From: Cytophagales bacterium
Lineage (GTDB): Bacteria > Bacteroidota > Bacteroidia > Cytophagales > Microscillaceae
Assembly: GCA_004293905.1 (NCBI GenBank)
Contig: RDZE01000015.1
Coordinates: 62,001 to 126,000 of the forward strand
Length of the DNA: 64,000 nt
Reading direction: 5' to 3'
In this document: positions 1-64,000 of the stretch, piece by piece
How positions within the stretch are numbered: position 1 is the first letter of the stretch
How the letters are laid out: the number at the start of each line of letters is the position of its first letter
Notes under the pieces: generated by a model
Databases searched by the model: none
Told to the model about the DNA's origin: nothing
Seen by the model: the letters and a program-made list of their open reading frames with translations, nothing else
Program-made: the position numbers and the translations under genes

Positions 1-1
1 T

Positions 2-838
2 CATGAAATATGGCCTAACCTTACTGCCTATGCCTACGGAGGTGTATCGATAGAGCCTTATCGCAAGTCTTTTGATAAAATATTGGGGCAACCCATCACC
101 TACATCGAAACCTATTTAGCTTCGGAGGGATTCATTGCCTTTCAGAAAAAACCCGAACACCACCTAAGCATGGTGCTTAATAATGGCTTGTTTTATGAGT
201 TTATCCCCTTCAACGAAAATAATTTTAATAGTGATGGCGAATTGGTAAACAATCCAGAAACAGTAATGATAGACGATTTGGAGGAGGGTAAAAACTACGC
301 CTTACTGCTCTCTACTTGTGCAGGGGCTTGGCGGTATATGATAGGCGATACTATTCAATTGGTCAATAAAAAAGAAAGTGAAATCATCATCACAGGGCGT
401 ACCAAACAATTTTTGAGCCTTTGCGGTGAGCACCTTTCCATAGAGAACATGGACAAAGCCATAGACTTATTAGCCAATGAACTCAATACTCCCATTACAG
501 AGTACACCGTAGCAGGCATACCACACGAAAACCTTTTTGCCCATCATTGGTTCATAGGCATAGATACTGACATCAGTGAGGAAGTACTCAGTCAGAAAAT
601 AGATGGTTATTTAGCCAAACTCAACGATGACTATAGAGTAGAGCGTCTGGCTGCACTCAAAGGAGTTTTTATTACCAAAATACCCTCCAATCTGTTTTAT
701 AAATGGATGGAATACAAAGGCAAAATGGGAGGACAGCACAAATTCCCACGTGTGCTCAAAAAGGCAATGTATGATGAATGGTTACAATTTTTAAAAGATA
801 ACAACATTTCTTATGACAAACATCTACAAAAACATTAG
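2..838 (+). CDS. GH3 family protein, 3' part (gene starts before the window)
   Basis: The frame is open from base 2 to a TAG at 836-838, so the 5' part lies outside the window. About 278 codons remain of a family usually near 500. Visible GH3-type segments are a WPNL / YGG stretch near the first codons, the block YLASEGFIAFQ, a GD(T/V)I-type turn after WRYMIGD, and ITGRTKQFLSLCGE, which resembles the adenylate-forming hinge region. Plant members conjugate amino acids to acyl acids through acyl adenylates. Bacterial members are common in Bacteroidota but their substrates are mostly unknown, so no specific reaction is assigned. A TTG at 83 could act as a start, but homology-like sequence continues upstream of it. 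The last 26 bases overlap the cytochrome c gene, suggesting co-transcription. Confidence 0.85.
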   Translation, partial: HEIWPNLTAYAYGGVSIEPYRKSFDKILGQPITYIETYLASEGFIAFQKKPEHHLSMVLNNGLFYEFIPFNENNFNSDGELVNNPETVMIDDLEEGKNYALLLSTCAGAWRYMIGDTIQLVNKKESEIIITGRTKQFLSLCGEHLSIENMDKAIDLLANELNTPITEYTVAGIPHENLFAHHWFIGIDTDISEEVLSQKIDGYLAKLNDDYRVERLAALKGVFITKIPSNLFYKWMEYKGKMGGQHKFPRVLKKAMYDEWLQFLKDNNISYDKHLQKH

Positions 839-1226
839 TAAAATATCTTTATTAATCACAATGGTATTGATGGGCTTCAACTATGTATCTTATGAAGAAG
901 CCCCAAACATAAAAAAGCAAGATGATTTGGCAGCGAGCAAAGCAAGAGGGAAAGAACTTTACCTTACCTATTGTCAAAGTTGCCACTTAGCTACAGGCGA
1001 AGGCGTATCGGGTGTATTTCCTGCACTCAAAGGTTGTTTCCGATTGGAAAGTGCTAAAGCTACTGTGTTAGTTATTGCCAAAGGTGAAAATTCAATGCCT
1101 GCTTTCCAAAATATGCTTACAGAACAGCAATTAGCCGATGTAACTAACTATATCAGAAACAGTTGGGGCAACGAAGGAGAGTATGTAAGTGCGCAAGCTG
1201 TCAAGAGTTTTTTACAAGCCAAATAA
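813..1226 (+). CDS. Small exported c-type cytochrome
   Basis: A 137-residue protein with an N-terminal hydrophobic segment (about residues 11-25) that should export or anchor it in the periplasm. It has one haem-binding CxxCH motif (CQSCH, C54-C57-H58) and a likely distal ligand Met95 in the motif NSMPAF. The spacing fits a class I, single-haem cytochrome c domain that shuttles electrons in the periplasm. The ATG overlaps the end of the GH3 gene by 26 bp. It precedes trpF by 13 bp, so the three may form one transcript, although no functional link is evident. The redox partner is unknown. Confidence 0.9.
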   Translation: MTNIYKNISKISLLITMVLMGFNYVSYEEAPNIKKQDDLAASKARGKELYLTYCQSCHLATGEGVSGVFPALKGCFRLESAKATVLVIAKGENSMPAFQNMLTEQQLADVTNYIRNSWGNEGEYVSAQAVKSFLQAK

Positions 1227-1239
1227 TACTTTTCAAAGC

Positions 1240-1881
1240 GTGAAAATTAAAATTTGTGGGCTTGCGCAGCCTCAAAATATTGCAGAGGTAATAAAAGCGC
1301 AAGCCGATTGGGTAGGGTTCATTTTTTATTCACCTTCGCCAAGATGGATAGAAAAGACATCTCCTGATTTGATTTTTTTTCAACAAATGAAAGAAGTAAA
1401 AAAAGTAGGTGTTTTTGTCAATGCTTCTTTTGATGAGGTACGCCAAAAAGTAAAAAACTATACTTTAGATTATGTTCAATTGCACGGCGATGAATCGGTA
1501 GAATACTGCCAAACCTTATACCAAGAAAACTTTAAATTAATCAAAGTTTTTCGCATTCAAGATACTTTTATAAGTCCCACAATCATTCAAGAATACGAGC
1601 CTTTTGTAGATTTTTTCCTCTTCGATACCCAAACCAAACAATATGGAGGAAGCGGACACGTATTTGATTGGCAACTATTGACAGATTATCGAAGTGCCAA
1701 ACCAATGATTGTAGGAGGGGGATTAAATCCTGACAATTTAGAAAAACTGCTTACATTTATTCGGGAAAAAAAACTACCTATAGCAGTGATAGACCTCAAC
1801 AGCGGTGTAGAAATCGAACCTGCGTTCAAAGATATTGAGAAAGTAAAAAAAAGTGTGAAAATGATTAGGCTATACTCCTAA
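1240..1881 (+). CDS. trpF: Phosphoribosylanthranilate isomerase
   Basis: This enzyme converts N-(5-phosphoribosyl)anthranilate to the carboxyphenylamino-deoxyribulose phosphate intermediate of tryptophan synthesis in the cytoplasm. TIM-barrel landmarks are KIKICGL at the N-terminus with the catalytic Cys, VGFIFYSPSPR, VGVFVN, VQLHGDE, a DT / GGSGHVFDW block with the catalytic Asp, VGGGLNPDNL and DLNSGVE. I place the start at the GTG at 1240 (213 residues), because the 17 codons available upstream are not part of the barrel and overlap the cytochrome gene. No other trp gene adjoins it; trpE lies about 55 kb away in this window. The 3' end overlaps the convergent FHA gene by 17 bp. Confidence 0.95.
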   Translation: MKIKICGLAQPQNIAEVIKAQADWVGFIFYSPSPRWIEKTSPDLIFFQQMKEVKKVGVFVNASFDEVRQKVKNYTLDYVQLHGDESVEYCQTLYQENFKLIKVFRIQDTFISPTIIQEYEPFVDFFLFDTQTKQYGGSGHVFDWQLLTDYRSAKPMIVGGGLNPDNLEKLLTFIREKKLPIAVIDLNSGVEIEPAFKDIEKVKKSVKMIRLYS

Positions 1882-2437
1882 ATTTAAAGATAGTGCCCCC
1901 TATTTTAATCATATCGCCATCTTTGAGTGTCCCTTCTTCCATAAATACATCATTCAGAAAAGTACCATTGGTAGAAAATTCATCTTTGAATTTGAAATGC
2001 CCCATACGATGTAAAACAGTAAGATGATGCCCCGAAACGGCATTGTCATTAGGTACAACAATATCACAAGCATCGCTTGCACCTATCAAATTTCTACCTT
2101 CATAGAGCCTGAAATCAGCACCATTGGCATCTATAGTAAAAGAAACCAACCAACCGACCAATTTTCGCCCCTGATGCGGTGATACTTGCTGAAAACTATT
2201 GCCCATAGAGCCCGCAAAAGGGTCGTAGTCATCGCCACTGCTGCCAAATATTTGTGTGCGGCTTAGGTTAGGTTTATTAAATATTTGTGTTTTACCCATA
2301 TTTTCGCCTTCATCATCATAGCCCATGCTTTCGTCATCGTCAAAATCTGCCATACTATTTTTTTTAGGACAATAGGGGCATTCTGCCATACTGATAGGGT
2401 AATAGTGTCCATTTTCGCATAATTTGAAATCACTCAT
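1865..2437 (-). CDS. FHA domain protein with N-terminal Cys-rich motif
   Basis: A 190-residue cytoplasmic protein. The N-terminus carries Cys7 and a CPYC pair (C20, C23), which looks like a small zinc-ribbon-type knuckle. A low-complexity acidic linker with two TQIF repeats follows. The last 90 residues form a forkhead-associated domain: LIGASDACDIVVPND, a SGHHLTV core with the conserved Ser-x-x-His, and the NGTFLNDVFM strand. FHA domains bind phosphothreonine peptides. The two TQIF threonines are plausible self-phosphorylation sites, by analogy with other bacterial FHA proteins, but no kinase gene is adjacent. It is followed downstream by trpF in the opposite direction, with a 17-bp overlap. 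Confidence 0.9.
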   Translation of the reverse strand: MSDFKLCENGHYYPISMAECPYCPKKNSMADFDDDESMGYDDEGENMGKTQIFNKPNLSRTQIFGSSGDDYDPFAGSMGNSFQQVSPHQGRKLVGWLVSFTIDANGADFRLYEGRNLIGASDACDIVVPNDNAVSGHHLTVLHRMGHFKFKDEFSTNGTFLNDVFMEEGTLKDGDMIKIGGTIFKFRSIA

Positions 2438-2448
2438 AATTTATTGGT

Positions 2449-2820
2449 TTATGTTTTTGCATCAAAATCTGTATAAGTAGTCATTAACCAAAGCAACCCT
2501 GAAAACACTCCCGATACTAACGCGCTGAACAAAAAAGCCCAAAAAATGCCACCTACGTGGAAGCCCGCCACCCAATCAGAGATAAGAAAAATGATGATGA
2601 CATTTGCCGCCGCAGGAAATAAACCCAAAGTAAGGGTCGACATAGGCAGTGAAGCTGCTTTGAGCATCGGTTGAATGAATACATTGGCAGTAGAGAGCAA
2701 TACAGTTACCATGATGGCTGCCCAAATGGAATCGAAACGCACATCGGGGTCTAAAAAAAAGGTAACTAATAACATAGAAATATAAAAAAGTAAACCTCTG
2801 CCCAATAGTTTTTGTATCAT
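2449..2820 (-). CDS. Phage holin family 4-like membrane protein
   Basis: A 123-residue, very hydrophobic protein with about four transmembrane helices (roughly residues 8-24, 33-50, 60-82 and 90-115). The pattern NVFIQPM followed by a TLGLF stretch is characteristic of the small-membrane-protein family named after phage holins (PF04020-like). Chromosomal members are widespread and unrelated to lysis; their function is unknown. It sits 11 bp upstream of the FHA gene on the same strand and is probably co-transcribed with it. There is no phage context. Confidence 0.8.
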   Translation of the reverse strand: MIQKLLGRGLLFYISMLLVTFFLDPDVRFDSIWAAIMVTVLLSTANVFIQPMLKAASLPMSTLTLGLFPAAANVIIIFLISDWVAGFHVGGIFWAFLFSALVSGVFSGLLWLMTTYTDFDAKT

Positions 2821-2860
2821 AGTGAGTGTATTAGTAGTTTTTTCTTTGGCAATAGTAAAA

Positions 2861-3667
2861 TTACAACTTTTTGAGTATATCTATCAAATCTAAGAGATTT
2901 TTTTTCAGAAGTTGTTGCATAATGCTGGCGCGTGCGGGGGCATATTCGGTTTCGCTATCGTTCATATAGTTAATTTTTGCCCTTTCGAGTTGTAGCGCGT
3001 GTATATTTTCAGCAGGTTTACCAAAATTACGGGTAATGGCACCCCCTTGAAAAGGAGTGTTATGAGTGGCACTATACCCCGAAGCAGATAGATTTTGCCA
3101 CATTTTTTCTATAAGTAGTGGGTGTGCAGATTGCTCTTGGTTAGAACCCAAAATAAAATCAGGAAATTTATCCTTACGAATGGCTGGCACATACTGACGA
3201 ATAGAATGTGCATCATAAAGCAGTGCATGCCCATGTGTTTTTTTGAATGATTGCAAAATTTCAGCTATTTTGGTATGATAGGGAAGATAATATTCCTGCG
3301 TTCTGCGTTGAATCTCTGCTGCTGAAGGTTGTTTTTCGGGCAAATAAATGGCATTGCCCAAAAAATCGGTAGTAGGTACTAAATCAGTAATCACACGCCC
3401 ATCTTGGTATAGAGGAGCATTGTTCGCATCACGATTTAGGTCTATCACCCAGCGGCTATAGTTGGCTTTGAGGATAGTAATGCCCATTTCGGTTGCAAAA
3501 TGATACAATTGGTCAAGAAAAAAATCAGTATCATCTAACTTTTCAATCATTGCAGGCACATAGTTGGCTTTCAAATCGGTAGGAATATGAATACCTGCAT
3601 GAGGGATACTTAACAAGATAGGCACTTGCGATGCAGAAGTGGGAGTTATCAGTTCGTACAATTGCAT
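2861..3667 (-). CDS. N-formylglutamate amidohydrolase family protein
   Basis: Members hydrolyse N-formyl-L-glutamate to glutamate and formate in histidine breakdown (HutG type 2), though many paralogues have other N-formyl or N-acyl substrates. Supporting motifs are LLSIPHAG near the start, WVIDLNRDANNAPLY, and YDAHSIR in the middle, which carry the zinc-binding and catalytic residues expected of the family. I chose the ATG at 3667 (268 residues, MQLYELITP) over an in-frame ATG 48 bp upstream. A TTG-N23-TAGCTTTG promoter lies between the two, so the upstream start would not be transcribed from it. No other hut genes are nearby, so the physiological substrate is open. Confidence 0.85.
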   Translation of the reverse strand: MQLYELITPTSASQVPILLSIPHAGIHIPTDLKANYVPAMIEKLDDTDFFLDQLYHFATEMGITILKANYSRWVIDLNRDANNAPLYQDGRVITDLVPTTDFLGNAIYLPEKQPSAAEIQRRTQEYYLPYHTKIAEILQSFKKTHGHALLYDAHSIRQYVPAIRKDKFPDFILGSNQEQSAHPLLIEKMWQNLSASGYSATHNTPFQGGAITRNFGKPAENIHALQLERAKINYMNDSETEYAPARASIMQQLLKKNLLDLIDILKKL

Positions 3668-3688
3668 TTTTATAAACTCTTTAGGCTT

Positions 3689-3722
3689 CAAAGCTAACCA
3701 AAAAAACTTGTGCATCTTGCAA
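3689..3722 (-). promoter_or_regulatory. Promoter of the FGase-family gene
   Basis: On the minus strand, TTG (3722-3720), a 23-base spacer and TAGCTTTG (3696-3689) fit the Bacteroidota -33/-7 pattern. Expected initiation is near 3682, about 15 bases before the ATG at 3667. It helps decide the start codon of that gene. Confidence 0.5.
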
Positions 3723-3781
3723 CTTTTAGTAAAAAATGCTAAATTTTGACATCTTCTTTAGTATCTATCTTTCTAACACAA

Positions 3782-4222
3782 ATGAAAAAAACATATACTA
3801 TCTTCTTACTCCTACTCTTATTAATGCTACACCTCAATACAATGGCGCAAAAAGCTAAAGCAATAACTATCAATGAAGTACTTACAACGGTGCAAGAAGC
3901 CTTTGCTACAGAATCGATGAGCAGTGTACAAAAATGGGCAGGTACGATATGTTGTTTTTTTATACAGAAGCAAATTTTAAAGCAAGGCTTTTTATCAATG
4001 AAAAAGGAGAAAAAATAAGGCGCATCTATGCCGCCGCAGAAGGAGGCAATTTCAATGAACTTTGCTCCCAACCAAACAATACAAGGACAAGAAATGGTCT
4101 ATCTGTTTGCTACAAAACTACAGTACATTCGCGTTATTCTGAAAAACGGAGAAAAGAGAACTTTTTTCCGATGCGACACGAACGGAAACCCTCTTGTTGA
4201 TACCAACGAAGAAGAAGACTAA
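3782..4222 (+). pseudogene. Frameshifted gene for a small secreted protein
   Basis: The gene begins at ATG 3782 with a clear signal peptide (MKKTYTIFLLLLLLMLHLNT, cleavage after AMAQ). The frame is kept to about 3940, to the residues SSVQKWAG. The next protein-like stretch (YDMLFFYTEANFKARLF, INEKGEKIRRIY) lies one frame back, up to about 4060. The C-terminus (APNQTIQGQEMVYLFATKLQ, then YIRVILKNGEKRTFF) returns to the first frame and ends at 4220-4222. This is what a one-base loss followed by a one-base gain would give. A near-consensus promoter (TTG 3746-3748, N17, TATCTTTC 3766-3773) is still in place. The intact product would be about 145 residues. The family is not recognised. Sequencing error is the main alternative to a true pseudogene. 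Confidence 0.6.
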
Positions 4223-4246
4223 AACAAAAAATATAAAAAAAATGCT

Positions 4247-4254
4247 TATTTTTG
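4247..4254 (+). promoter_or_regulatory. -7 element directly before the ddl start codon
   Basis: TATTTTTG matches TAnnTTTG and ends five bases before the ATG at 4260, so initiation would fall at or next to the start codon. No TTG sits at the ideal -33 distance, so this is weaker than the promoters at 12121 and 59667. Confidence 0.35.
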
Positions 4255-4259
4255 CACCC

Positions 4260-6953
4260 ATGAAAATAGGCATCTTTTTTGGCGGTCAATCGCGCGAGCG
4301 CGAAGTTTCTTTTGCAGGCGGAAGAACCGTCTATGACAACTTAGACAAAAACCTCTTTGAGCCCATTCCCATTTTTGTAGATAGCTTGGGCAATTTTATT
4401 CTCTTAGAGTGGCAATACATTTACAAGGGTACTATCCGTGATTTTTATCCACCCGCCCGATTTTTGCCCACTACTACGCACAAAATACAGCTTTATATAG
4501 AATCCTTAGCACAGCTAAGCGCGGAGGAACTTCAAAAAATTATTAACGAAGTAGGCAAACCCATCACCCCGATAGATTTTAAAACCCTCTTTGATTTTGC
4601 TTTTTTGGCATTGCACGGGCAATATGGCGAAGATGGTAATATTCAAGGAATTTTAGAATGGTATGGTATCCCTTATTCTGGCTCAGGTATTTTGCCCTCT
4701 GCCATCGGGATTGATAAGATAGTGCAAAGCCAAATATTGCAGCAAGCAGGTTTTAAAAGACCTAAACAGCTCATTATCAGCCAAGAAGAGTGGCAAAAAT
4801 ATGAACAAGCCCCCACAGAATGGCAAAAATTATTGCAAAAAATAACTCAACAAATAGGCTTCCCCGTAGTAGTAAAATCGCCACAACAGGGTTCTTCTAT
4901 TGGGGTTACTATTGTGCATACTCCAGAAATAACTGACCTCAAAAAAGCCCTACAAAAAAGCTTTTTTCAACAAACTATAGAAAATTGGCATCAAAAAACA
5001 CCTACCGAAAAACAAACCTTTTTGCTTCAATTTACCGATATTCGTGAGGGGTTAGGCTTTCCTGTAATAGATAACAAAACTAAGGAAACACTCTATACGG
5101 CACAAGCATTGTATGATTATTTGGAAGCCAGCCCAAAAGCAGTAACCCTTAGCAGTATTCACACAGAGCCAAGAATACTCTTAGAAGAGCACATCAAGGG
5201 CAAAGAGTTTTCTTGCATCGTCATTCAAGCTGAAGACGGCACGCCCATAGCATTGCCCCCTACTGAAATCAGAAAGTACAATGAATTATTCGATTATAGG
5301 TCAAAATATCTGCCCGGTACGAGCCGAAAAATTACGCCCATAGAAATAGCATCTACTTTGATAGCCGAAATCAGAGAGGCTTGCGAAAAACTTTTTAGAG
5401 CCTTGCAATGCAATGTTTATGCGCGCATTGATGGTTTCATTACACCCGATAATCAAATTTACCTCAACGACCCCAACACTACATCGGGAATGATGCCTTC
5501 TTCTTTCTTTTTCCACCAAGCGGCGGAAATAGGGCTCAATTCCAAAGATTTTCTTACCTACATCATCAGAACATCACTTGCAGAACGCATCAAAACGGGT
5601 AAAAATACTTGGGTATTGCAAAAACAACTGCAAGAAATTGACGAAAAAATCAAAAATAATAGAATACAACAAACCCAAAAAATACCTGTAGCGGTGCTTA
5701 TGGGAGGCTACTCTACCGAAAGACATATCTCTATGGAAAGCGGCAGAAACATTTATGAAAAACTGTCTTCTTCTACCAAATATCTGCCTTTTCCTGTATT
5801 TGTAATGGGCAACGACCAAGCCCATGAACTGTACGAAATCCCTGTCAATTATATGCTCAAAGACAACGCAGATGACATTCGCGATAAGATAAAAGCAGAT
5901 GAAACAGGGCAAAAACAGCAAGGAAGCGAAATACTAAATCATATCATTGCGGAGTGCCAAAATATTACAGAAAAATACGTAGGGCACAGCCTCAAAAAAC
6001 CACAAAAAATAAGTTATGCACAATTAGCCGAGCGTACCAAATTGGTATTTATTGCCCTACACGGACGACCCGGCGAAGATGGCGCAGTACAAACAGAGTT
6101 AGAAAAATATGGCATTGCTTACAATGGCTCAGGCGCGGAAAGCTCGCAAAAAACAATTAACAAGTATGAAACCAACGAAATACTACGAAAAAATGGCATT
6201 TTAGTAGCTTCACACGCCCTCATCTACCAAACAGATTGGGAAAAAGATGCCGAAAAAGTAATACATTGGGTAAAAGAACAATTTCAGTTTCCTATCATTG
6301 CCAAACCCGCCGATGATGGTTGTAGTTCGGCAGTGAAAAAAATAAAGAATGAAGCCCAACTTCGTGCCTTCGCTGCAATGATGTTCCGTCCTGAACCCGA
6401 ATTTTTGGAAGATGCTGTACAAACCTTAGGCTTGAAAAGAAACGAAGAATTTCCTCAAAAAAACTACTTTCTCATAGAGGCACTCATAGAACGACAAAAT
6501 GCCGATTACTTCCTTGAAATTACAGGAGGAATGTTGAGCACTGAAAATGGTTTTGAGGTTTTCGCACCTTCAGAAGCCTTAGCTACAGGCGATGTGCTGA
6601 GTTTAGAAGAGAAATTTTTGGCAGGCGAAGGGCAAAATATCACACCCGCCCGCTATGCTACAGATAACCCTACGCTCAATGCACAAATAGAACAAGAAGC
6701 CCAAAAAGTACTACAACGCACCGCCGAACTACTTGGCGTAGAGGGTTATTGTCGTATTGATGCCTTTGTAAGAGTATACCGCGAGCCGCTTAAGATAGAA
6801 ATCATCATCATAGAAATTAACTCACTGCCGGGTATGACACCTGCTACTTGTATTTTTCATCAAGCAGCACTCAATCAATACAAACCTTATCAATTCATAG
6901 ATAAAATATTAGAATACGGACAAAAGAAAGCACATGTTCTCTCTACAAAATAA
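4260..6953 (+). CDS. ddl: Double-length D-alanine-D-alanine ligase (two Ddl units in tandem)
   Basis: Ddl joins two D-alanines with ATP to make the dipeptide used in peptidoglycan precursors. This protein (897 residues from ATG 4260, beginning MKIGIFFGG) contains the fold twice. Unit 1 (residues 1 to about 460) shows GGQSREREVS, LALHGQYGEDG, VVKSPQQGSSIGV, ARIDGF and LNDPNTTSGM. Unit 2 (from about residue 474) shows GGYSTERHIS, ALHGRPGEDG, AKPADDGCSS, CRIDAF and IEINSLPGM. A single Ddl is about 300-370 residues, so this is a head-to-tail fusion with larger domains. Unit 2 keeps the metal-binding E-x-N; in unit 1 the Glu is replaced by Asp (N-D-P-N). Unit 1 keeps EREVS while unit 2 has ERHIS. 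The units may differ in activity. An SDR gene overlaps the 3' end by 20 bp. Confidence 0.93.
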   Translation: MKIGIFFGGQSREREVSFAGGRTVYDNLDKNLFEPIPIFVDSLGNFILLEWQYIYKGTIRDFYPPARFLPTTTHKIQLYIESLAQLSAEELQKIINEVGKPITPIDFKTLFDFAFLALHGQYGEDGNIQGILEWYGIPYSGSGILPSAIGIDKIVQSQILQQAGFKRPKQLIISQEEWQKYEQAPTEWQKLLQKITQQIGFPVVVKSPQQGSSIGVTIVHTPEITDLKKALQKSFFQQTIENWHQKTPTEKQTFLLQFTDIREGLGFPVIDNKTKETLYTAQALYDYLEASPKAVTLSSIHTEPRILLEEHIKGKEFSCIVIQAEDGTPIALPPTEIRKYNELFDYRSKYLPGTSRKITPIEIASTLIAEIREACEKLFRALQCNVYARIDGFITPDNQIYLNDPNTTSGMMPSSFFFHQAAEIGLNSKDFLTYIIRTSLAERIKTGKNTWVLQKQLQEIDEKIKNNRIQQTQKIPVAVLMGGYSTERHISMESGRNIYEKLSSSTKYLPFPVFVMGNDQAHELYEIPVNYMLKDNADDIRDKIKADETGQKQQGSEILNHIIAECQNITEKYVGHSLKKPQKISYAQLAERTKLVFIALHGRPGEDGAVQTELEKYGIAYNGSGAESSQKTINKYETNEILRKNGILVASHALIYQTDWEKDAEKVIHWVKEQFQFPIIAKPADDGCSSAVKKIKNEAQLRAFAAMMFRPEPEFLEDAVQTLGLKRNEEFPQKNYFLIEALIERQNADYFLEITGGMLSTENGFEVFAPSEALATGDVLSLEEKFLAGEGQNITPARYATDNPTLNAQIEQEAQKVLQRTAELLGVEGYCRIDAFVRVYREPLKIEIIIIEINSLPGMTPATCIFHQAALNQYKPYQFIDKILEYGQKKAHVLSTK

Positions 6954-7725
6954 AGTAGCCTTAGTGGGCGGTAGCACGCAAGGCATTGGTTGGGCAGCCG
7001 CTCAACTTTTAGCAAAAGCAGGTTCTAAAGTAGTTTTATTGGCAAGAAATGAAGAAAAATTAAAACAATGCCTTGCCGAATTGCCACGTCCTTATGCACA
7101 AACTCATGCCTACATCGTAGCCGATTTTGCACAACCACAACAGGTAAAGGCGGCACTTAGCCAATACCAACAAGAAAATCCCGAAGAATCTATTCATATC
7201 CTTGTAAATAATACAGGCGGACCACCTGCTGGAAAAGCTATAGAAGCATCTTTGGACGCTTTCCGCGAAGCCTTTGAAGCCCATCTGATTGTCAATCAAA
7301 TACTTACACAGCAATTGGTGGAGGGAATGAAAAAGGAAAAATTTGGACGCATTATCAATGTAATTTCCACCTCTGTAAAACAACCCTTAGATAATTTAGG
7401 GGTTTCGAATACCATAAGGGCAGCCGTAGCAAGTTGGGCTAAAACCCTTTCAAAAGAATTAGCAACCTTTGGTATTACGGTCAATAATGTACTACCCGGT
7501 GCAACAGCCACACAACGATTGGATACCTTGATTACTAATAAATCTAAAAAACAACAAGTGCCTTACGAGGTAATAGAAGCCGAAATGAAAGCTGAAGTGC
7601 CTGCCCAGCGTTTTGCCACACCTGAAGAAATAGGGGCTGCAATTCTCTTTTTGGCAACTGAAGAAGCTGCCTATATCAATGGTATTAATTTGCCCGTAGA
7701 TGGCGGAAGGCTTAGTACTTTATAA
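6934..7725 (+). CDS. SDR-family protein lacking the catalytic Tyr/Lys (atypical FabG-like)
   Basis: A 263-residue Rossmann-fold protein of the short-chain dehydrogenase/reductase superfamily. The cofactor motif is GGSTQGIG near residue 13, the NNAG-like motif is NNTGGP, and the C-terminus ends in a typical INLPVDGG block. The active site is unusual. After INVIST, where S-x12-Y-x3-K is expected, the sequence reads NLGVSNTIRAAV, so Tyr is replaced by Ser and Lys by Arg. A known BKR-like SDR subgroup has such an imperfect tetrad, and its reaction is undefined. It begins 20 bp inside ddl, which implies translational coupling but not necessarily a shared pathway. Confidence 0.85.
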   Translation: MFSLQNKVALVGGSTQGIGWAAAQLLAKAGSKVVLLARNEEKLKQCLAELPRPYAQTHAYIVADFAQPQQVKAALSQYQQENPEESIHILVNNTGGPPAGKAIEASLDAFREAFEAHLIVNQILTQQLVEGMKKEKFGRIINVISTSVKQPLDNLGVSNTIRAAVASWAKTLSKELATFGITVNNVLPGATATQRLDTLITNKSKKQQVPYEVIEAEMKAEVPAQRFATPEEIGAAILFLATEEAAYINGINLPVDGGRLSTL

Positions 7726-7743
7726 GAAAAACTACTCCATTTT

Positions 7744-8166
7744 TTAGACTTCTAATAGGGGAGCTATCTCAAATTTGGTCATGTGTACGAAAACTTGAGC
7801 TACTTTGGGGGCTTTCTCAGGGTCAGCCATCAACTGAGGCAATACCGAAGGAATTATCTGCCAAGAAACACCAAAACGGTCTGTAAGCCAACCACAACGG
7901 CTGTAAATGCCTCCCTTACCAAGTTGTTCCCAATAATAATCTATTTCGGTTTGTGTATCGCACTCTATTACTAATGATGCAGCAGGGGATAATTGGTATT
8001 GAGCACCTCCGTTGAGTGCCATGAGTTTGGTTTTATTGATTTCAAGAATGATGACAGTACTATTTTCCATCAAAATTTTACCATTCTCGAAAATGCGACA
8101 GTAGTAGTCAGCGGCATCTTTGGCATTTCCATCAAACCAAAGGCAAGTATAGAGTTGATTGGGCAT
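7744..8166 (-). CDS. VOC family protein (PhnB-like)
   Basis: A 140-residue cytoplasmic protein of the vicinal-oxygen-chelate fold, in the PhnB/3-demethylubiquinone methyltransferase-like branch. The start YTCLWFDGNAKDAADYYCRI, an LMALNGG turn, and the end block WLTDRFGVSWQIIPSVLPQL are typical. Proteins of this branch are usually orphan enzymes with unknown substrates. It is convergent with the SDR gene, with 18 bp between the stops. No promoter matching TAnnTTTG was found just upstream. Confidence 0.85.
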   Translation of the reverse strand: MPNQLYTCLWFDGNAKDAADYYCRIFENGKILMENSTVIILEINKTKLMALNGGAQYQLSPAASLVIECDTQTEIDYYWEQLGKGGIYSRCGWLTDRFGVSWQIIPSVLPQLMADPEKAPKVAQVFVHMTKFEIAPLLEV

Positions 8167-8376
8167 ATATGATTCTATTTTTTGCTAATAATTTCTCTTA
8201 AAAAAAACGTTAGTTCTTTTTGTAAATTTTATTTTAACTTTGTTAATAAATACAAAAAAGCCTAATTTTTTTTTATTATTAAAAAAGTAAATACTTTGAT
8301 TTTGCATAATTGGTTGATATAAAAAAGGCTTCTTAATATTGTTAAAAATTCTTTTAAAGGAAAACGAGAGTAGTAA

Positions 8377-8775
8377 TTAACCTAATTTGAAAACAATAGG
8401 CAAGGTCATTTGCGTTCTTACGATTTGCCCTTTTATTTTTCCGGGCTTCCATGGAGGTGATTGGCTCAAAACGCGGATAGCTTCTTGGTCAAGTTCGCGG
8501 TTTACAGATTTGATTACTTCAATTTGGCTAATAGTGCCTTCTTTTTCTATCACAAACCGTAATACTACTTTGCCGTGAATTTCATCTGCGCGTGCTTTAG
8601 GAGGATATTTTAAATTTTGTTGTAGGTACACATAAAAACCTTCCCAACCTTCATTGGGCTCTGCCAATTCATCTACTAAAACATAAACACTATCGTTTTG
8701 CGCATTGGTTTTTGTAATTATGAATATAAAAACAAACAAGAATAGAGAAAGTATTTTTAGATAGTAAGATTTCAT
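8377..8775 (-). CDS. Exported TonB C-terminal domain protein
   Basis: A 132-residue protein with an N-terminal signal sequence (hydrophobic residues about 7-22, then NAQN) and one TonB C-terminal domain (about residues 40-130: YPPKARADEIHGKVVLRFVI and WKPGKIKGQ). It lacks the Pro/Glu-rich spacer of a full TonB. It may be a soluble periplasmic or anchored partner in the TonB/ExbB/ExbD energy-transfer machinery. It lies directly downstream of a full-length TonB, its closest relative here. The 3' untranslated regions of the two also resemble each other, so a local duplication is likely. Confidence 0.85.
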   Translation of the reverse strand: MKSYYLKILSLFLFVFIFIITKTNAQNDSVYVLVDELAEPNEGWEGFYVYLQQNLKYPPKARADEIHGKVVLRFVIEKEGTISQIEVIKSVNRELDQEAIRVLSQSPPWKPGKIKGQIVRTQMTLPIVFKLG

Positions 8776-8795
8776 ACGGTGTTTGAGTTATAAAA

Positions 8796-8830
8796 AAAGG
8801 CTTCCTAAATATTTTATTTAAGAAGCCTTT
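8796..8830 (-). terminator. Intrinsic terminator of the full-length tonB gene
   Basis: Inverted repeat AAAGGCTTC-C-TAAAT (8796-8810) and ATTTA-A-GAAGCCTTT (8816-8830). It is followed on the minus strand by a U-rich tract (A-run at 8792-8798), just after the stop of the gene at 8870. Confidence 0.85.
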
Positions 8831-8869
8831 GCTATTGTTAAGAGAGAGAATAAGAATAGTAGTGAGGAA

Positions 8870-9559
8870 TTAACCCAATTTGAAACTGATAGGCAAAGAC
8901 ATACGTACTTTTACATTTTGTCCGCGTTGTTTGCCGGGATTCCATTTTGGAGATGCTTTAATTACACGTATAGCCTCTTCATCGCAACCACCGCCAATAC
9001 CTTTGAGTACTTTTACATCGGTGATACTACCATCTTTATCTACTACAAACTGAACTGTTACTTTTCCTTCTAAGCCCATACGACGCGCTTGAGTAGGATA
9101 CTCCATTTCTTTCTGTACATATTTGTAGAATTTCTCTATACCACCTGGGAAATTGGCTGGATCTTCTACGACTAAGAAGATTTCCTCTTGTTTTTCCTCT
9201 TCTATTACGTCATTTACTATAGGTGCATTTACCTTTTCTTGCTCAGGAGGTGCCTCGTACTCGTCTGTTTCGGCATTGAGATTGATTTGCTCCTCGATTT
9301 CTTCCTCATCGGGCACTTCTACAATTTCGGGTTGTTGAAGTACAACTTGAGGCGGAGGCGTATTCTGCTCGGTAGGAGGTGGTTCTTCTGTTTCCTCAAA
9401 GAGGGAATTGTCATTACTTGCTGATTTTTGGGCTACCTCGTCTTTGGTAGTGTATTCAAAAGCAGCATAAGAAAGACCCAAACTCACTACTAAGCCTATG
9501 TTGAGGAAAAGCCCTTTTTGGCGATTCGTATCTACTTTAGGATTTTTCTTTTCTTCCAT
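8870..9559 (-). CDS. tonB: Energy transducer TonB
   Basis: TonB couples the inner-membrane proton gradient to outer-membrane active transport. The 229-residue protein has a short basic N-terminus, one transmembrane helix (about residues 18-35), a long Pro/Glu-rich periplasmic spacer (about residues 50-125), and a C-terminal TonB domain (YPTQARRMGLEGKVTVQFVV, WNPGKQRGQ, ending in LPISFKLG). This layout is standard for Bacteroidota. It has a consensus promoter with an 18-bp palindrome at the predicted start of transcription, and its own terminator. A shorter TonB-domain paralogue follows. Confidence 0.95.
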   Translation of the reverse strand: MEEKKNPKVDTNRQKGLFLNIGLVVSLGLSYAAFEYTTKDEVAQKSASNDNSLFEETEEPPPTEQNTPPPQVVLQQPEIVEVPDEEEIEEQINLNAETDEYEAPPEQEKVNAPIVNDVIEEEKQEEIFLVVEDPANFPGGIEKFYKYVQKEMEYPTQARRMGLEGKVTVQFVVDKDGSITDVKVLKGIGGGCDEEAIRVIKASPKWNPGKQRGQNVKVRMSLPISFKLG

Positions 9560-9602
9560 AAGAACTTATTAGTTTATAGTTGTAATTAAGAGATTGAACG
9601 TA

Positions 9603-9620
9603 TAACTAAATATTTAGTTA
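9603..9620. promoter_or_regulatory. Perfect 18-bp palindrome at the tonB transcription start
   Basis: TAACTAAATATTTAGTTA is a perfect palindrome. It begins three bases downstream of the tonB -7 element, so it covers the predicted +1. This is a good position for a repressor operator. The regulator is unknown. Confidence 0.5.
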
Positions 9621-9622
9621 CA

Positions 9623-9652
9623 CAAAAGTAGTATTGATTTTTGAAAAAACAA
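9623..9652 (-). promoter_or_regulatory. tonB promoter
   Basis: On the minus strand, TTG (9652-9650), a 19-base spacer and TACTTTTG (9630-9623) form an exact Bacteroidota -33/-7 promoter, about 64 bases upstream of the tonB ATG. Confidence 0.75.
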
Positions 9653-9658
9653 ATTTTT

Positions 9659-10042
9659 TTATAATTTTTTTTTATAAATTCCATAAAAAGCCAAAAATGC
9701 GATGACTATGCCTACAATAGAGGCGATGAAATCGGGAATGTAGTAGGGTTGTTTTGCAAAATAAAAACTTGCAGATTCTAATATTAACATATAAAAGAAT
9801 AACATCCCTATGACCCAAACATTTAATGAGCGTTTTATATTTGGAAAGGTGTTCTGCTTTTCGAACCCTACAAACACCATTAGCCCTAAGAAAGCAAATT
9901 GGAAACTATGTCCGAATTCGCGGAAACTTAGCCAATTTGTCCATTTTAGGGTAGGCATTTGGCTTTGGTCTGCAATGGCAATGATGAACATGACGATTGC
10001 CCAAAGTAATGCATAAAGGTTGAATTGCAGAAAGCTAATCAT
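9659..10042 (-). CDS. VanZ-like membrane protein
   Basis: A 127-residue protein with about four transmembrane helices. It has the VanZ-family features of a short SQMPTLKW segment after helix 1 and a His in [13 protein letters not shown]. VanZ relatives are small membrane proteins of uncertain function; the name comes from a teicoplanin-resistance accessory. It overlaps the end of gcvH by 4 bp and precedes tonB. As far as I recall, gcvH-vanZ-tonB is a recurrent Bacteroidota gene order, which supports the assignment. Confidence 0.8.
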
Positions 10043-10413
10043 AGTTTACCTTGATAGGTAGCAGCATCCATGAGTTGATTGATGTCATCAAGATTTTTAG
10101 GGGCTACTTTTACTAACCAGCCTTTTCCGTAGGGGTCTTCATTTACAAGCTGTGGGTTTTCTTGCAGTTCGGGGTTGATTTCTACGATTTCGGCGGCGAT
10201 AGGTAGGTATAGGTCAGAAACAGTTTTCACGGCTTCTATGGTGCCAAATACTTCGTTTTGTGCGAGGCTCTGCCCTACTGAGTTGATGTCTACATAGACG
10301 ATGTCGCCCAATTCGTTTTGTGCAAATGCTGTGATGCCTACGATGGCTACATCACCTTCTACACGTATCCATTCGTGTTCTTGGGTATATTTAAGGTTGT
10401 CGGGAAAATTCAT
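10039..10413 (-). CDS. gcvH: Glycine cleavage system H protein
   Basis: GcvH carries the aminomethyl group on lipoate between the P, T and L proteins of glycine cleavage in the cytoplasm. The lipoyl-lysine is Lys63 in the motif [13 protein letters not shown]. The rest is typical: TQEHEWI near the N-terminus, GDIVYVD, and [14 protein letters not shown] use the ATG at 10413 (124 residues), which gives the family's usual N-terminus. An in-frame upstream start would add 47 residues without homology. The genes for the P and T proteins are not in the window. Confidence 0.96.
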
Positions 10414-10583
10414 AACAATTTTATGCGAATAAGAAGAATAAAGTTTTAAAAGTGAGTTCAAAGATGAGGTTAAATTTTGTATTTGCCAAATTATCTCCCA
10501 ATAATTTTGGCTTGTATTGGGAGATTTTATTGTGTTGAAGTAATATATAGGCATTGAGGAGCACTATTTTTTGAGGCATTAGT

Positions 10584-11411
10584 TTAAATTTTTCGCTCTT
10601 TTTTAAGCATTTGCCTTTTTTTATTGCCTTTGCTCCATAGACTTTTGGCGATGCTTGAAAAACCTAAGGAGGGCATAATACAGCTCAATTTTGCTAATAA
10701 GCCTCTTGCAAAGGGGTATACAATTTCTACTTTCTTTTGCATAAGTGCTTTTTTGATGATTACTTCTCCTATTTCGGCTACGGTAAGAATTTTATTGCCT
10801 GAAAAAACCAAGGCAGATTCTTCGTAGTTGAGTTGTACTTGTAGCATGTGTGTATCTACTAAATCGGGGCAAACAACTGAAACCCAAACATTATGTTCGC
10901 GGAGTTCGTGTGCGGCAGAGATGCTGAACCCTCTTACGCCAAATTTGGAGGCACAATAAAGGTTAAAGCCTTTTCCGGGGGTAAGCCCTGCGAGAGAGGC
11001 TACGTTGATGATTTGTCCATGTTTTTGTTTTACCATCTGTTCGGCGGCTGTTTTGGTGCCATAGATAGTACCTTTGAGGTTGATGTTGATGTGTTTTTCA
11101 ATGGATTCTTCATCTGTGTTGTAGATATAACCCGGTTGTATGATACCTGCTACATTCATAAGTACGTCTATTTGTGTGCGTTTTTGTAGTACTGTGTTGC
11201 ACAATTCTTTCCAATTTTGCAGTTGGCTGATGTCCATAGGGTATAGGAGGGCATTTTCTTCTTTCCATTGGTCTGCTTTGGCTAAGTTTTCGAGGGCTTG
11301 TGCCTGAATGTCAACCGCTACAATGAAATGACCTTGTTGGTAGAGTTTTTGTGCCAAATAGCGTCCTATTCCATTGGCAGCACCTGTAATGATGATGGTT
11401 TTGGCTTGCAT
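10584..11411 (-). CDS. SDR family oxidoreductase
   Basis: A 275-residue short-chain dehydrogenase/reductase with the full classical set: TGAANGIG for NAD(P) binding, NVAG, catalytic Ser in NVASLAG, and YCASK with the active-site Tyr and Lys. The basic C-terminal tail (about 40 residues after the Rossmann core, KGNKKRQMLKKERK) and the hydrophobic stretch before it suggest membrane association, as in lipid-acting SDRs. The substrate is unknown. It follows the DUF4159 gene by 24 bp and is probably co-transcribed with it. Confidence 0.9.
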   Translation of the reverse strand: MQAKTIIITGAANGIGRYLAQKLYQQGHFIVAVDIQAQALENLAKADQWKEENALLYPMDISQLQNWKELCNTVLQKRTQIDVLMNVAGIIQPGYIYNTDEESIEKHININLKGTIYGTKTAAEQMVKQKHGQIINVASLAGLTPGKGFNLYCASKFGVRGFSISAAHELREHNVWVSVVCPDLVDTHMLQVQLNYEESALVFSGNKILTVAEIGEVIIKKALMQKKVEIVYPFARGLLAKLSCIMPSLGFSSIAKSLWSKGNKKRQMLKKERKI

Positions 11412-11435
11412 TTGATGTTTTTGTTTTGGCTTTAT

Positions 11436-12113
11436 TTATTGGAAATCGGTGAGTGCGTACATCAATAAGTTAGCCCCCATTTGCAATGCGGCGGTGCGTA
11501 GGTGTTCGGGGTCTTTATGAATGGCGGCATCTTCCCAGCCATTGCCTAAGTCGCATTCGTAGGAGTAAAAACATACGATGCGGTCTTCGTAGATGAGGGC
11601 GAAACCTTGTGGAGGTTTGCCATCGTGTTCGTGGATTTTTGGTAATCCGTTGGGGAAGTCAAATTTTTGGTGGTAGATGGGGTGCGAAAAAGGGAGTTCT
11701 ACGAAATCAAGTTCGGGGAATACTTTTTTCATTTCGCGTCTGATGTAGGGGTCTAAGCCGTAGTTGTCATCTATGTGTAAAAAACCACCTGCGAGGAGGT
11801 ATTTTCTTAAGTTAGAGGCTTCATTATCGGAGAGTAGTATGTTGCCGTGTCCTGTCATGTGAATGAAGGGGTAGGCAAATATATCATTGCTTCCTACTTC
11901 TACTACATCTTCTTCGGCGGCTAAGTTGGTGCGCAAATGTTGGTTACAAAAACGAATCAGATTGGGCAATGATGTTTTGTTGGCGTACCAATCGCCACCT
12001 CCGTTGTATTTTAATTTGGCGATGCGGAGGGTTGCTTTTTGCGCCCATACATTGCTACTTAATACTAAAAGAAGCATTATTGAGTAGAAAAGGAGGAAAA
12101 TATTTTTTTTCAT
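11436..12113 (-). CDS. Exported DUF4159 protein
   Basis: A 225-residue protein with a signal peptide (cleavage after VWAQ). The mature part has the DUF4159 signature: LKYNGGGDWYANKTSL, YPFIHMTGHG, LLAGGFLHIDDNYG and a conserved HDG. The fold resembles glutamine-amidotransferase-like or ThuA-like domains, and family members often accompany gliding or motility-like gene sets, but no reaction is known. The start codon is fixed by the signal peptide. A perfect promoter ends only seven bases upstream of it, so the mRNA may be essentially leaderless. Confidence 0.88.
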   Translation of the reverse strand: MKKNIFLLFYSIMLLLVLSSNVWAQKATLRIAKLKYNGGGDWYANKTSLPNLIRFCNQHLRTNLAAEEDVVEVGSNDIFAYPFIHMTGHGNILLSDNEASNLRKYLLAGGFLHIDDNYGLDPYIRREMKKVFPELDFVELPFSHPIYHQKFDFPNGLPKIHEHDGKPPQGFALIYEDRIVCFYSYECDLGNGWEDAAIHKDPEHLRTAALQMGANLLMYALTDFQ

Positions 12114-12120
12114 AGAGAAA

Positions 12121-12150
12121 CAAAGATAGCAATTTTATTTGTCTTTCCAA
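12121..12150 (-). promoter_or_regulatory. DUF4159 promoter placing +1 at the start codon
   Basis: On the minus strand, TTG (12150-12148), N19 and TATCTTTG (12128-12121) match the consensus exactly. Only TTTCTCT separates the -7 element from the ATG at 12113. The -33 element lies inside the end of the nitroreductase gene. Confidence 0.7.
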
Positions 12151-12719
12151 ATTACTTTTTCGGTGATGGGTTTTCGGGCACTGTCAGCAGAGGGCTTTGC
12201 GATGACGCCCAAATAAAAGAAGCCCATGAGTTTGTCGTCTTCGCCTAAGCCCAAAAATTGTTTTCCTTCGGCTAAATAGGTGAGCCCGCCTGTGCTCCAG
12301 AACGCGCCTACACCTAAAGAAACTGCCATGAGGTGCATATTTTGTACGGCACAAGCTACAGCGGCGATTTCTTCTATTTCGGGTATTTTGGCGGTTGCCT
12401 GTCTTTTCATCACTATAGCAATTACGTGGGAGGCTTTGCGTGGGTTTGTAAGTAATTTATTGTATTTGGCTTCGTCAAAACTGTCTAAGGCGGTACTTTT
12501 TTGGTAGGCTTCGGCTTGTGCGTCTGCCAACTTTGGCAATGCGTCTTTGGTGAAGACTACAAAACGCCAAGGCTCTGTTTTGCCATGTGTAGGTGCCCAG
12601 TTAGCACTTTCGAGAATTTGCCAAACGAGGGAGTCTTCTATGCGTTCGCCTGTGTATTGGGCTGGGAATACGGAGCGGCGTTGGCGTATGAGTTGGAAGG
12701 TTTCTTCGGGAATGAGCAT
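12135..12719 (-). CDS. Nitroreductase family protein
   Basis: A 194-residue flavoprotein of the FMN-dependent nitroreductase superfamily. Landmarks are IRQRRSVFPAQY near the N-terminus (FMN phosphate contacts), SANWAPTHGKTEPWRFVVF, AAVACAVQNMHLMAVSLG, and the C-terminal block LGLGEDDKLMGFFYLG. The short length and these motifs suggest the YdjA-like branch. The substrate is unknown. The stop is 21 bases before the DUF4159 gene, whose promoter overlaps this gene's 3' end. Confidence 0.9.
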   Translation of the reverse strand: MLIPEETFQLIRQRRSVFPAQYTGERIEDSLVWQILESANWAPTHGKTEPWRFVVFTKDALPKLADAQAEAYQKSTALDSFDEAKYNKLLTNPRKASHVIAIVMKRQATAKIPEIEEIAAVACAVQNMHLMAVSLGVGAFWSTGGLTYLAEGKQFLGLGEDDKLMGFFYLGVIAKPSADSARKPITEKVIWKDK

Positions 12720-12753
12720 TGTTGTTTTTTATTTGATTGAGGAGTATAAATAA

Positions 12754-12787
12754 AAAGCAGTCTTTACTGTGAAGTGCTGACTGCTTT
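12754..12787 (-). terminator. Hairpin after the lipoprotein gene, resembling part of the RAYT palindrome
   Basis: AAAGCAGTC (12754-12762) pairs with GACTGCTTT (12779-12787) around a 16-base loop. A-rich sequence on the low-coordinate side makes it a plausible minus-strand terminator for the gene at 12809. Its sequence closely resembles 18139-18169 next to the transposase gene. Confidence 0.6.
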
Positions 12788-12808
12788 GTGTATGATGTAG
12801 AAAGAAGT

Positions 12809-13240
12809 TTATTTGATGGATTTCGCTATTTCTAATCCTTTGCTGAAATCTTCTTCTTTGTAGTAAGCACCTGCTGAACAGCGGTATTGTGTGCCGTTTA
12901 CGGTTGCGTAAATCACAAATTTTTTCTTACCTTTTTCTTTGTAAACAAGTCCAAAACCTTTATCAAAAGTTTCTTTGCTAAGGACTTCAAGTGTACCTTT
13001 TGAGGCTTTTTCAAGCATTTCTAACGATTCAACAGTAGGGTTTGCTTTTACGATTTCTATGGCTCTGCGTTTTTTAGTGCTGATTTCAGCGGTTACTTCA
13101 TCGCCATAAGTAGTAGTTGCTACAGACCAACCTGAGGGTAGATCAATGCTGATGTCGAATTTGTCTACTTTGGTAGTTGTTTTTCCACCACAAGCAGTAA
13201 GGAATGTTAGTACAAATGCAAATAGGAATAAATTTTTCAT
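12809..13240 (-). CDS. Putative lipoprotein of unknown function
   Basis: A 143-residue protein starting with a lipoprotein signal (lipobox LTAC, Cys about residue 17). The mature part (KFDISIDLPSGWSVATTTYG and a C-terminal SAGAYYKEEDFSKGLEIAKSI) looks like a small alpha/beta domain of the kind found in PsbP or lipoprotein-attached domains. I do not recognise the family. A TACCTTTG -7 element lies at 13272-13279 on the minus strand, and a hairpin terminator follows the stop, so it is probably monocistronic. Confidence 0.75.
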   Translation of the reverse strand: MKNLFLFAFVLTFLTACGGKTTTKVDKFDISIDLPSGWSVATTTYGDEVTAEISTKKRRAIEIVKANPTVESLEMLEKASKGTLEVLSKETFDKGFGLVYKEKGKKKFVIYATVNGTQYRCSAGAYYKEEDFSKGLEIAKSIK

Positions 13241-13271
13241 TTTTCTTTTAGTAGTTATTTAGAAATTTTTA

Positions 13272-13279
13272 CAAAGGTA
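13272..13279 (-). promoter_or_regulatory. -7 element of the lipoprotein gene
   Basis: TACCTTTG on the minus strand, about 31 bases upstream of the ATG. No TTG is seen at the ideal -33 spacing. Confidence 0.4.
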
Positions 13280-13282
13280 ATA

Positions 13283-14191
13283 CTATTCTTTGAAAAGAAA
13301 AATATTTAGCTGTTTGTAAAAAACGTTTTTATTTGTTTTTTCTGGAATACCCGTAACTTGCCCATCTCCAAGTTCTATGATGATGAGTTCGCCGTTTTTT
13401 TGCCTTGCAATGTCCATACTGAAAAAATTACTTGGGATTTGTTTTGCTATTTCTTCCAATAAGGTTGTATCAATATTGTTTAGATGGTATGCGCCTTCTT
13501 CCCAATAATCGTAAATGCCGATTAATTTTTTATTGCAAAAAAACAGACGATATTCTTCTTTTAAGGGCATTCCACTTTTGGAGTGAGTTGTTAATTCGTT
13601 TAGTTCTACAAATGCTCTTATTACGAGTCCTTCGTTTAGGTATTTATCGCGAAGGTTGATAAGATTTTTGATAGATTCTTTGAGTTTTTCAGTATCAGAA
13701 GCATCGGGGACGAAACAGGCGGTTTCCCAATGGTGTTTTTCTGACTTTACATAGTCTTTTATAATAACAGGATTTTGCCCAAATATCTTTGCTTTTTCAA
13801 TCAATTTCTGAATGCTGTTTGGGTTTTCAAATTTTTCAAAGACCGTTTTGGGTGTTTTCTTTTCAATGAATGGCAAACTATTGGGCAAATAATGGCAGTT
13901 TTGGTACTCTTGTGGGGTATTGATGAGTTGGTAGTTTTTTGTTAATAAATGGTTATATAGCATAGTATAATGTGCTAAAGTGAGCATCCAGCCTCTGTAA
14001 ATGAGGGTTACTCTTTTTTCGCTTTGGGGTATATTTTTGGTCGCGAGGGAAGGGTTTTGTTCTCTTGTGAGTGTTTCAAAATCGAATAAAAGTACCATAA
14101 AACCATTTTCTTTTGCGGCATTGTATTGGTCTGCAAAGTCTTGGTCTATTTGATTGGGTTGGAGAGGGTCTTGACAAAATAAGATATACAT
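13283..14191 (-). CDS. ATP-grasp domain protein (DUF4343-like)
   Basis: A 302-residue cytoplasmic protein. The segment LIYRGWMLT, the central lysine region PVIIKDYVKSEKHHWETACF, a VIRAFVELNEL strand, and the C-terminal metal/ATP site DIARQKNGELIIIELGDGQVTG match the ATP-grasp fold of the DUF4343 family. Such enzymes usually join a carboxylate to an amine or thiol using ATP; the substrates are unknown. It is unrelated to the Ddl in this window. It may head an independent transcript, and no partner gene is evident. Confidence 0.8.
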   Translation of the reverse strand: MYILFCQDPLQPNQIDQDFADQYNAAKENGFMVLLFDFETLTREQNPSLATKNIPQSEKRVTLIYRGWMLTLAHYTMLYNHLLTKNYQLINTPQEYQNCHYLPNSLPFIEKKTPKTVFEKFENPNSIQKLIEKAKIFGQNPVIIKDYVKSEKHHWETACFVPDASDTEKLKESIKNLINLRDKYLNEGLVIRAFVELNELTTHSKSGMPLKEEYRLFFCNKKLIGIYDYWEEGAYHLNNIDTTLLEEIAKQIPSNFFSMDIARQKNGELIIIELGDGQVTGIPEKTNKNVFYKQLNIFLFKE

Positions 14192-14319
14192 TTTATTTGT
14201 TATTGCTTAGTTTCTATCAATGCCACATAACTACGTTGTTTTTATTCCTTAACAATAAAAATATATAATTTGGCTGCTGAGATTGAATGTTTCGTTTTAT
14301 ACAAGGCAAAAACCGTTTT

Positions 14320-15618
14320 TTATTTTCTAATATTGCTCAACTCTGTTTCTAATTCTAATTTTGCATTTTGTTCTGTGGTAGATAATGCGCTATTTAACAA
14401 ATTATTTTGCTCATAAGGGTCATTGGTCAAGTGGTACATTTCCTTGCTTCCTGAACTTTTGACAATGAGTTTATATGTTCCGTTGCTTATTGTCCATGCA
14501 TCAGTTGTGCCTTCATTTAATTCGGCATATTGGTATTTTCTGAGTGTGTTGGTTTGTGAAAATAAGGAGTAAAAACTTTTACTATCATTGTATTCGCTTA
14601 GGCTAACACCTGCTATTTCGGAGATGGTTGCAAAAAGGTCAGTGCCTGTTAATAGACTATTATCGACACCTACTCTTGAAATGCCCTTGCCCGAAATGAA
14701 CATAGGTGTATTGATACCGCCTTGTTTCAATGTACCTTTAACTGTTGCATTTGTATAAGGACTTTGAGCCACTTGATTAGGCGTGCCATTGTCCCCGATA
14801 AAAATGATGACAGTATTTTCTCTTTCACTTTGGGGAATGCCTTCCAAAAAGCGTCCAATTTGAAAATCCATTGCTTCTATTGCAGCCATATAATAAGGAG
14901 TGGGATTCATTCCATCAACATAAGCGGGTAAATTTCCCTGATTGTGCATATTGCTTGGAGGGACATGAAAGGGCGTATGAGGGGCGGTATAAGCCAGCCA
15001 TAAGAACCATGGCTTACTTTGTTTATTAACCCAATCGATGGCCAAATCGGTAAATGCTTCTGTGATGTAAGTTGTTTTTAGATTCGTTATACCGTCTTCT
15101 GTGAGTTGCCATTGATAATAGTCATCTACTGCTCCACGTATTAAACCTGCATAATAATCTATTCCGAAGGATTCAGGATTGAAAGTAGAATTATTCCCAG
15201 ACAGATGCCATTTACCTACGATGGCAGTTGCATATTTATCGTTTGTGTTATTATTAATGTGCTTTTGTATCACTATTTCAGAGGAACTTAGCACATTGCT
15301 TACTCCTTTTACACCTGTGCGATAACCGTATTTACCTGTGATTATTGAAGCCCTTGTAGGCGTACAAGTAGGGTTTACCCAAAAATTAGTGAATAATAAT
15401 CCTTTGTTTCTTATCGCGTCAATATTGGGTGTGTTGGGCTTTATGCTACCTTCTTGATAGCCATTGATGGCATCTTTTCCCAAATCATCTGCAATAATCA
15501 ATAGTATATTGGGAGTAGTAGTAGTAATAGAAACTGTATCGTTGTTACTTGTTTTAGTGCACGAAACAATTAATAATACAATAACAGATAGGGCGATTAA
15601 ATAATTGAGTTTTGACAT
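14320..15618 (-). CDS. Lipoprotein sulfatase
   Basis: A 432-residue type I sulfatase. It begins with a lipobox (IVSC, Cys20). The mature domain has the metal-binding Asp pair in IIADDLG (D44, D45), the formylglycine motif CTPTRASIITGK (Cys85), GKWHLSG, APHTPFH and the second metal site GDNGTPN. Enzymes of this type remove sulfate esters from polysaccharides or small molecules at the cell surface or periplasm. The Cys must be converted to formylglycine, and no maturase gene lies in the window. A degenerate YHYH-domain gene lies directly upstream. Confidence 0.92.
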   Translation of the reverse strand: MSKLNYLIALSVIVLLIVSCTKTSNNDTVSITTTTPNILLIIADDLGKDAINGYQEGSIKPNTPNIDAIRNKGLLFTNFWVNPTCTPTRASIITGKYGYRTGVKGVSNVLSSSEIVIQKHINNNTNDKYATAIVGKWHLSGNNSTFNPESFGIDYYAGLIRGAVDDYYQWQLTEDGITNLKTTYITEAFTDLAIDWVNKQSKPWFLWLAYTAPHTPFHVPPSNMHNQGNLPAYVDGMNPTPYYMAAIEAMDFQIGRFLEGIPQSERENTVIIFIGDNGTPNQVAQSPYTNATVKGTLKQGGINTPMFISGKGISRVGVDNSLLTGTDLFATISEIAGVSLSEYNDSKSFYSLFSQTNTLRKYQYAELNEGTTDAWTISNGTYKLIVKSSGSKEMYHLTNDPYEQNNLLNSALSTTEQNAKLELETELSNIRK

Positions 15619-15626
15619 ATTTTTTT

Positions 15627-15899
15627 TTAGATTTTATTTTGGCGTTCCTTTATAACAACCAATATTAAGTGCCCACTTTGGTGAAGATGTATATGATCTT
15701 GTAAATCTTGTGCAGGAAAATGATAGTGGTATCTCTTTGTCCCGTCCGTATGTCCTCCAAACCTATCTAACATTTTATGTGAATTTGCAAGCGCGATGTT
15801 GTATTGATTAGATTTGTTACACCCTATAAATGTGAAAAATTTGATAAAAAATAAGGCGTTTAATGCCTTAATCTTTTTTTTGACTGCTAATTTTGTCAT
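15627..15899 (-). pseudogene. Degenerate YHYH-domain lipoprotein remnant
   Basis: The 90-codon frame begins with a lipoprotein-like leader (TFIGCNKS) and soon reaches LDRFGGHTDGTKRYHYHF, the hallmark of YHYH-domain proteins. After that the frame loses sense. A neighbouring frame contains NIGCYKGTPK and stops at 15634-15636, which resembles a YHYH-family ending. The distance from leader to hallmark is far shorter than in intact members. The simplest reading is an internal deletion plus a frameshift. The function of intact members is unclear. It sits 8 bp upstream of the sulfatase. Confidence 0.45.
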
Positions 15900-16049
15900 G
15901 TGAATTATTATTAAAATTCGTTAACATTGACTTAGACAGTATCTTATAGAGAAGGTTTAATCGCGATTGGGATTTATTTTAAAAGAAAATGCAGAGTGTG
16001 ATGAGTGTGCTTTCCAATCTTGAAAATATAATTTTTAGTATCATATTTT

Positions 16050-16679
16050 TTACGAAAGAGGTTTACCCATTATAAGTTCTAAATTTTCACTTTCAAGAAT
16101 GGCTTGGGGTGATATAACAGTTTCTTCATTTATAATTGGTTGTATTTCTGGGTGTGAAAGGTCAAAATCTTTTAACAATTGGCATTTTCCCACTTCTATA
16201 TTCACTGCACGCTTATAGATTTTCCACACCAATTCAGAGCAGTATATGTTTTCATCTGACCAACTAAACCAGATGTCATAATTTTTTGCCTGAAATGTTT
16301 TGCCTATATCCAACATTTTTTGAACGACATCTTTAGTAATTATCTTATCTGCATTTTTTAGCCTTTTTGTAACAAAATGCCCTTTTTCACTTCTGTTTAT
16401 CCATTCTTTTAGCGGGGTAAGTTTGACAGGTTGTACTGCTTCATAAACAAAAAATTGGTTATCGATTTCGTAAATAATTCCACAATGTGTGTAGTTTAAT
16501 TTTGTGGCAAGTTGTATCGCTTTTCCTTGTCCTGATTGTGATATTTGAAAAATAATATCGCCCGATTGAAATTCAAGATTTTTTTTGGACGGCTCAGTAT
16601 AAGTATTTTCTACTGAATGAGTGGTTGTTGCAAGAGAAGGTAACCAAAAAATGGTTATGAATACGATGGTTGTTTTCAT
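16050..16679 (-). CDS. Exported YiiX/YebB-like cysteine peptidase
   Basis: A 209-residue protein with an N-terminal signal sequence and a permuted NlpC/P60 (YiiX, DUF830) domain. Family motifs are FQSGDIIFQ, the His in NYTHCGIIY, a Glu in YEAVQPVKL, and the nucleophile Cys in IYCSELVWKIY. The permuted order, His before Cys, is characteristic. Relatives may cleave peptides, amides or thioesters, possibly of lipids or cell wall. It follows a lipoprotein gene by 7 bp on the same strand, and the two are probably co-transcribed. Confidence 0.88.
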   Translation of the reverse strand: MKTTIVFITIFWLPSLATTTHSVENTYTEPSKKNLEFQSGDIIFQISQSGQGKAIQLATKLNYTHCGIIYEIDNQFFVYEAVQPVKLTPLKEWINRSEKGHFVTKRLKNADKIITKDVVQKMLDIGKTFQAKNYDIWFSWSDENIYCSELVWKIYKRAVNIEVGKCQLLKDFDLSHPEIQPIINEETVISPQAILESENLELIMGKPLS

Positions 16680-16686
16680 TTGAAGT

Positions 16687-17337
16687 TTATTTTAGTTTGC
16701 TTACTGCACCTGTTTTTGAAATCAAGAAAGTACTTTTTACAGTATCAGTAATTGGTGGCTTGGTCAAATCAGGTTCGTTTGATAGCTTATTGATGTGAGG
16801 TTTTCCTGTAACAGTAGTTTTGCAATAGATAGTATCATTTTGAAAATATCCATAAGATTTTTCGAAGTATCCCATATCTCCACCTGAACGAGCCAACTCA
16901 AAGACTGTCTTTACATTATTTTCTTTATCATAAATGGTGTATGCAATTACAGTCGTATAAAATCTTGTACCTGTCAAGATGATCTCCTCTCTTAATCCAT
17001 TATTTCTATTTTGGTGAGATAATAGAAAATCACCTATTAACGGTTCAGGGTTTGAAATCACATCTTTTCCAAACAATTTTTGATAAACTTCTTTGTCTAT
17101 TTTGATAGATAATAAACTATCAAAAGTTGGAAGAACATCTACATCAAAGGATTTCATATTTTTAAATACTTTGTACTTCAATGGAATCGTATCAGAATTT
17201 ACTTTTGAAGAAGAGTCTAACGAAATGTTATCAGTTATACTTTCATTAGATAATGAATATTGTTGTTTTGAAGTTTCCTTTTCTTTTGCACAAGCAAAGG
17301 AAAGTGCAATAAGCATAAAGAAGATTATTCTTTTCAT
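16687..17337 (-). CDS. Putative lipoprotein of unknown function
   Basis: A 216-residue protein with a lipobox (SFAC, Cys about residue 16) and a polar Ser/Lys/Glu-rich region before a folded domain (about residues 55-216). That domain contains LLSHQNRNNGLREEIILTGT and FELARSGGDMGYFEKSYGYF. I do not recognise the family. The 7-bp spacing to the YiiX-like peptidase gene suggests a two-gene operon acting in the periplasm. Confidence 0.75.
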   Translation of the reverse strand: MKRIIFFMLIALSFACAKEKETSKQQYSLSNESITDNISLDSSSKVNSDTIPLKYKVFKNMKSFDVDVLPTFDSLLSIKIDKEVYQKLFGKDVISNPEPLIGDFLLSHQNRNNGLREEIILTGTRFYTTVIAYTIYDKENNVKTVFELARSGGDMGYFEKSYGYFQNDTIYCKTTVTGKPHINKLSNEPDLTKPPITDTVKSTFLISKTGAVSKLK

Positions 17338-17482
17338 GTGGGCTGTTGTTTTTGGTAATTTTTTTAGCCTTATTTTTCAGAAACTAATCAAAATTTTTCA
17401 TACCTTCAATCAATCTTTCATCAGGTTTTTGTTGATGAAATATTTGGTAGTTTTCTATATTTTTATGAAAGTTTTTTTACAC

Positions 17483-18079
17483 TCATTCGAGCAGACCATC
17501 AATCAAATCATCATCTATTATTTTATAAGAATCATCATAAAATGAGTTAGGATAGATAGGTAGATATTTAAAGGCTAATTCTTTATTGATAAATGTTCCA
17601 TTACGATATTTGGCATAATCTTTAAATGAAGAAAAATCCCAATCTTCCATTTTTTCTACTAACTTCGCTTTCAAAGGATTTTGGTGAATGTAATGAAAGC
17701 AAATCAGTGGATAGTTTTTATTCGCTTCAATATTCTTCAAACATTTTCCTTTCGTTTTTTGACGAAATAAAGAGCCACTACGATTATACTTTTTGTTGAA
17801 ATCTTGTGCATAATTACTAAGCAATAAACGAAAAGCATTTGTAAGTTGATTGACAAAAATACCTCCTAATTTTATTTCTTGCACAGATTTTTCTGTTACA
17901 TCTACCAAAAAATGAAAATGATTTGGCATTAAACAATATGCTAATATATCGCTATGTGTAAGCAACAAATTCCTTGCAGAGAATAAAAAATTGAGATAAT
18001 CATCTTTTTCAAGGAAAATAGTTTCTTGGTTATTACCTTGATTGTAAATGTGATAGAGTTGATTGGATATGAGTTTCAT
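17483..18079 (-). CDS. REP-associated tyrosine transposase (RAYT, IS200/IS605 TnpA-like)
   Basis: A 198-residue Y1/HUH single-strand DNA transposase. The HUH motif is in YCLMPNHFHFLVD (His54, His56). The usual RAYT blocks YHIYNQGNNQ, GSLFRQKTKGKCL and YIHQNPLKAKLV follow, with Tyr130 as the probable nucleophile. RAYTs are domesticated relatives of IS200 transposases that recognise palindromic REP sequences. A 16-bp-arm palindrome lies 18 bp upstream of the start, and a smaller hairpin (TTTCATCA at 17416, TGATGAAA at 17433) lies beyond the 3' end. No accessory tnpB is present. Confidence 0.92.
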   Translation of the reverse strand: MKLISNQLYHIYNQGNNQETIFLEKDDYLNFLFSARNLLLTHSDILAYCLMPNHFHFLVDVTEKSVQEIKLGGIFVNQLTNAFRLLLSNYAQDFNKKYNRSGSLFRQKTKGKCLKNIEANKNYPLICFHYIHQNPLKAKLVEKMEDWDFSSFKDYAKYRNGTFINKELAFKYLPIYPNSFYDDSYKIIDDDLIDGLLE

Positions 18080-18096
18080 TTTGCTTTTGTTTTATA

Positions 18097-18166
18097 CTTT
18101 TCAGAAATCGTCAGACCTTTGGTGCAGACGATTTCTGAAAAGCAGTCTGTACCGTAGGTCTGACTG
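18097..18166. repeat. Palindromic REP-like element flanking the RAYT gene
   Basis: CTTTTCAGAAATCGTC (18097-18112) and GACGATTTCTGAAAAG (18127-18142) form a perfect 16-bp inverted repeat with a 14-base loop. An overlapping second set follows: CAGTC (18143) with GACTG (18162), and GTCAGACC (18110-18117) with GGTCTGAC (18157-18164). Two mutually exclusive folds are therefore possible. It lies between the transposase start and the end of icmF, and may also end icmF transcription. Confidence 0.75.
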
Positions 18167-18174
18167 TTTTCTTT

Positions 18175-21100
18175 CTACATATTCCTCCTGTACTGCCCGC
18201 CTACTTCGTAGAGTGCGTTGCTCATTTGTCCTAAAGAGCAATATTTGGCAGATTCCATAAGTGCTTCGAAAAGATTGCCGTTCTCGATGGAGGTTTTTTG
18301 TAAAAATCTAAGCATTTCGGAGGCTTTATCGGTGTTGCGTGCGTGGAAGGCATCGCGCATGGAGATTTGAAACTCTTTTTCCTCCGTAGTACTTCTGATG
18401 ACTTCGGCAGGAATGACTGTAGGCGAGCCTTTAGGGTCAAGGAAGGTATTTACACCCATAATAGGCAACTCGCCCGTGTGTTTTTTCATTTCGTAGTGCA
18501 TGCTTTCTTCCTGAATTTTAGAGCGTTGGTACATGCGCTCCATTGCACCTAACACACCACCACGTTCAGAAATAGAACGAAATTCATGATAAACTGCATT
18601 TTCTACTAAGTCTGTTAGTTCTTCTATAATGAAAGCACCTTGCAAAGGATTTTCGTTTTTTGCCAATCCCAATTCGTGGTTGATAATCAACTGAATAGCC
18701 ATAGCGCGGCGCACACTTTCCTCTGTAGGCGTGGTGATTGCCTCGTCATAGGCGTTGGTATGCAAGGAGTTACAGTTGTCATAAATGGCATAAAGGGCTT
18801 GCAAAGTAGTACGAATATCATTGAATGCAATTTCTTGAGCGTGCAAACTACGCCCCGATGTTTGGATATGGTATTTCAGTTTTTGGCTTCGGTCATTGCC
18901 TTTGTATTTATATTTCATGGCTTTTGCCCAGATGCGCCTTGCCACCCTACCCAATACGGAATATTCGGGATCCATACCATTCGAGAAGAAGAAAGACAAA
19001 TTGGGTGCAAAATCGTCAATGTGCATTCCTCTGCTGAGGTAGTATTCCACAAAAGTAAATCCATTGGAAAGTGTGAGTGCCAATTGCGTGATTGGGTTTG
19101 CTCCTGCTTCGGCTATGTGATAACCTGAAATGGAAACAGAATAAAAATTCCTTACTTTTTTATCAATAAAATATTGTTGAATATCGCCCATCATTCTAAG
19201 CGCAAATTCAGTAGAGAAAATACAAGTGTTTTGGGCTTGGTCTTCTTTCAAAATATCTGCCTGCACTGTGCCGCGTACTTGCGATAGGGCATAGGCTTTT
19301 ATTTTTTGATAAATCTCTTGAGGCAATACTTGGTCGCCCGTTACGCCTAAAAGCATCAGCCCTAAACCATCATTTCCTTCGGGCAGTGCTGCTGCATTGT
19401 AAGTAGGAATAGGCAATCCTTTTTCTTCATAAATGGCTTCTATTTTTGCTTTTACTTCGTTTTCCAATCCATTTTCTTTGATGTACAATTCACATTGCTG
19501 GTCAATGGCAGTATTCATGAAAAACGCCAAAAGCATTGGGGCAGGACCGTTGATAGTCATTGATACTGAAGTGCTTGGGTTGCAAAGGTTGAAACCCGAA
19601 TAGAGTTTTTTGGCATCGTCTAAGGTGGCAACGCTTACCCCTGAGTTGCCTATTTTGCCATAAATATCGGGTCTGTGGTCGGGGTTTTCGCCATATAAAG
19701 TTACAGAATCAAAGGCAGTCGAGAGGCGTTTGGCGGGCAAACCTTTGGAAACGTAGTGAAAACGCTTGTTCGTTCTTTCGGGTCCGCCTTCGCCTGCAAA
19801 CATACGTGTAGGGTCTTCGCCTTCGCGTTTTAGAGGGAATACACCTGCGGCATAGGGGAAAAATCCGGGTGCATTTTCTGTGAGAAGCCAATGGAGAATA
19901 TCGCCCCAATCTTCGTATTTGGGTAAGGCTACTTTGGGTACTTTGGTGCCTGAAAGTGAGGTATAATAAAGGTCTTGTTCTATGATTTTATCGCGTACTT
20001 GGAACTGGTATTTATCGGCTTTATAGCGTTTTTTGGTAGCTGCCCAATCCATCAACATGGCTTTACACTCGCCTTCTAATTGATTGTCTAAGTCGTTGTA
20101 TTGTGCAATCAAATCTTTCAAATATTCGGGTTCGCCTTGCTCGTAAGCAACTACCGAAACCACGTTGTCAGATTGCTCCACGATTTGTATTTTTTGCTTG
20201 CCTATGTTGGCTCTTAGTAAATCTATAGTTCCTTTGAGTTGGTACATTTTGCGAGCTATGTCGCTCTGTTCTTTGATAAATTTGTGGTAATCTTCCGCAT
20301 TTTCGCAAATTTCAGCCAAATAGCGGACTCTATCGGGCGGAATGATGTAAATTTTTTCCGACATTTTTTCCGATATTTCGAAACTCGATTGGAGTGCAAG
20401 AATGCCTGTTTTTTCTACTAATTTATCTATAATTTTTCGGTAGAGCGTATTCGTGCCTACATCGTTGAATTGCGAAGCTATAGTACCATAAATAGGCAAA
20501 TCTTCATCGGGTGTATCCCAAAGGTTATGATTGCGTTTGTATTGTTTTTTTACATCACGCATTGCATCTAAAGAGCCTCGTTTGTCAAATTTATTGATGG
20601 CAATAATATCGGCAAAGTCGAGCATATCTATTTTTTCTAATTGTGTTGCCGCGCCATATTCAGAGGTCATCACATACAAACTTGCATCGGAGTGTTCTAT
20701 AATTTCAGTATCGGACTGTCCAATGCCTGAGGTTTCTACAACGATGAGGTCGAAGCCCGCAAATTTGCAAATATCAATAGCATCTTGCACATAGCGGCTA
20801 AGGGCTAAATTGCTTTGTCGAGTAGCCAAACTACGCATATACACCCTTCCGTTGGAGATGCTATTCATGCGGATTCTATCGCCTAAAAGTGCGCCGCCTG
20901 TTTTGCGTTTAGAGGGGTCTACGGAAATAACTGCAATATTTTTGTCTTCAAAATCCATCAAAAATCTGCGTACCAACTCATCAACCAAGCTCGATTTGCC
21001 TGCGCCCCCTGTGCCTGTGATGCCTAAGACAGGTATTTTGACATTTTTAGTCAGGGCAAGATTGATTTTTTCTTTTGCTTTCTCAAATTCTTCGGGGTAA

Positions 21101-21678
21101 TTTTCGGCTACGGAAATCAGTCGGGCTATGCTTTGGTGGTGTTTTTCTTTGCTTCTTTCCAAAAAATATTCTATGGCTGGTATTTCCTCTAACTCGCCGT
21201 GGCTGGTTTCCATTTTTTGTACTTTTTTAGGGTCAAAAGTGGAGAAGTCGCATTTCATTAATACGTCATTGATCATACCTTGCAAGCCCATGGCTCTGCC
21301 GTCATCGGGGTGATAAATGCGCGTGATGCCGTAGGCGTGTAGTTCTTCTATTTCAGAAGGGAGTATGGTGCCGCCGCCGCCGCCAAATATTTTGATGTTG
21401 GCGTTGCGTTCTTTGAGTAAATCGTGCATGTATTTAAGGTACTCTACGTGCCCACCTTGGTAAGAAGTAATGGCAATGGCTTGCGCATCTTCTTGAATGG
21501 CACAATCTACGATTTCGGCAACAGAACGGTTGTGCCCTAAGTGGATAATTTCCGCCCCTGATGACTGCATTACGCGGCGCATGATGTTGATGGCGGCATC
21601 GTGCCCATCGAAAAGAGAGGCAGCCGTAACAATGCGAATATGATTTTGAGGTTGGTATATAGGAGGAGTGGCTGTCAT
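18175..21678 (-). CDS. icmF: Fused isobutyryl-CoA mutase (IcmF)
   Basis: IcmF interconverts isobutyryl-CoA and n-butyryl-CoA using adenosylcobalamin, and carries its own G-protein chaperone. The domain order is B12-binding (residues 1 to about 140, DGHD with lower-ligand His26), a MeaI-type GTPase (Walker [13 protein letters not shown] at 219-230), a linker, and the mutase barrel (about 600-1167). In the barrel AGVFPLKR has Phe where methylmalonyl-CoA mutase has Tyr, and QNTCIF has Gln where it has Arg. Both changes are diagnostic of isobutyryl-CoA rather than methylmalonyl-CoA. I use ATG 21678 (1167 residues); an upstream TTG/ATG at 21759 would overlap hslV and adds a non-homologous leader. 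It lies 35 bp after hslV, perhaps co-transcribed. Confidence 0.95.
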
Positions 21679-21713
21679 AGTATTTTTAGAATTTTTTGTT
21701 GTGATATATAAAT

Positions 21714-22259
21714 TTATTGAATCGTTTCGATGACTAAATTGTGGTTGGTATAAATGCAAATATCAGCGGCTATGTGTAGGCTTTCTCTTACCATTTCTTC
21801 GGCGGTGAGTTGTGGAGCGTGTTTTTTGAGTGCTGTAGCAGCGGCTTGCGCATACATACTTCCAGAACCAATGGCAGCGATTTGGTTGTCGGGCTCGATG
21901 ACATCGCCCGTACCCGAAATGATGAGTACTTCTTCGCGGTTTACGGTAATGAGCATCGCCTCTAAACGTCTTAGATAGCGGTCGGTACGCCAATCTTTGG
22001 CAAGTTCTATGGCTGCACGTTTCATGTTGCCTCCGTAGCTGTTGAGTTTTTCGTCAAATCTTTCAAGCAATGTGAAAGCATCAGCGGTAGAGCCTGCAAA
22101 CCCTGTGATAATTTTTCCGTCTTGCAATTTGCGTATCTTCTTTACATTGCTCTTGGCTACGGTGTTACCCATAGTGGCTTGTCCATCTGCGCCGATGGCT
22201 ACGGTGCCGTTGTGTGCAATGGCTAATACGGTGGTAGCGTGAATTTTGCTTTCTTTCAT
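21714..22259 (-). CDS. hslV: ATP-dependent protease subunit HslV
   Basis: HslV is the proteasome-like threonine peptidase that forms a double hexamer and degrades proteins unfolded by the HslU ATPase. The nucleophile is the first Thr of HATTVLAI (Thr9), exposed after removal of a short propeptide, as expected for Bacteroidota. [20 protein letters not shown] and [11 protein letters not shown] are conserved. I use the ATG at 22259 (181 residues), ten codons into the longest frame, because the extension is not family-like. hslU is not adjacent, so the two subunits must be encoded apart. Confidence 0.95.
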
Positions 22260-22381
22260 AAAAAAATGATTGGATATGTTTTTTGGCACTGCAATTTAGC
22301 AAAAAATGTGTAATAGAATAGTGCAAATGTGGGTAATAATAGCATAAATTATTTGTTTCTTGTGATAATATTCTATTGCTT

Positions 22382-22933
22382 ATGTTTAAAAAATGCCATT
22401 GCTTGTTTTTGTTTTTATTTGTTTGTCTTCATTATGGTGCTTTTGCGCAAATGGCTAATGACAGTACAAGAGCTTGCCTTTTTGGGGCTACTTCGCAAGG
22501 GAAAAACTCACGCGAGGAGTTACATTTGGGTGCGCGTTTGGGCTACAATGTGGGTTTTAAGGGAGAAAATACTGCCGAATTAGGGTTGGCTTGGATATTC
22601 TTTAAGCGTAGAATGGGAAATCCTGCTTATGTAGCTCCTTTGGGCTATTGGGGTTTGAGCACCACAGTAGAAGGAACTATGTTGGAAGATAAATTACTCA
22701 TTGCGCCACGCATAGGCATAGAAGGGCATTTTTTATTGATAAGTGCGCGGCTTACTGCGGCGTGCTACCTAAAAGAAGGTAAACAAGATTATCGATTTTC
22801 GCCTGAAATAGGGGTAGGCTTGTTTGGCTTTGTGGTAACATACGCCTCTTGGAATATTCCCCTGCAAGCTACTACCATAGAAGAAGTAAGCCCTTTCCGA
22901 TTAGCAATAGCAGTGAATTTGTTTACTTTTTGA
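22382..22933 (+). CDS. Exported protein, probably small outer-membrane beta-barrel
   Basis: A 183-residue protein from ATG 22382 (MFKKCHC) with a signal peptide ending at GAFAQ. The mature sequence alternates polar and aromatic residues in short strands (LHLGARLGYNVGF, TAELGLAWIFF, GIEGHFLLISARLTAACYL, FSPEIGVGLFGFVVTY) and ends in a hydrophobic Phe (AVNLFTF). This fits a beta-barrel inserted in the outer membrane. I do not recognise a named family. It is divergent from hslV. Confidence 0.7.
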   Translation: MFKKCHCLFLFLFVCLHYGAFAQMANDSTRACLFGATSQGKNSREELHLGARLGYNVGFKGENTAELGLAWIFFKRRMGNPAYVAPLGYWGLSTTVEGTMLEDKLLIAPRIGIEGHFLLISARLTAACYLKEGKQDYRFSPEIGVGLFGFVVTYASWNIPLQATTIEEVSPFRLAIAVNLFTF

Positions 22934-22988
22934 GATTGTATTGTATTCTAAATATACTGCTTGTTTGTATAAATAATATTGGGACAAA

Positions 22989-23168
22989 ATGACTGACACT
23001 AACGATAAAATACATAATACCTATCTAAACAATAATCCATCTTTGGGAAGTAGTTATAGTTTCTTTGAAATTTTTAATTTGAAACACAAACGCTTCATTC
23101 AAGACCTCTACAAATACAACTTTTTCTCAAAACACACGCTTTCCGCTACTCCTTCGTACTGCCCATAG
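22989..23168 (+). CDS. Possible small ORF, 59 residues
   Basis: An ATG frame of 59 codons in the gap between two larger genes. The first 47 residues look protein-like, with a polar start (MTDTNDKIHNTYL) and a mixed aromatic/basic stretch (FFEIFNLKHKRFIQDLYKY). The last 20 codons run antisense to the end of the acetyltransferase gene. There is no clear ribosome-binding site or promoter. It could be a real small protein, a remnant, or chance. Confidence 0.22.
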   Translation: MTDTNDKIHNTYLNNNPSLGSSYSFFEIFNLKHKRFIQDLYKYNFFSKHTLSATPSYCP

Positions 23169-23563
23169 TTTTCTGTGCGTACAAAGTTACTTTGCTCATA
23201 AAGTCGGATAGCAGCAGTTTGCAAAATACCTGTTTCTAAGATACAGCGTTTGTATTGCATTTCTTTTGCCCAATGTTCAAGCATTTGTAAAATCTGCATG
23301 GCTACTTTTTTTCTCCTATAAGTCGGTAACACATACATTCTTTTCACCTCCACTGTTTCTGAGTCATAGGCTTTGAGTGCTCCACAGCCTACAGCAGTTT
23401 GGTTTTCGTCATAGGCAACAAGCACATGTTGAATATCTGTAAGGGTATTGAATTGGGAAAAAAAGGGAAATTTTTCGCCATCCGTAATTTTGAGTTCATT
23501 GTCCAAGAGTGCTACAAGTGCCTTAAAATCAGGGTTTAGCGAATTAGTACGTTGTATAACCAT
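23108..23563 (-). CDS. GNAT family N-acetyltransferase
   Basis: A 151-residue single-domain acetyltransferase. The acetyl-CoA-binding motif is in VKRMYVLPTYRRKKVAMQIL (R/Q-x-x-G/A type), preceded by CGALKAYDSETVEV. The final strand CILETGILQTAAIRLYEQSNF is typical of small-molecule GNAT enzymes. The acceptor is unknown. It starts 2 bp after the stop of the upstream secreted-protein gene on the same strand, so the two are probably co-transcribed. Confidence 0.88.
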   Translation of the reverse strand: MVIQRTNSLNPDFKALVALLDNELKITDGEKFPFFSQFNTLTDIQHVLVAYDENQTAVGCGALKAYDSETVEVKRMYVLPTYRRKKVAMQILQMLEHWAKEMQYKRCILETGILQTAAIRLYEQSNFVRTENYGQYEGVAESVCFEKKLYL

Positions 23564-23565
23564 TA

Positions 23566-24009
23566 TTATAAATCTCCTACTCTTACATTGAGATACTCTA
23601 CCATTTTCTCATCTACCCATACTTCTATAGTGTAAATACCTACATCAGGAAAATTCACAGTCCATCTCGATTCGGCTACGTGTGTATGTGTAAGTGAGCG
23701 ATTCATAAACGCATCTTCCGAGTTAATGATTATTTCGCCTTGCACATTTTTCATGCGTATGTCATAGGTATGCGCTACATTGACGCCAAAATCTTGAAAA
23801 CGCGTATACACTGTAAATACATTGTCTTTGCCTACTGCCGAGCTATTAAAACCAGTGAATACACTTAAAATGTTGTCATTTCCGTCACTGCCTTCAGTTA
23901 CTTCCTTACAAAGTATGATAGAACAACTTTGGGCTTTTGTTGCTTCTGAAAAGCCTATTGTAAAAATAAACACAAATAATAAAGGGGCAAACTTTTTCAT
24001 ATTTTTCAT
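23566..24009 (-). CDS. Exported protein of unknown function
   Basis: A 147-residue protein with a signal peptide ending near KAQS. The mature part is about 120 residues of beta-rich sequence: CSIILCKEVTEGSDGNDN, LSVFTGFNSSAVGKDNVFTV, and a C-terminal VGIYTIEVWVDEKMVEYLNV that looks like the last strands of an Ig-like sandwich. It has weak resemblance to DUF6941-type proteins. The ATG at 24000 is an alternative start. A TACATTTG -7 element lies at 24029-24036 on the minus strand. Confidence 0.65.
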   Translation of the reverse strand: MKNMKKFAPLLFVFIFTIGFSEATKAQSCSIILCKEVTEGSDGNDNILSVFTGFNSSAVGKDNVFTVYTRFQDFGVNVAHTYDIRMKNVQGEIIINSEDAFMNRSLTHTHVAESRWTVNFPDVGIYTIEVWVDEKMVEYLNVRVGDL

Positions 24010-24028
24010 TTTTTTTAGTAAAACGGTA

Positions 24029-24036
24029 CAAATGTA
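24029..24036 (-). promoter_or_regulatory. -7 element of the exported-protein/GNAT operon
   Basis: TACATTTG on the minus strand, 20 bases upstream of the ATG at 24009. No TTG at the ideal -33 spacing. Confidence 0.4.
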
Positions 24037-24074
24037 AAATATATTTTTCGAATAGATAAGCTATTATCACTTTT

Positions 24075-24662
24075 TCAGGCTTTTGCCTTAGTGTTATAAA
24101 AAAGTGCTATAAAATGCCCCAATAAAATTACGATCAGTACACTAAAGAAAAATAAGTACTCTGCCATATTGCCTCCTGCTTCGGGAAAATTACCTCTAAT
24201 GCGTGGGATATAAGTCATAAACATCACAAACCACACATAATATAAATACCCCATACGCAAAATTTTGGGTATTGTAGTGCGATACGCATACACAAACGGC
24301 ATCAAACCTATCCAAACATAAGCCAAAGCCCCGCCCAAAAGCCGTATAGGTATGAGCTCAATTCCAGAGCTTTTTACATAAATGGCAATGAACAAGAGAT
24401 GCAGAAAATGATTAATAGCCAACGACATACTCCAATCTTTGATGGTTGTTTTGCCAAAAAAAGAAGGAATAGGCTTGGCTTTCAGCACTTGTGTTTCGTG
24501 CCACCAAATTCCAATAAAAATCAGCAAAGAAACACGCCCCGATAAGCGAGTTAATATCTGCCAAAAAACAGTTTCATTTGGAGCTACCTGCCAAGCATAA
24601 ACAGCAATGATGATGTTTGACCATAGCCCTACAGTTCGGAGTAAATAAAGTGTTAGGTTCAT
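24075..24662 (-). CDS. Multi-pass membrane protein of unknown function
   Basis: A 195-residue protein from ATG 24662 (MNLTLYLLRTVGLW). It has about five to six hydrophobic helices and an embedded conserved-looking loop (ETQVLKAKPIPSFFGKTTIK). The longest frame adds 20 unlikely residues upstream. No family was recognised, and no catalytic motif is visible. It is separated from the downstream secreted-protein gene by 65 bp. Confidence 0.6.
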   Translation of the reverse strand: MNLTLYLLRTVGLWSNIIIAVYAWQVAPNETVFWQILTRLSGRVSLLIFIGIWWHETQVLKAKPIPSFFGKTTIKDWSMSLAINHFLHLLFIAIYVKSSGIELIPIRLLGGALAYVWIGLMPFVYAYRTTIPKILRMGYLYYVWFVMFMTYIPRIRGNFPEAGGNMAEYLFFFSVLIVILLGHFIALFYNTKAKA

Positions 24663-25137
24663 GCAATAATAAGGATTTGTTTTAGCACAGAAATAATGAC
24701 AAAAATAAAAAAAACAATGCAACCTTGATGTATTTATTTGTGTCTTTTATGAACTAAAGTGAAGATTAACAACTTATTTGTTAAATAGAGCAATCACAAA
24801 TTAAAGTATTTCTAATTTGATAAAAAAATGAGAATGTTAAAACAATTTGTTATCAGGCAATATATGCCCGAAAAAAATGATGTATAAAGTTCAATAACTT
24901 AATTTATAGGTTTCACTGCTCAAATAAACCTAATATATAATAAAAAATAATAAAGAAAATAATTTATTATATCTACTTTATCATTTTTATCATATTTTTT
25001 ATCACTAATATAATAATTTTCAACAACAAACAATACATATTCAAACCCAAGATATTATGGTATTCTTTGGTTTTACATATTTTTGCAAATTGATAATTAG
25101 ATTTTTCAAACAAAGTATTTCATTCAATTAAACTATT
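24663..25137. other. AT-rich divergent intergenic region
   Basis: This 475-base gap separates two divergent genes and is extremely AT-rich. I see a candidate -7 element TATTTTTG at 25078-25085 for the S41 peptidase gene and short direct repeats of TTTATCAT-type sequence around 24978-25010. There are no convincing ORFs, hairpins or RNA genes. Confidence 0.5.
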
Positions 25138-26520
25138 ATGAAAAAAACACTGATTTTATCCATTCTTTATTTATCAATATTTTCACTCACTAAAGCCCAA
25201 AACGAAGCCTGTCAATGTGTGCAAGTATTTGAGCAAATGACCCAAAAAATAGAAAAAAACTACATTGCTTATCATCTAAATAAAAGTGAAATAGAAGAGG
25301 CTTACAAAACCCAAAAAAGTGAGTTCCATAAAAAAAGTACCGAAACAACAATGGAGCAATGTACAGCTTTGCTGCAAGATTTTTTGAGATTCTTTCAAGA
25401 TAAACACGTCTTTGCAGTCGCTTTTCCTAAACCTACTGAAGAGGAACTCAATACTACCAAAATTTTATTACAAAATAACCTTATTAAAGATGTGGGCACA
25501 GTCACTGCAAAAGATATCGAAGGCTATTGGACAGATGGTAGCAGCAAATACGCTATACTGCCAAACCCTAATGAAAATATTAAATTTAGTCATGTAGCCA
25601 TCATCATAGAACACCAAGATGCAGCCAAAATAGGCGAAATAAAATTAGGTGTGAGCCTTAACCAACAACAAGAATGGGTGGGCAAATACTACCCTAACAA
25701 TTATGCTGAAAGATATACACAAATCAAAACTTACAAAGAAGGAAAACTACTCAATATTTGGGGAGGCATCATTTGGGCAAGACTCGACGATAAAAACACA
25801 GCAATATTTTCTCCTATAAAACCTACATTAAAAAACCTAAACGAAAAAACTGTATTAATAGATTTACCTTCTTTTTTGATAGAAAAAAAAGACTTTGATG
25901 ATTTCCTTAAGACCAATGAAAATAGTATTGCGGAAGCCTCTTATCTCATCATCGATTTACGTGGTAATACAGGTGGAAATGGTATTTACTACAATTTATT
26001 CAGTTTTTTTGCCGAAAAAAGCCTAAAAAGCCCACAAGGATTAGCCATCGCCTCCGATGATAATATAGCCTACTTCACAAAATTTGCTAACCTTAATCAA
26101 GCCAACGACCCTCATACAGTTGTGGTAAATAATATGAAAACTAATAATGGGCAAATCGTAAAAGGACCTATTTACCCCGATTTTATGCCTAAAATAAGAA
26201 AAAGTAATATCCAGAAAGTAGTAATATGGACAGACAAAGGTTGCATGAGTGCTGCTGAGGCATTCATACTCCAAGCCAAAGGTTTAAGTACCAAAGTAAC
26301 TACTATAGGCAATGCCACTGGTGGGGTAATAGATTACAATAATGTGAATAGTATACCCATTTCTTGTGAGCGATACGGCATTTATTTCGGCTACCCTACT
26401 TATTCAATGCACGAAAATGTAAAAACACAAGGATATAATAAAACAGGCATTATCCCTGACATCATCATCGAAACCAACGTAGATTATACCAATTTCACAT
26501 TAGAGTTCCTCAATAAATAA
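25138..26520 (+). CDS. Exported S41 family peptidase
   Basis: A 460-residue secreted protein with a signal peptide (cleavage near TKAQ). A helical N-terminal region (about 25-120) precedes a C-terminal tail-specific protease (S41) core: LIIDLRGNTGGNG (about 265-280) and IWTDKGCMSAAEAFILQAKG, where the Ser of MSAAEA is the probable nucleophile. The end GIIPDIIIETN is typical of these proteases. Relatives degrade proteins in the periplasm. It is monocistronic, with a bidirectional terminator after the stop. Confidence 0.85.
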   Translation: MKKTLILSILYLSIFSLTKAQNEACQCVQVFEQMTQKIEKNYIAYHLNKSEIEEAYKTQKSEFHKKSTETTMEQCTALLQDFLRFFQDKHVFAVAFPKPTEEELNTTKILLQNNLIKDVGTVTAKDIEGYWTDGSSKYAILPNPNENIKFSHVAIIIEHQDAAKIGEIKLGVSLNQQQEWVGKYYPNNYAERYTQIKTYKEGKLLNIWGGIIWARLDDKNTAIFSPIKPTLKNLNEKTVLIDLPSFLIEKKDFDDFLKTNENSIAEASYLIIDLRGNTGGNGIYYNLFSFFAEKSLKSPQGLAIASDDNIAYFTKFANLNQANDPHTVVVNNMKTNNGQIVKGPIYPDFMPKIRKSNIQKVVIWTDKGCMSAAEAFILQAKGLSTKVTTIGNATGGVIDYNNVNSIPISCERYGIYFGYPTYSMHENVKTQGYNKTGIIPDIIIETNVDYTNFTLEFLNK

Positions 26521-26546
26521 AGGTCAATAGATATATTAATAAATAG

Positions 26547-26576
26547 AAAAAGAGGCTGTTTATAAACAGCCTCTTT
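26547..26576. terminator. Bidirectional terminator
   Basis: A 30-base perfect palindrome: AAAAGAGGCTGTTTA at 26547-26561 followed by its complement at 26562-26576. It lies between two convergent genes and ends in U-runs on both strands. Confidence 0.9.
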
Positions 26577-26582
26577 TATCTA

Positions 26583-27359
26583 CTACTGAGCAGACCAACC
26601 ACCTTCTATGGGGAAAGTAGCCCCTGTGATTTCGGAACTGCTCGGAGAAGCAAGTAACATAGCCGTTGCCGCCAAAGTTTCTATTTTCACAAACTCTTTT
26701 ACGGCTTGTTTTGCCAGCATCACTTTACTGATTACTTCATCTTCGGTCATTTGATGAGCTTTTGCTTGGTCTTTGATTTGCCCCTCTACCAAAGGCGTGC
26801 GCACATAACCCGGCGCAATAGCATTACAAGTAATGTTATAAGGAGCTCCTTCCAATGCCAATACTTTGGTAAGCCCTGTTACGCCATGTTTGGCAGCCAC
26901 ATACGCCGATTTGAAAGCTGATGCCCTGAGTCCATGTGCGGAGGTAATGTTAATAATGCGCCCAAAATTACGCTCCTTCATCCCCTTCCATACCGCCTTG
27001 CTCGTATGAAAAGCAGAAGAAAGATTCACCCCAATAATCAAATCCCATTTGCTTTCGGGAAAATCTTCTACAGGCGAGACATATTGAACACCCGCATTAT
27101 TAATCAATACACCTACCCCACCCCATTGCTCTTCTACGGTTTGCACCATCGCCTGAATTTCTTCAGGCTTAAGCATATTGGCTGGCGAGAACAAAGTCTT
27201 TACGCCAAATTCTTTTCCAAGTGCTTCGGCTATTTCAGCTCCGTTTGCCTCTAAGCCATTGAGCATAAGGTGATATCCTGCTTTCGCAAATTCGCGCGCA
27301 ATGCCTAATCCAATGCCGCTTGTACTACCTGTAATGATGATATTTTTTTGAAATTCCAT
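26583..27359 (-). CDS. 3-hydroxybutyrate dehydrogenase
   Basis: A 258-residue SDR that most resembles D-3-hydroxybutyrate dehydrogenases, which oxidise 3-hydroxybutyrate to acetoacetate with NAD. Motifs are TGSTSGIG, NNAGVQYVSPVEDFP, the Ser of INITSAHGL, YVAAKHGVTGLTKV with the catalytic Tyr and Lys, and CNAIAPGYVRTPLV. The segment AHGLRASAFKSAYVAAKHG and the C-terminal IEGGWSAQ fit BdhA-type enzymes well. Substrate specificity is inferred from similarity only. It is in a single-gene unit. Confidence 0.85.
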   Translation of the reverse strand: MEFQKNIIITGSTSGIGLGIAREFAKAGYHLMLNGLEANGAEIAEALGKEFGVKTLFSPANMLKPEEIQAMVQTVEEQWGGVGVLINNAGVQYVSPVEDFPESKWDLIIGVNLSSAFHTSKAVWKGMKERNFGRIINITSAHGLRASAFKSAYVAAKHGVTGLTKVLALEGAPYNITCNAIAPGYVRTPLVEGQIKDQAKAHQMTEDEVISKVMLAKQAVKEFVKIETLAATAMLLASPSSSEITGATFPIEGGWSAQ

Positions 27360-27505
27360 AGTAAATCATTATTTTTGTGCTATTATAGTAAAAAAAACTA
27401 AAAAGATTTTGCACTTTGAAATAAAAATATCAATTTAGTGCATGGTTTTTGTACTATTTGTTTCTTGACAAATAAATCTGTACACCCATCAACCCAATAA
27501 AGGTT

Positions 27506-28567
27506 ATGTTAAAATTCATACTACAACGTTTTTTGCGCGGTATTTTGGTCATCATAGGCGTTATTTTTGTACTCTTTGTACTATTTTACGTCTTACCGGG
27601 TAGCCCTGTCGATGTCATAACGGGTGGAAAAGCAACCCCCGAAACGCGCGCGGCTCTTATCAAAGAATTAGACTTAGATAAACCCGTATGGCAACAATTT
27701 CTCTACTATTTGAATGATTTGTCGCCCTTAGCTGTTCATCACGACACACCTGAGCGTCAGAAAGAATATGGGTATCTAAAAATTATAAAATTTGGTGAAA
27801 ATGCCTTTGTGTTAAAATTCCCCTATCTACGCCGTTCGTACTCTTATCAAGAAGGGAAATTAGTTTCTCAAATTCTATTAGAAGATATGGAAGGCACACT
27901 CATATTGGCAATTACCTCTATGTTTTTTGCCACTGTCATTGGGGTTTTCTTAGGTACTATTGCTGCAGTTCGTCAAAATACTTGGGTAGATTATACTTTA
28001 GTTACGGTTTCGTCTTTTGGCATCTCAGTCCCCTCCTTTGTATTGGCTATCTTAGTCGCTATTACTTTTGGGCACTACCTCAAAGATTATACAGGTTTAG
28101 AGATGACAGGTTCTTTATGGACAGACAACCGCTTCGGGAAAGCCGAGCTAAAATTAGGCAATCTCATTTTACCTACCTTTACATTAGCTATGCGTCCGTT
28201 GGCTATCATCGTACAACTCACGCGAAGCTCTATGATAGAAGTATTATCGCAAGACTTTATTCGTACAGCCAAAGCCAAAGGGCTTACATTTTATGAAGTA
28301 ATCAGAAAACATGCACTCAAAAACGCTCTTAACCCTGTTATTACGGCTGTTTCTGGTTGGTTAGCTTCTTTGATGGCAGGTGCTTTCTTCATTGAGTACA
28401 TCTTTAATTGGAAAGGCATAGGTATGACTACAGTAAAAGCTGCTGCCGACTTCCGCGATGCGCCCGTAGTTATTGGTGCTACTATCTTAATTGGTATCAT
28501 ATTCGTCATTATCAATATATTGGTAGATGTGATTTATGCCCTTTTAGACCCTCGTATTCGTCTATAA
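27506..28567 (+). CDS. ABC transporter permease (DppB/OppB type)
   Basis: A 353-residue inner-membrane subunit of a dipeptide/oligopeptide-type ABC importer. It has the family N-terminus (FILQRFLRGILVIIGVIFVL, YVLPGSPVD), about six transmembrane helices, and the EAA loop RTAKAKGLTFYEVIRKHALK, which contacts the ATPase. The C-terminus VDVIYALLDPRIRL is typical. A roughly 65-residue periplasmic insertion follows helix 1. No second permease, ATPase or binding protein adjoins, so the partners must be encoded elsewhere. Confidence 0.92.
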   Translation: MLKFILQRFLRGILVIIGVIFVLFVLFYVLPGSPVDVITGGKATPETRAALIKELDLDKPVWQQFLYYLNDLSPLAVHHDTPERQKEYGYLKIIKFGENAFVLKFPYLRRSYSYQEGKLVSQILLEDMEGTLILAITSMFFATVIGVFLGTIAAVRQNTWVDYTLVTVSSFGISVPSFVLAILVAITFGHYLKDYTGLEMTGSLWTDNRFGKAELKLGNLILPTFTLAMRPLAIIVQLTRSSMIEVLSQDFIRTAKAKGLTFYEVIRKHALKNALNPVITAVSGWLASLMAGAFFIEYIFNWKGIGMTTVKAAADFRDAPVVIGATILIGIIFVIINILVDVIYALLDPRIRL

Positions 28568-28584
28568 AAAATATTTTTTGCCCA

Positions 28585-28618
28585 TTGTTTTATAATCTAA
28601 AAATATGATTTATCTTTG
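28585..28618 (+). promoter_or_regulatory. nqrD promoter
   Basis: TTG (28585-28587), N23 and TATCTTTG (28611-28618), 25 bases before the ATG at 28644. The -7 match is exact, and the spacer is at the long end of the Bacteroidota range. Confidence 0.6.
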
Positions 28619-28643
28619 TGCATCAAAAATAAAATAAACGCTT

Positions 28644-29303
28644 ATGGCAGAAGTAGCAGAAAAAAAGGTAGCCACACCAAGTGAACCTTTGCTTTCAAAG
28701 AAAAACTTAAAGTTACTCACTCACCCCTTAGATGCAGACAATCCCGTTACGGTACAAGTATTGGGTATTTGTTCAGCATTGGCGATCACAATACAAATGG
28801 AAACTGCCCTTACGATGGCATTAGGTTTGACATTCGTTACTGCATTTTCTAATTTAATCATCTCTTTACTTCGTAATACAATACCCTCTCGCATACGTAT
28901 TATCGTTCAGTTGGCTATAGTATCCTTGTTTGTAATCTTGGTAGACCAATTGCTCAAAGCCTACTTGTATGATATTTCTAAAAGACTTTCCGTGTTTGTG
29001 GGTCTTATCATTACTAACTGTATCGTGATGGGTCGCTTGGAAGCCTTTGCAATGGGCAATAAGCCAATTCCTTCTTTTTTAGATGGCATAGGCAATGGCT
29101 TAGGGTATGGACTAATATTGATGATTATCGCTTTCATCAGAGAATTATTCGGTTCGGGGTCATTATGGGGTTTCAAAGTATTTGAAATGGCAGGTATTCC
29201 CTTTCAAGGAAACGGCTTGATGATGTTGCCCGCAGGAGCTTGTATTGTATTAGGAGTTATTATTTGGATACAACGCTCTCTGAATGGTTATTCGGAAGAC
29301 TAA
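28644..29303 (+). CDS. nqrD: Na+-translocating NADH:quinone reductase subunit D
   Basis: NqrD is a membrane subunit of the sodium-pumping NADH:quinone reductase. The 219-residue protein has a short cytoplasmic N-terminus and six helices. Family segments are NPVTVQVLGICSALAITIQM, ITNCIVMGRLEAFAM and SFLDGIGNGLGYGLI, then FIRELFGSGSLWGF. These fit NqrD, with RnfE as its distant relative. The rest of nqrABCEF, usually co-located, is not here. The gene has its own promoter and terminator. Confidence 0.9.
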   Translation: MAEVAEKKVATPSEPLLSKKNLKLLTHPLDADNPVTVQVLGICSALAITIQMETALTMALGLTFVTAFSNLIISLLRNTIPSRIRIIVQLAIVSLFVILVDQLLKAYLYDISKRLSVFVGLIITNCIVMGRLEAFAMGNKPIPSFLDGIGNGLGYGLILMIIAFIRELFGSGSLWGFKVFEMAGIPFQGNGLMMLPAGACIVLGVIIWIQRSLNGYSED

Positions 29304-29332
29304 TGCAATCAAAAGACATTGGGAAAATATAT

Positions 29333-29372
29333 AAAAAAGACCCTTAAGAGTAATTCTTGAGGGTTCTTTTTT
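29333..29372 (+). terminator. Intrinsic terminator after nqrD
   Basis: AAAAAAGACCCTTAAGA pairs with TTCTTGAGGGTTCTTTTTT around a short loop, with a T-run at the end. Confidence 0.8.
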
Positions 29373-29493
29373 AAGCATAATCTTACATATAAGGTTACCT
29401 AATATTAATGTTAAGTATTTACACTTTAGAAGTAAAAAAACAAAAATACACACCACCTGATTACTCAACTTCTTTATAATTAAATTGTAACAC

Positions 29494-31041
29494 ATGAGCC
29501 TAAAATTATCTAAACAATTATTATTTTCATTTCTACTCCTACTATCTTTCTTACATACATCAAATATTGCAAAGGCACAAGAAGACTATAACCTTATGCA
29601 ATATAACTATACCCCAATGCTTACCAATCCGGGTATGTTTACAGAAGATAGGAATATTAAATTTATACTTAACTACCGCAACCAACCCAATGTAACAGGC
29701 GATAATTTTCGTACTGCTATGTTTTCATTTATTTACCCTTTCATCAATAAATATACAGGGCAAAGATGGGGCGGTTTGGGTGTTGGTTTGGTCAATGACT
29801 TACCGGGCAATTTTTTACAAAATAATGGTGTATTGTTAGGTTATGCCCATAATTTCAAATTGGCTGCCCGCCGAAACTATCACTTTCTGAGTGTAGGCTT
29901 GCAAGGAGGCTATTACCAACGCAGTGTAAATATAGCAGGGCTTTCTACCATCAATCAATACAACAATGGCGTATTCGACCCCAACATCCCCGTGAATGAA
30001 AATACTGCCTCCAATACCCGTAATTATTTTGTAGTAACTCCGGGCGTGATGTGGCAAATGAATGACTCTACAGGCAAACAAAAAGCTTTTTTAGGTTTTT
30101 CTATTTTTAATACCAATACCCCTAACAATTCTTTTTATAATGAAGTAGTGTACCGCCTACCTATTCACTATGTAACTGTAGGGGGCTATACTGTTTATGA
30201 ACGTGGGTTACTTTCTGTTACTCCTACTTTCCGCTGGATTCATAGAGCAGGCTCCAATGAAATACTATTAGGTGCTTGGACTAAATACAAACTGATGGGT
30301 AGTTCCAATGAAAAAAGTTTTCTTAAACCGGGTTATGCTACCTTAGGGCTTTGGTACAACGAAAATGAGGCTTTTGTGGCTTCTGTAGGTTTTGACCAAC
30401 CTCGCTATTTTGTTTCTTTTAACTTAGACTTTCCTGTTTCTAACAATGCCACCAAATGGCAAGGAAATACAGTATTCGAAATTGCTTTAGGGTTTAAAAT
30501 AGAAAGAAAAGTACTCAAACGCCTTGACCCCGCCGAAATTGTAGACCCTTATCCTTTAAAATTAGATACTCCTCAAATCACAGGCATCAATTTACCTATT
30601 GTTGCTTTCCCACCGCCTAAAATAGAGCCTAAAAAGAAAAAAGAGGTAAAAGACGTGCAAGAAGACGGAGCATTCCGTTTCAAAATAGGTAGCTCGGAGT
30701 TAGATGATGCCTCCAAACGCCTTCTTGATAGTGTGGCATTAGTAATGCAAGAACACCCAGACGCGGTCATTGTTGTATCGGGGCACACTTGCGACATAGG
30801 CACTTTTGAGAGTAATATGCGCCTTTCAGAACAAAGAGCCGCCGCAATGAAAGATTATATCGCTAAGTATTCAAATATAGACCCTAATCGTATTCAAACT
30901 AAAGGATATGGACCTACCAAACCTATTTTACCTAATACAAACGAACCTAACCGCGCGCAAAATAGACGTGTAGCTTTCAAAATATCGTATAGTACTAGTG
31001 AAGAATCGGAAGATGATGGCTACGGAGAGGAGGAAGAGTAA
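29494..31041 (+). CDS. PorP/SprF-like outer-membrane protein fused to an OmpA domain
   Basis: A 515-residue exported protein. The signal peptide ends near KAQE. Residues about 30-345 are a PorP/SprF-family beta-barrel (start EDYNLMQYNYTPMLTNPGMF, then a YRNQ motif, then many short beta strands), a family linked to type IX secretion and gliding adhesin delivery. A charged hinge (PPPKIEPKKKKEVKDVQ) leads to a peptidoglycan-binding OmpA domain (about 400-500) with SGHTCDIG, NMRLSEQRAAAMKDYI and NRAQNRRV. The two domains are usually in separate proteins. An FG-GAP protein gene follows on the same strand. Confidence 0.88.
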   Translation: MSLKLSKQLLFSFLLLLSFLHTSNIAKAQEDYNLMQYNYTPMLTNPGMFTEDRNIKFILNYRNQPNVTGDNFRTAMFSFIYPFINKYTGQRWGGLGVGLVNDLPGNFLQNNGVLLGYAHNFKLAARRNYHFLSVGLQGGYYQRSVNIAGLSTINQYNNGVFDPNIPVNENTASNTRNYFVVTPGVMWQMNDSTGKQKAFLGFSIFNTNTPNNSFYNEVVYRLPIHYVTVGGYTVYERGLLSVTPTFRWIHRAGSNEILLGAWTKYKLMGSSNEKSFLKPGYATLGLWYNENEAFVASVGFDQPRYFVSFNLDFPVSNNATKWQGNTVFEIALGFKIERKVLKRLDPAEIVDPYPLKLDTPQITGINLPIVAFPPPKIEPKKKKEVKDVQEDGAFRFKIGSSELDDASKRLLDSVALVMQEHPDAVIVVSGHTCDIGTFESNMRLSEQRAAAMKDYIAKYSNIDPNRIQTKGYGPTKPILPNTNEPNRAQNRRVAFKISYSTSEESEDDGYGEEEE

Positions 31042-31101
31042 AATGAAACAATATTCAATTCACATATTTTATAATTTTTAAGCACCCTAAAATGATCACT
31101 T

Positions 31102-32607
31102 ATGAAAAAATTGTTAATTATTAGCTTCCTTATTATAGCTTCACTCCCTACTTTTGCACAATACGAGGAGTCCTCAGCCGTTTTCAGAGTACTTACCTCA
31201 AGTACTGCCAAATTTGGCGATTATAACCAAGATGGTTATTTGGACATTGTTTCTTCAGGTTGGGACGTAGCTGAAAAAAAACGCTATGCCATTCTTTATG
31301 AAAATAACAATGGGAAAGATTTTTCTATTAATACACAAACATCATTGAAAGGGGTCAATGATGTAACGCCTAACAATGCCGCTTGGGGAGATTTGAACAA
31401 TGACAACCAAATAGACCTCATCATAGCAGGACAAGACGGAGGGCAACGTACTGCAACCATTTATGTGGGCTCAGGGCAAAGATTGCTCAACTTTGCTACC
31501 CTTACTGGTGTTTTTGCAAGTTCAGTTTCTTGGACAGACTATAACGGAGATGGCTGGCAAGACATTCTTATCACTGGCATTAATACGAAACATGTAGACG
31601 TAAGCGAAATTTTTCAGAATAACCAAGGGGGTAGTTTCGCACCCTCCTCTGTCAAATTAGAAGGCGTGTTTGATGGTACTTCTGTATGGGGCGATATGGA
31701 CAAAGATGGAGACGCAGATTTATTGGTAACAGGAAAATCTGCCCATGGACAATTAGTAAGCCTTGTGTATGAAAATTTAGGCAATGGTATTTTTAAAAAC
31801 TTAGAACTCAATCTTGTACCCCTCAGAAGAGCCTCTGCCGCTTGGGGCGATTACGACAATGATGGTTATTTGGATTTTCTTATTTCAGGGTTTAACGTAA
31901 AAGAACACCCTACCACACAACTTTACCATAATAATGGCAACAAAACCTTCTCTCCCGTCAAAACAATTATTACAGACCTATCAAGCAGTGCCATTGCTTG
32001 GGGTGATGTAGATAACAATGGCGAGTTAGATGTGCTTGTTTCAGGTGAAGACGTGAACCACACAAAGTCAACAAAAGTTTATCTAAATAACAAAGGGAAT
32101 TTTACAGATGCAAACTATGGCATCATAGGTATAGATATGGGAGGTATGGACTTGGGAGATATGAATAATGATGGTAAATTAGATATGATTGTTACGGGAC
32201 AAAATCAAGAATTTAAAGGAGTAACAAAATTATACCTCAATAAATGTTCAAAAACCAATACTGCACCTAACAGCCCAGAAGGTTTGACGGTAAAAAAAGA
32301 AGGTAATCAAATTACGCTTTCTTGGCAAGAAGCTGCTGATGCTGGCGACGCTGACACACAAACCCCCTCAAAAGCATTGACTTACAACATAAGAATAGGC
32401 ACAAAAAGCAATGGAACTGAAGTAGTTTCGCCTTTGGCAGACCTAAAAACAGGAAAACGTTTCGTAGTAGAAATGGGTAATGTAGGTCATACTACTTCTT
32501 ACACCATTACACTCCCAAAAGGCACTTATTATTGGAGCGTACAAACAATTGATAATGGATATATGGGCTCTAATTTTTCTACTGAACAAACCTTTACCGT
32601 AGAATAG
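31102..32607 (+). CDS. Exported FG-GAP/VCBS repeat protein with C-terminal FN3 domain
   Basis: A 501-residue secreted protein with a signal peptide ending near TFAQ. Seven integrin-alpha-like repeats, each about 55 residues, share the core WGDxDNDGxxDxLxxG (for example WGDLNNDNQIDLIIAG and WGDYDNDGYLDFLISG). The D-x-D/N-x-D-G Ca2+-binding loops should build one beta-propeller. A fibronectin type III-like domain follows (about 385-500). There is no recognisable type IX C-terminal sorting domain. A role in surface adhesion is inferred. Confidence 0.9.
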   Translation: MKKLLIISFLIIASLPTFAQYEESSAVFRVLTSSTAKFGDYNQDGYLDIVSSGWDVAEKKRYAILYENNNGKDFSINTQTSLKGVNDVTPNNAAWGDLNNDNQIDLIIAGQDGGQRTATIYVGSGQRLLNFATLTGVFASSVSWTDYNGDGWQDILITGINTKHVDVSEIFQNNQGGSFAPSSVKLEGVFDGTSVWGDMDKDGDADLLVTGKSAHGQLVSLVYENLGNGIFKNLELNLVPLRRASAAWGDYDNDGYLDFLISGFNVKEHPTTQLYHNNGNKTFSPVKTIITDLSSSAIAWGDVDNNGELDVLVSGEDVNHTKSTKVYLNNKGNFTDANYGIIGIDMGGMDLGDMNNDGKLDMIVTGQNQEFKGVTKLYLNKCSKTNTAPNSPEGLTVKKEGNQITLSWQEAADAGDADTQTPSKALTYNIRIGTKSNGTEVVSPLADLKTGKRFVVEMGNVGHTTSYTITLPKGTYYWSVQTIDNGYMGSNFSTEQTFTVE

Positions 32608-32627
32608 TCATATTCATCTATTTTTAG

Positions 32628-32664
32628 AAAGAAGGGGCTTTTTAAAAGTTCCTTCTTTTTTTTT
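32628..32664 (+). terminator. Terminator after the FG-GAP gene
   Basis: AAAGAAGG (from 32628) pairs with CCTTCTTT, with an inner CTTTTT-AAAAG pairing, and is followed by a long T-run. Confidence 0.8.
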
Positions 32665-32791
32665 CAAAAAATGATTTAGAGAAAAATAAGAACTTTTTTA
32701 TTGTTTTTTTAGCAATTGGATAAAAATTTGATTTATTTTATAGCAAAATAGAGTATATTATTTTGTAAAAAACTAAAATCCTTATCTAATA

Positions 32792-34075
32792 ATGACTTAT
32801 ACCGCTATCATGGTTTTGATTTTCATAGTAGGTTATACGGCTATCACCTTAGAACACCCTATCAAAATCAATAAAACCGCCTCCGCCCTACTTACTGGTG
32901 TCTTGTGTTGGACTATCTACATCATTTTTAGTACAGACATCAAACACGTAGAAGAATCGCTCTCACACCATTTAGGGTCTGTTTCTGAAATCCTTTTCTT
33001 TTTATTAGGTGCTATGACCATCGTAGAACTCGTTGATGCGCACGAAGGATTCAGAATCGTTACAGATAGAATCACTACACGCAACAGCCGCGTACTTTTA
33101 TGGATTATCTGTTGGGTGAGCTTTTTCCTCTCCTCCGTGTTAGACAATCTCACCACCTCTATAGTAATGGTTTCCTTGCTCAGAAAACTGATAGACAATG
33201 CCGATATGCGCAAATATTATGCGGGGTTGGTCATCATTGCAGCCAATGCGGGCGGTGCTTGGACACCAATAGGAGATGTAACCACCACCATGCTTTGGAT
33301 TGGCGGACAAGTAACTACTGCCAATATTATGACTTCTTTGTTTATCCCTAGTGTAATTTGCTTGTTAATTCCTTTATTATTCGTTACTTTCAGACTCAAA
33401 GGCGATATTCAAAATGACAAAGTACAAGTATTAGAACCAATGGAAAACCCGACTAACTCTAAAATAATGCTGGCTTTTGGTGTAGGCTCATTGGTTTTTG
33501 TACCTATTTTCAAAACCGTTACACATTTGCCTCCTTACATGGGCATATTGTTTGGCTTAGGCGTGCTTTGGGTTATTTCAGAAATACTCAATAGCAACAA
33601 AGATGAAGAAGAAAGACACCAATATTCTGCTTCTTATGCACTTTCGCGCATTGATGCCTCAAGCATATTGTTCTTTTTGGGTATTCTGATAGCGATTGGC
33701 TCTTTGGAAGCTACAGGCACTTTGATTGCTTTGGCTCAATGGATGGATGCGAATATCGGCAATCAAGATGTAATTGTTATGGCTATTGGACTCGCTTCTG
33801 CTGTCATTGACAACGTCCCTCTTGTGGCGGCTTCTATGGGTATGTATCCCTTGTCCCAATTCCCTACTGATAGTAAAATATGGGAATTTATGGCATATTG
33901 TGCAGGTACAGGAGGAAGTATTCTTATCATTGGCTCCGCAGCAGGTGTAGCAGTGATGGGTATGGAAAAAATTGACTTCTTTTGGTATGTCAAAAAAATA
34001 AGCCTACCCGCATTGATAGGCTATTTTGCAGGGGCTTTCACCTACATCGGTATTTATATGTTATTGCACGGCTAA
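32792..34075 (+). CDS. nhaD: NhaD-type Na+/H+ antiporter
   Basis: A 427-residue inner-membrane transporter with about twelve helices, which expels Na+ in exchange for H+. Family segments are TLEHPIKINKTASALLTGV, LFFLLGAMTIVELVDAHEGF, SVLDNLTTSIVMVSL, a NAGGAWTPIGDVTTTMLWIG loop in mid-protein, and AVIDNVPLVAAS. These distinguish NhaD from NhaA or NhaB. The 3' end overlaps the convergent aminotransferase gene by 15 bp. The Na+ pump subunit gene nqrD is about 3.5 kb upstream, which fits a sodium-using cell. Confidence 0.93.
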   Translation: MTYTAIMVLIFIVGYTAITLEHPIKINKTASALLTGVLCWTIYIIFSTDIKHVEESLSHHLGSVSEILFFLLGAMTIVELVDAHEGFRIVTDRITTRNSRVLLWIICWVSFFLSSVLDNLTTSIVMVSLLRKLIDNADMRKYYAGLVIIAANAGGAWTPIGDVTTTMLWIGGQVTTANIMTSLFIPSVICLLIPLLFVTFRLKGDIQNDKVQVLEPMENPTNSKIMLAFGVGSLVFVPIFKTVTHLPPYMGILFGLGVLWVISEILNSNKDEEERHQYSASYALSRIDASSILFFLGILIAIGSLEATGTLIALAQWMDANIGNQDVIVMAIGLASAVIDNVPLVAASMGMYPLSQFPTDSKIWEFMAYCAGTGGSILIIGSAAGVAVMGMEKIDFFWYVKKISLPALIGYFAGAFTYIGIYMLLHG

Positions 34076-35224
34076 TAAGTGTGATTTTTTCATAAGCCGC
34101 TCTGTGGCTGTTTCAAGGGTTTGATTTTGCTTAGCGAAACAAACCCTTAATACTTTATGGTCAGTTTTATGAGCATAAAATACTGAAATGGGAATAGTTG
34201 CTACTCCAATTTCACGCGTAAGGCGTTTGGCATATTCTACATCATTCTCTTGGCTTAGGTGTGCATAAGAAATTGTTTGAAAATAAGTTCCTTCACAAGG
34301 CAACAACTCAAAGGGGGTTTGACTTAATAGCGTTCGGCAATAGTCGCGCCTTTCTTGGTAGAAAGTAGGCAGTTCTAAATAATGATTCGGGTTTTTCAGG
34401 TAAGCAGCTAAAGCAACTTGTGTGGGTGTATGGGCAGAAAAAGTAACAAATTGATGTACTTTTCTAAACTCTTGTGTGAGCGCGACAGGTGCTATACAAT
34501 AGCCTATTTTCCAACCTGTAGCATGGTAAGTTTTTCCAAAAGAAGAAATTACAAAACTTTTTTCACGCAGAGTGGGGTATTTTAATACACTTTCATGGGT
34601 TTCATTATCGAAAATGATGTGCTCATAAACCTCATCACTGATGAGCCATAGATGAGGATTTTCGGCTACTACTTTTTCTAACTGTTGCATATCTTCTTTG
34701 CGCCAAATTCGCCCTGTAGGGTTATGGGGTGTATTGAAAATAATAGCTTTTGTTTGCGGGTTAATGGCTTTTTTGATAGCTTCCCAATCTACAGAAAAAT
34801 CCTTTTTAAGGGATATACTTATGGGTGTAGCCTTACTAAGCAAGATAGCAGGAATATAAGAATCATAAGCAGGTTCAACCACAATGATTTCATCTTTGGG
34901 GTGCGCAATGGTAGTGATGGCATCGAAAAGTGCCTCCGTAGCCCCTGCTGTAATGGTGATTTCAGTTTCGGGGTGTGGTGCATATTGGTATAACTGCTCT
35001 GTTTTGATACTGATTTGTTCGCGAAGGCTTATCAAACCTGCCATAGGAGCGTATTGATTCATACCACTTTGCATGGCTTGGTCTATTTCTTTGATGAGTG
35101 CTTCGGCTACTTTGAAATCAGGAAAGCCTTGTGATAAATTAACGGCTTGGTGTTCTTGTGCTAAGGCACTCATAGTGGTAAAGATAGTAGTGCCTACTTG
35201 TGGTAATTTGCTTTGTATACTCAT
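34061..35224 (-). CDS. Methionine (branched-chain-like) aminotransferase, PLP class I
   Basis: A 387-residue PLP enzyme of fold type I, class I/II aminotransferases, closest in pattern to methionine aminotransferase YbdL. It shows SQGFPDF near residue 35, YAPMAGLISLRE, the substrate-binding PHNPTGR, SDEVYEH with the PLP-contact Asp, the Schiff-base Lys in SSFGKTYHATGWKIGY, and a C-terminal Arg in LRVCFAK. The amino-group donor is inferred. It has its own unit and overlaps nhaD by 15 bp at the 3' end. Confidence 0.85.
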   Translation of the reverse strand: MSIQSKLPQVGTTIFTTMSALAQEHQAVNLSQGFPDFKVAEALIKEIDQAMQSGMNQYAPMAGLISLREQISIKTEQLYQYAPHPETEITITAGATEALFDAITTIAHPKDEIIVVEPAYDSYIPAILLSKATPISISLKKDFSVDWEAIKKAINPQTKAIIFNTPHNPTGRIWRKEDMQQLEKVVAENPHLWLISDEVYEHIIFDNETHESVLKYPTLREKSFVISSFGKTYHATGWKIGYCIAPVALTQEFRKVHQFVTFSAHTPTQVALAAYLKNPNHYLELPTFYQERRDYCRTLLSQTPFELLPCEGTYFQTISYAHLSQENDVEYAKRLTREIGVATIPISVFYAHKTDHKVLRVCFAKQNQTLETATERLMKKSHLLAVQ

Positions 35225-35240
35225 ATAAACAAAAGGATAG

Positions 35241-35288
35241 AAAAAGACTATCTTCTACCTTGATTAGGTGATGAAGAAGATAGTCTTT
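35241..35288 (-). terminator. Terminator after the OmpA-family gene
   Basis: AAAGACTATCTTCT (from 35243) pairs with AGAAGATAGTCTTT (35275-35288); an inner ACCT/AGGT stem is also possible. The U-rich end lies at 35241-35245 on the minus strand. Confidence 0.85.
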
Positions 35289-35297
35289 AGTCAAATA

Positions 35298-36371
35298 TTA
35301 TTTTTTGCCAATGATGTTCATTTCTACCCTTCGGTTGTTGCGTTTTCCTTCGGGGGTATCGTTGGTATCTACAGGTTTGGTTTCGCCATACCAAGCAGTA
35401 GTGATGCGATGCGCAGGTATACCTTTTGAAACCAAATAATCTTTCACGGCATTAACACGCCCTTCGGAAAGTGTCATATTGGCTTCATCAGGACCATCAC
35501 TATCGGTGTGTCCTTCTAAGTGCAAGGTTGTATGACTATATTTATTTAGCAATTCGGCTACTTTATCAAGGGCAGTGTAAAACTCATTTTGTATAACTGC
35601 ACTTCCTGATACAAATTGTACGCGGCTTGCTTCTTTAAGAATGTCTTCTTCTTGTTGAGTAATAATTTCGGGGCAACCTTTATTGCGTGGTACGCCGGGA
35701 ACATCGGGGCATAAATCTTCAGGGTCGGGAACACCGTCTTTGTCTCTATCAGGTGGAGGGCATCCGTTGTACTTAGCTACACCGGGCACATCGGGGCATT
35801 TGTCTTTGTAGTCAGGTATACCATCACCATCAGTATCGGCAGGTGGGCAGCCAAATTTATCTACCACAGTGCCTTTAGGCGAATCGGGGCATAAATCATT
35901 AAAATCGGGAACGCCATCACCATCTTTATCAGGAAAGCAACCTGTTGCATCTACGCTGACATAGAGAGTATCTTTTTCATTTTTGATGAGCAAATCGTGT
36001 ATAATATTGACTTGTACACTGTCTTTTTTGCCCAAATATATCCATACTTTGGCAGGCGTACTGGGGCACTTGTCCGCATTGCCTGTAACACCGTCTTTGT
36101 CAGGATCCATTTTGTAATACTCTGATACATAGATGCTTTTATCGTCTTCAGAACCTTCTACTTTTTTCTTAGTACGTGTAATACGAACCAATCTGTAATT
36201 AATTCCGCCTTTGCTACCTGTAGTTACATCTTTGAAACTCAGCGTGATATTATCATTTTGTAAGCGTGCAAGTACCGTAGAATCTTGCGCTTTTGCTGGC
36301 GACAGAGGCAACAAAATCCATAATAATAAAAGGTTAATCGTAATTAGTATATGCAATAAATTTGTTTTCAT
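35298..36371 (-). CDS. OmpA-family outer-membrane protein with thrombospondin type 3 repeats
   Basis: A 357-residue protein from ATG 36371 (signal peptide ending SPAKAQ; the longer frame adds 16 codons). After a 90-residue N-terminal domain come Ca2+-binding TSP3-like repeats (DKDGVTGNADKCP, DKDGDGVPDFNDLCP, DTDGDGIPDYKDKCP, DKDGVPDPEDLCP), about residues 95-245. A C-terminal OmpA domain (about 255-357: LEGHTDSDGP, NMTLSEGRVNAVKDYLV, GKRNNRRVEM) should bind peptidoglycan. It is a typical cell-envelope anchor in Bacteroidota. Confidence 0.93.
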   Translation of the reverse strand: MKTNLLHILITINLLLLWILLPLSPAKAQDSTVLARLQNDNITLSFKDVTTGSKGGINYRLVRITRTKKKVEGSEDDKSIYVSEYYKMDPDKDGVTGNADKCPSTPAKVWIYLGKKDSVQVNIIHDLLIKNEKDTLYVSVDATGCFPDKDGDGVPDFNDLCPDSPKGTVVDKFGCPPADTDGDGIPDYKDKCPDVPGVAKYNGCPPPDRDKDGVPDPEDLCPDVPGVPRNKGCPEIITQQEEDILKEASRVQFVSGSAVIQNEFYTALDKVAELLNKYSHTTLHLEGHTDSDGPDEANMTLSEGRVNAVKDYLVSKGIPAHRITTAWYGETKPVDTNDTPEGKRNNRRVEMNIIGKK

Positions 36372-36432
36372 AGGAATAACTTTAATAAAGAAGTAAGAAA
36401 TACATAAACTATGCCACATAGAATACGCATTG

Positions 36433-36440
36433 CAAAGGTA
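36433..36440 (-). promoter_or_regulatory. -7 element of the TSP3-OmpA gene
   Basis: TACCTTTG on the minus strand, about 60 bases upstream of the ATG at 36371. No TTG at the ideal -33 spacing. Confidence 0.4.
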
Positions 36441-36526
36441 AATATTTCATGGCAATTATTATGCATCGCTAAATCTTTGCGTTCACTTTTTTGACATGTA
36501 GTACTTTTTGACTAACTTGCAACGCT

Positions 36527-38215
36527 ATGGAGGCTATAGAAAAAGACAAAAAATTCATTGTTTCGGCACGAAAATACCGCCCCGCTACTTTCGATACAGT
36601 GGTAGGGCAAAGCCATATTACCACCACCTTAAAAAATGCTCTGAAAACCAAACAGTTAGCACAGGCTTTCCTGTTTTGCGGTCCGCGAGGTGTAGGGAAA
36701 ACTACTTGTGCACGCATTTTAGCCAAAACGATTAACTGCCAAAATATTACTCCTGAATACGAAGCCTGCGGAACTTGTGAGTCTTGCGAGGCTTTTCAAC
36801 ACAATGCTTCATTGAATGTTTATGAATTAGATGCCGCCTCGAACAATAGCGTAGATGATATTCGTAATTTAGTAGACCAAGTGCGTTTCCCACCACAAAT
36901 AGGCAACAAGAAAGTATACATCATAGATGAGGTGCACATGCTCTCTACGGCGGCTTTCAATGCTTTTTTGAAAACCTTAGAAGAACCCCCTTCTTATGTT
37001 ATATTTATATTAGCAACTACTGAAAAGCATAAAATTATCCCTACTATTTTATCACGCTGTCAGATTTTTGACTTCAAACGCATTGAAAATAAAGACATTA
37101 GCGAACACTTGGCAAATATAGCCCAACGCGAACACATAGAAGCTGAAATAGAAGCCTTAGACCTGATCGCTAAAAAAGCAGATGGAGGTTTGCGCGATGC
37201 GCTTTCACTTTTCGATTTAGTAAGTACTTTTTCTGTTGATAGAAAAATCACCTATAAAAATACACTCGAAAACCTTCATATTTTAGATTATGAATATTAT
37301 TTTAGGGTAACCGATGCACTATTGGCAAAAGACATTCCAAGGGCTTTATTGCTTTTAGATGACATCATGAAGCAGGGTTTTGATGGGCATTTGTTCATTT
37401 CGGGGCTTGCCACACATCTCCGCGACCTTGTTTACTGCAAAGACGCTACTACTTTGACTTTGTTACAAGTAAATCAGAATGCCAAAGAAAAATACCAATT
37501 ACAAGCCGCAGAAGCGAGTTTGGCTTTTTTATACAATGCATTGGACAAAGCCAACGACTGTGATTTGAACTACAAGAATAGTAAAAACCCTGAATTGCTC
37601 TTACAACTGACCCTCATCAAGATAGCACACCTCCCCGAAATGATACAACAACAGGAAGAGGCAAAAAAAAAAATTGATGTCGTAACAGAAACGCCCCCTG
37701 TAGAGTATGGCAAAAATAGTAGCAGCACTCCTAATAATACGAATGTAACTAATCAAACCATCAAAACACCCTCTATAAAAACAGGAAGTAATAACTATAA
37801 CAGCAATACACAAACCAATACGACTGCTGAAACCGTTGCCAATAAAGTTGATTTAACAAAACCCTATAGCCACGAAGCATTGCAAAAGGCATGGCAAAAT
37901 TTAGCCTCATCAGCAGAATACGATACTATCAAGTTCATTTTTAATACCCCTTTGACTGTTTTGTCTGAAAATCGTTATGAAATTACGTTGGAAAATGAGG
38001 TAATAAAAAACAGAGTTGAGGCGAGTCGTGTAGCAATGCAATCATACCTGCATCAGGTTTTACAAAACAATACTATTCAACTTTCCATCAAAGTAGTAGT
38101 AAGTGATAAACCCGTGAAACCCATCATCTATACCTCATCTGATAAATGGAAAGCACTTCATGAAAAAAATGAACACTTAGGCGAGCTCAAAAACCGTTTG
38201 CAATTATTGATATAA
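36527..38215 (+). CDS. dnaX: DNA polymerase III subunit gamma/tau
   Basis: DnaX is the motor ATPase of the sliding-clamp loader at the replication fork. The 562-residue protein has the Walker A GPRGVGKT (52-59), a zinc knuckle (Cys71, Cys81, Cys84, Cys87), the DEVH Walker B (134-137), and SRC motif ILSRCQIFDFKR. A Thr/Asn-rich linker (about residues 390-450) and a C-terminal tau-like domain follow. It overlaps holA by 12 bp at the 3' end, tail to tail. Confidence 0.96.
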   Translation: MEAIEKDKKFIVSARKYRPATFDTVVGQSHITTTLKNALKTKQLAQAFLFCGPRGVGKTTCARILAKTINCQNITPEYEACGTCESCEAFQHNASLNVYELDAASNNSVDDIRNLVDQVRFPPQIGNKKVYIIDEVHMLSTAAFNAFLKTLEEPPSYVIFILATTEKHKIIPTILSRCQIFDFKRIENKDISEHLANIAQREHIEAEIEALDLIAKKADGGLRDALSLFDLVSTFSVDRKITYKNTLENLHILDYEYYFRVTDALLAKDIPRALLLLDDIMKQGFDGHLFISGLATHLRDLVYCKDATTLTLLQVNQNAKEKYQLQAAEASLAFLYNALDKANDCDLNYKNSKNPELLLQLTLIKIAHLPEMIQQQEEAKKKIDVVTETPPVEYGKNSSSTPNNTNVTNQTIKTPSIKTGSNNYNSNTQTNTTAETVANKVDLTKPYSHEALQKAWQNLASSAEYDTIKFIFNTPLTVLSENRYEITLENEVIKNRVEASRVAMQSYLHQVLQNNTIQLSIKVVVSDKPVKPIIYTSSDKWKALHEKNEHLGELKNRLQLLI

Positions 38216-39229
38216 TATTTTAGCCGTCAGTTCGCGCAAAATTTCTGTATCTTCTATAGAAGCACTGTCTATGCCTTTGGTTTTTAAATCGGCAGTTCGA
38301 ATGGCAGAAATCGCCAATATAATACTGTTCAAAGAGTATTTTTGCAAAGCAGTTTTATAGTCTTTTACAAAAAAAATAGGCACACCCATTGCCTCCGAAA
38401 GCCCCTTATCACTTTTATCAACACTCTGATTGCCTGCTAATAATTTGCAAAAAAATTGGAACAACATAGCAATCGTAGGAATTGCAGGTTGGCTTTTAGG
38501 GTTGCTTTTCCAATGTTGCAAAATACGCATTACCTTCTCCGTTTCTTTTTTTGCCAATGCTCCTTGAAACTCAAAAACATTATATTCGCGGCTTATGCCC
38601 ACATTCTCTTCTACGGCTTTTTCGTCTATTGTTTTTGTATTGCCAAAAGAAATCATTAGTTTGTCTATCTCTGTTCGTAGTCGGCTCATATCTGCCCCTA
38701 TAGACTCTATGAGCATATTAGCAGCCTTAGGCACAATACTAAAACCTTCACTTTTGAGGTATTCTTGTATCCAATCGAAAACCTTGTCTTCTTTTAACTT
38801 TTTGGTTTCGACTACGGTGGCATATTTCTCAAAATTTTTATACAAGGTTGTATTTTTATTAAGCGTTTTATGCTTATGGCAAAGTACCAAAATAGTAGTA
38901 GGGAGTGGGTTTTGGGCATATTTTTCAAGCAATTCTTTTGCCTCTTGCTTGTTCAAATCGGGCATTTGTTGAAACTCCCGCACAATGACTACTTGCTTTT
39001 CTGCCATCATCGGAAAGCGGCGTGCTTGTTGCATCAATACCCCAACATTGATATCTTTTCCGTATAAAATGGTCTGATTAAATCCTTTTTCGGCATCAGA
39101 AATGGCATTTTTTTCTATCTCCTCCGCAATAACATCAATGTAATAACTTTCTTCGCCATGCAACAAATAACAAGTTTTGTATTTTTTCTGTTTTAATTCT
39201 TTCAGAACTGCCTCAGGAGTTTGTAACAT
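38204..39229 (-). CDS. holA: DNA polymerase III subunit delta
   Basis: HolA opens the beta clamp inside the clamp loader. The 341-residue protein begins with LLHGEESYYID, then ARRFPMMAEKQVVIVREFQQM, the typical delta N-terminal domain. A degenerate ATPase domain (LILVLCHKHK-like strand) and a C-terminal helical collar follow. Length is normal for the family. A TATTTTTG -7 element at 39253-39260 drives it, divergent from mtaB. The tail-to-tail overlap with dnaX joins two subunits of the same complex. Confidence 0.92.
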   Translation of the reverse strand: MLQTPEAVLKELKQKKYKTCYLLHGEESYYIDVIAEEIEKNAISDAEKGFNQTILYGKDINVGVLMQQARRFPMMAEKQVVIVREFQQMPDLNKQEAKELLEKYAQNPLPTTILVLCHKHKTLNKNTTLYKNFEKYATVVETKKLKEDKVFDWIQEYLKSEGFSIVPKAANMLIESIGADMSRLRTEIDKLMISFGNTKTIDEKAVEENVGISREYNVFEFQGALAKKETEKVMRILQHWKSNPKSQPAIPTIAMLFQFFCKLLAGNQSVDKSDKGLSEAMGVPIFFVKDYKTALQKYSLNSIILAISAIRTADLKTKGIDSASIEDTEILRELTAKILYQ

Positions 39230-39252
39230 AGTTGCTTTGAAATTTTGAGAGG

Positions 39253-39260
39253 CAAAAATA
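39253..39260 (-). promoter_or_regulatory. -7 element of holA
   Basis: TATTTTTG on the minus strand, 23 bases before the ATG at 39229. Confidence 0.45.
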
Positions 39261-39283
39261 CATAAATATTTATAAAAAATACT

Positions 39284-39291
39284 TAATTTTG
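39284..39291 (+). promoter_or_regulatory. -7 element directly before the mtaB start codon
   Basis: TAATTTTG ends six bases before the ATG at 39298, so +1 should coincide with the start codon. There is no TTG at the ideal -33 spacing. Confidence 0.35.
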
Positions 39292-39297
39292 TGGGTT

Positions 39298-40626
39298 ATG
39301 AAAAAAGTAGCTTTTTATACCTTAGGTTGCAAACTCAACTACTCCGAAACCTCTACCATAGCACGCCAATTTGAGCAGCGCGGTTTTCAGAAAGTAGAGT
39401 TCCAAGAAACCCCAGATATTTACATCATCAATACCTGCTCTGTAACTGAAAATGCAGACAAAAAATGCAGAAAATTGGTCAAAGAGGCGCAACGCATTGC
39501 CCCCAATGCTTACATAGCCATTGTAGGTTGCTACGCACAACTAAAACCCGAAGCCATTGCAAACATAGAAGGCGTAGATGCGGTATTAGGTGCTGCCGAA
39601 AAATTTATGCTTTTAGACCTTATCCCTACTTTTGAAAAACAATCTACTACGCAAGTTTTCAATCAACCCATAGAAAACAGTACAACTTTTCATCATTCCT
39701 ACTCCTATGGCGACCGCACACGTACTTTTTTGAAAGTGCAAGATGGTTGCAATTATAATTGTGCTTTTTGCACCATTCCCCTTGCCAGAGGCGAAAGCCG
39801 AAGCGACAGCATCGCCCATATCATAGCATCGGCAAAGGAGATAGCCAAACAAGGCGATATAAAAGAAATTGTCTTAACGGGTGTCAATACAGGTGATTTT
39901 GGCATACAACAAGGCAGAAGAAAAGAAAGATTTATCGATCTCATCAAAGCACTTGATGAAGTAGAGGGCATAGAACGTTTTCGTATTTCCTCCATAGAAC
40001 CCAATCTATTGAGCAACGAAATCATAGAATTTGTGGCACAATCCAAAAAATTTGTTCCTCATTTTCATATCCCATTACAATCGGGCTCTAATCATATTCT
40101 AAAGCTAATGAACCGCCGCTACGAACGCGAACTCTATGCAGAAAGAGTGCAAACCATCAAAAAACTAATGCCTCAGGCTTGCATTGGTGTAGATGTTATT
40201 GTTGGCTTCCCTGCCGAAGGCGAACATGAATTTCTCGAAACCTATGAGTTTTTGAACCAATTAGACATAGCATATTTGCACGTATTTACCTACTCCGAAC
40301 GCCCCAACACGCGCGCCCTTGAAATAAAACCCAGTGTTTCGCCCGCCCTGCGCAACGAACGCTCAAGCCAATTACATATCCTTTCTGATAAAAAAAAGCG
40401 TTATTTTTATGAAAAAAATATAGGCAATACCTTCCATGTACTTTTCGAAAACGACATAGACGAAGGCAACATGCACGGCTTTACAGAAAACTACATACGC
40501 GTAACTGCCAAATATGACCCCTTAGCTATCAACGACATTAGGCAGGTACGTATCACAGACATCAACCCAAAAATGTTAGCAGAAGTAGAAGAAATAGCCA
40601 ACAACCCCATTGTGCATCATGCTTGA
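39298..40626 (+). CDS. mtaB: tRNA t6A37 methylthiotransferase MtaB
   Basis: MtaB adds a methylthio group to t6A at position 37 of ANN-reading tRNAs. The 442-residue protein has the MiaB-like N-terminal UPF0004 domain (Cys residues in TLGCKLNYSE, NTCSVTE and VGCYAQ, binding the auxiliary cluster), the radical-SAM motif CNYNCAFC (with GCN before it), and a C-terminal TRAM domain. The MtaB branch is favoured over MiaB by the N-terminal KVAFYTLGCKLN. I use ATG 39298 rather than the GTG nine bases upstream. The stop overlaps uvrC by 8 bp. Confidence 0.92.
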   Translation: MKKVAFYTLGCKLNYSETSTIARQFEQRGFQKVEFQETPDIYIINTCSVTENADKKCRKLVKEAQRIAPNAYIAIVGCYAQLKPEAIANIEGVDAVLGAAEKFMLLDLIPTFEKQSTTQVFNQPIENSTTFHHSYSYGDRTRTFLKVQDGCNYNCAFCTIPLARGESRSDSIAHIIASAKEIAKQGDIKEIVLTGVNTGDFGIQQGRRKERFIDLIKALDEVEGIERFRISSIEPNLLSNEIIEFVAQSKKFVPHFHIPLQSGSNHILKLMNRRYERELYAERVQTIKKLMPQACIGVDVIVGFPAEGEHEFLETYEFLNQLDIAYLHVFTYSERPNTRALEIKPSVSPALRNERSSQLHILSDKKKRYFYEKNIGNTFHVLFENDIDEGNMHGFTENYIRVTAKYDPLAINDIRQVRITDINPKMLAEVEEIANNPIVHHA

Positions 40627-42424
40627 AAGTTTGAAAGAAACCCTCAAAAACTTACCCCATGAACCGGGCGTGTATAAATTCTTCAATAAAAACCACGAAA
40701 TTATTTATGTAGGCAAAGCCAAAAACCTGAAAAACAGAGTCAGCAGCTATTTTAATAATGCCCAACAACATAGCTACAAAACACTCCGATTGGTTTCGCA
40801 AATCGTACAAATAGAATTTACATTGGTTGCTAATGAGCTTGAAGCATTGTTGTTAGAAAATAACCTCATCAAAAACCATCAGCCACGCTACAACATAATG
40901 CTCAAAGATGGCAAAACCTATCCCTATTTGTGCCTCACCAAAGAGCATTTCCCAAGATTGATAGTAACAAGGCAATTAGACCGAAGTCAAGGTGCTTTTT
41001 TTGGACCTTACCCCCAAGTAAGAGCCATGCAAACCCTCCTATCACTCATCAAAGAACTTTTCCCACTTCGCACCTGCACACTTTTACTCTCACAAGAAAA
41101 TATAAAAGCGCGCAAATTCAAACTTTGTTTAGAATACCACATCGGCAACTGTAAAGCACCTTGCGAAAACTTGCAAACTGAACAAGAATACGATGAGCAA
41201 ATTGCACAAATCAAACAAATATTGAAAGGCAATACACAAACCGTATTGCAATATTTCAAACAAAAAATGATGCAATGCGCCCAAGAATTAGCCTTTGAAA
41301 AAGCTGAAGAATACAAACAAAAATTTTTTACAATAGAACAATTCCAAGCCAAATCTACTGTCGTAAACCCTAACCTACACGACATAGATGTATGGGCTAT
41401 CGTGAGCAATGAAGAAAACGCCTTTGTTAGTTTTATGTCCGTAAAAAATGGTGCTATCATCTACACCCAAAACATAGAAATAAAGAAAAAATTAGACGAA
41501 AGCGACAGCGAAATATTCACTTTTTTACTTGCCGATTTTCGCGCTCAAGGCATCAGCAAAGCAGAAGAAGTGATAAGCAACGTAGCTCCTAATATCGATT
41601 TTGAACAACTCACTCTTACCATTCCTAAAATAGGGGACAAGAAAAAATTATTAGAATTAGCCCTCAAAAATGCCCTTTTTGCACGCAAAGAAAGCATAGA
41701 AAAAAAACTACAAATAGCCAGTCGAAAACAAGGGTACAGCCTCCTCAAAGAAATGCAAGAAGCCCTACGACTCCCCGAAATACCCACCGATATAGAATGT
41801 TTTGACAACTCCAACATACAAGGCACTAACCCAGTAGCCGCTATGGTACATTTCAAAGATGGCAAACCCTACAAAAAAGAATATAGACATTTTCATATCA
41901 AAACTGTAGAAGGCGCAAACGATTTTGCCTCTATGTACGAAATCATCACACGCCGCTACCAAAGACTCAAAGAAGAAAACAAGCCACTACCCCAACTCAT
42001 CATCATAGACGGAGGCAAAGGGCAACTCAGCAGTGCCTGCCAAGCACTCAAAGACCTTGATATGTACGGAAAAATGCCCATCATTGGCATTGCCAAAAAA
42101 TTAGAAGAGATTTACTTCCCCGAAGACGAAATACCCATTCATCTGAGCAAAAAATCACCCGTCCTGAAACTTATTCAACGCATCAGAGACGAAACGCACC
42201 GCTTCGCCATCACCTTCCACCGCAATACACGCAGCAAAAACAGCTTACATACAGACTTGGAAAATATTGAAGGCATCGGTGAAAAAACCATTGAAGCAGT
42301 TCTCAAACATTTTAAAACTATCAGCAATATTGCCAACGCAAACGCCTCAGACATAGAGAAAATCATCGGAAAAGCCAAAGCGAAACTAATCATTGATTAT
42401 TTTCAAAAAAAAGCAGCCCAATAA
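40619..42424 (+). CDS. uvrC: UvrABC nuclease subunit C
   Basis: UvrC makes both incisions in nucleotide excision repair. The 601-residue protein has the GIY-YIG 3'-incision domain (GVYKFFNKNHEIIYVGKAKN near residue 19), a central UVR/UvrB-binding helix near residues 200-240, the RNase H-like 5'-incision domain (ECFDNSNIQGTNPVAAMV), and a helix-hairpin-helix end (IEGIGEKTIEAVLKHF). I chose ATG 40619 over an upstream TTG. The start overlaps the mtaB stop, so the two are translationally coupled. Confidence 0.96.
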   Translation: MLESLKETLKNLPHEPGVYKFFNKNHEIIYVGKAKNLKNRVSSYFNNAQQHSYKTLRLVSQIVQIEFTLVANELEALLLENNLIKNHQPRYNIMLKDGKTYPYLCLTKEHFPRLIVTRQLDRSQGAFFGPYPQVRAMQTLLSLIKELFPLRTCTLLLSQENIKARKFKLCLEYHIGNCKAPCENLQTEQEYDEQIAQIKQILKGNTQTVLQYFKQKMMQCAQELAFEKAEEYKQKFFTIEQFQAKSTVVNPNLHDIDVWAIVSNEENAFVSFMSVKNGAIIYTQNIEIKKKLDESDSEIFTFLLADFRAQGISKAEEVISNVAPNIDFEQLTLTIPKIGDKKKLLELALKNALFARKESIEKKLQIASRKQGYSLLKEMQEALRLPEIPTDIECFDNSNIQGTNPVAAMVHFKDGKPYKKEYRHFHIKTVEGANDFASMYEIITRRYQRLKEENKPLPQLIIIDGGKGQLSSACQALKDLDMYGKMPIIGIAKKLEEIYFPEDEIPIHLSKKSPVLKLIQRIRDETHRFAITFHRNTRSKNSLHTDLENIEGIGEKTIEAVLKHFKTISNIANANASDIEKIIGKAKAKLIIDYFQKKAAQ

Positions 42425-42511
42425 TTTGGCATATAGGGCTATTTTTATGATATTGCAGCTTAATTGTAAAATCATATTTTCCTAAAATCTTAAATTACTT
42501 AGATTAAAACT

Positions 42512-43036
42512 ATGAAAAAAATCGCATCATTCTCATTTATGCTCCTTTTGGTATGGCTCGTATCTTCATGCGATATGGAAACTAAATTTGAGCGCAAAAC
42601 TGCTAAAAATGGTCTATTCTCCTTAGAAATTGCAGACTATCTGAAAGAAGCAAGCGAGCTTAACAAAACTGCTTCTCTTCAATACAGTAACGAACAGAAA
42701 GAAGTGTACATCATCGTAATAGATGACAGCAAAAAAGAAATCGGTGATAGCTACGACCTAAAAAGTTATTTCGAATTTGCCTCTGGAAACATCAAAGGCG
42801 GCATCAAAGACGCTAAACTTTCTACCCCTACTACCAAAGATGTAAATGGTATGAAACTAATGGTGGGCGAAATTACAGGCTCTTTCAATGACATAGGCGT
42901 ATATTATATCCTTGCTACCGTAGAAAGTAAAGACAATTTCTACCAAGTATTGACTTGGACTATGGAAAAAAACAAAGACTCATTCGGTAAAGATATGATG
43001 AAAATGGTAGAATCTATCAAAGAGGAGAAAAAATAA
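42512..43036 (+). CDS. Lipoprotein of unknown function (paralogue A)
   Basis: A 174-residue protein with a lipobox (VSSC, Cys about residue 20). The mature domain shares a block pattern with the next gene: TASLQYSNEQKEVYIIVIDD, a GDSYDLKSYFEFASGNIK segment, and TGSFNDIGVYYILATVE before FYQVLTWT. I do not recognise the family. The same fold in two adjacent genes shows a tandem duplication. It is followed by a terminator and was probably acquired as a unit. Confidence 0.8.
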   Translation: MKKIASFSFMLLLVWLVSSCDMETKFERKTAKNGLFSLEIADYLKEASELNKTASLQYSNEQKEVYIIVIDDSKKEIGDSYDLKSYFEFASGNIKGGIKDAKLSTPTTKDVNGMKLMVGEITGSFNDIGVYYILATVESKDNFYQVLTWTMEKNKDSFGKDMMKMVESIKEEKK

Positions 43037-43070
43037 CACTTCGGTTTTAAATTCTTCATTTTTCCCAATA

Positions 43071-43108
43071 AAAAATCCTTACAAATGGTAACTTTTGTAA
43101 GGATTTTT
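43071..43108 (+). terminator. Terminator between the two paralogues
   Basis: AAAAATCCTTACAAA (43071-43085) pairs perfectly with TTTGTAAGGATTTTT (43094-43108), with an eight-base loop. Confidence 0.9.
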
Positions 43109-43143
43109 AGTATTAAAATTAAACAAATTATCAAAGCAATATC

Positions 43144-43776
43144 ATGAAAAAATTATATCTTCCCATTCTCTTATTGTTTTTTACCCTCCTCAATAATACA
43201 CAACTCTCTTATGCACAAAAAGAATCAGAAGGAGGTGGAGGAAGCAAAAATAATAATACAAACACCAATAACACCAACACAAATAACAATAACACAAATA
43301 CAAACATTGCCAAAGAATACAACCCCTTTGGCAACCGAATAGGTGTAGAAGGGCTTTACTCTATGGACATAGCCCCTTATCTTGACGAAACCAACGACCT
43401 CAACGATGAAGCCTCTTTACAATACAACAACACATCAAAAGAAGTATACATCATCGTAATAGATGACGATAAAAACGCCATCGGAGATGAGTACAACCTC
43501 TCCTCTTACTTTAATTTTGCCATTGGTAACATCAAAGCAGGCATCTCTGGCGCAACCGTAACAGGGCAAAAAACATTTACCCTCCCCTCAGGCTCTACCT
43601 GCCAACAAGCAATCGTAACAGGCAGTTTCAATGGCATAGGCGTTTATTATATCCTTTCAGCCATCGAAACCCCTACACACTTCTACCAAGCACTCAGTTG
43701 GACACTCAAGGAAAATGCCTCTCTATATGGCAATGATATGCAAGAAATGATAAAATCATTCAAACAAACTAAATAA
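43144..43776 (+). CDS. Exported protein of unknown function (paralogue B)
   Basis: A 210-residue secreted protein. A signal peptide (cleavage near SYAQ) is followed by a Gly/Ser then Asn/Thr low-complexity stretch (about residues 31-55) and a domain that matches the preceding lipoprotein: ASLQYNNTSKEVYIIVIDDD, GDEYNLSSYFNFAIGNIKAG, VTGSFNGIGVYYIL, FYQALSWTL. Unlike its neighbour it has no lipobox Cys, so it should be free in the periplasm or secreted. The duplication changed localisation and added the linker. Confidence 0.8.
   Translation: MKKLYLPILLLFFTLLNNTQLSYAQKESEGGGGSKNNNTNTNNTNTNNNNTNTNIAKEYNPFGNRIGVEGLYSMDIAPYLDETNDLNDEASLQYNNTSKEVYIIVIDDDKNAIGDEYNLSSYFNFAIGNIKAGISGATVTGQKTFTLPSGSTCQQAIVTGSFNGIGVYYILSAIETPTHFYQALSWTLKENASLYGNDMQEMIKSFKQTK
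43246..43305 (+). repeat. Asn/Thr low-complexity coding repeat
   Basis: Repeated AAC/AAT and ACA/ACC codons encode the Asn/Thr linker inside the paralogue B gene. It is prone to slippage, and its length may vary between strains. Confidence 0.7.
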
Positions 43777-43813
43777 AATACACGAATAACCATTAACATT
43801 TACAATAAATTCT

Positions 43814-43852
43814 AAAACTTTGCTAAACAACCCATTTGGCAAAGTTTTTTTT
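43814..43852 (+). terminator. Terminator after paralogue B
   Basis: AAAACTTTGC (43814-43823) pairs with GCAAAGTTTT (43839-43848), followed by T's. Confidence 0.8.
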
Positions 43853-43884
43853 ATCCATTTATTTTTTTTTACCGCTTTTTTATT

Positions 43885-43892
43885 TACATTTG
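43885..43892 (+). promoter_or_regulatory. -7 element of the TPR-secG operon
   Basis: TACATTTG, 45 bases upstream of the ATG at 43938, just after the previous gene's terminator. Confidence 0.4.
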
Positions 43893-43937
43893 CATTTGCA
43901 CAAAACCCTTATATACAAGGATTTAGACACTATAAAA

Positions 43938-45503
43938 ATGGACGCTGATAACTTACTATATTTCATAGATGACCCTACCCGAATCACTACCAACGACTTA
44001 GAAGGTCTTGAAACAATCGCCAGTGATTATCCTTACTTCCAATTGGCTCACATGCTCATAGCTAAAGGCTCTTCAAAAGAAAACAGCCCACTCGCTTCGC
44101 AAAAATTGAGAAGAGCAGCCGCTTACAGTTATCATAGAGGCTTATTAAGACAACTCATCGAAACCCAAAAATATGAGCCACTCCTTTGGCAAAAAACTAC
44201 CATAGAAAACCCAAAAGAGTCCTCTTTTGAAGATATTTTTATAGCAGACCCAAAAGAAGAGGAAATAGACGAAAATTTCAACTTCTTACCCACTACACCC
44301 GAAAACGAAGATACCATACCCGATGGCGAACCCTTCACCGAAGCACTTGCAATGAAACTATACACGCAAGGTAAAACCAACGCCGCCATACAAGTATACG
44401 AACACCTAAGAAGCCTTTATCCTGATAAAAATGCCTATTTCGAAACCCAAATTCGTACCATCAGAGGAGAAGAAACCTTATTGGAAACAGAAAACAACGA
44501 AATACATACTTTTACCCCCTCCATAGAAACAACAGAATCAACACCCGATTTACAAACCAATTATCTCGAAACAGAAACATCAATCATTTCTACTACAGAA
44601 GAAAATAAAATCTCAGAAGAAACCACAGAAGTAGAAGCAACAACAATAGACACAGAGCCAGAAAACCCGCTCACGGAAAGCCAAGCACTCAAATTTATCA
44701 ATGAGAATGAGTGGCAAGCCGCCTTAGATGTATACCAAAAACTCAAAAAACTTAGCCCCGAAAAAGCAGACTACTACGAAAACCAAATCAATATTTTAGA
44801 AGAAACACTCAACCAACACAATATCCAAAAAATAACAGAAGAAACCACAGAAGAAAATATATCTTTCTTTGACACCATCTTAGAAGAACAAGAAACAACA
44901 CAAGATGCCACCACCTATACCCCCGAAAACTTTATCCAGACAACCACAACGACTGATATTCAAGAGGAGTACGAAACAGAAAGCAGTAACACAATAGTAC
45001 TCAAAGAAGGTTTCTTGATGGAACAAGATGCCGCCGAAGCAGCAGAAGATAAATCCCTCAAAAGTGAAGCCAATAACCCCATAGAACTAAGCCAAGTAGA
45101 CAACCCCAACGAGGCACTCGCTATGCAATATTTTAATGCAGGCGACACCGCCAAAGCAATGGAGTTGTACAAAAAACTAATCCTATTCAACCCCGAAAAA
45201 GAAACCTACTACCTTCGTCAAATAGAAATACTTAGCAGTGATATAGAAACCCTCAACCAAGAATACACTACCACCCCAGAAAAAACTGATAAAAAAGAAG
45301 AAAATATAATGGTAGAGGAAGAAAAAATTACTACCTTTGCACCCACGATAGAAAATAATGACGAAATAAGCGAAACAACTGCTATACAATATTTCAACGA
45401 AGGAAATATGACGAAAGCAATACAAGTTTATGAAAAATTGATGGAAAAATATCCTGACAAAAAAGATTATTTTCAATCACAAATAGAAGTATTAAAAAGT
45501 TAA
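43938..45503 (+). CDS. Repeat protein upstream of secG (TPR-like)
   Basis: A 521-residue acidic protein from ATG 43938 (MDADNLLYFIDDPTRITTND); the longer frame adds 34 residues that cross the promoter region. The N-terminal 70 residues match a Bacteroidota domain with the pattern DYPYFQLAHMLIAKG. Four TPR-like repeats of about 40 residues follow, separated by Glu/Thr-rich disordered linkers; each has the form ALAMKLYTQGKTNAAIQVYE then YPDKNAYFETQI. There is no signal peptide. It is 17 bp before secG, a recurring neighbour pair, so a link to export is plausible. Confidence 0.75.
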   Translation: MDADNLLYFIDDPTRITTNDLEGLETIASDYPYFQLAHMLIAKGSSKENSPLASQKLRRAAAYSYHRGLLRQLIETQKYEPLLWQKTTIENPKESSFEDIFIADPKEEEIDENFNFLPTTPENEDTIPDGEPFTEALAMKLYTQGKTNAAIQVYEHLRSLYPDKNAYFETQIRTIRGEETLLETENNEIHTFTPSIETTESTPDLQTNYLETETSIISTTEENKISEETTEVEATTIDTEPENPLTESQALKFINENEWQAALDVYQKLKKLSPEKADYYENQINILEETLNQHNIQKITEETTEENISFFDTILEEQETTQDATTYTPENFIQTTTTTDIQEEYETESSNTIVLKEGFLMEQDAAEAAEDKSLKSEANNPIELSQVDNPNEALAMQYFNAGDTAKAMELYKKLILFNPEKETYYLRQIEILSSDIETLNQEYTTTPEKTDKKEENIMVEEEKITTFAPTIENNDEISETTAIQYFNEGNMTKAIQVYEKLMEKYPDKKDYFQSQIEVLKS

Positions 45504-45520
45504 AATTGTAGTTTATCAAT

Positions 45521-45898
45521 ATGTACTCATTCATTATCGTATTAATCATCCTTACAGCCATATTACTCATCTTAGTAGTACTTACGCAAAAATCAAAAGG
45601 TGGCGTTTCCTCACAATTTGGAGGAGGCTCTGTACAAATGGTAGGCGTAAAAAAAACAAGTGACTTATTAGAAAGAATCACTTGGGGTTTAGCCATCACC
45701 ATGATGATATTGGCAGCTTCTACTACTTTCTTTGTAGATAAATCGGGGCAAGAAGACCGCATCAAAAGTGTAAGTGAGCAAAAAGCCAAAGAAACTAATT
45801 TAGGCAACACTAAAACACAACAACAACAACAGCAACAAGGGAATACCCAACTGCAAAACAATACCCAAAAAGAAAATAAGGCTGAGGAGAAAAAATAA
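45521..45898 (+). CDS. secG: Preprotein translocase subunit SecG
   Basis: SecG is the small membrane subunit of SecYEG. The 125-residue protein has two helices (about residues 2-22 and 50-70), the conserved loop QKSKGGVSSQFGGG between them, and a hydrophilic Gln/Asn/Lys-rich C-terminal tail typical of Bacteroidota SecG. It follows the TPR-like gene by 17 bp and ends in a bidirectional terminator. Confidence 0.93.
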   Translation: MYSFIIVLIILTAILLILVVLTQKSKGGVSSQFGGGSVQMVGVKKTSDLLERITWGLAITMMILAASTTFFVDKSGQEDRIKSVSEQKAKETNLGNTKTQQQQQQQGNTQLQNNTQKENKAEEKK

Positions 45899-45921
45899 AT
45901 TCTTACACCATCAATATTTTC

Positions 45922-45961
45922 AAAAAGAGAAGCCCTACATAACGTAGCACTTCTCTTTTTT
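45922..45961. terminator. Bidirectional terminator after secG and DUF4286
   Basis: AAAAAGAGAAG pairs with CTTCTCTTTTT, with an inner CTAC/GTAG pairing. It lies between convergent genes. Confidence 0.85.
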
Positions 45962-45964
45962 CAT

Positions 45965-46279
45965 TTAGCCTGCTTCTATTACCTCCAGCAAAGTTCTGAA
46001 AGCCAAGGCTTTATCCCCATATTTTTCACGCGTTTTGGCTTGCAATGCAGGCGCGTAATTTTGCGAATAATTCAAAAAATCTTCCAAATTATTCAAATAA
46101 TATTGCACCGCATAGGTAACCCCCGCCGTATTTTCAGGGTCTTCTACCATTTTTAATAACTGATACTTCACAAATAACCCAGTAGCCATCACTTCGCCAA
46201 TGTGCGTACTGCGCATCCACGCCGACCACTCTTGTTCTATATCAGCATCTACACTTACAGTTACATTATAAATTACCAT
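45965..46279 (-). CDS. DUF4286 family protein
   Basis: A 104-residue cytoplasmic protein from ATG 46279 (MVIYNVTVSVDADIEQEWSA). The motif WMRSTHIGEVMATG and the C-terminal YGDKALAFRTLLEVI are characteristic of DUF4286, a small alpha/beta (ABM-like) family restricted mainly to Bacteroidota. Its function is unknown. The longer frame of 212 codons crosses the WG-repeat gene's start and is not coding. Confidence 0.85.
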   Translation of the reverse strand: MVIYNVTVSVDADIEQEWSAWMRSTHIGEVMATGLFVKYQLLKMVEDPENTAGVTYAVQYYLNNLEDFLNYSQNYAPALQAKTREKYGDKALAFRTLLEVIEAG

Positions 46280-46294
46280 ATTTACTTCTTTTAA

Positions 46295-46326
46295 TTGGTA
46301 AAATTGCAAATAAAACCCTAATTTTG
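46295..46326 (+). promoter_or_regulatory. Promoter of the WG-repeat gene
   Basis: TTG (46295-46297), N21 and TAATTTTG (46319-46326), 29 bases before the ATG at 46356. Confidence 0.65.
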
Positions 46327-46355
46327 CAAAATAAACTGCAACAGAATTATCTCTC

Positions 46356-47501
46356 ATGGGCAAAGAAGAGCAGGGAAAAACCGAAACCAAAATCATCAGA
46401 GTCGAAAACGTTAGCGAAAAACGAAAACGCAACCTTTTGCAAGCCTTCGCACTCATGATGGCTATCGGATTATTGGGTTTTGTACTTTGGAAAGCCTTAG
46501 GCGAACCTTGGAAAGGTTTTTTTAGCATGAAAGGTGAAATTACCTTAGATGGACGCAACCAAACAGATAGCACACAAAAAAAACAATTAGCACGCCCTAC
46601 CAAAACAGGTACATTTTATCAGGGCATAGCACGCTACGAGGAAAAAGGCAAATTCGGCTACATGCGCCAAAACGGAAACATACTCATAGAAGCACAATTT
46701 GACGATGCAGATGTAAAATTTTATGAAGAAATGGCATGGGTACGCATCGGCAAAAAATATGGCTTTGTCAATAGCGAAACTGCACAAATAGAAATCCCAG
46801 TAGAATACGACCAAGTAAGTCGCTTTGAGGACGGATTTGCTACTGTCCGCTTAGGAAGTAAAAAGGGCAAAATCAGCAAAAGCAAGATAGTCTATGGCAT
46901 AGAACGCCCCATGAAAAGTATCATCAACGACCCCTATTTTAAGAAAATATACGATAAAGCAGGTGCTTTTCAAGGAGTAGATGAAAAAATGAGAGCCAAA
47001 GTTCGCCACAAAGACGAAGGCAAATGGGGTTTTGTAGATGAACAAGGCGAGCTTGTTATAGCTGCTGAATATGACGAAGTAAGCGATTTTGAAGACAATA
47101 TTGCTTGGGTAAAAATAGACAACAAATGTGGTCTTATCGATCCAGAGGGACACACCATCGTTCCGATAGAATATGACGAAATAGCCCCTAAAAAATTTGA
47201 AGAATCCTTAGTAAGGGTAGAAAAAAGCAATCGCTATGGATTTGTTAATAATTCAGGAGAATTAATCGTTCCTTGCATTTATGACGAAGCAGGCTATTTT
47301 AGAGAAGGTTTGGCTTATGTAAAAAAAGACAATAAGTATGGTTTTGTAGATGAATCAGGAGAGGTAGTAATTCCTTTGCGCTACGATGAAATTCAAATTT
47401 ATGAAAAATACTTTGGTTTTTACAAAGGTAAAGCCAAAATGCGAATAGGCAACCGCCAAGGATATGTATACCGAGACGGTCGCGAGTGGTGGTTTGACTA
47501 A
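46356..47501 (+). CDS. Membrane-anchored WG-repeat protein
   Basis: A 381-residue protein with a cytoplasmic basic N-terminus, one transmembrane helix (about residues 28-47), and at least six WG repeats. Repeats have the form GKFGYMRQNGNILIEAQFDD, KYGFVNSETAQIEIPVEYD or GKWGFVDEQGELVIAAEYD, each about 45 residues. WG repeats form beta-propeller or beta-solenoid surfaces and act in protein interaction. No enzyme domain is present. It is transcribed alone from a good promoter, divergent from DUF4286, and convergent with ndh. Confidence 0.88.
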   Translation: MGKEEQGKTETKIIRVENVSEKRKRNLLQAFALMMAIGLLGFVLWKALGEPWKGFFSMKGEITLDGRNQTDSTQKKQLARPTKTGTFYQGIARYEEKGKFGYMRQNGNILIEAQFDDADVKFYEEMAWVRIGKKYGFVNSETAQIEIPVEYDQVSRFEDGFATVRLGSKKGKISKSKIVYGIERPMKSIINDPYFKKIYDKAGAFQGVDEKMRAKVRHKDEGKWGFVDEQGELVIAAEYDEVSDFEDNIAWVKIDNKCGLIDPEGHTIVPIEYDEIAPKKFEESLVRVEKSNRYGFVNNSGELIVPCIYDEAGYFREGLAYVKKDNKYGFVDESGEVVIPLRYDEIQIYEKYFGFYKGKAKMRIGNRQGYVYRDGREWWFD

Positions 47502-47514
47502 GAAAATCTCTTAA

Positions 47515-48879
47515 CTAACTATTTTGATTTTCGTCTTTAGTAGGCTTGATGTGGCTATTAATCTCCAAAATTTCTTCAAATTCAGAAGTACCTGAACGCC
47601 CAATAATCAACCGATGGCTTTTATCATAACTGAAATAGCTTGAAATCCAAGTTAATAACACGCCTAATTTATTTCTAAAACCTACCAAATATAATAAGTG
47701 CACAAAAATCCAAATAAACCAAGCAATAAAACCCTGAATTCTGATTTTACCCATATCTACAACAGCCTTGTTGCGTCCTACGGTTGCCATAGAGCCTTTG
47801 TCTAAGTATTTGAATGGTTTTAGATTGCGTTTTTGAATGATATTTTTGATGTTACGCGCCAGGTGTCGTCCTTGTTGCATAGCGGGAGGTGCCATCATAG
47901 GGTGTCCTCTTGGGGTATCTTCGGTAATCATAGCCGCCACATCGCCTACAGCGAATATATTATCATAGCCTTTTACTCTATTAAACTCATCTACCTGAAT
48001 TCTATTGCCTCTGAGAATGGCATCTTCGTGTAAGCCCGGTATGGGAGAGCCCGCAACCCCTGCCGCCCATATCAGTGTACGGCTTATGATAGTTGTTCCA
48101 TCATTGAGTTCTACGGTATGCCCATCATAAGATTTTACGGATTGCCCTAAATGCAAACGAACCCCCATTTTGGTAAGAAAATCAGCCGCTTTTTTACCTG
48201 CAATGTCCGACATTCCATTGAGTAGGCGTGGCGTAGCTTCTACCAAATGTACGTCCATTTCATAAAGGTCTAATTCTTTATAATCATTAGGGAAAACGTG
48301 CTTTTTCAACTCTGCCAATGCCCCTGCAATTTCTACGCCTGTGGGTCCTCCTCCTACTACTACATAATCCATGAGGCTGTTCATAAGTTCGTTGTCATCG
48401 GTAAGAAGCGCATTTTCAAAGTTTTTGATGATTTTATTACGCAACTGTATGGCATCTTCTATGGTTTTGATAGGTACAGCATATTTTTGTATGTCTTCCA
48501 TTCCATAGTAATTTGTGTTTGCCCCTGTTGCAATCACTAAATAATCATATTTAAGGCTTCCTATGGTAGTTTCTATAGTGTTTTGCTCAGGAGTGATGTG
48601 GGTTACTTCACCTAAGCGGAAATAAAAGTCTTTGTTTTTGCCCAATACTTTGCGAAAAGGGTATACAATTGAGCCTGTATCTAACCCTGATGTTGCTACT
48701 TGATAGAGCAAGGGTTGAAATGTGTGATAATTGTTTTTGTCAAATAAAACAATTTGTGCGTTAGTCCCTTTGAGTGTTTTGATTACTTCTAACCCACCAA
48801 ACCCACCTCCGACTATCACTATTCGGGGTTTGCCTAAATCAGCAATTCGAGTTCTACTTGATATGAGTTTTGCAGCCAT
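47515..48879 (-). CDS. ndh: Type II NADH dehydrogenase
   Basis: NDH-2 passes electrons from NADH to quinone without pumping ions. The 454-residue flavoprotein has the FAD-binding VGGGFGGLEV motif near residue 23, YHTFQPLLYQVATSGL, the NADH-binding VVGGGPTGVEIAGALAE motif (around residue 170), NIFAVGDVA, and a membrane-associating hydrophobic C-terminus (IQGFIAWFIWIFVHLLYLVG). These elements separate it from soluble oxidoreductases. A TATATTTG -7 element lies 34 bases upstream. Together with nqrD it shows two NADH entry routes. Confidence 0.9.
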   Translation of the reverse strand: MAAKLISSRTRIADLGKPRIVIVGGGFGGLEVIKTLKGTNAQIVLFDKNNYHTFQPLLYQVATSGLDTGSIVYPFRKVLGKNKDFYFRLGEVTHITPEQNTIETTIGSLKYDYLVIATGANTNYYGMEDIQKYAVPIKTIEDAIQLRNKIIKNFENALLTDDNELMNSLMDYVVVGGGPTGVEIAGALAELKKHVFPNDYKELDLYEMDVHLVEATPRLLNGMSDIAGKKAADFLTKMGVRLHLGQSVKSYDGHTVELNDGTTIISRTLIWAAGVAGSPIPGLHEDAILRGNRIQVDEFNRVKGYDNIFAVGDVAAMITEDTPRGHPMMAPPAMQQGRHLARNIKNIIQKRNLKPFKYLDKGSMATVGRNKAVVDMGKIRIQGFIAWFIWIFVHLLYLVGFRNKLGVLLTWISSYFSYDKSHRLIIGRSGTSEFEEILEINSHIKPTKDENQNS

Positions 48880-48912
48880 AGTTTTTAGTAATTATTACAG
48901 TATTATTGTACT

Positions 48913-48920
48913 CAAATATA
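48913..48920 (-). promoter_or_regulatory. -7 element of ndh
   Basis: TATATTTG on the minus strand, 33 bases before the ATG at 48879. Confidence 0.4.
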
Positions 48921-48993
48921 TATCCTTTTTTCGAACTTAAGCGTTTTTTTTCGTATATTTATAATAGTTTCATTTTAATTTTATATAAACACT

Positions 48994-49485
48994 ATGAAAA
49001 AGCACATTCTATTTTTGTTTTTCTTTGTTGGGCTTTTGGGTTATTCCAATGCTCAAGGTACAGCCAATGATATTGATGTATCAAAATTACCACAAGAGGT
49101 AAGACAGGTTTTGGACAGCTATATTAATATTCTTACCACAAGCAGTTCTTTGGACGATTGTGCGGGAAAGTTTACAGCTATTGCGGGGGGTGGCTTGGTA
49201 AATGAAGACGGTCAAACACTTAGGAGTTCTATACAGCCATTTTCTTTGAAGAAAGATTTTGACAATGTAAAATTTTATGCAAGTCCTATTAAAATCACAC
49301 GTGTAAATGCAACCTATTCGAATGGTCAGGGTTTTGGTCCGAGTGCTATTAAAGGTATGGTGTATAAAATTTGGATAGCCAAAAAAGAAGGTCAAGCGGG
49401 TATGCCTGCCCCTATCTCGATAATGGTACCTGATGGTCATGAGAGCATCAGGACGCCTAAGGTTGTGGGGATAGGTAGTTTATAA
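48994..49485 (+). CDS. Exported protein of unknown function
   Basis: A 163-residue secreted protein with a clear signal peptide (cleavage near SNAQ). The mature part (DVSKLPQEVRQVLDSYINIL, CAGKFTAIAGGGLVNEDG, then FYASPIKITRVNATYSNGQG) looks like a small alpha/beta domain. No family was recognised. It stands alone with a strong terminator. Confidence 0.7.
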   Translation: MKKHILFLFFFVGLLGYSNAQGTANDIDVSKLPQEVRQVLDSYINILTTSSSLDDCAGKFTAIAGGGLVNEDGQTLRSSIQPFSLKKDFDNVKFYASPIKITRVNATYSNGQGFGPSAIKGMVYKIWIAKKEGQAGMPAPISIMVPDGHESIRTPKVVGIGSL

Positions 49486-49488
49486 AAC

Positions 49489-49519
49489 AAAAAAGCGCAA
49501 AACAATTTTGCGCTTTTTT
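49489..49519 (+). terminator. Terminator next to tRNA-Thr
   Basis: AAAAAAGCGCAAAA (49489-49502) pairs perfectly with TTTTGCGCTTTTTT (49506-49519), with a three-base loop. Confidence 0.92.
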
Positions 49520-49527
49520 TACTTTTG

Positions 49528-49600
<73 letters not shown>

Positions 49601-49658
49601 TTTCTGTATTTTGGTGGTGCAAAGGTAGTAGTTTTTTTTCTCTTTGCAAATTTTTAGC

Positions 49659-51497
49659 TTATTTTTTTCTCAAAATTTTGAGTTGCATTTTCAATTTTGC
49701 CAATTTATCAGTGGCTTCTTGCATTTGTTTCTCAAAACCCGATTTGAGTGTGTCGGCTTGTTTGCTATTGGCAAAAAATCCTAAGTTATTGCGTAGTGTT
49801 GCTATTTCGTTTTCGAGTCGGTCTATTTGTTTTTTAAGGTCTATTTCACGGTTCGAGGCTCTTCCTCCGCCGCTATTATTACCGCCTCTGTTATTATTAG
49901 TAGCTGTTCTGGCTATTTTAGCTTCTACAATCACTTCCAATTCCATTTTGTCTTCTTCGGTTTTTGCTTCTATTTTTGCAGCAAGCGACATCATGGCTTT
50001 TTCAAAATCTTTTTCTACTCCTTTTTTATTTTTAAGGGGTACATATCCTATTTTTTTCCATTCTTCTGCAAATTGAGTGGCAACTTCTTCAAGTTCTTTT
50101 TTGGTGGCGTTTTCCGCAAAAGTATAATTAAGTATATTTTCACAGATAGCTTGTTTTTTCTGTAAATTATCTACTTGTTGTTTGTCTTCTTCGGTTTGTT
50201 GCTCTCTTATTTTTTGGAAAAACGCATCACATGCTTTTTTGAATCGCTCATATACAGTGTCTTTCACACGTGCAGGCGCAGGTCCGATGGTTTTCCAATC
50301 TTTTTGCAGTTGTTTGAATTTTTCGGCAACTGCGTTTTGCTCTTCTTCGCTCGCTAATAGTGCTTCGGCTTGTTCGCAAAGGGCTATTTTTTTCTGTAGA
50401 TTGTCTTCTCTTTCGCTTTCTATGCCTTTAAAAAATTCTGTTTTTTTGGCAAAGAAGGCTTTGAAAGCCGCCCAGAATTCGCGTCCTATTTCCCTTCCTT
50501 GCTGTCGGGGTACGGGTCTGATGTTATCCCAAGTTTTTTGTAATTCGAGGAGTTCTTGCGTTTTATTGTTCCATTCTTTAATTCTATCAGATTGGAATGC
50601 GCTGAATGCTTTTACTTCTTCAAGGAGTGCTTGTTTGGTAACTAAGTTTTTTTCTCTTTCTCCTTTGAGTGTTTCGAGAAGTGCCCTTCTACGCTCAAAT
50701 AGTGCATCGGCTATTTGTTTAAATCTTATTTTGATATTTTCTTGCTCTTCTTTGAGTACGGGTCCTATGGCGATGTATTCTTTTCGTATTTCTTTGAACT
50801 CTTGTATAGCTTGTTTTGTATTGGTGATTTCGATGAGTTTTTCGGCTTTTTCTATGAGTGCTATTTTTAGTTCTAAGTTTTTCTTTCTGTCAAGTTCTTT
50901 GAGTTCGAAATAAATACTTCTCTTGTCATAGAATCGTTCTATGAGTGCGTTGTAAGTTGCTTTTAGTTCTTGAAAATCTTTTTGGGGTACGCCTCCAATA
51001 GTTTTCCACTCTTCTTGAATTTTCTTGAATTCGTCTGCGGCTTCGGGCGTATCTTCTGATTCTAAGATGTTGCGTAGTTTTTCTAACAATTCTTTTTTTC
51101 TTACCAAGTTTTTATCTCTTTCTTTTTCTTTCTGTAGTTTTTCTTTATTTCTTTTCGAGATAATATTTTGGTATTCTTTATAAAATCTATTACTCTCACT
51201 TTCTATTTGTTTATAGTCAAATTCGGTTTCTTCTCCTCCATCATCAAGAAATTTTTGCAAGGCTTCTTTTTTTTCCTCTTTCACGATGGCATCGTAGTGA
51301 GGTTTTAGAAGTCGTGCAGTTTGCAAGGCTTTTTTGGTATCATCTCCTTGTGCGAGTTGCTCTATAGTAGCGATGAGTTCTTCTTTGGAATAGAGCTCAT
51401 ACTGTGGAGTGATTTCGATGTTTTCTGCTTGCGTTGTACCGTTTTCTGTGTCGGTAGTAGAATTTTCTACTTTGATTTCGTCTTGTTCTTGTTGCAT
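49659..51497 (-). CDS. DUF349 repeat protein
   Basis: A 612-residue highly charged, mostly alpha-helical protein. At least six DUF349 repeats, each about 75 residues, share the core FKKIQEEWKTIGGVPQKD or KQLQKDWKTIGPAPARVKD. The C-terminal 60 residues form a coiled coil (DLKKQIDRLENEIATLRNNL). There is no signal peptide. Bacteroidota members are common and conserved, but their role is unknown; a link to ribosome or RNA binding has been suggested for related repeat proteins. It is separate from tRNA-Thr. Confidence 0.9.
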   Translation of the reverse strand: MQQEQDEIKVENSTTDTENGTTQAENIEITPQYELYSKEELIATIEQLAQGDDTKKALQTARLLKPHYDAIVKEEKKEALQKFLDDGGEETEFDYKQIESESNRFYKEYQNIISKRNKEKLQKEKERDKNLVRKKELLEKLRNILESEDTPEAADEFKKIQEEWKTIGGVPQKDFQELKATYNALIERFYDKRSIYFELKELDRKKNLELKIALIEKAEKLIEITNTKQAIQEFKEIRKEYIAIGPVLKEEQENIKIRFKQIADALFERRRALLETLKGEREKNLVTKQALLEEVKAFSAFQSDRIKEWNNKTQELLELQKTWDNIRPVPRQQGREIGREFWAAFKAFFAKKTEFFKGIESEREDNLQKKIALCEQAEALLASEEEQNAVAEKFKQLQKDWKTIGPAPARVKDTVYERFKKACDAFFQKIREQQTEEDKQQVDNLQKKQAICENILNYTFAENATKKELEEVATQFAEEWKKIGYVPLKNKKGVEKDFEKAMMSLAAKIEAKTEEDKMELEVIVEAKIARTATNNNRGGNNSGGGRASNREIDLKKQIDRLENEIATLRNNLGFFANSKQADTLKSGFEKQMQEATDKLAKLKMQLKILRKK

Positions 51498-51655
51498 ATA
51501 AGAGATATATAAGAGATGTTACCTAAGCCCCGAAAAAGGCATTTTTTTTCGTTTATATTTAACTGTATTTGCGTTTTTCGTTAAAAGTGTTTTAATTTGG
51601 CTTGCAAAAGTAATCATTTTTATTTGAAATTCAACTTTCAATCCATAAAAAATTC

Positions 51656-52318
51656 ATGAATACTTCCCATAAATCTTCTTTACCTTCATTGGCTGAAATT
51701 CGCCAAGAGTATAGTTTGAAAGAGTTGAGCGAGCAGTCGGTATCTTCAGATGCGATTGTACAGTTTGAGTCATGGCTTACGGAGGCTCTTAATAGTGAGC
51801 TTACGGAGCCTACAGCGATGCACCTCAGTACGGTTTCGTCGAGTGGGTATCCTTCTTCGCGCATTGTTTTATTGAAGGGTATAGAGGAAGGTAGTTTCTT
51901 GTTTTATACCAATTATCAGAGCCGTAAGGGTGATGAGATAATGGCAAATTCGCGGGTGGCTTTGTGCTTTTTTTGGGCAGAGTTGCAGCGGCAGGTGCGC
52001 ATAGAGGGTACGGCAGAATCGTTGATAGAGTCCTATTCGGAAGTCTATTTCAATTCGCGTCCGCGTGCAAGTCAAATAGGTGCATTGGCTTCGCCACAAA
52101 GCAAGATAATACCTAATAGGGCTTGGTTAGAAAAGGAGTTTGAGGCTATCGAGGAAAAGTACAAACACCAAGCTGTTCCGAAGCCCGAACATTGGGGCGG
52201 TTATAAGGTAGTGCCTCACTACATAGAATTTTGGCAAGGCAGAAGAAGCCGCCTACATGATAGAATAGTATATACACGCATCGAAAATAAATGGCATATA
52301 GAACGTCTTGCGCCTTAA
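51656..52318 (+). CDS. pdxH: Pyridoxamine 5'-phosphate oxidase
   Basis: PdxH oxidises pyridoxamine or pyridoxine phosphate to pyridoxal phosphate with FMN and O2. The 220-residue cytoplasmic enzyme shows FMN-binding segments SSRIVLLKGIEEGSFLFYTN and SRKGDEIMANSRVALCFFW, the substrate loop VEHYIEFW-like (HYIEFWQGRRSRLHDR), and the hallmark C-terminus WHIERLAP. Length is typical. The TPR gene starts 28 bp downstream. Confidence 0.95.
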   Translation: MNTSHKSSLPSLAEIRQEYSLKELSEQSVSSDAIVQFESWLTEALNSELTEPTAMHLSTVSSSGYPSSRIVLLKGIEEGSFLFYTNYQSRKGDEIMANSRVALCFFWAELQRQVRIEGTAESLIESYSEVYFNSRPRASQIGALASPQSKIIPNRAWLEKEFEAIEEKYKHQAVPKPEHWGGYKVVPHYIEFWQGRRSRLHDRIVYTRIENKWHIERLAP

Positions 52319-52346
52319 TTTTTTCTTATTATTGCTTACAAAATTT

Positions 52347-55300
52347 ATGACAAACCATCGAGTATTTTTCTTATTGTTGCTAATCATTTTTAGTTTTAAC
52401 ACACAAGCACAACACACTTTACGCCATACCGAACAAGCATTGGATTATAAAGTAGGTTTATCGCTTTATGACAAAAATTATTGGTTATCAGCACAACAAT
52501 TTTTTATTACTTTTTTACAAAAATACCCCTATAAAGATGACCGCACCGCCGATGCTACATTGCGTATCGCACTTTGTGCATTGGAACTTGAGCAAATAGA
52601 TGCTGATAAATATCTTAATGATTTTGTGCGCAACTACCCCAATCACCCAGCAGTATACCAAGCCTTTTTGCAATGGGGTATGAAGTATTATGATAAAAAA
52701 GATTATGAAAAAACAAGGTATTATCTTGAAAAACTACCTATCAATCAATTCGAATATGATACTCGTCAAAAGATTCGGTTTGCATTAGCCAAGAGTTATT
52801 TTTATGAAAAAGAACCCAACTATGAAAAAGCCGATTTGTACTTTACAGAGTTAAAACTTTCAGAAAAAAGCCCCTATCGCCTGCCTGCTTATTACTATAG
52901 TGGCTATATTGCTTATCAGAAACAAGAATACGAACAAGCTATTGACGACCTCAGCAAATCGCTTTATGACGAAAAATACAAACTCTATGCACCTGTCGTC
53001 ATCGCTGATATTTACTACAAAGAAGATGAATACGAAAAACTCTTGTATTTTGCCGATTCTCTCATCGGTCCTGATATACCTCGCGAAAATATACTCCCTT
53101 ACCAGCAAATCAATTATTTTAGCCTTTTAGCTGCCGAAGTTTGTTATCAAAATCGCGATTATAACAACAGCCTGTATTATTACAAAAGTTATCTTGGCGA
53201 CCTGCCTGACCGACCCACTGATGACATCACTTTTAAAATAGGCTATACGCAGTTTCAAGTAGGCGAATATGAAAATGCTGCCAATACCTTAGAAGACATT
53301 GCAGACCGACCCAATAGCTTGGGACAAAAGGCTTCTTATTATTTGGCGATTTCTTATATGAACAACAATCAAAAAACTTATGCTGTAAATGCACTCCGAC
53401 AAGCCGCCTCACAAGACTTTGAGCCTACTATACAAGAAAATGCCCTGTATACTTTAGGAGTTTTATGCTATGACTTGGATTATTACAATGAAGCCGTAGA
53501 CGCATTACAGAACTATAAAAATCAGTATCCTAATGGCAAAAAAATCAAAGAGGTAAATAATTTATTGGGAAAAGCCTATATCTATAACAATGATTATGAG
53601 CAAGCCGCTAAATATTTTGAAAGCCAAAACCTAAAAGACCCTGCCAATAGACGCGCCTATCAACAAATCACTTTCTTTCAAGGTATTAGTCAATACAATG
53701 ATGAAAATTATGAACAAGCCATTAACTTGTTCCAAAAATCGCTCAGCTATGCAGATGAAACCGCACAAGCCACCCCCGTAGCTTTTTGGCTTGCCGAAAC
53801 ATATAGTATAAAAACATACCCAAACCAAACAGAATTAGAAGAAACACTCAATAATAAAGTAGTGCCTCTTTATCAACAGATTTTGCGTATCTACGAACCC
53901 AGCGACAATAAATACGCGCTGAAAGCACTTTATGGAATAGGCTATGCGCACTACAATCTTCAAAATCATGAAACGGCTATTACTTACTTACAACAATATA
54001 TTTCTTTTGCCGCTCAGCAAGCACACCCCGATTTTATAGAAGATGCCAAATTAAGACTTGCTGATTGTATGTACGCCATCAAAGAATACAGCGAAGCCAA
54101 TCAAATTTATAATGAAATAGTAAGTACCAGCCAACAAGATTCTGAGCGCGATTATGCCACACTGCAAATGGCTATGATTGCCACAAGGCTTAACCAAAGT
54201 GAAATAGCCCAAAAATACCTCAATCAAATTATCAACAAAGACAATTCTGTATATTACGACCAAGCACTTTTGCAATTGGGCATTAGTGAAGCCGATGCCG
54301 AACACTATGCTATTGCCATTGATTACTTCTCCAAACTCATAGAAGAACGCACCAGTAGCAAATGGCTTCCTGATGCCTATTCTGAAAGAGCAATGTGTTA
54401 TGAAAGTATCAAAGACAATGACAAAGCAACCGAAGACTATAAATACATCATTGATAATTTTCCGCAAAGCGAAGCCGCCACAGATGCCATTTTTGCCCTA
54501 CAAGATATATGGGAAAATACCAATAATAATGATGCGCTCAATGCCTATGCAAATAAATTTAAAATAGCAAACCCTGAAAGCACCGTACCCGAAAAAATAA
54601 AATTCGAAACTGCAAAAAATGCCTACTACAAAACCCGATACGAAGAAGCCTTAGGGCACTTAAATGAATTTAGCACTACCTACCCAGAAAGTATACTTCT
54701 GCCCGATGCTCACTTCTTTATGGCTGAAAGCTATTTCAAAACCCAACAATTAGACCAAGCCCTACCCCTTTATGAAAAAATCATTAGAGAGAAAAAAGGA
54801 AGTTTTGTAGAGTTTGCTCTCAGACAAACTGCTGAATTGTATGCACAAAAAAAAGACTATGGAAAAGCCATCGGTTATTATTTTCAACTTACAAATCTTA
54901 CAAGTAGCACCCGTGAAAAAACAAATGGATTAGCGGGCATTATGAATGCTTATGCAGCCTTAGCCAAATACGACTCAGTACGTTTTTATGCCGATGAAAT
55001 TCTTAAACAAGAAACTTCAGGCAATATCAAAAATCAAGCATTGCTCGCCAAAGGAAAAGCCTATTACCACGAAGGAAATTATGAAGAAGCTACTGCACTC
55101 TTCAAGGACATAAGCATCAACGATGCTTCGCAAGTAGGCGCGGAAGCGATGTATTTGACAGGAGATGTGCTCTACAAACAAAAAAACTATGAAGAAGCCA
55201 TTCTTATTTTAAGTAATTTTGACAAAAAATTCACCCAATACGAAACTTGGCGCGGAAAAGGGTATTTGCTTATTGCAGACTGTTATATAGCCGAAGATAA

Positions 55301-55400
55301 AACCTTTCAAGCGCGTGCTACACTTCGCTCCATCATTGACAATACTACAGAAGAAGAAACAAGACAGCAAGCACAGAGCAAATTAGACAACCTTCAATAA
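52347..55400 (+). CDS. Large exported TPR protein
   Basis: A 1017-residue protein from ATG 52347 (MTNHRVFFLLLLIIFSFNT, signal peptide ending TQAQ). It is nearly all tetratricopeptide repeats, about 24-28 units such as EQAIDDLSKSLYDEKYKLYA and YGKAIGYYFQLTNLTSSTRE. It should form a long superhelix in the periplasm that holds other proteins. Similar TPR proteins in Bacteroidota act in outer-membrane complex assembly. It may be co-transcribed with pdxH, and the 3' end overlaps the convergent small TPR gene by 7 bp. Confidence 0.85.
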   Translation: MTNHRVFFLLLLIIFSFNTQAQHTLRHTEQALDYKVGLSLYDKNYWLSAQQFFITFLQKYPYKDDRTADATLRIALCALELEQIDADKYLNDFVRNYPNHPAVYQAFLQWGMKYYDKKDYEKTRYYLEKLPINQFEYDTRQKIRFALAKSYFYEKEPNYEKADLYFTELKLSEKSPYRLPAYYYSGYIAYQKQEYEQAIDDLSKSLYDEKYKLYAPVVIADIYYKEDEYEKLLYFADSLIGPDIPRENILPYQQINYFSLLAAEVCYQNRDYNNSLYYYKSYLGDLPDRPTDDITFKIGYTQFQVGEYENAANTLEDIADRPNSLGQKASYYLAISYMNNNQKTYAVNALRQAASQDFEPTIQENALYTLGVLCYDLDYYNEAVDALQNYKNQYPNGKKIKEVNNLLGKAYIYNNDYEQAAKYFESQNLKDPANRRAYQQITFFQGISQYNDENYEQAINLFQKSLSYADETAQATPVAFWLAETYSIKTYPNQTELEETLNNKVVPLYQQILRIYEPSDNKYALKALYGIGYAHYNLQNHETAITYLQQYISFAAQQAHPDFIEDAKLRLADCMYAIKEYSEANQIYNEIVSTSQQDSERDYATLQMAMIATRLNQSEIAQKYLNQIINKDNSVYYDQALLQLGISEADAEHYAIAIDYFSKLIEERTSSKWLPDAYSERAMCYESIKDNDKATEDYKYIIDNFPQSEAATDAIFALQDIWENTNNNDALNAYANKFKIANPESTVPEKIKFETAKNAYYKTRYEEALGHLNEFSTTYPESILLPDAHFFMAESYFKTQQLDQALPLYEKIIREKKGSFVEFALRQTAELYAQKKDYGKAIGYYFQLTNLTSSTREKTNGLAGIMNAYAALAKYDSVRFYADEILKQETSGNIKNQALLAKGKAYYHEGNYEEATALFKDISINDASQVGAEAMYLTGDVLYKQKNYEEAILILSNFDKKFTQYETWRGKGYLLIADCYIAEDKTFQARATLRSIIDNTTEEETRQQAQSKLDNLQ

Positions 55401-55717
55401 TCAAACATAAGCTCATCGAGTGCATTGCGCAACTCTTGTTCGGTTTTCAAGTTTCCTTGAGTTTTACAATGCAAAATTCCCTGTTCGTATACTTCTACTG
55501 CCTTCTTTTGGTCTTCAGAGTTTTGCTCATATATTTTTCCTAACTGATAATAAGTAGGCACATAAGTAGGATGCTCAGTGAGTAATCGTTCCAAAAATAG
55601 TATTGCTTCTGTTTTTTGCTCTAATTTCAAATATTCTAAGGCTAAAGCATACAAATTGAAGGGGTCATTGGGGTTCTGTTCATAATAATCCCATAAAATT
55701 TTGATACGACTTTGCAT
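55394..55717 (-). CDS. Small TPR protein
   Basis: A 107-residue cytoplasmic protein with about two tetratricopeptide repeats: NDPFNLYALALEYLKLEQKT and YVPTYYQLGKIYEQNSEDQK, followed by a helix and an acidic end (ELRNALDELMFDY). No signal peptide. Conserved short TPR proteins of this kind are frequent in Bacteroidota; the partner is unknown. It overlaps the large TPR gene by 7 bp at the 3' ends. Confidence 0.8.
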   Translation of the reverse strand: MQSRIKILWDYYEQNPNDPFNLYALALEYLKLEQKTEAILFLERLLTEHPTYVPTYYQLGKIYEQNSEDQKKAVEVYEQGILHCKTQGNLKTEQELRNALDELMFDY

Positions 55718-55809
55718 GATAATTTTTATTTTTTTTAAAATAGTTATAACTTCACGCCTCGAATATTGTTGTAGATTTCAAAAAATATCATAAAAAACCT
55801 TTAAAACGT

Positions 55810-56547
55810 ATGAAAATATTAGTTTGTATTACACACGTACCCGATACCACTTCCAAAATCACTTTTACAGAGGGCGATACCAAACTCAACGAAGCAGGCT
55901 TACAATTCATCATTGGTCCTTATGATGATTACGCCTTAGCACGTGGCGTAGAGCTAAGAGATGCCTTAGGAGGTACGCTCACAGCACTCAACGTAGGCAA
56001 TGCCGATACTGAGCCCACACTAAGAAAAGCATTAGCCATTGGCGCAGATGATGCCATCAGAGTAGATGCAGAGCCCACAGATGCATTTTTTGTAGCAGAG
56101 CAAATTGCTGCCATTGCACAAAAAGAAAACTATGATTTGATACTAATGGGGCGCGAATCAAGCGACTACAATGGCGGACAAGTACACGGAATGGTTGGAG
56201 AAATGTTAGGAATTCCTTCTCTTTCCCCCGTAATGAAACTCGATATAGAAGGCAACACTGCTAAAATGGCGCGCGAAGTAGAAGGTGGAAAAGAATACTT
56301 AGAAGCCTCATTGCCCTTAGTATTGGGCGTACAAGAACCCATTGCTGAATGGAAAATTGCCAATATGAAAGGTATCATGAATGCACGTAAAAAACCTTTG
56401 CAAGTATTAGCTCCCGTAGGCGATAACAAAAAAACTACTGGCATCAAGTATGAACTCCCTGCGGCAAAAGGTTCTTGCAAAATGATTGCCCCAGAAGAAG
56501 TTGAGAAATTGGTAGAATTCTTGAAAACAGAAGCTAAAGTAATCTAA
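55810..56547 (+). CDS. etfB: Electron transfer flavoprotein subunit beta
   Basis: EtfB binds AMP and, with EtfA, carries electrons from acyl-CoA dehydrogenases to the respiratory chain. The 245-residue protein has MKILVCITHVPDT, a GPYDDYALARGVELRDALGG segment, ESSDYNGGQVHGMVGEMLGI, and REVEGGKEYLEASLPLVLGV with the ETF signature EGGK..LEASLP. etfA is not adjacent although the two are usually paired. A hairpin terminator follows, so it is expressed alone. Confidence 0.93.
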   Translation: MKILVCITHVPDTTSKITFTEGDTKLNEAGLQFIIGPYDDYALARGVELRDALGGTLTALNVGNADTEPTLRKALAIGADDAIRVDAEPTDAFFVAEQIAAIAQKENYDLILMGRESSDYNGGQVHGMVGEMLGIPSLSPVMKLDIEGNTAKMAREVEGGKEYLEASLPLVLGVQEPIAEWKIANMKGIMNARKKPLQVLAPVGDNKKTTGIKYELPAAKGSCKMIAPEEVEKLVEFLKTEAKVI

Positions 56548-56579
56548 TATTCTCATTTTTCTTCCAATACTTTATATTT

Positions 56580-56624
56580 AAAAGATATTCTGCAAAAGAC
56601 CAACCACAACGCAGAATATCTTTT
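56580..56624 (+). terminator. Hairpin between etfB and trpE
   Basis: AAAAGATATTCTGC (56580-56593) pairs perfectly with GCAGAATATCTTTT (56611-56624) around a 17-base loop. It ends etfB transcription, and lies 39 bases upstream of trpE, so it could also affect that gene. Confidence 0.8.
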
Positions 56625-56662
56625 ATGCATTTCGTTCATTTACTCCTCCCCTACTCTTCTCT

Positions 56663-58069
56663 ATGCAATTTAGATTAAAAACACAATACAAAAAACTATT
56701 GGCTGATATGCATACGCCCGTAAGCATATACCTAAAAATAAGAGATAAATTTGCTAAAAGTATCCTTTTAGAAAGCTCTGACTATAGAGGTAGTGACAAT
56801 AGCTTTTCTTATATTTGTCTGAAGCCCATTGCTTCTTTTGAAGTAAGCGATAAACAAATAAAACAAACCTACCCCGATGGAAAGGAAATAAAAACGAATA
56901 CCCCCAACCCCAAAAAAGAAGTATTAGAACATTGGCAAAACTTCACCCAAAGTTTTCAAGCCGATGTACTCCCTTTCTCCTTTATCTACAACGGACTCTT
57001 TGGCTACACTACCTATGATGCAGTACAATACTTTGAGGACATTCACCTTCAAGGTTTTAAAAACGATGCCTACAAAATCCCCTCTATTTCCTACCATCTT
57101 TATCAATACATCATTGCCATTAATCACTTCAAAAACGAATTATATATATTTGAACATAGCATAAGTGATTCGTTCGAGGGTATTGAATACATAGAAGACA
57201 TCATCAATCACCGCAACATTCCCACTTATCATTTCAGATTGGAAGCCGAAGAAAATTCTAACCTTACCGAAGAAGAATTTATCAAAATAGTAGACAAAGG
57301 CAGAGAACACTGCAAACGAGGTGATGTGTTTCAGATAGTACTTTCGCGACAATTTTCACAAAACTTTCAAGGCGATGACTTCAATGTATATCGCGCGCTC
57401 CGTTCTATTAATCCTTCACCTTATCTTTTCTATTTCGATTTTGGTAGTTTCCGTATTTTTGGCTCCTCACCCGAAGCACAGTTAGTAGTCAATAAGAACA
57501 AAGCCACTATTCACCCCATTGCAGGCACTTTCAAACGCACAGGAGACGACCAAGCCGATAGCGCATTGGCACAACAACTCAGCCAAGATGAAAAAGAAAC
57601 TGCTGAACACGTGATGTTAGTAGATTTGGCACGCAACGACCTAAGCCGCAACGGTGAGAATGTAAGAGTGGAAAGTTTCAAAGAAATTCAATATTATTCG
57701 CATCTTATACATTTGGTTTCGAAAGTAAGCGCAGACATCAACCCTGACACTCATACTTTACAACTATTTGCCGATACTTTCCCCGCAGGCACACTCTCAG
57801 GTGCGCCCAAATACAAAGCGATGACCCTCATTAACCAATACGAAAACCAAAACAGAGGCTTTTATGGCGGGGCAATAGGCTTTATGAGTTTCAACGGCGA
57901 CCTGAACCATGCCATCATGATTCGTACTTTTTTGAGCAAAAACAACACTATGTACTATCAGGCAGGCGCAGGAGTCGTGTTCAAATCAGTACCCCAAAGC
58001 GAACTCGAAGAGGTGAACCACAAACTTTCGGCACTCAAAGCCGCCCTCAAAACTGCCGAAACTTTATAA
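56663..58069 (+). CDS. trpE: Anthranilate synthase component I
   Basis: TrpE converts chorismate and glutamine-derived ammonia to anthranilate, the first step of tryptophan synthesis. The 468-residue enzyme has the feedback-site motif SILLESSD near residue 35, DVFQIVLSRQF, SPYLFYFDFG, GSSPEAQL, the catalytic IHPIAGTFKRTG, EHVMLVDLARNDLSR, and SGAPKYKAMTLI. The LLES motif supports Trp feedback inhibition and TrpE over PabB. The glutamine amidotransferase (TrpG) and other trp genes are not adjacent. I saw no Trp-rich leader peptide upstream. Confidence 0.92.
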   Translation: MQFRLKTQYKKLLADMHTPVSIYLKIRDKFAKSILLESSDYRGSDNSFSYICLKPIASFEVSDKQIKQTYPDGKEIKTNTPNPKKEVLEHWQNFTQSFQADVLPFSFIYNGLFGYTTYDAVQYFEDIHLQGFKNDAYKIPSISYHLYQYIIAINHFKNELYIFEHSISDSFEGIEYIEDIINHRNIPTYHFRLEAEENSNLTEEEFIKIVDKGREHCKRGDVFQIVLSRQFSQNFQGDDFNVYRALRSINPSPYLFYFDFGSFRIFGSSPEAQLVVNKNKATIHPIAGTFKRTGDDQADSALAQQLSQDEKETAEHVMLVDLARNDLSRNGENVRVESFKEIQYYSHLIHLVSKVSADINPDTHTLQLFADTFPAGTLSGAPKYKAMTLINQYENQNRGFYGGAIGFMSFNGDLNHAIMIRTFLSKNNTMYYQAGAGVVFKSVPQSELEEVNHKLSALKAALKTAETL

Positions 58070-58155
58070 AAAGTAGACCAAAAAAGAAATTTTTTTCACC
58101 AACTAAAGTATTCAAATTATCGTTTATTCATAATTAAGATAAAAAAGTAGAATCT

Positions 58156-58548
58156 ATGAAACATATCAAAACATACACCCGCTTATTTGGTATCTTTTTA
58201 CTGTTCAATTTGGGCATTTCGGCTTGCCAAACCAATAAAATAGTATTGAAAGAAAAAGAAAAGGAAAAACTTATAGAAGGGCACTGGAGCAATAAGTTTA
58301 AGTACGTAGACTTTGTCTTTCAGCGTGGTGGCAAAGAAAACTACTACAAAATTCAATGGCCTGGTAGTCGTATTGATACAGGTATTTGGCGTATTGCCAA
58401 CAATGGTATTATTCTAAAATCAGAAATGGAAGGTACTGAACTCTATGGCGATGTAGTAAAAATTGATGAGGAAACTTTTGTAGTACAGTTCGAAAATGGA
58501 GAAGAATACGAACTCAAAAGAGTTGATGACAAGAATAAAAATAATTAA
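58156..58548 (+). CDS. Putative lipoprotein of unknown function
   Basis: A 130-residue protein with a lipobox (ISAC, Cys about residue 24). The mature domain is small and beta-rich (EGHWSNKFKYVDFVFQRGGK, then GIWRIANNGIILKSEMEGTE), resembling lipocalin-like single-domain lipoproteins of Bacteroidota. No defined family was recognised. It is followed by a strong bidirectional terminator. Confidence 0.75.
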   Translation: MKHIKTYTRLFGIFLLFNLGISACQTNKIVLKEKEKEKLIEGHWSNKFKYVDFVFQRGGKENYYKIQWPGSRIDTGIWRIANNGIILKSEMEGTELYGDVVKIDEETFVVQFENGEEYELKRVDDKNKNN

Positions 58549-58575
58549 TCCTCACAAAATTTCCTTCAAAAACAA

Positions 58576-58614
58576 AAAAAGCCAAAAATAACGAATCATT
58601 ATTTTTGGCTTTTT
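58576..58614. terminator. Bidirectional terminator
   Basis: AAAAAGCCAAAAATAA (58576-58591) pairs perfectly with TTATTTTTGGCTTTTT (58599-58614), with a seven-base loop, between convergent genes. Confidence 0.92.
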
Positions 58615-58644
58615 CATTGCTTCCCTTTTTTCAAAAGGCAATAT

Positions 58645-59556
58645 TTATTTGAGATAAAACACCATTTCACCACCCTCATTACCCACATTTCGCAGCGGGT
58701 TTCCTATAGGCGTTTGGCTGGTATTATCCGATACCGCAATTTTTACATATTGTATCAGTTCCGAAACAGGGAAACGGTCTTTTAGATTTTCTTTCAAAAA
58801 CTTAACTAAATAATGGGCAAAAGGGCTATTTTCACCCTGCTTACCATCAGAAACAAACTCAATATTACCTGAAGTAAGCCCCCAACGTGATTTGATTTGC
58901 TCTACTTTCTCTATATAACCTCTATTTTGCTCTGAAAACAAAGAACCTGAAAAACACGCATCAGCAATCAAAAAAGTGTGGCGCGAATTGATAGCCGCAA
59001 TGTATTTAAGCACATTCGTATTAGGAATATAAGTAGAAACCTGCCCTACTTTGCCATTGTAAGGAATCCAATACCCCTCATCGAAAGAGGCATCATAAAA
59101 GCCATGCCCAGAGAAATAAATCAGTAGATTATCATTGCCTGCTATTTTTTCCTTTATTTTCTCAAAAGTAGCCCTTACATTTTCAAGCGTAACCTGCTCA
59201 TTATAAAGCTCATAAACATTGGCAAGGTCGAAACGGTATTTTTCTAACAATACTTTTTTTACATCATTAGCATCTTTAACAGCATTGTGCAGTGGCTTCC
59301 AAAAAGTATATTTATCTACGGCAATGATGAGCAAATAATTACTCGCATCTGCCGAAACATCAAAGTCAAGGTCTAAGTCTTCATCTTTTTTTAGGTAAGA
59401 TAGGTCAAAATTCATCACTTTGCTATCAGCCGCGTGCATATTGACTGTTTTTTTCTTTTTATGTCCATTGTGTGTTTGCGCTTGCAACCCTAAAGGCAAT
59501 AAGAAAAGGCTTAACAATAGTATTTTCAAGAAGTTAGTTTTCATATATTTCATCAC
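58645..59556 (-). CDS. Exported caspase-like (C14) protease
   Basis: A 303-residue protein with a signal peptide (hydrophobic 10-24, cleavage near LQAQ). The catalytic domain (about 70-300) is a C14 caspase fold: NYLLIIAVDKY, the His of IYFSGHGFY (His151), and the Cys of LIADACFSGS (Cys201). The segment NSPFAHYLVKFLKE and the substrate-pocket region are typical of bacterial orthocaspases. It should act outside the cytoplasm. Substrate and regulation are unknown. ATG 59553 or 59544 are possible starts. Confidence 0.9.
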   Translation of the reverse strand: MMKYMKTNFLKILLLSLFLLPLGLQAQTHNGHKKKKTVNMHAADSKVMNFDLSYLKKDEDLDLDFDVSADASNYLLIIAVDKYTFWKPLHNAVKDANDVKKVLLEKYRFDLANVYELYNEQVTLENVRATFEKIKEKIAGNDNLLIYFSGHGFYDASFDEGYWIPYNGKVGQVSTYIPNTNVLKYIAAINSRHTFLIADACFSGSLFSEQNRGYIEKVEQIKSRWGLTSGNIEFVSDGKQGENSPFAHYLVKFLKENLKDRFPVSELIQYVKIAVSDNTSQTPIGNPLRNVGNEGGEMVFYLK

Positions 59557-59666
59557 ACATCTTTTGTTTGTTTTCGAAACGAATACTACTAAAAAAAAGT
59601 TTGCCTAATTGATTAAAATACTTTGAAAATCAATTACTTATAAGTAAATAAAAAAAGTAAAAAATT

Positions 59667-59696
59667 TTGTAGAAGCCACAAATATTCGTATTTTTG
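59667..59696 (+). promoter_or_regulatory. gyrA promoter
   Basis: TTG (59667-59669), N19 and TATTTTTG (59689-59696) fit the Bacteroidota consensus exactly, 24 bases before the ATG at 59721. Confidence 0.78.
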
Positions 59697-59720
59697 TAAG
59701 TTCAAAAAAATAAACAACTA

Positions 59721-62312
59721 ATGGCAGAATTGACCGAAGAACCCAACGCGGGTAATATCCTTCCTATTGACATAGAAGATGAAATGAAAACAGCCTACAT
59801 AGACTATGCTATGTCGGTAATTATCTCACGCGCCTTGCCCGATGTACGCGATGGGCTCAAACCTGTACACAGACGCGTACTTTTTGGAATGGAAGAATTA
59901 GGCGTACAATACAGTAAGCCCTATAAAAAATCAGCCAGAATCGTTGGAGAAATATTGGGTAAATACCACCCTCATGGCGATAGTTCAGTGTATGACACCT
60001 TAGTCCGTATGGCTCAAGACTGGTCACTGCGCTATGTTTTGGTAGATGGGCAAGGTAACTTTGGCTCTATTGATGGCGATTCGCCCGCTGCGATGCGATA
60101 TACAGAAGCACGCCTACAAAGCATTTCAAGCGAAATGTTAGCCGATATTAATAAAGATACCGTAGATTTTCAATCCAATTTTGACGACTCACTTAAAGAA
60201 CCTACAGTATTGCCTGCCAAAATCCCCAATCTATTGGTCAATGGCAGTGCTGGGATAGCCGTAGGGATGGCAACGAACATAGCCCCTCACAATTTGTCAG
60301 AAGTAATTGATGGTATTATTGCTTACTTAGAGAACCCTGAAATTACGGTTGCGGAACTTATCAAATACATACCTGCGCCCGATTTTCCGACAGGCGGTAT
60401 CATTTATGGCTATCAAGGCGTAAAATCAGCCGCAGAAACAGGCAGAGGCAGAATCGTCATTCGTTCTAAAACAAATTTCGAAACCTCAAAATCAGGCAAA
60501 GAACAAATCGTAGTTACGGAAATACCTTATATGGTCAATAAGGCTATGCTCATAGAGAAAGCCGCTGACTTAGTAAATGAGAAAAAAATAGAAGGCATCA
60601 CTGACATACGCGATGAATCGGACAGAGAAGGTCTGAGAATTGTTTTTGATTTGCGCAAAGATGCCAATAGCAATGTTATTCTTAATCAACTTTTTAAATA
60701 TACAGCTCTTCAATCTTCTTTCAGTGTCAATAATGTAGCCTTAGTAAAAGGAAAACCTAAGATTTTGAACACTAAAGAAATGATTCATCATTTCACAGAG
60801 CACAGACAAGAAGTAGTACTCAGACGTACACAATTCGAACTAAAACAAGCCAAAGAACGACAACACATCTTAGAAGGATTACTCATAGCACTTGACCATC
60901 TCGACGAAGTAATCGCCCTCATCAGAGCTTCTAAAGATGCAGAAAATGCCCGTACAGGTTTAATGAGTACTTTTGGGCTTTCAGAAGTACAAGCCAAAGC
61001 CATTCTGGAGATGCGTTTGCAACGACTTACTGCCTTAGAACGCGATAAAATAATACAAGAATACAAAGAAATTACTGCCTTGATTGCTCGCTTAGAAGCC
61101 ATCATTGCAGATAAAAACCTAAGAACACAACTCATCAAAGATGAACTTGCGGAGATAAAAGCACGCTACGGCGACAAAAGACGTACTGAAATTGTATACA
61201 GTGCCGATGCCGACTTTAGCATGGAAGACATGATTCAGGAAGAATCTATGGTAGTAAGTATTTCGCACGAGGGCTACATCAAACGTACTTCCCTCTCTGA
61301 ATACCGTGTGCAAGGGCGTGGCGGCGTAGGCTCAAAAGGCTCAGGCAGCAAAGACAACGACTTCATAGAGCACATGTTTGTTTCCTCGACGCACGACTAC
61401 CTGCTTATTTTCACCAATAGAGGGCAATTATTCTGGTTGCGTGCCTTCGAAGTGCCCGAAGCCAGCAAAACAGCACAAGGCAGGGCTATTCAGAACATAC
61501 TGCAAATGGAGAAAACCGAGAAGATAAAGGCAGTTATCAATGTTAAAAAACTCAATGATTCGGATTATGTTCAAAATCATTTCTTAGTAATGGTAACCGA
61601 AAAAGGCACAATCAAGAAAACCTCTTTAGAACTTTTCTCACGTCCTCGCCAAAATGGAATACGTGCCATCACTATTAATGAAGACGATAACCTACTCGAT
61701 GTACAATTGACCGATGGCAACAATCATATTATTCTTGCCTTGCGCTCAGGAAGGGCTGTTCATTTCCCTGAAATGAAAATACGCCCCTCAGGACGTACTT
61801 CGGCGGGTGTACGCGGTATTACTTTGGCAAACCAACACGATGCAGTAATAGGTATGGTATGTGTCAATAGAGCAGACTCGCAGCTATTAGTAGTATCGGA
61901 AAATGGGTACGGAAAACGCTCACTTATAGAAGATTACCGTATTACTAACCGTGGTGGAAAAGGCATCAAAGCCTTCCAACCTACTGCCAAAACGGGAAGT
62001 CTGGTAGCCATTCAAGAAGTAGTAGATACTGACGAGCTAATGATTATGAACAAATCGGGCATCACAATCCGTATGGCTGTCAGCGATTTGCGCGTAATGG
62101 GAAGAGCTACACAAGGGGTAAAACTTATCAAGATACAAGACGGTGATTCTATTGGTTCAGTTACCAAAGTGAAAAACGAAGACCTCATTATGTCAGATAG
62201 CCCTATCAAAGATGCCAATGGAAATGGTCATTCGGAAGAAGATACTACTGAACCGAACCCTATTTTAGACAAAGATGCTTTACAAGATAATATCAACAAT
62301 GCATTGAACTAA
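59721..62312 (+). CDS. gyrA: DNA gyrase subunit A
   Basis: GyrA cuts and rejoins DNA in the type IIA topoisomerase that introduces negative supercoils. The 863-residue protein has the active-site Tyr127 ([10 protein letters not shown]), the quinolone pocket [10 protein letters not shown] with Ser88 and Asp92 (equivalent to E. coli Ser83 and Asp87, both wild type), and a C-terminal beta-pinwheel (about 500-820) with the GyrA box [10 protein letters not shown], which favours gyrase over topoisomerase IV. An acidic tail follows. Two membrane or exported proteins follow closely on the same strand. Confidence 0.95.
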
Positions 62313-62316
62313 CACT

Positions 62317-63156
62317 ATGCGCCGTTTATGGAGTAGAAAAATGTTGCCTTATTATTTAATGGGAAGTGATTTATTGACAAATCTCTTCCCTATTGTAGGG
62401 CTTCTTTTTTTACAATGGCAAGTATTTTCCGTAATGTATTTGTATTGGGCAGATACTTTTTTGTATTTTCTCATCTTCACTATTTGGTACATAGCAGCAG
62501 TACGCGCGCACATAGCACTTAAATTTGCCAATATCATTGCCAAAATTCTTACTTTTTTTGTGGCAGTGGTCATACAGGCTTATTGTATTTTTGTATTCAC
62601 AGGGCAATTTTATTTCCCAAAAGATAATCTTTCTCAAAATATACAAGCCAAAAACTCTCTCTGGGAAATTTCACTTTTTGATATACTTTTCGAAATTTAC
62701 CACTATGCGAGCCAATTGATTCCTAAGTTTTTTTATGAAGAAAGATTATTAGTATTTTCAGCCATCTTATTCATTCTGAACCACCTTTTTGTGTTTGCCT
62801 CTCCTGAAAGAGAAGAAATTCACGAAGGTATTCAGAAATATATGCGCAAAATGGCTTTCTCCACTTTTACGATTATGGTCATTGCAAGTGTTAATGTAGC
62901 CTCTCTTATTTTACACCAAGCGGCTTACTTGGCTAATTTTGCAAACACAGTAGCTATAGTATTTATCTTAATGAAAACTTATTATGACCTCAAGCGTATC
63001 ATCAAAAGAAGACGAGATGAAGAAGCCTTAGAAAGAATCAAACTAACTTATAAGCCCATCATCAGAGATTTTCCTGAAAAAGGGCGCGAGGTAGTCTTTC
63101 AAACGGCTGAAACTACGGAAAAAAAAGACGATGACCTTGGCACTATTACTCCCTAA
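62317..63156 (+). CDS. DUF6498-like membrane protein
   Basis: A 279-residue protein with about six transmembrane helices. The N-terminal block (LLTNLFPIVGLLFLQWQVFS, then VMYLYWADTFLYFLIF) has the NLxPLxGVLxxxW...LYWxE-like pattern of DUF6498. The C-terminal 50 residues are charged and cytoplasmic (KRIIKRRRDEEALERIKLTY). Function is unknown. It starts 4 bases after the gyrA stop and ends one base before the SGNH gene, so the three are probably one transcript. Confidence 0.75.
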   Translation: MRRLWSRKMLPYYLMGSDLLTNLFPIVGLLFLQWQVFSVMYLYWADTFLYFLIFTIWYIAAVRAHIALKFANIIAKILTFFVAVVIQAYCIFVFTGQFYFPKDNLSQNIQAKNSLWEISLFDILFEIYHYASQLIPKFFYEERLLVFSAILFILNHLFVFASPEREEIHEGIQKYMRKMAFSTFTIMVIASVNVASLILHQAAYLANFANTVAIVFILMKTYYDLKRIIKRRRDEEALERIKLTYKPIIRDFPEKGREVVFQTAETTEKKDDDLGTITP

Positions 63157-63157
63157 C

Positions 63158-64000
63158 ATGGCTTTGTATATAAGTTTTTCATTTTTATACTGGCTTCATT
63201 TTATTCCCTCCTCCTCCACGCCTACGCTACCTACTCACGCTGTGTGGAGCGATTCCTTATACTTTATCAATAAAAAGGCGAATGTATTACAAAACATAGA
63301 TAACTGTCGGAACTATGATATTTTTTTACGAAAATTAGAAGGCTTTGATATTGGAAAACATTCTTTTATAAATATAGTACACATAGGCGATTCACACATA
63401 CAAGCCGATTTTTTTACGGCAGAAGTACGTAGTCGCTTACAACAAATTTATGGCAATGCGGGCAGAGGATTTTTTTTTCCTTGTGGTTTGGCAAATAGCA
63501 ACACGCCTCATAATATCCACTTGAGTTATACGGGTACTTGGAATAGTTGTAAAACAACACAACAAAGTGAAAATTGCTCTACTGGTTTATCGGGTTATGT
63601 TGCCACTACTACTGATGAGAGAGCAAGCATAAAAATAACAATAAATAATATTAACAAAAACAATCATAGTATTAAAATCATCAAAGTATATTGCGATACA
63701 CGCGCCAACAATCAATTTAGTATTGCACTATTGGCAGCAGGCATCATTTATAACCCGACAATTCAGCATGATGAGTATTGGGGTTTCGAATTACCTACTT
63801 CAGTACAAACATTTGAGCTTTTTTGGAAAAAACAAAATACATTTCAGACAGAATTTAGCTTGCTGGGGATTTCATTAGAAAGCAAACAAAAAGGACTTTT
63901 TTATCATTCTGTGGGTCAAAATGGTGCTACCTTTGCAAGTGTTTCGCGCAATGCTTCTTTTTCTACACATCTACAAAGTCTATATCCTGATATCGTGATT
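63158..64000 (+). CDS. SGNH/GDSL-type hydrolase, 5' part (runs off the window)
   Basis: The frame opens at ATG 63158 and has no stop by 64000. An N-terminal hydrophobic stretch (MALYISFSFLYWLHFIPSSS) should export it. The mature start leads to NIVHIGDSHIQADFFTAEVR, which has the catalytic Gly-Asp-Ser of block I, followed by RLQQIYGNAGRGFFFPCGLA. The Bacteroidota family with this HIGDSHIQAD pattern acts on acyl or acetyl groups of cell-envelope polymers. The catalytic Asp and His of the last block lie beyond the window. Confidence 0.85.
   Translation, partial: MALYISFSFLYWLHFIPSSSTPTLPTHAVWSDSLYFINKKANVLQNIDNCRNYDIFLRKLEGFDIGKHSFINIVHIGDSHIQADFFTAEVRSRLQQIYGNAGRGFFFPCGLANSNTPHNIHLSYTGTWNSCKTTQQSENCSTGLSGYVATTTDERASIKITINNINKNNHSIKIIKVYCDTRANNQFSIALLAAGIIYNPTIQHDEYWGFELPTSVQTFELFWKKQNTFQTEFSLLGISLESKQKGLFYHSVGQNGATFASVSRNASFSTHLQSLYPDIVI

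What the first reader, a model, noticed from the sequence alone, without database searches (positions are those of the whole stretch)
4260..6953. D-Ala-D-Ala ligase built from two complete, divergent Ddl units
The single open frame reads through two ATP-grasp Ddl modules with no stop between them. Unit 1 has canonical EREVS but D-P-N where the metal-binding E-x-N is expected. Unit 2 has ERHIS but a canonical E-I-N. Each unit may have kept some functions and lost others, which could give substrate channelling, an internal regulator, or a ligase with altered product (for example D-Ala-D-Lac or D-Ala-D-Ser). The presence of both units is seen directly; altered roles are inference.
Basis: partly seen in the sequence, partly recalled or inferred. 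Interest (0 to 1): 0.6.

Follow-up and report, generated by a model that had tools for sequence, protein, structure and literature searches.

The report
Two-in-one bacterial cell-wall ligase (tandem Ddl)
This bacterium and many of its relatives make an essential cell-wall building block (D-alanyl-D-alanine) with one double-length enzyme in which two different, both strictly conserved, ligase copies are joined; the second copy has a remodelled substrate pocket, which raises the testable question of what it really joins.

Summary
One 897-aa frame (4260-6953, +) holds two complete Ddl units (about 1-455 and 471-890; about 25% identical to each other). It is the only Ddl in this Cytophagales genome. 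It is no artefact: 103 of 242 sampled genomes of the order carry it in one frame at 47-70% identity, and 69 of 199 genomes of a second order carry its second unit, usually in a similar-length or longer frame.

Unit 1's D-P-N is invariant (80/80) and is kept in lineages where unit 1 is the only Ddl. Unit 2 keeps every ATP/Mg residue, but its acceptor-side residues are changed invariantly: Ser150 to Cys, Tyr216 to Phe, Ser281 to Thr (80/80; 52/52 canonical Ddls keep Ser/Tyr/Ser). Tyr216 to Phe is the known dipeptide/depsipeptide switch.

Natural experiments fit: three families lost unit 2's ligase half, and among 14 tandem carriers of the second order exactly the three with a separate canonical Ddl have degenerate tandems.

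Best reading: an obligatory D-Ala-D-Ala ligase. Unit 1 is the ordinary ligase; unit 2 is a second competent-looking site with altered acceptor handling. Its product is untested. New variant of a known enzyme.

The parts
4260..6953 (+). tandem D-alanine--D-alanine ligase gene, 897 aa, stop TAA at 6951-6953
   Evidence: orthologues in one frame in 103 of 242 genomes of the order
4260..5624 (+). unit 1 (residues 1-455): complete Ddl, with an insertion of about 60 aa in the ATP-grasp part
   Evidence: PF01820 + PF07478; 217.6-226.4 bits against Ddl models; PDB Ddl hits
4893..4895 (+). unit 1 Ser212 = DdlB Ser150 (canonical)
   Evidence: 80/80 Ser
5307..5309 (+). unit 1 Tyr350 = DdlB Tyr216 (canonical)
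   Evidence: 80/80 Tyr
5469..5471 (+). unit 1 Asp404 = DdlB Glu270 (metal ligand, Glu to Asp)
   Evidence: 80/80 Asp; also Asp in 7/7 truncated sole Ddls; 52/52 canonical Ddls have Glu
5625..5669 (+). end of the inter-unit helix and linker
   Evidence: model: helix 450-473 joins the units
5670..6929 (+). unit 2 (residues 471-890): complete Ddl with altered acceptor-side residues
   Evidence: PF01820 + PF07478; 159.4 bits against TIGR01205; PDB Ddl hits
6321..6323 (+). unit 2 Cys688 = DdlB Ser150
   Evidence: 80/80 Cys; Ser in only two reduced genomes
6615..6617 (+). unit 2 Phe786 = DdlB Tyr216
   Evidence: 80/80 Phe; also Phe in all split unit-2 genes
6813..6815 (+). unit 2 Glu852 = DdlB Glu270 (canonical)
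   Evidence: 80/80 Glu
6846..6851 (+). unit 2 Thr863-Cys864 = DdlB Ser281-Leu282
   Evidence: Thr 80/80; Cys 69 and Ala 11 of 80

Best explanation
The gene is the organism's only D-Ala:D-Ala ligase, built as an intramolecular pair. SHOWN: two complete ATP-grasp ligase units under equal, strong purifying selection; no other Ddl in this genome; a conserved position in the ancestral ddl locus of the class; mutually exclusive occurrence with canonical Ddl. INFERRED: unit 1, which has the canonical Glu-Ser-Tyr triad and Asp in place of the metal-binding Glu, activates D-Ala with ATP to an acyl phosphate and joins a second D-Ala, supplying MurF. Unit 2 binds ATP/Mg and a first D-Ala in the same way, but its omega loop and acceptor pocket (Cys150, Phe216, Thr281, Cys282 in DdlB numbering) handle the second substrate differently: a relaxed or different acceptor, or D-Ala-D-Ala with different kinetics. 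The two units probably pack like the two subunits of an ordinary Ddl homodimer. Probabilities: sole Ddl 0.95; unit 1 makes D-Ala-D-Ala 0.85; unit 2 catalytically competent 0.7; unit 2 with a different preferred acceptor 0.4.
For: Sole Ddl: only two PF01820 hits in the genome, both in this frame; the other PF07478 hits in this genome lack PF01820, and the one read (L004) is a generic ATP-grasp protein. Exclusivity: none of 108 genomes of the sample at least 95% complete (own genome 90%) has more than two PF01820 hits. Counter-test: of 14 second-order genomes carrying the tandem, a Ddl over the TIGR01205 cut-off occurs only in G707, G692 and G674, exactly those whose tandem lost omega loops, catalytic His, metal ligands or unit 2. 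Unit 1 sufficient: three families keep unit 1 plus only a worn remnant of unit 2's N-domain, and this is their only PF01820 protein. Unit 2 competent: Glu15, His63, Lys97, Lys144, Glu180, Glu187, Lys215, Arg255, Asp257, Glu270 and Asn272 are 80/80; dN/dS 0.02-0.05; family f21 keeps both units as separate genes in genomes of about 1 Mb, and the 0.7-Mb G094 keeps only a unit-2-type gene besides MurF- and Alr-like genes. Remodelled acceptor side: Cys150, Phe216, Thr281 80/80 against Ser, Tyr, Ser in 52/52 canonical Ddls. Synteny: a PASTA gene follows the tandem in about 52 of 80 loci, lies next to canonical ddl in class relatives, and is fused to the tandem in 8 of the 15 second-order proteins read. 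Model mean pLDDT 86, pTM 0.86.
Against: No biochemistry exists. DdlB Tyr216-to-Phe keeps D-Ala-D-Ala activity (own knowledge), so unit 2 may make the same product. Three families dispense with unit 2's ligase half. Each half alone falls below the curated Ddl cut-offs; only the two together pass.
Confidence: 0.62

Rival explanations
1. Unit 2 is not a ligase in the cell but a structural or regulatory partner (a pseudo-subunit or a D-Ala/ATP sensor) for unit 1.
For: Truncated forms keep a worn N-domain of unit 2 but no second ATP-grasp. In G692 and G674 both units are degenerate yet the protein, fused to PASTA, is retained, so the fold can have a non-catalytic use.
Against: All ATP and metal residues of unit 2 are 80/80. 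Where catalysis is relaxed they and the omega loop are lost. Split unit-2 genes keep them.
Confidence: 0.22
2. Both units make D-Ala-D-Ala; the difference is only kinetic (dosage, cooperativity, drug tolerance), and Phe216 is near-neutral.
For: DdlB Y216F still makes D-Ala-D-Ala (own knowledge). G094 has only a unit-2-type Ddl together with MurF- and Alr-like genes.
Against: Several acceptor-side residues changed together and were then frozen, which is hard to explain by drift. In G094 and G165 residue 150 is Ser, so the unit-2-only case is not the normal unit 2.
Confidence: 0.27
3. Unit 2 is a D-Ala-D-Lac (depsipeptide) or similar ligase, so these Gram-negatives make mixed peptidoglycan termini.
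For: Phe at this position separates depsipeptide from dipeptide Ddls in lactic acid bacteria (PMC5996685). The residue is invariant in unit 2.
Against: Unit 2 also differs from canonical Ddls at 150 and 281, so the analogy is incomplete. VanX-type peptidases are less, not more, common with intact unit 2 (22 of 62 against 25 of 25 truncated), though genome size and kinship confound this. The D-Ala-D-Lac model score is far below cut-off (190 against 550).
Confidence: 0.18
4. Assembly or frameshift artefact joining two ddl genes.
For: None found.
Against: The same architecture in 103 of 242 genomes, including single-contig ones, and in 80 named loci.
Confidence: 0.005

Closest known systems
D-alanine--D-alanine ligase Ddl (TIGR01205; E. 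coli DdlA/DdlB, PDB 2dln)
   Same: Fold, PF01820 + PF07478 domains, all ATP/Mg residues in unit 2 and all but one conservative change in unit 1, genomic niche
   Different: Two units in one chain; Glu270 to Asp in unit 1; Ser150 to Cys, Tyr216 to Phe, Ser281 to Thr in unit 2; each half scores below the curated cut-off alone
Phe-type depsipeptide Ddl of lactic acid bacteria (Leuconostoc LmDdl2, PDB 1ehi)
   Same: Phe at the Tyr216 position, as in unit 2
   Different: Single unit; low sequence similarity to unit 2 (E=0.0002); unit 2's Cys150 and Thr281 are additional changes
MurC-Ddl fusion (NF011171)
   Same: Ddl joined to another domain in one chain
   Different: Partner is MurC, not a second Ddl; score 170.7 against cut-off 1015
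MurF-Alr fusion (NF008897)
   Same: A fused enzyme of the same D-Ala branch, present in this genome over its cut-off
   Different: Different enzymes; a known Bacteroidota fusion

Membership tests
D-Ala:D-Ala ligase (Ddl) | N-domain PF01820 and C-domain PF07478 | tested here: met
   Both in each unit, over cut-off for the protein
D-Ala:D-Ala ligase (Ddl) | Whole-protein score over the TIGR01205 cut-off (245.65) | tested here: inconclusive
   370.8 for the whole chain, but 217.6 and 159.4 for the halves
D-Ala:D-Ala ligase (Ddl) | Catalytic and ATP/Mg residues Glu15, His63, Lys97, Lys144, Glu180, Glu187, Lys215, Arg255, Asp257, Glu270, Asn272 | tested here: met
   Unit 2 all 80/80; unit 1 all 80/80 except Asp for Glu270
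D-Ala:D-Ala ligase (Ddl) | Glu15-Ser150-Tyr216 triad | tested here: met
   Met in unit 1; not met in unit 2 (Glu-Cys-Phe, 80/80)
D-Ala:D-Ala ligase (Ddl) | Makes D-Ala-D-Ala | not testable with these tools
   Supported only indirectly: sole Ddl and exclusivity with canonical Ddl
D-Ala:D-Lac ligase | Phe (LAB type) at the Tyr216 position | tested here: met
   Unit 2 only; rule from PMC5996685
D-Ala:D-Lac ligase | Score over the NF000206 cut-off (550) | tested here: not met
   190.2; so not filed as a member
D-Ala:D-Lac ligase (VanA-type pathway) | Accompanying VanX-type dipeptidase | tested here: not met
   None found in this genome; negative association in the order

The most novel reading that the evidence does not exclude
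Unit 2 is a natural ligase with another acceptor (D-lactate, D-serine or another D-residue), so that two orders of Gram-negative Bacteroidota make, from one double enzyme, two kinds of peptidoglycan terminus or a second D-Ala-containing product.
Probability: 0.27. Interest if true: 0.82.

Novelty: new variant of a known kind. Interest (0 to 1): 0.6.

Why it matters
Ddl is an essential cell-wall enzyme and drug target, usually treated as a single-domain homodimer. Here a whole bacterial group depends on a heterogeneous tandem in which one pocket is canonical and the other carries the residue that elsewhere switches dipeptide to depsipeptide synthesis. Nature has also run the control experiments (loss of one unit, fission, decay after gain of a canonical Ddl, fusion to a PASTA membrane protein), so the role of each unit can be tested directly in harmless bacteria and in vitro. 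Public records call such proteins simply 'D-alanine--D-alanine ligase' (e.g. the truncated Bernardetia form); I found no paper describing the tandem, though subscription journals are mostly not held.

Tried and rejected
(1) Artefact: rejected by the conservation. (2) Unit 1 dead because of D-P-N: rejected. (3) Fusion of a native and a foreign Ddl: trees put unit 1 and unit 2 as separate clades (100/100), with canonical Ddls on one side of a branch (98/94; 93). This fits one ancient internal duplication, but the branches are long and the root is not tested. (4) Van-type resistance pathway: the VanX-like family is negatively associated; weak evidence, because kinship is not corrected for. (5) Link to MurF: a second MurF-like hit appears in most of these genomes, so it was not pursued. 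(6) Literature on vancomycin susceptibility of Hymenobacter: nothing usable; on the Ddl triad: nothing held. (8) Foldseek against PDB returned ordinary Ddl chains, so it adds the fold but not the pairing of units.

Full report
WHAT IS THERE. The frame at 4260-6953 (+) encodes 897 aa and carries two complete Ddl units. Unit 1 is residues 1-455, unit 2 about 471-890; a predicted helix (450-473) joins them. The two units are about 25% identical. The whole chain scores 370.8 bits against TIGR01205 (cut-off 245.65), the halves alone 217.6 and 159.4. Both find solved Ddl structures by sequence, and the predicted structure (mean pLDDT 86.1, pTM 0.86) matches Ddl chains. The next gene, an SDR-family reductase at 6934-7725, overlaps its end by 20 bases.

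IT IS THE ONLY Ddl. PF01820, specific to Ddl, hits this genome (90% complete) exactly twice, both here. Other PF07478 hits in this genome have no PF01820 hit; the one I read (L004) is a generic ATP-grasp protein. Alanine racemase and MurF are fused in one protein on the same contig, a known Bacteroidota fusion.

HOW WIDESPREAD. Relatives are Cytophagales: Microscillaceae, Rhodocytophaga, Rufibacter, Pontibacter, Hymenobacter, Adhaeribacter, Marivirga, Marinoscillum, Flammeovirga, Sporocytophaga and others. In one search, 103 of 242 genomes of the order have a match over essentially the whole length in one frame (my count from the table; a few of these show internal stop codons). In a sample of 108 (all but the window's own at least 95% complete) I class 62 as tandem, 25 as truncated, 12 as canonical single Ddl, 7 as the small-genome family f21 and 2 as unclear; none has more than two PF01820 hits. 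A unit-2 profile finds 69 of 199 genomes in a second order of the class. So the tandem is old. The second order is not named by the tool.

UNIT SIGNATURES. In 80 named loci, unit 1 has Glu15, His63, Lys97, Lys144, Ser150, Ser151, Glu180, Glu187, Lys215, Tyr216, Arg255, Asp257, Asn272 and Ser281 in 80/80 and Asp for Glu270 in 80/80 (DdlB numbering). Unit 2 has all ATP/Mg residues in 80/80 including Glu270, but Cys150, Phe216 and Thr281 in 80/80, and Cys or Ala at 282. A second, overlapping set of order genomes gives the same. In 52 canonical Ddls of the phylum, Ser150, Tyr216, Glu270 and Ser281 are all invariant. Invariant positions are equally many in both units (87 and 87). Where the YN00 estimate worked, dN/dS is 0.025-0.087 in unit 1 and 0.018-0.052 in unit 2.

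NATURAL EXPERIMENTS. (a) Families f2, f4 and f11 have a 560-656 aa form: unit 1 followed by a worn but recognisable N-domain of unit 2 and no second ATP-grasp. It is their only PF01820 protein, its unit 1 keeps Asp270 (7/7), and these forms are one clade (100/100), so one loss explains them. A Bernardetia plasmid copy is annotated simply as a Ddl. This argues that unit 1 suffices and that Asp270 works. (b) In f21 (0.7-1.9 Mb) the units are often separate genes far apart, both kept; the split unit-2 gene still lies next to the PASTA gene. (c) G094 (0.7 Mb, 96% complete) has only a unit-2-type gene, with Ser150 but Phe216, and still has MurF-like and racemase-like genes. A missing piece of assembly could hide unit 1. 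(d) Of 14 second-order tandem carriers tested, three also have a Ddl over the curated cut-off, G707, G692 and G674. These are the three whose tandem is decayed: omega loops deleted and catalytic His and other residues lost in both units of G692 and G674, and unit 2 decayed in G707. The other 11 have no such Ddl. This is the strongest evidence that the intact tandem is the working Ddl.

GENE CONTEXT. A membrane PASTA-domain gene (PF03793) directly follows the tandem in about 52 of 80 loci, adjoins canonical ddl in 9 of 15 class relatives tested and in f19, and is fused to the tandem in 8 of the 15 second-order tandem proteins read. So the tandem sits in the ancestral ddl locus and is functionally tied to a PASTA protein. 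In the window itself that neighbour is absent.

MECHANISM. Unit 1 most likely works as an ordinary Ddl. Unit 2 keeps what is needed to make the acyl phosphate but differs at the omega loop and acceptor side. In lactic acid bacteria the Phe/Tyr choice at this position decides depsipeptide or dipeptide synthesis (PMC5996685); DdlB Y216F gaining D-Ala-D-Lac activity is from my own knowledge of Walsh's work, and PDB 1iow is that mutant. Whether unit 2 here uses D-lactate, another acceptor or D-Ala is not decided. VanX-like peptidases are rarer with intact unit 2 (22 of 62) than in truncated lineages (25 of 25), which speaks against a VanA-like pathway but is confounded by kinship. Pairing of units as a pseudo-dimer is inference: Ddls are homodimers and the truncated forms keep the N-domain.

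NOVELTY. The enzyme kind is known; a conserved self-tandem with frozen, different pockets is, as far as the library searched shows, not described. I file it as a new variant of Ddl, not as a member of the D-Ala-D-Lac ligases.

Noticed in passing
L225 (742-4341), L254, L255, L256, L257, L258, L259, L260: In the second order the tandem Ddl is fused to the transmembrane PASTA protein (frames of 1200-1344 aa); in L254 and L255 both ligase units are degenerate, giving an apparent PASTA-linked pseudo-ligase that is still kept.
   Followed up: partly
L226 (952-2232, -) and L236: Two reduced f21 genomes have unit-2-type Ddl genes in which Cys150 is Ser again while Phe216 stays; in G094 it is the only Ddl.
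   Followed up: partly
G000:C15:135624-138107 (about 9.6 kb beyond the window end): MurF-Alr fusion protein over its curated cut-off, plus a second MurF-like gene on C12.
   Followed up: no
window 3746-4222: Small exported-protein-like frame just upstream of the ligase that seems to continue in another frame; possible frameshift or decayed gene.
   Followed up: no
L234 and L235 (G153, G082): Tandem ddl copies broken into several frames in draft genomes; sequencing error or decay not decided.
   Followed up: no
window 18175-21759 (-): 1194-aa frame that looks like a fused acyl-CoA mutase (IcmF type), followed closely by an hslV-like gene; by eye only.
   Followed up: no
window 58645-59556 (-): Caspase-like (C14 type) secreted peptidase by eye.
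   Followed up: no
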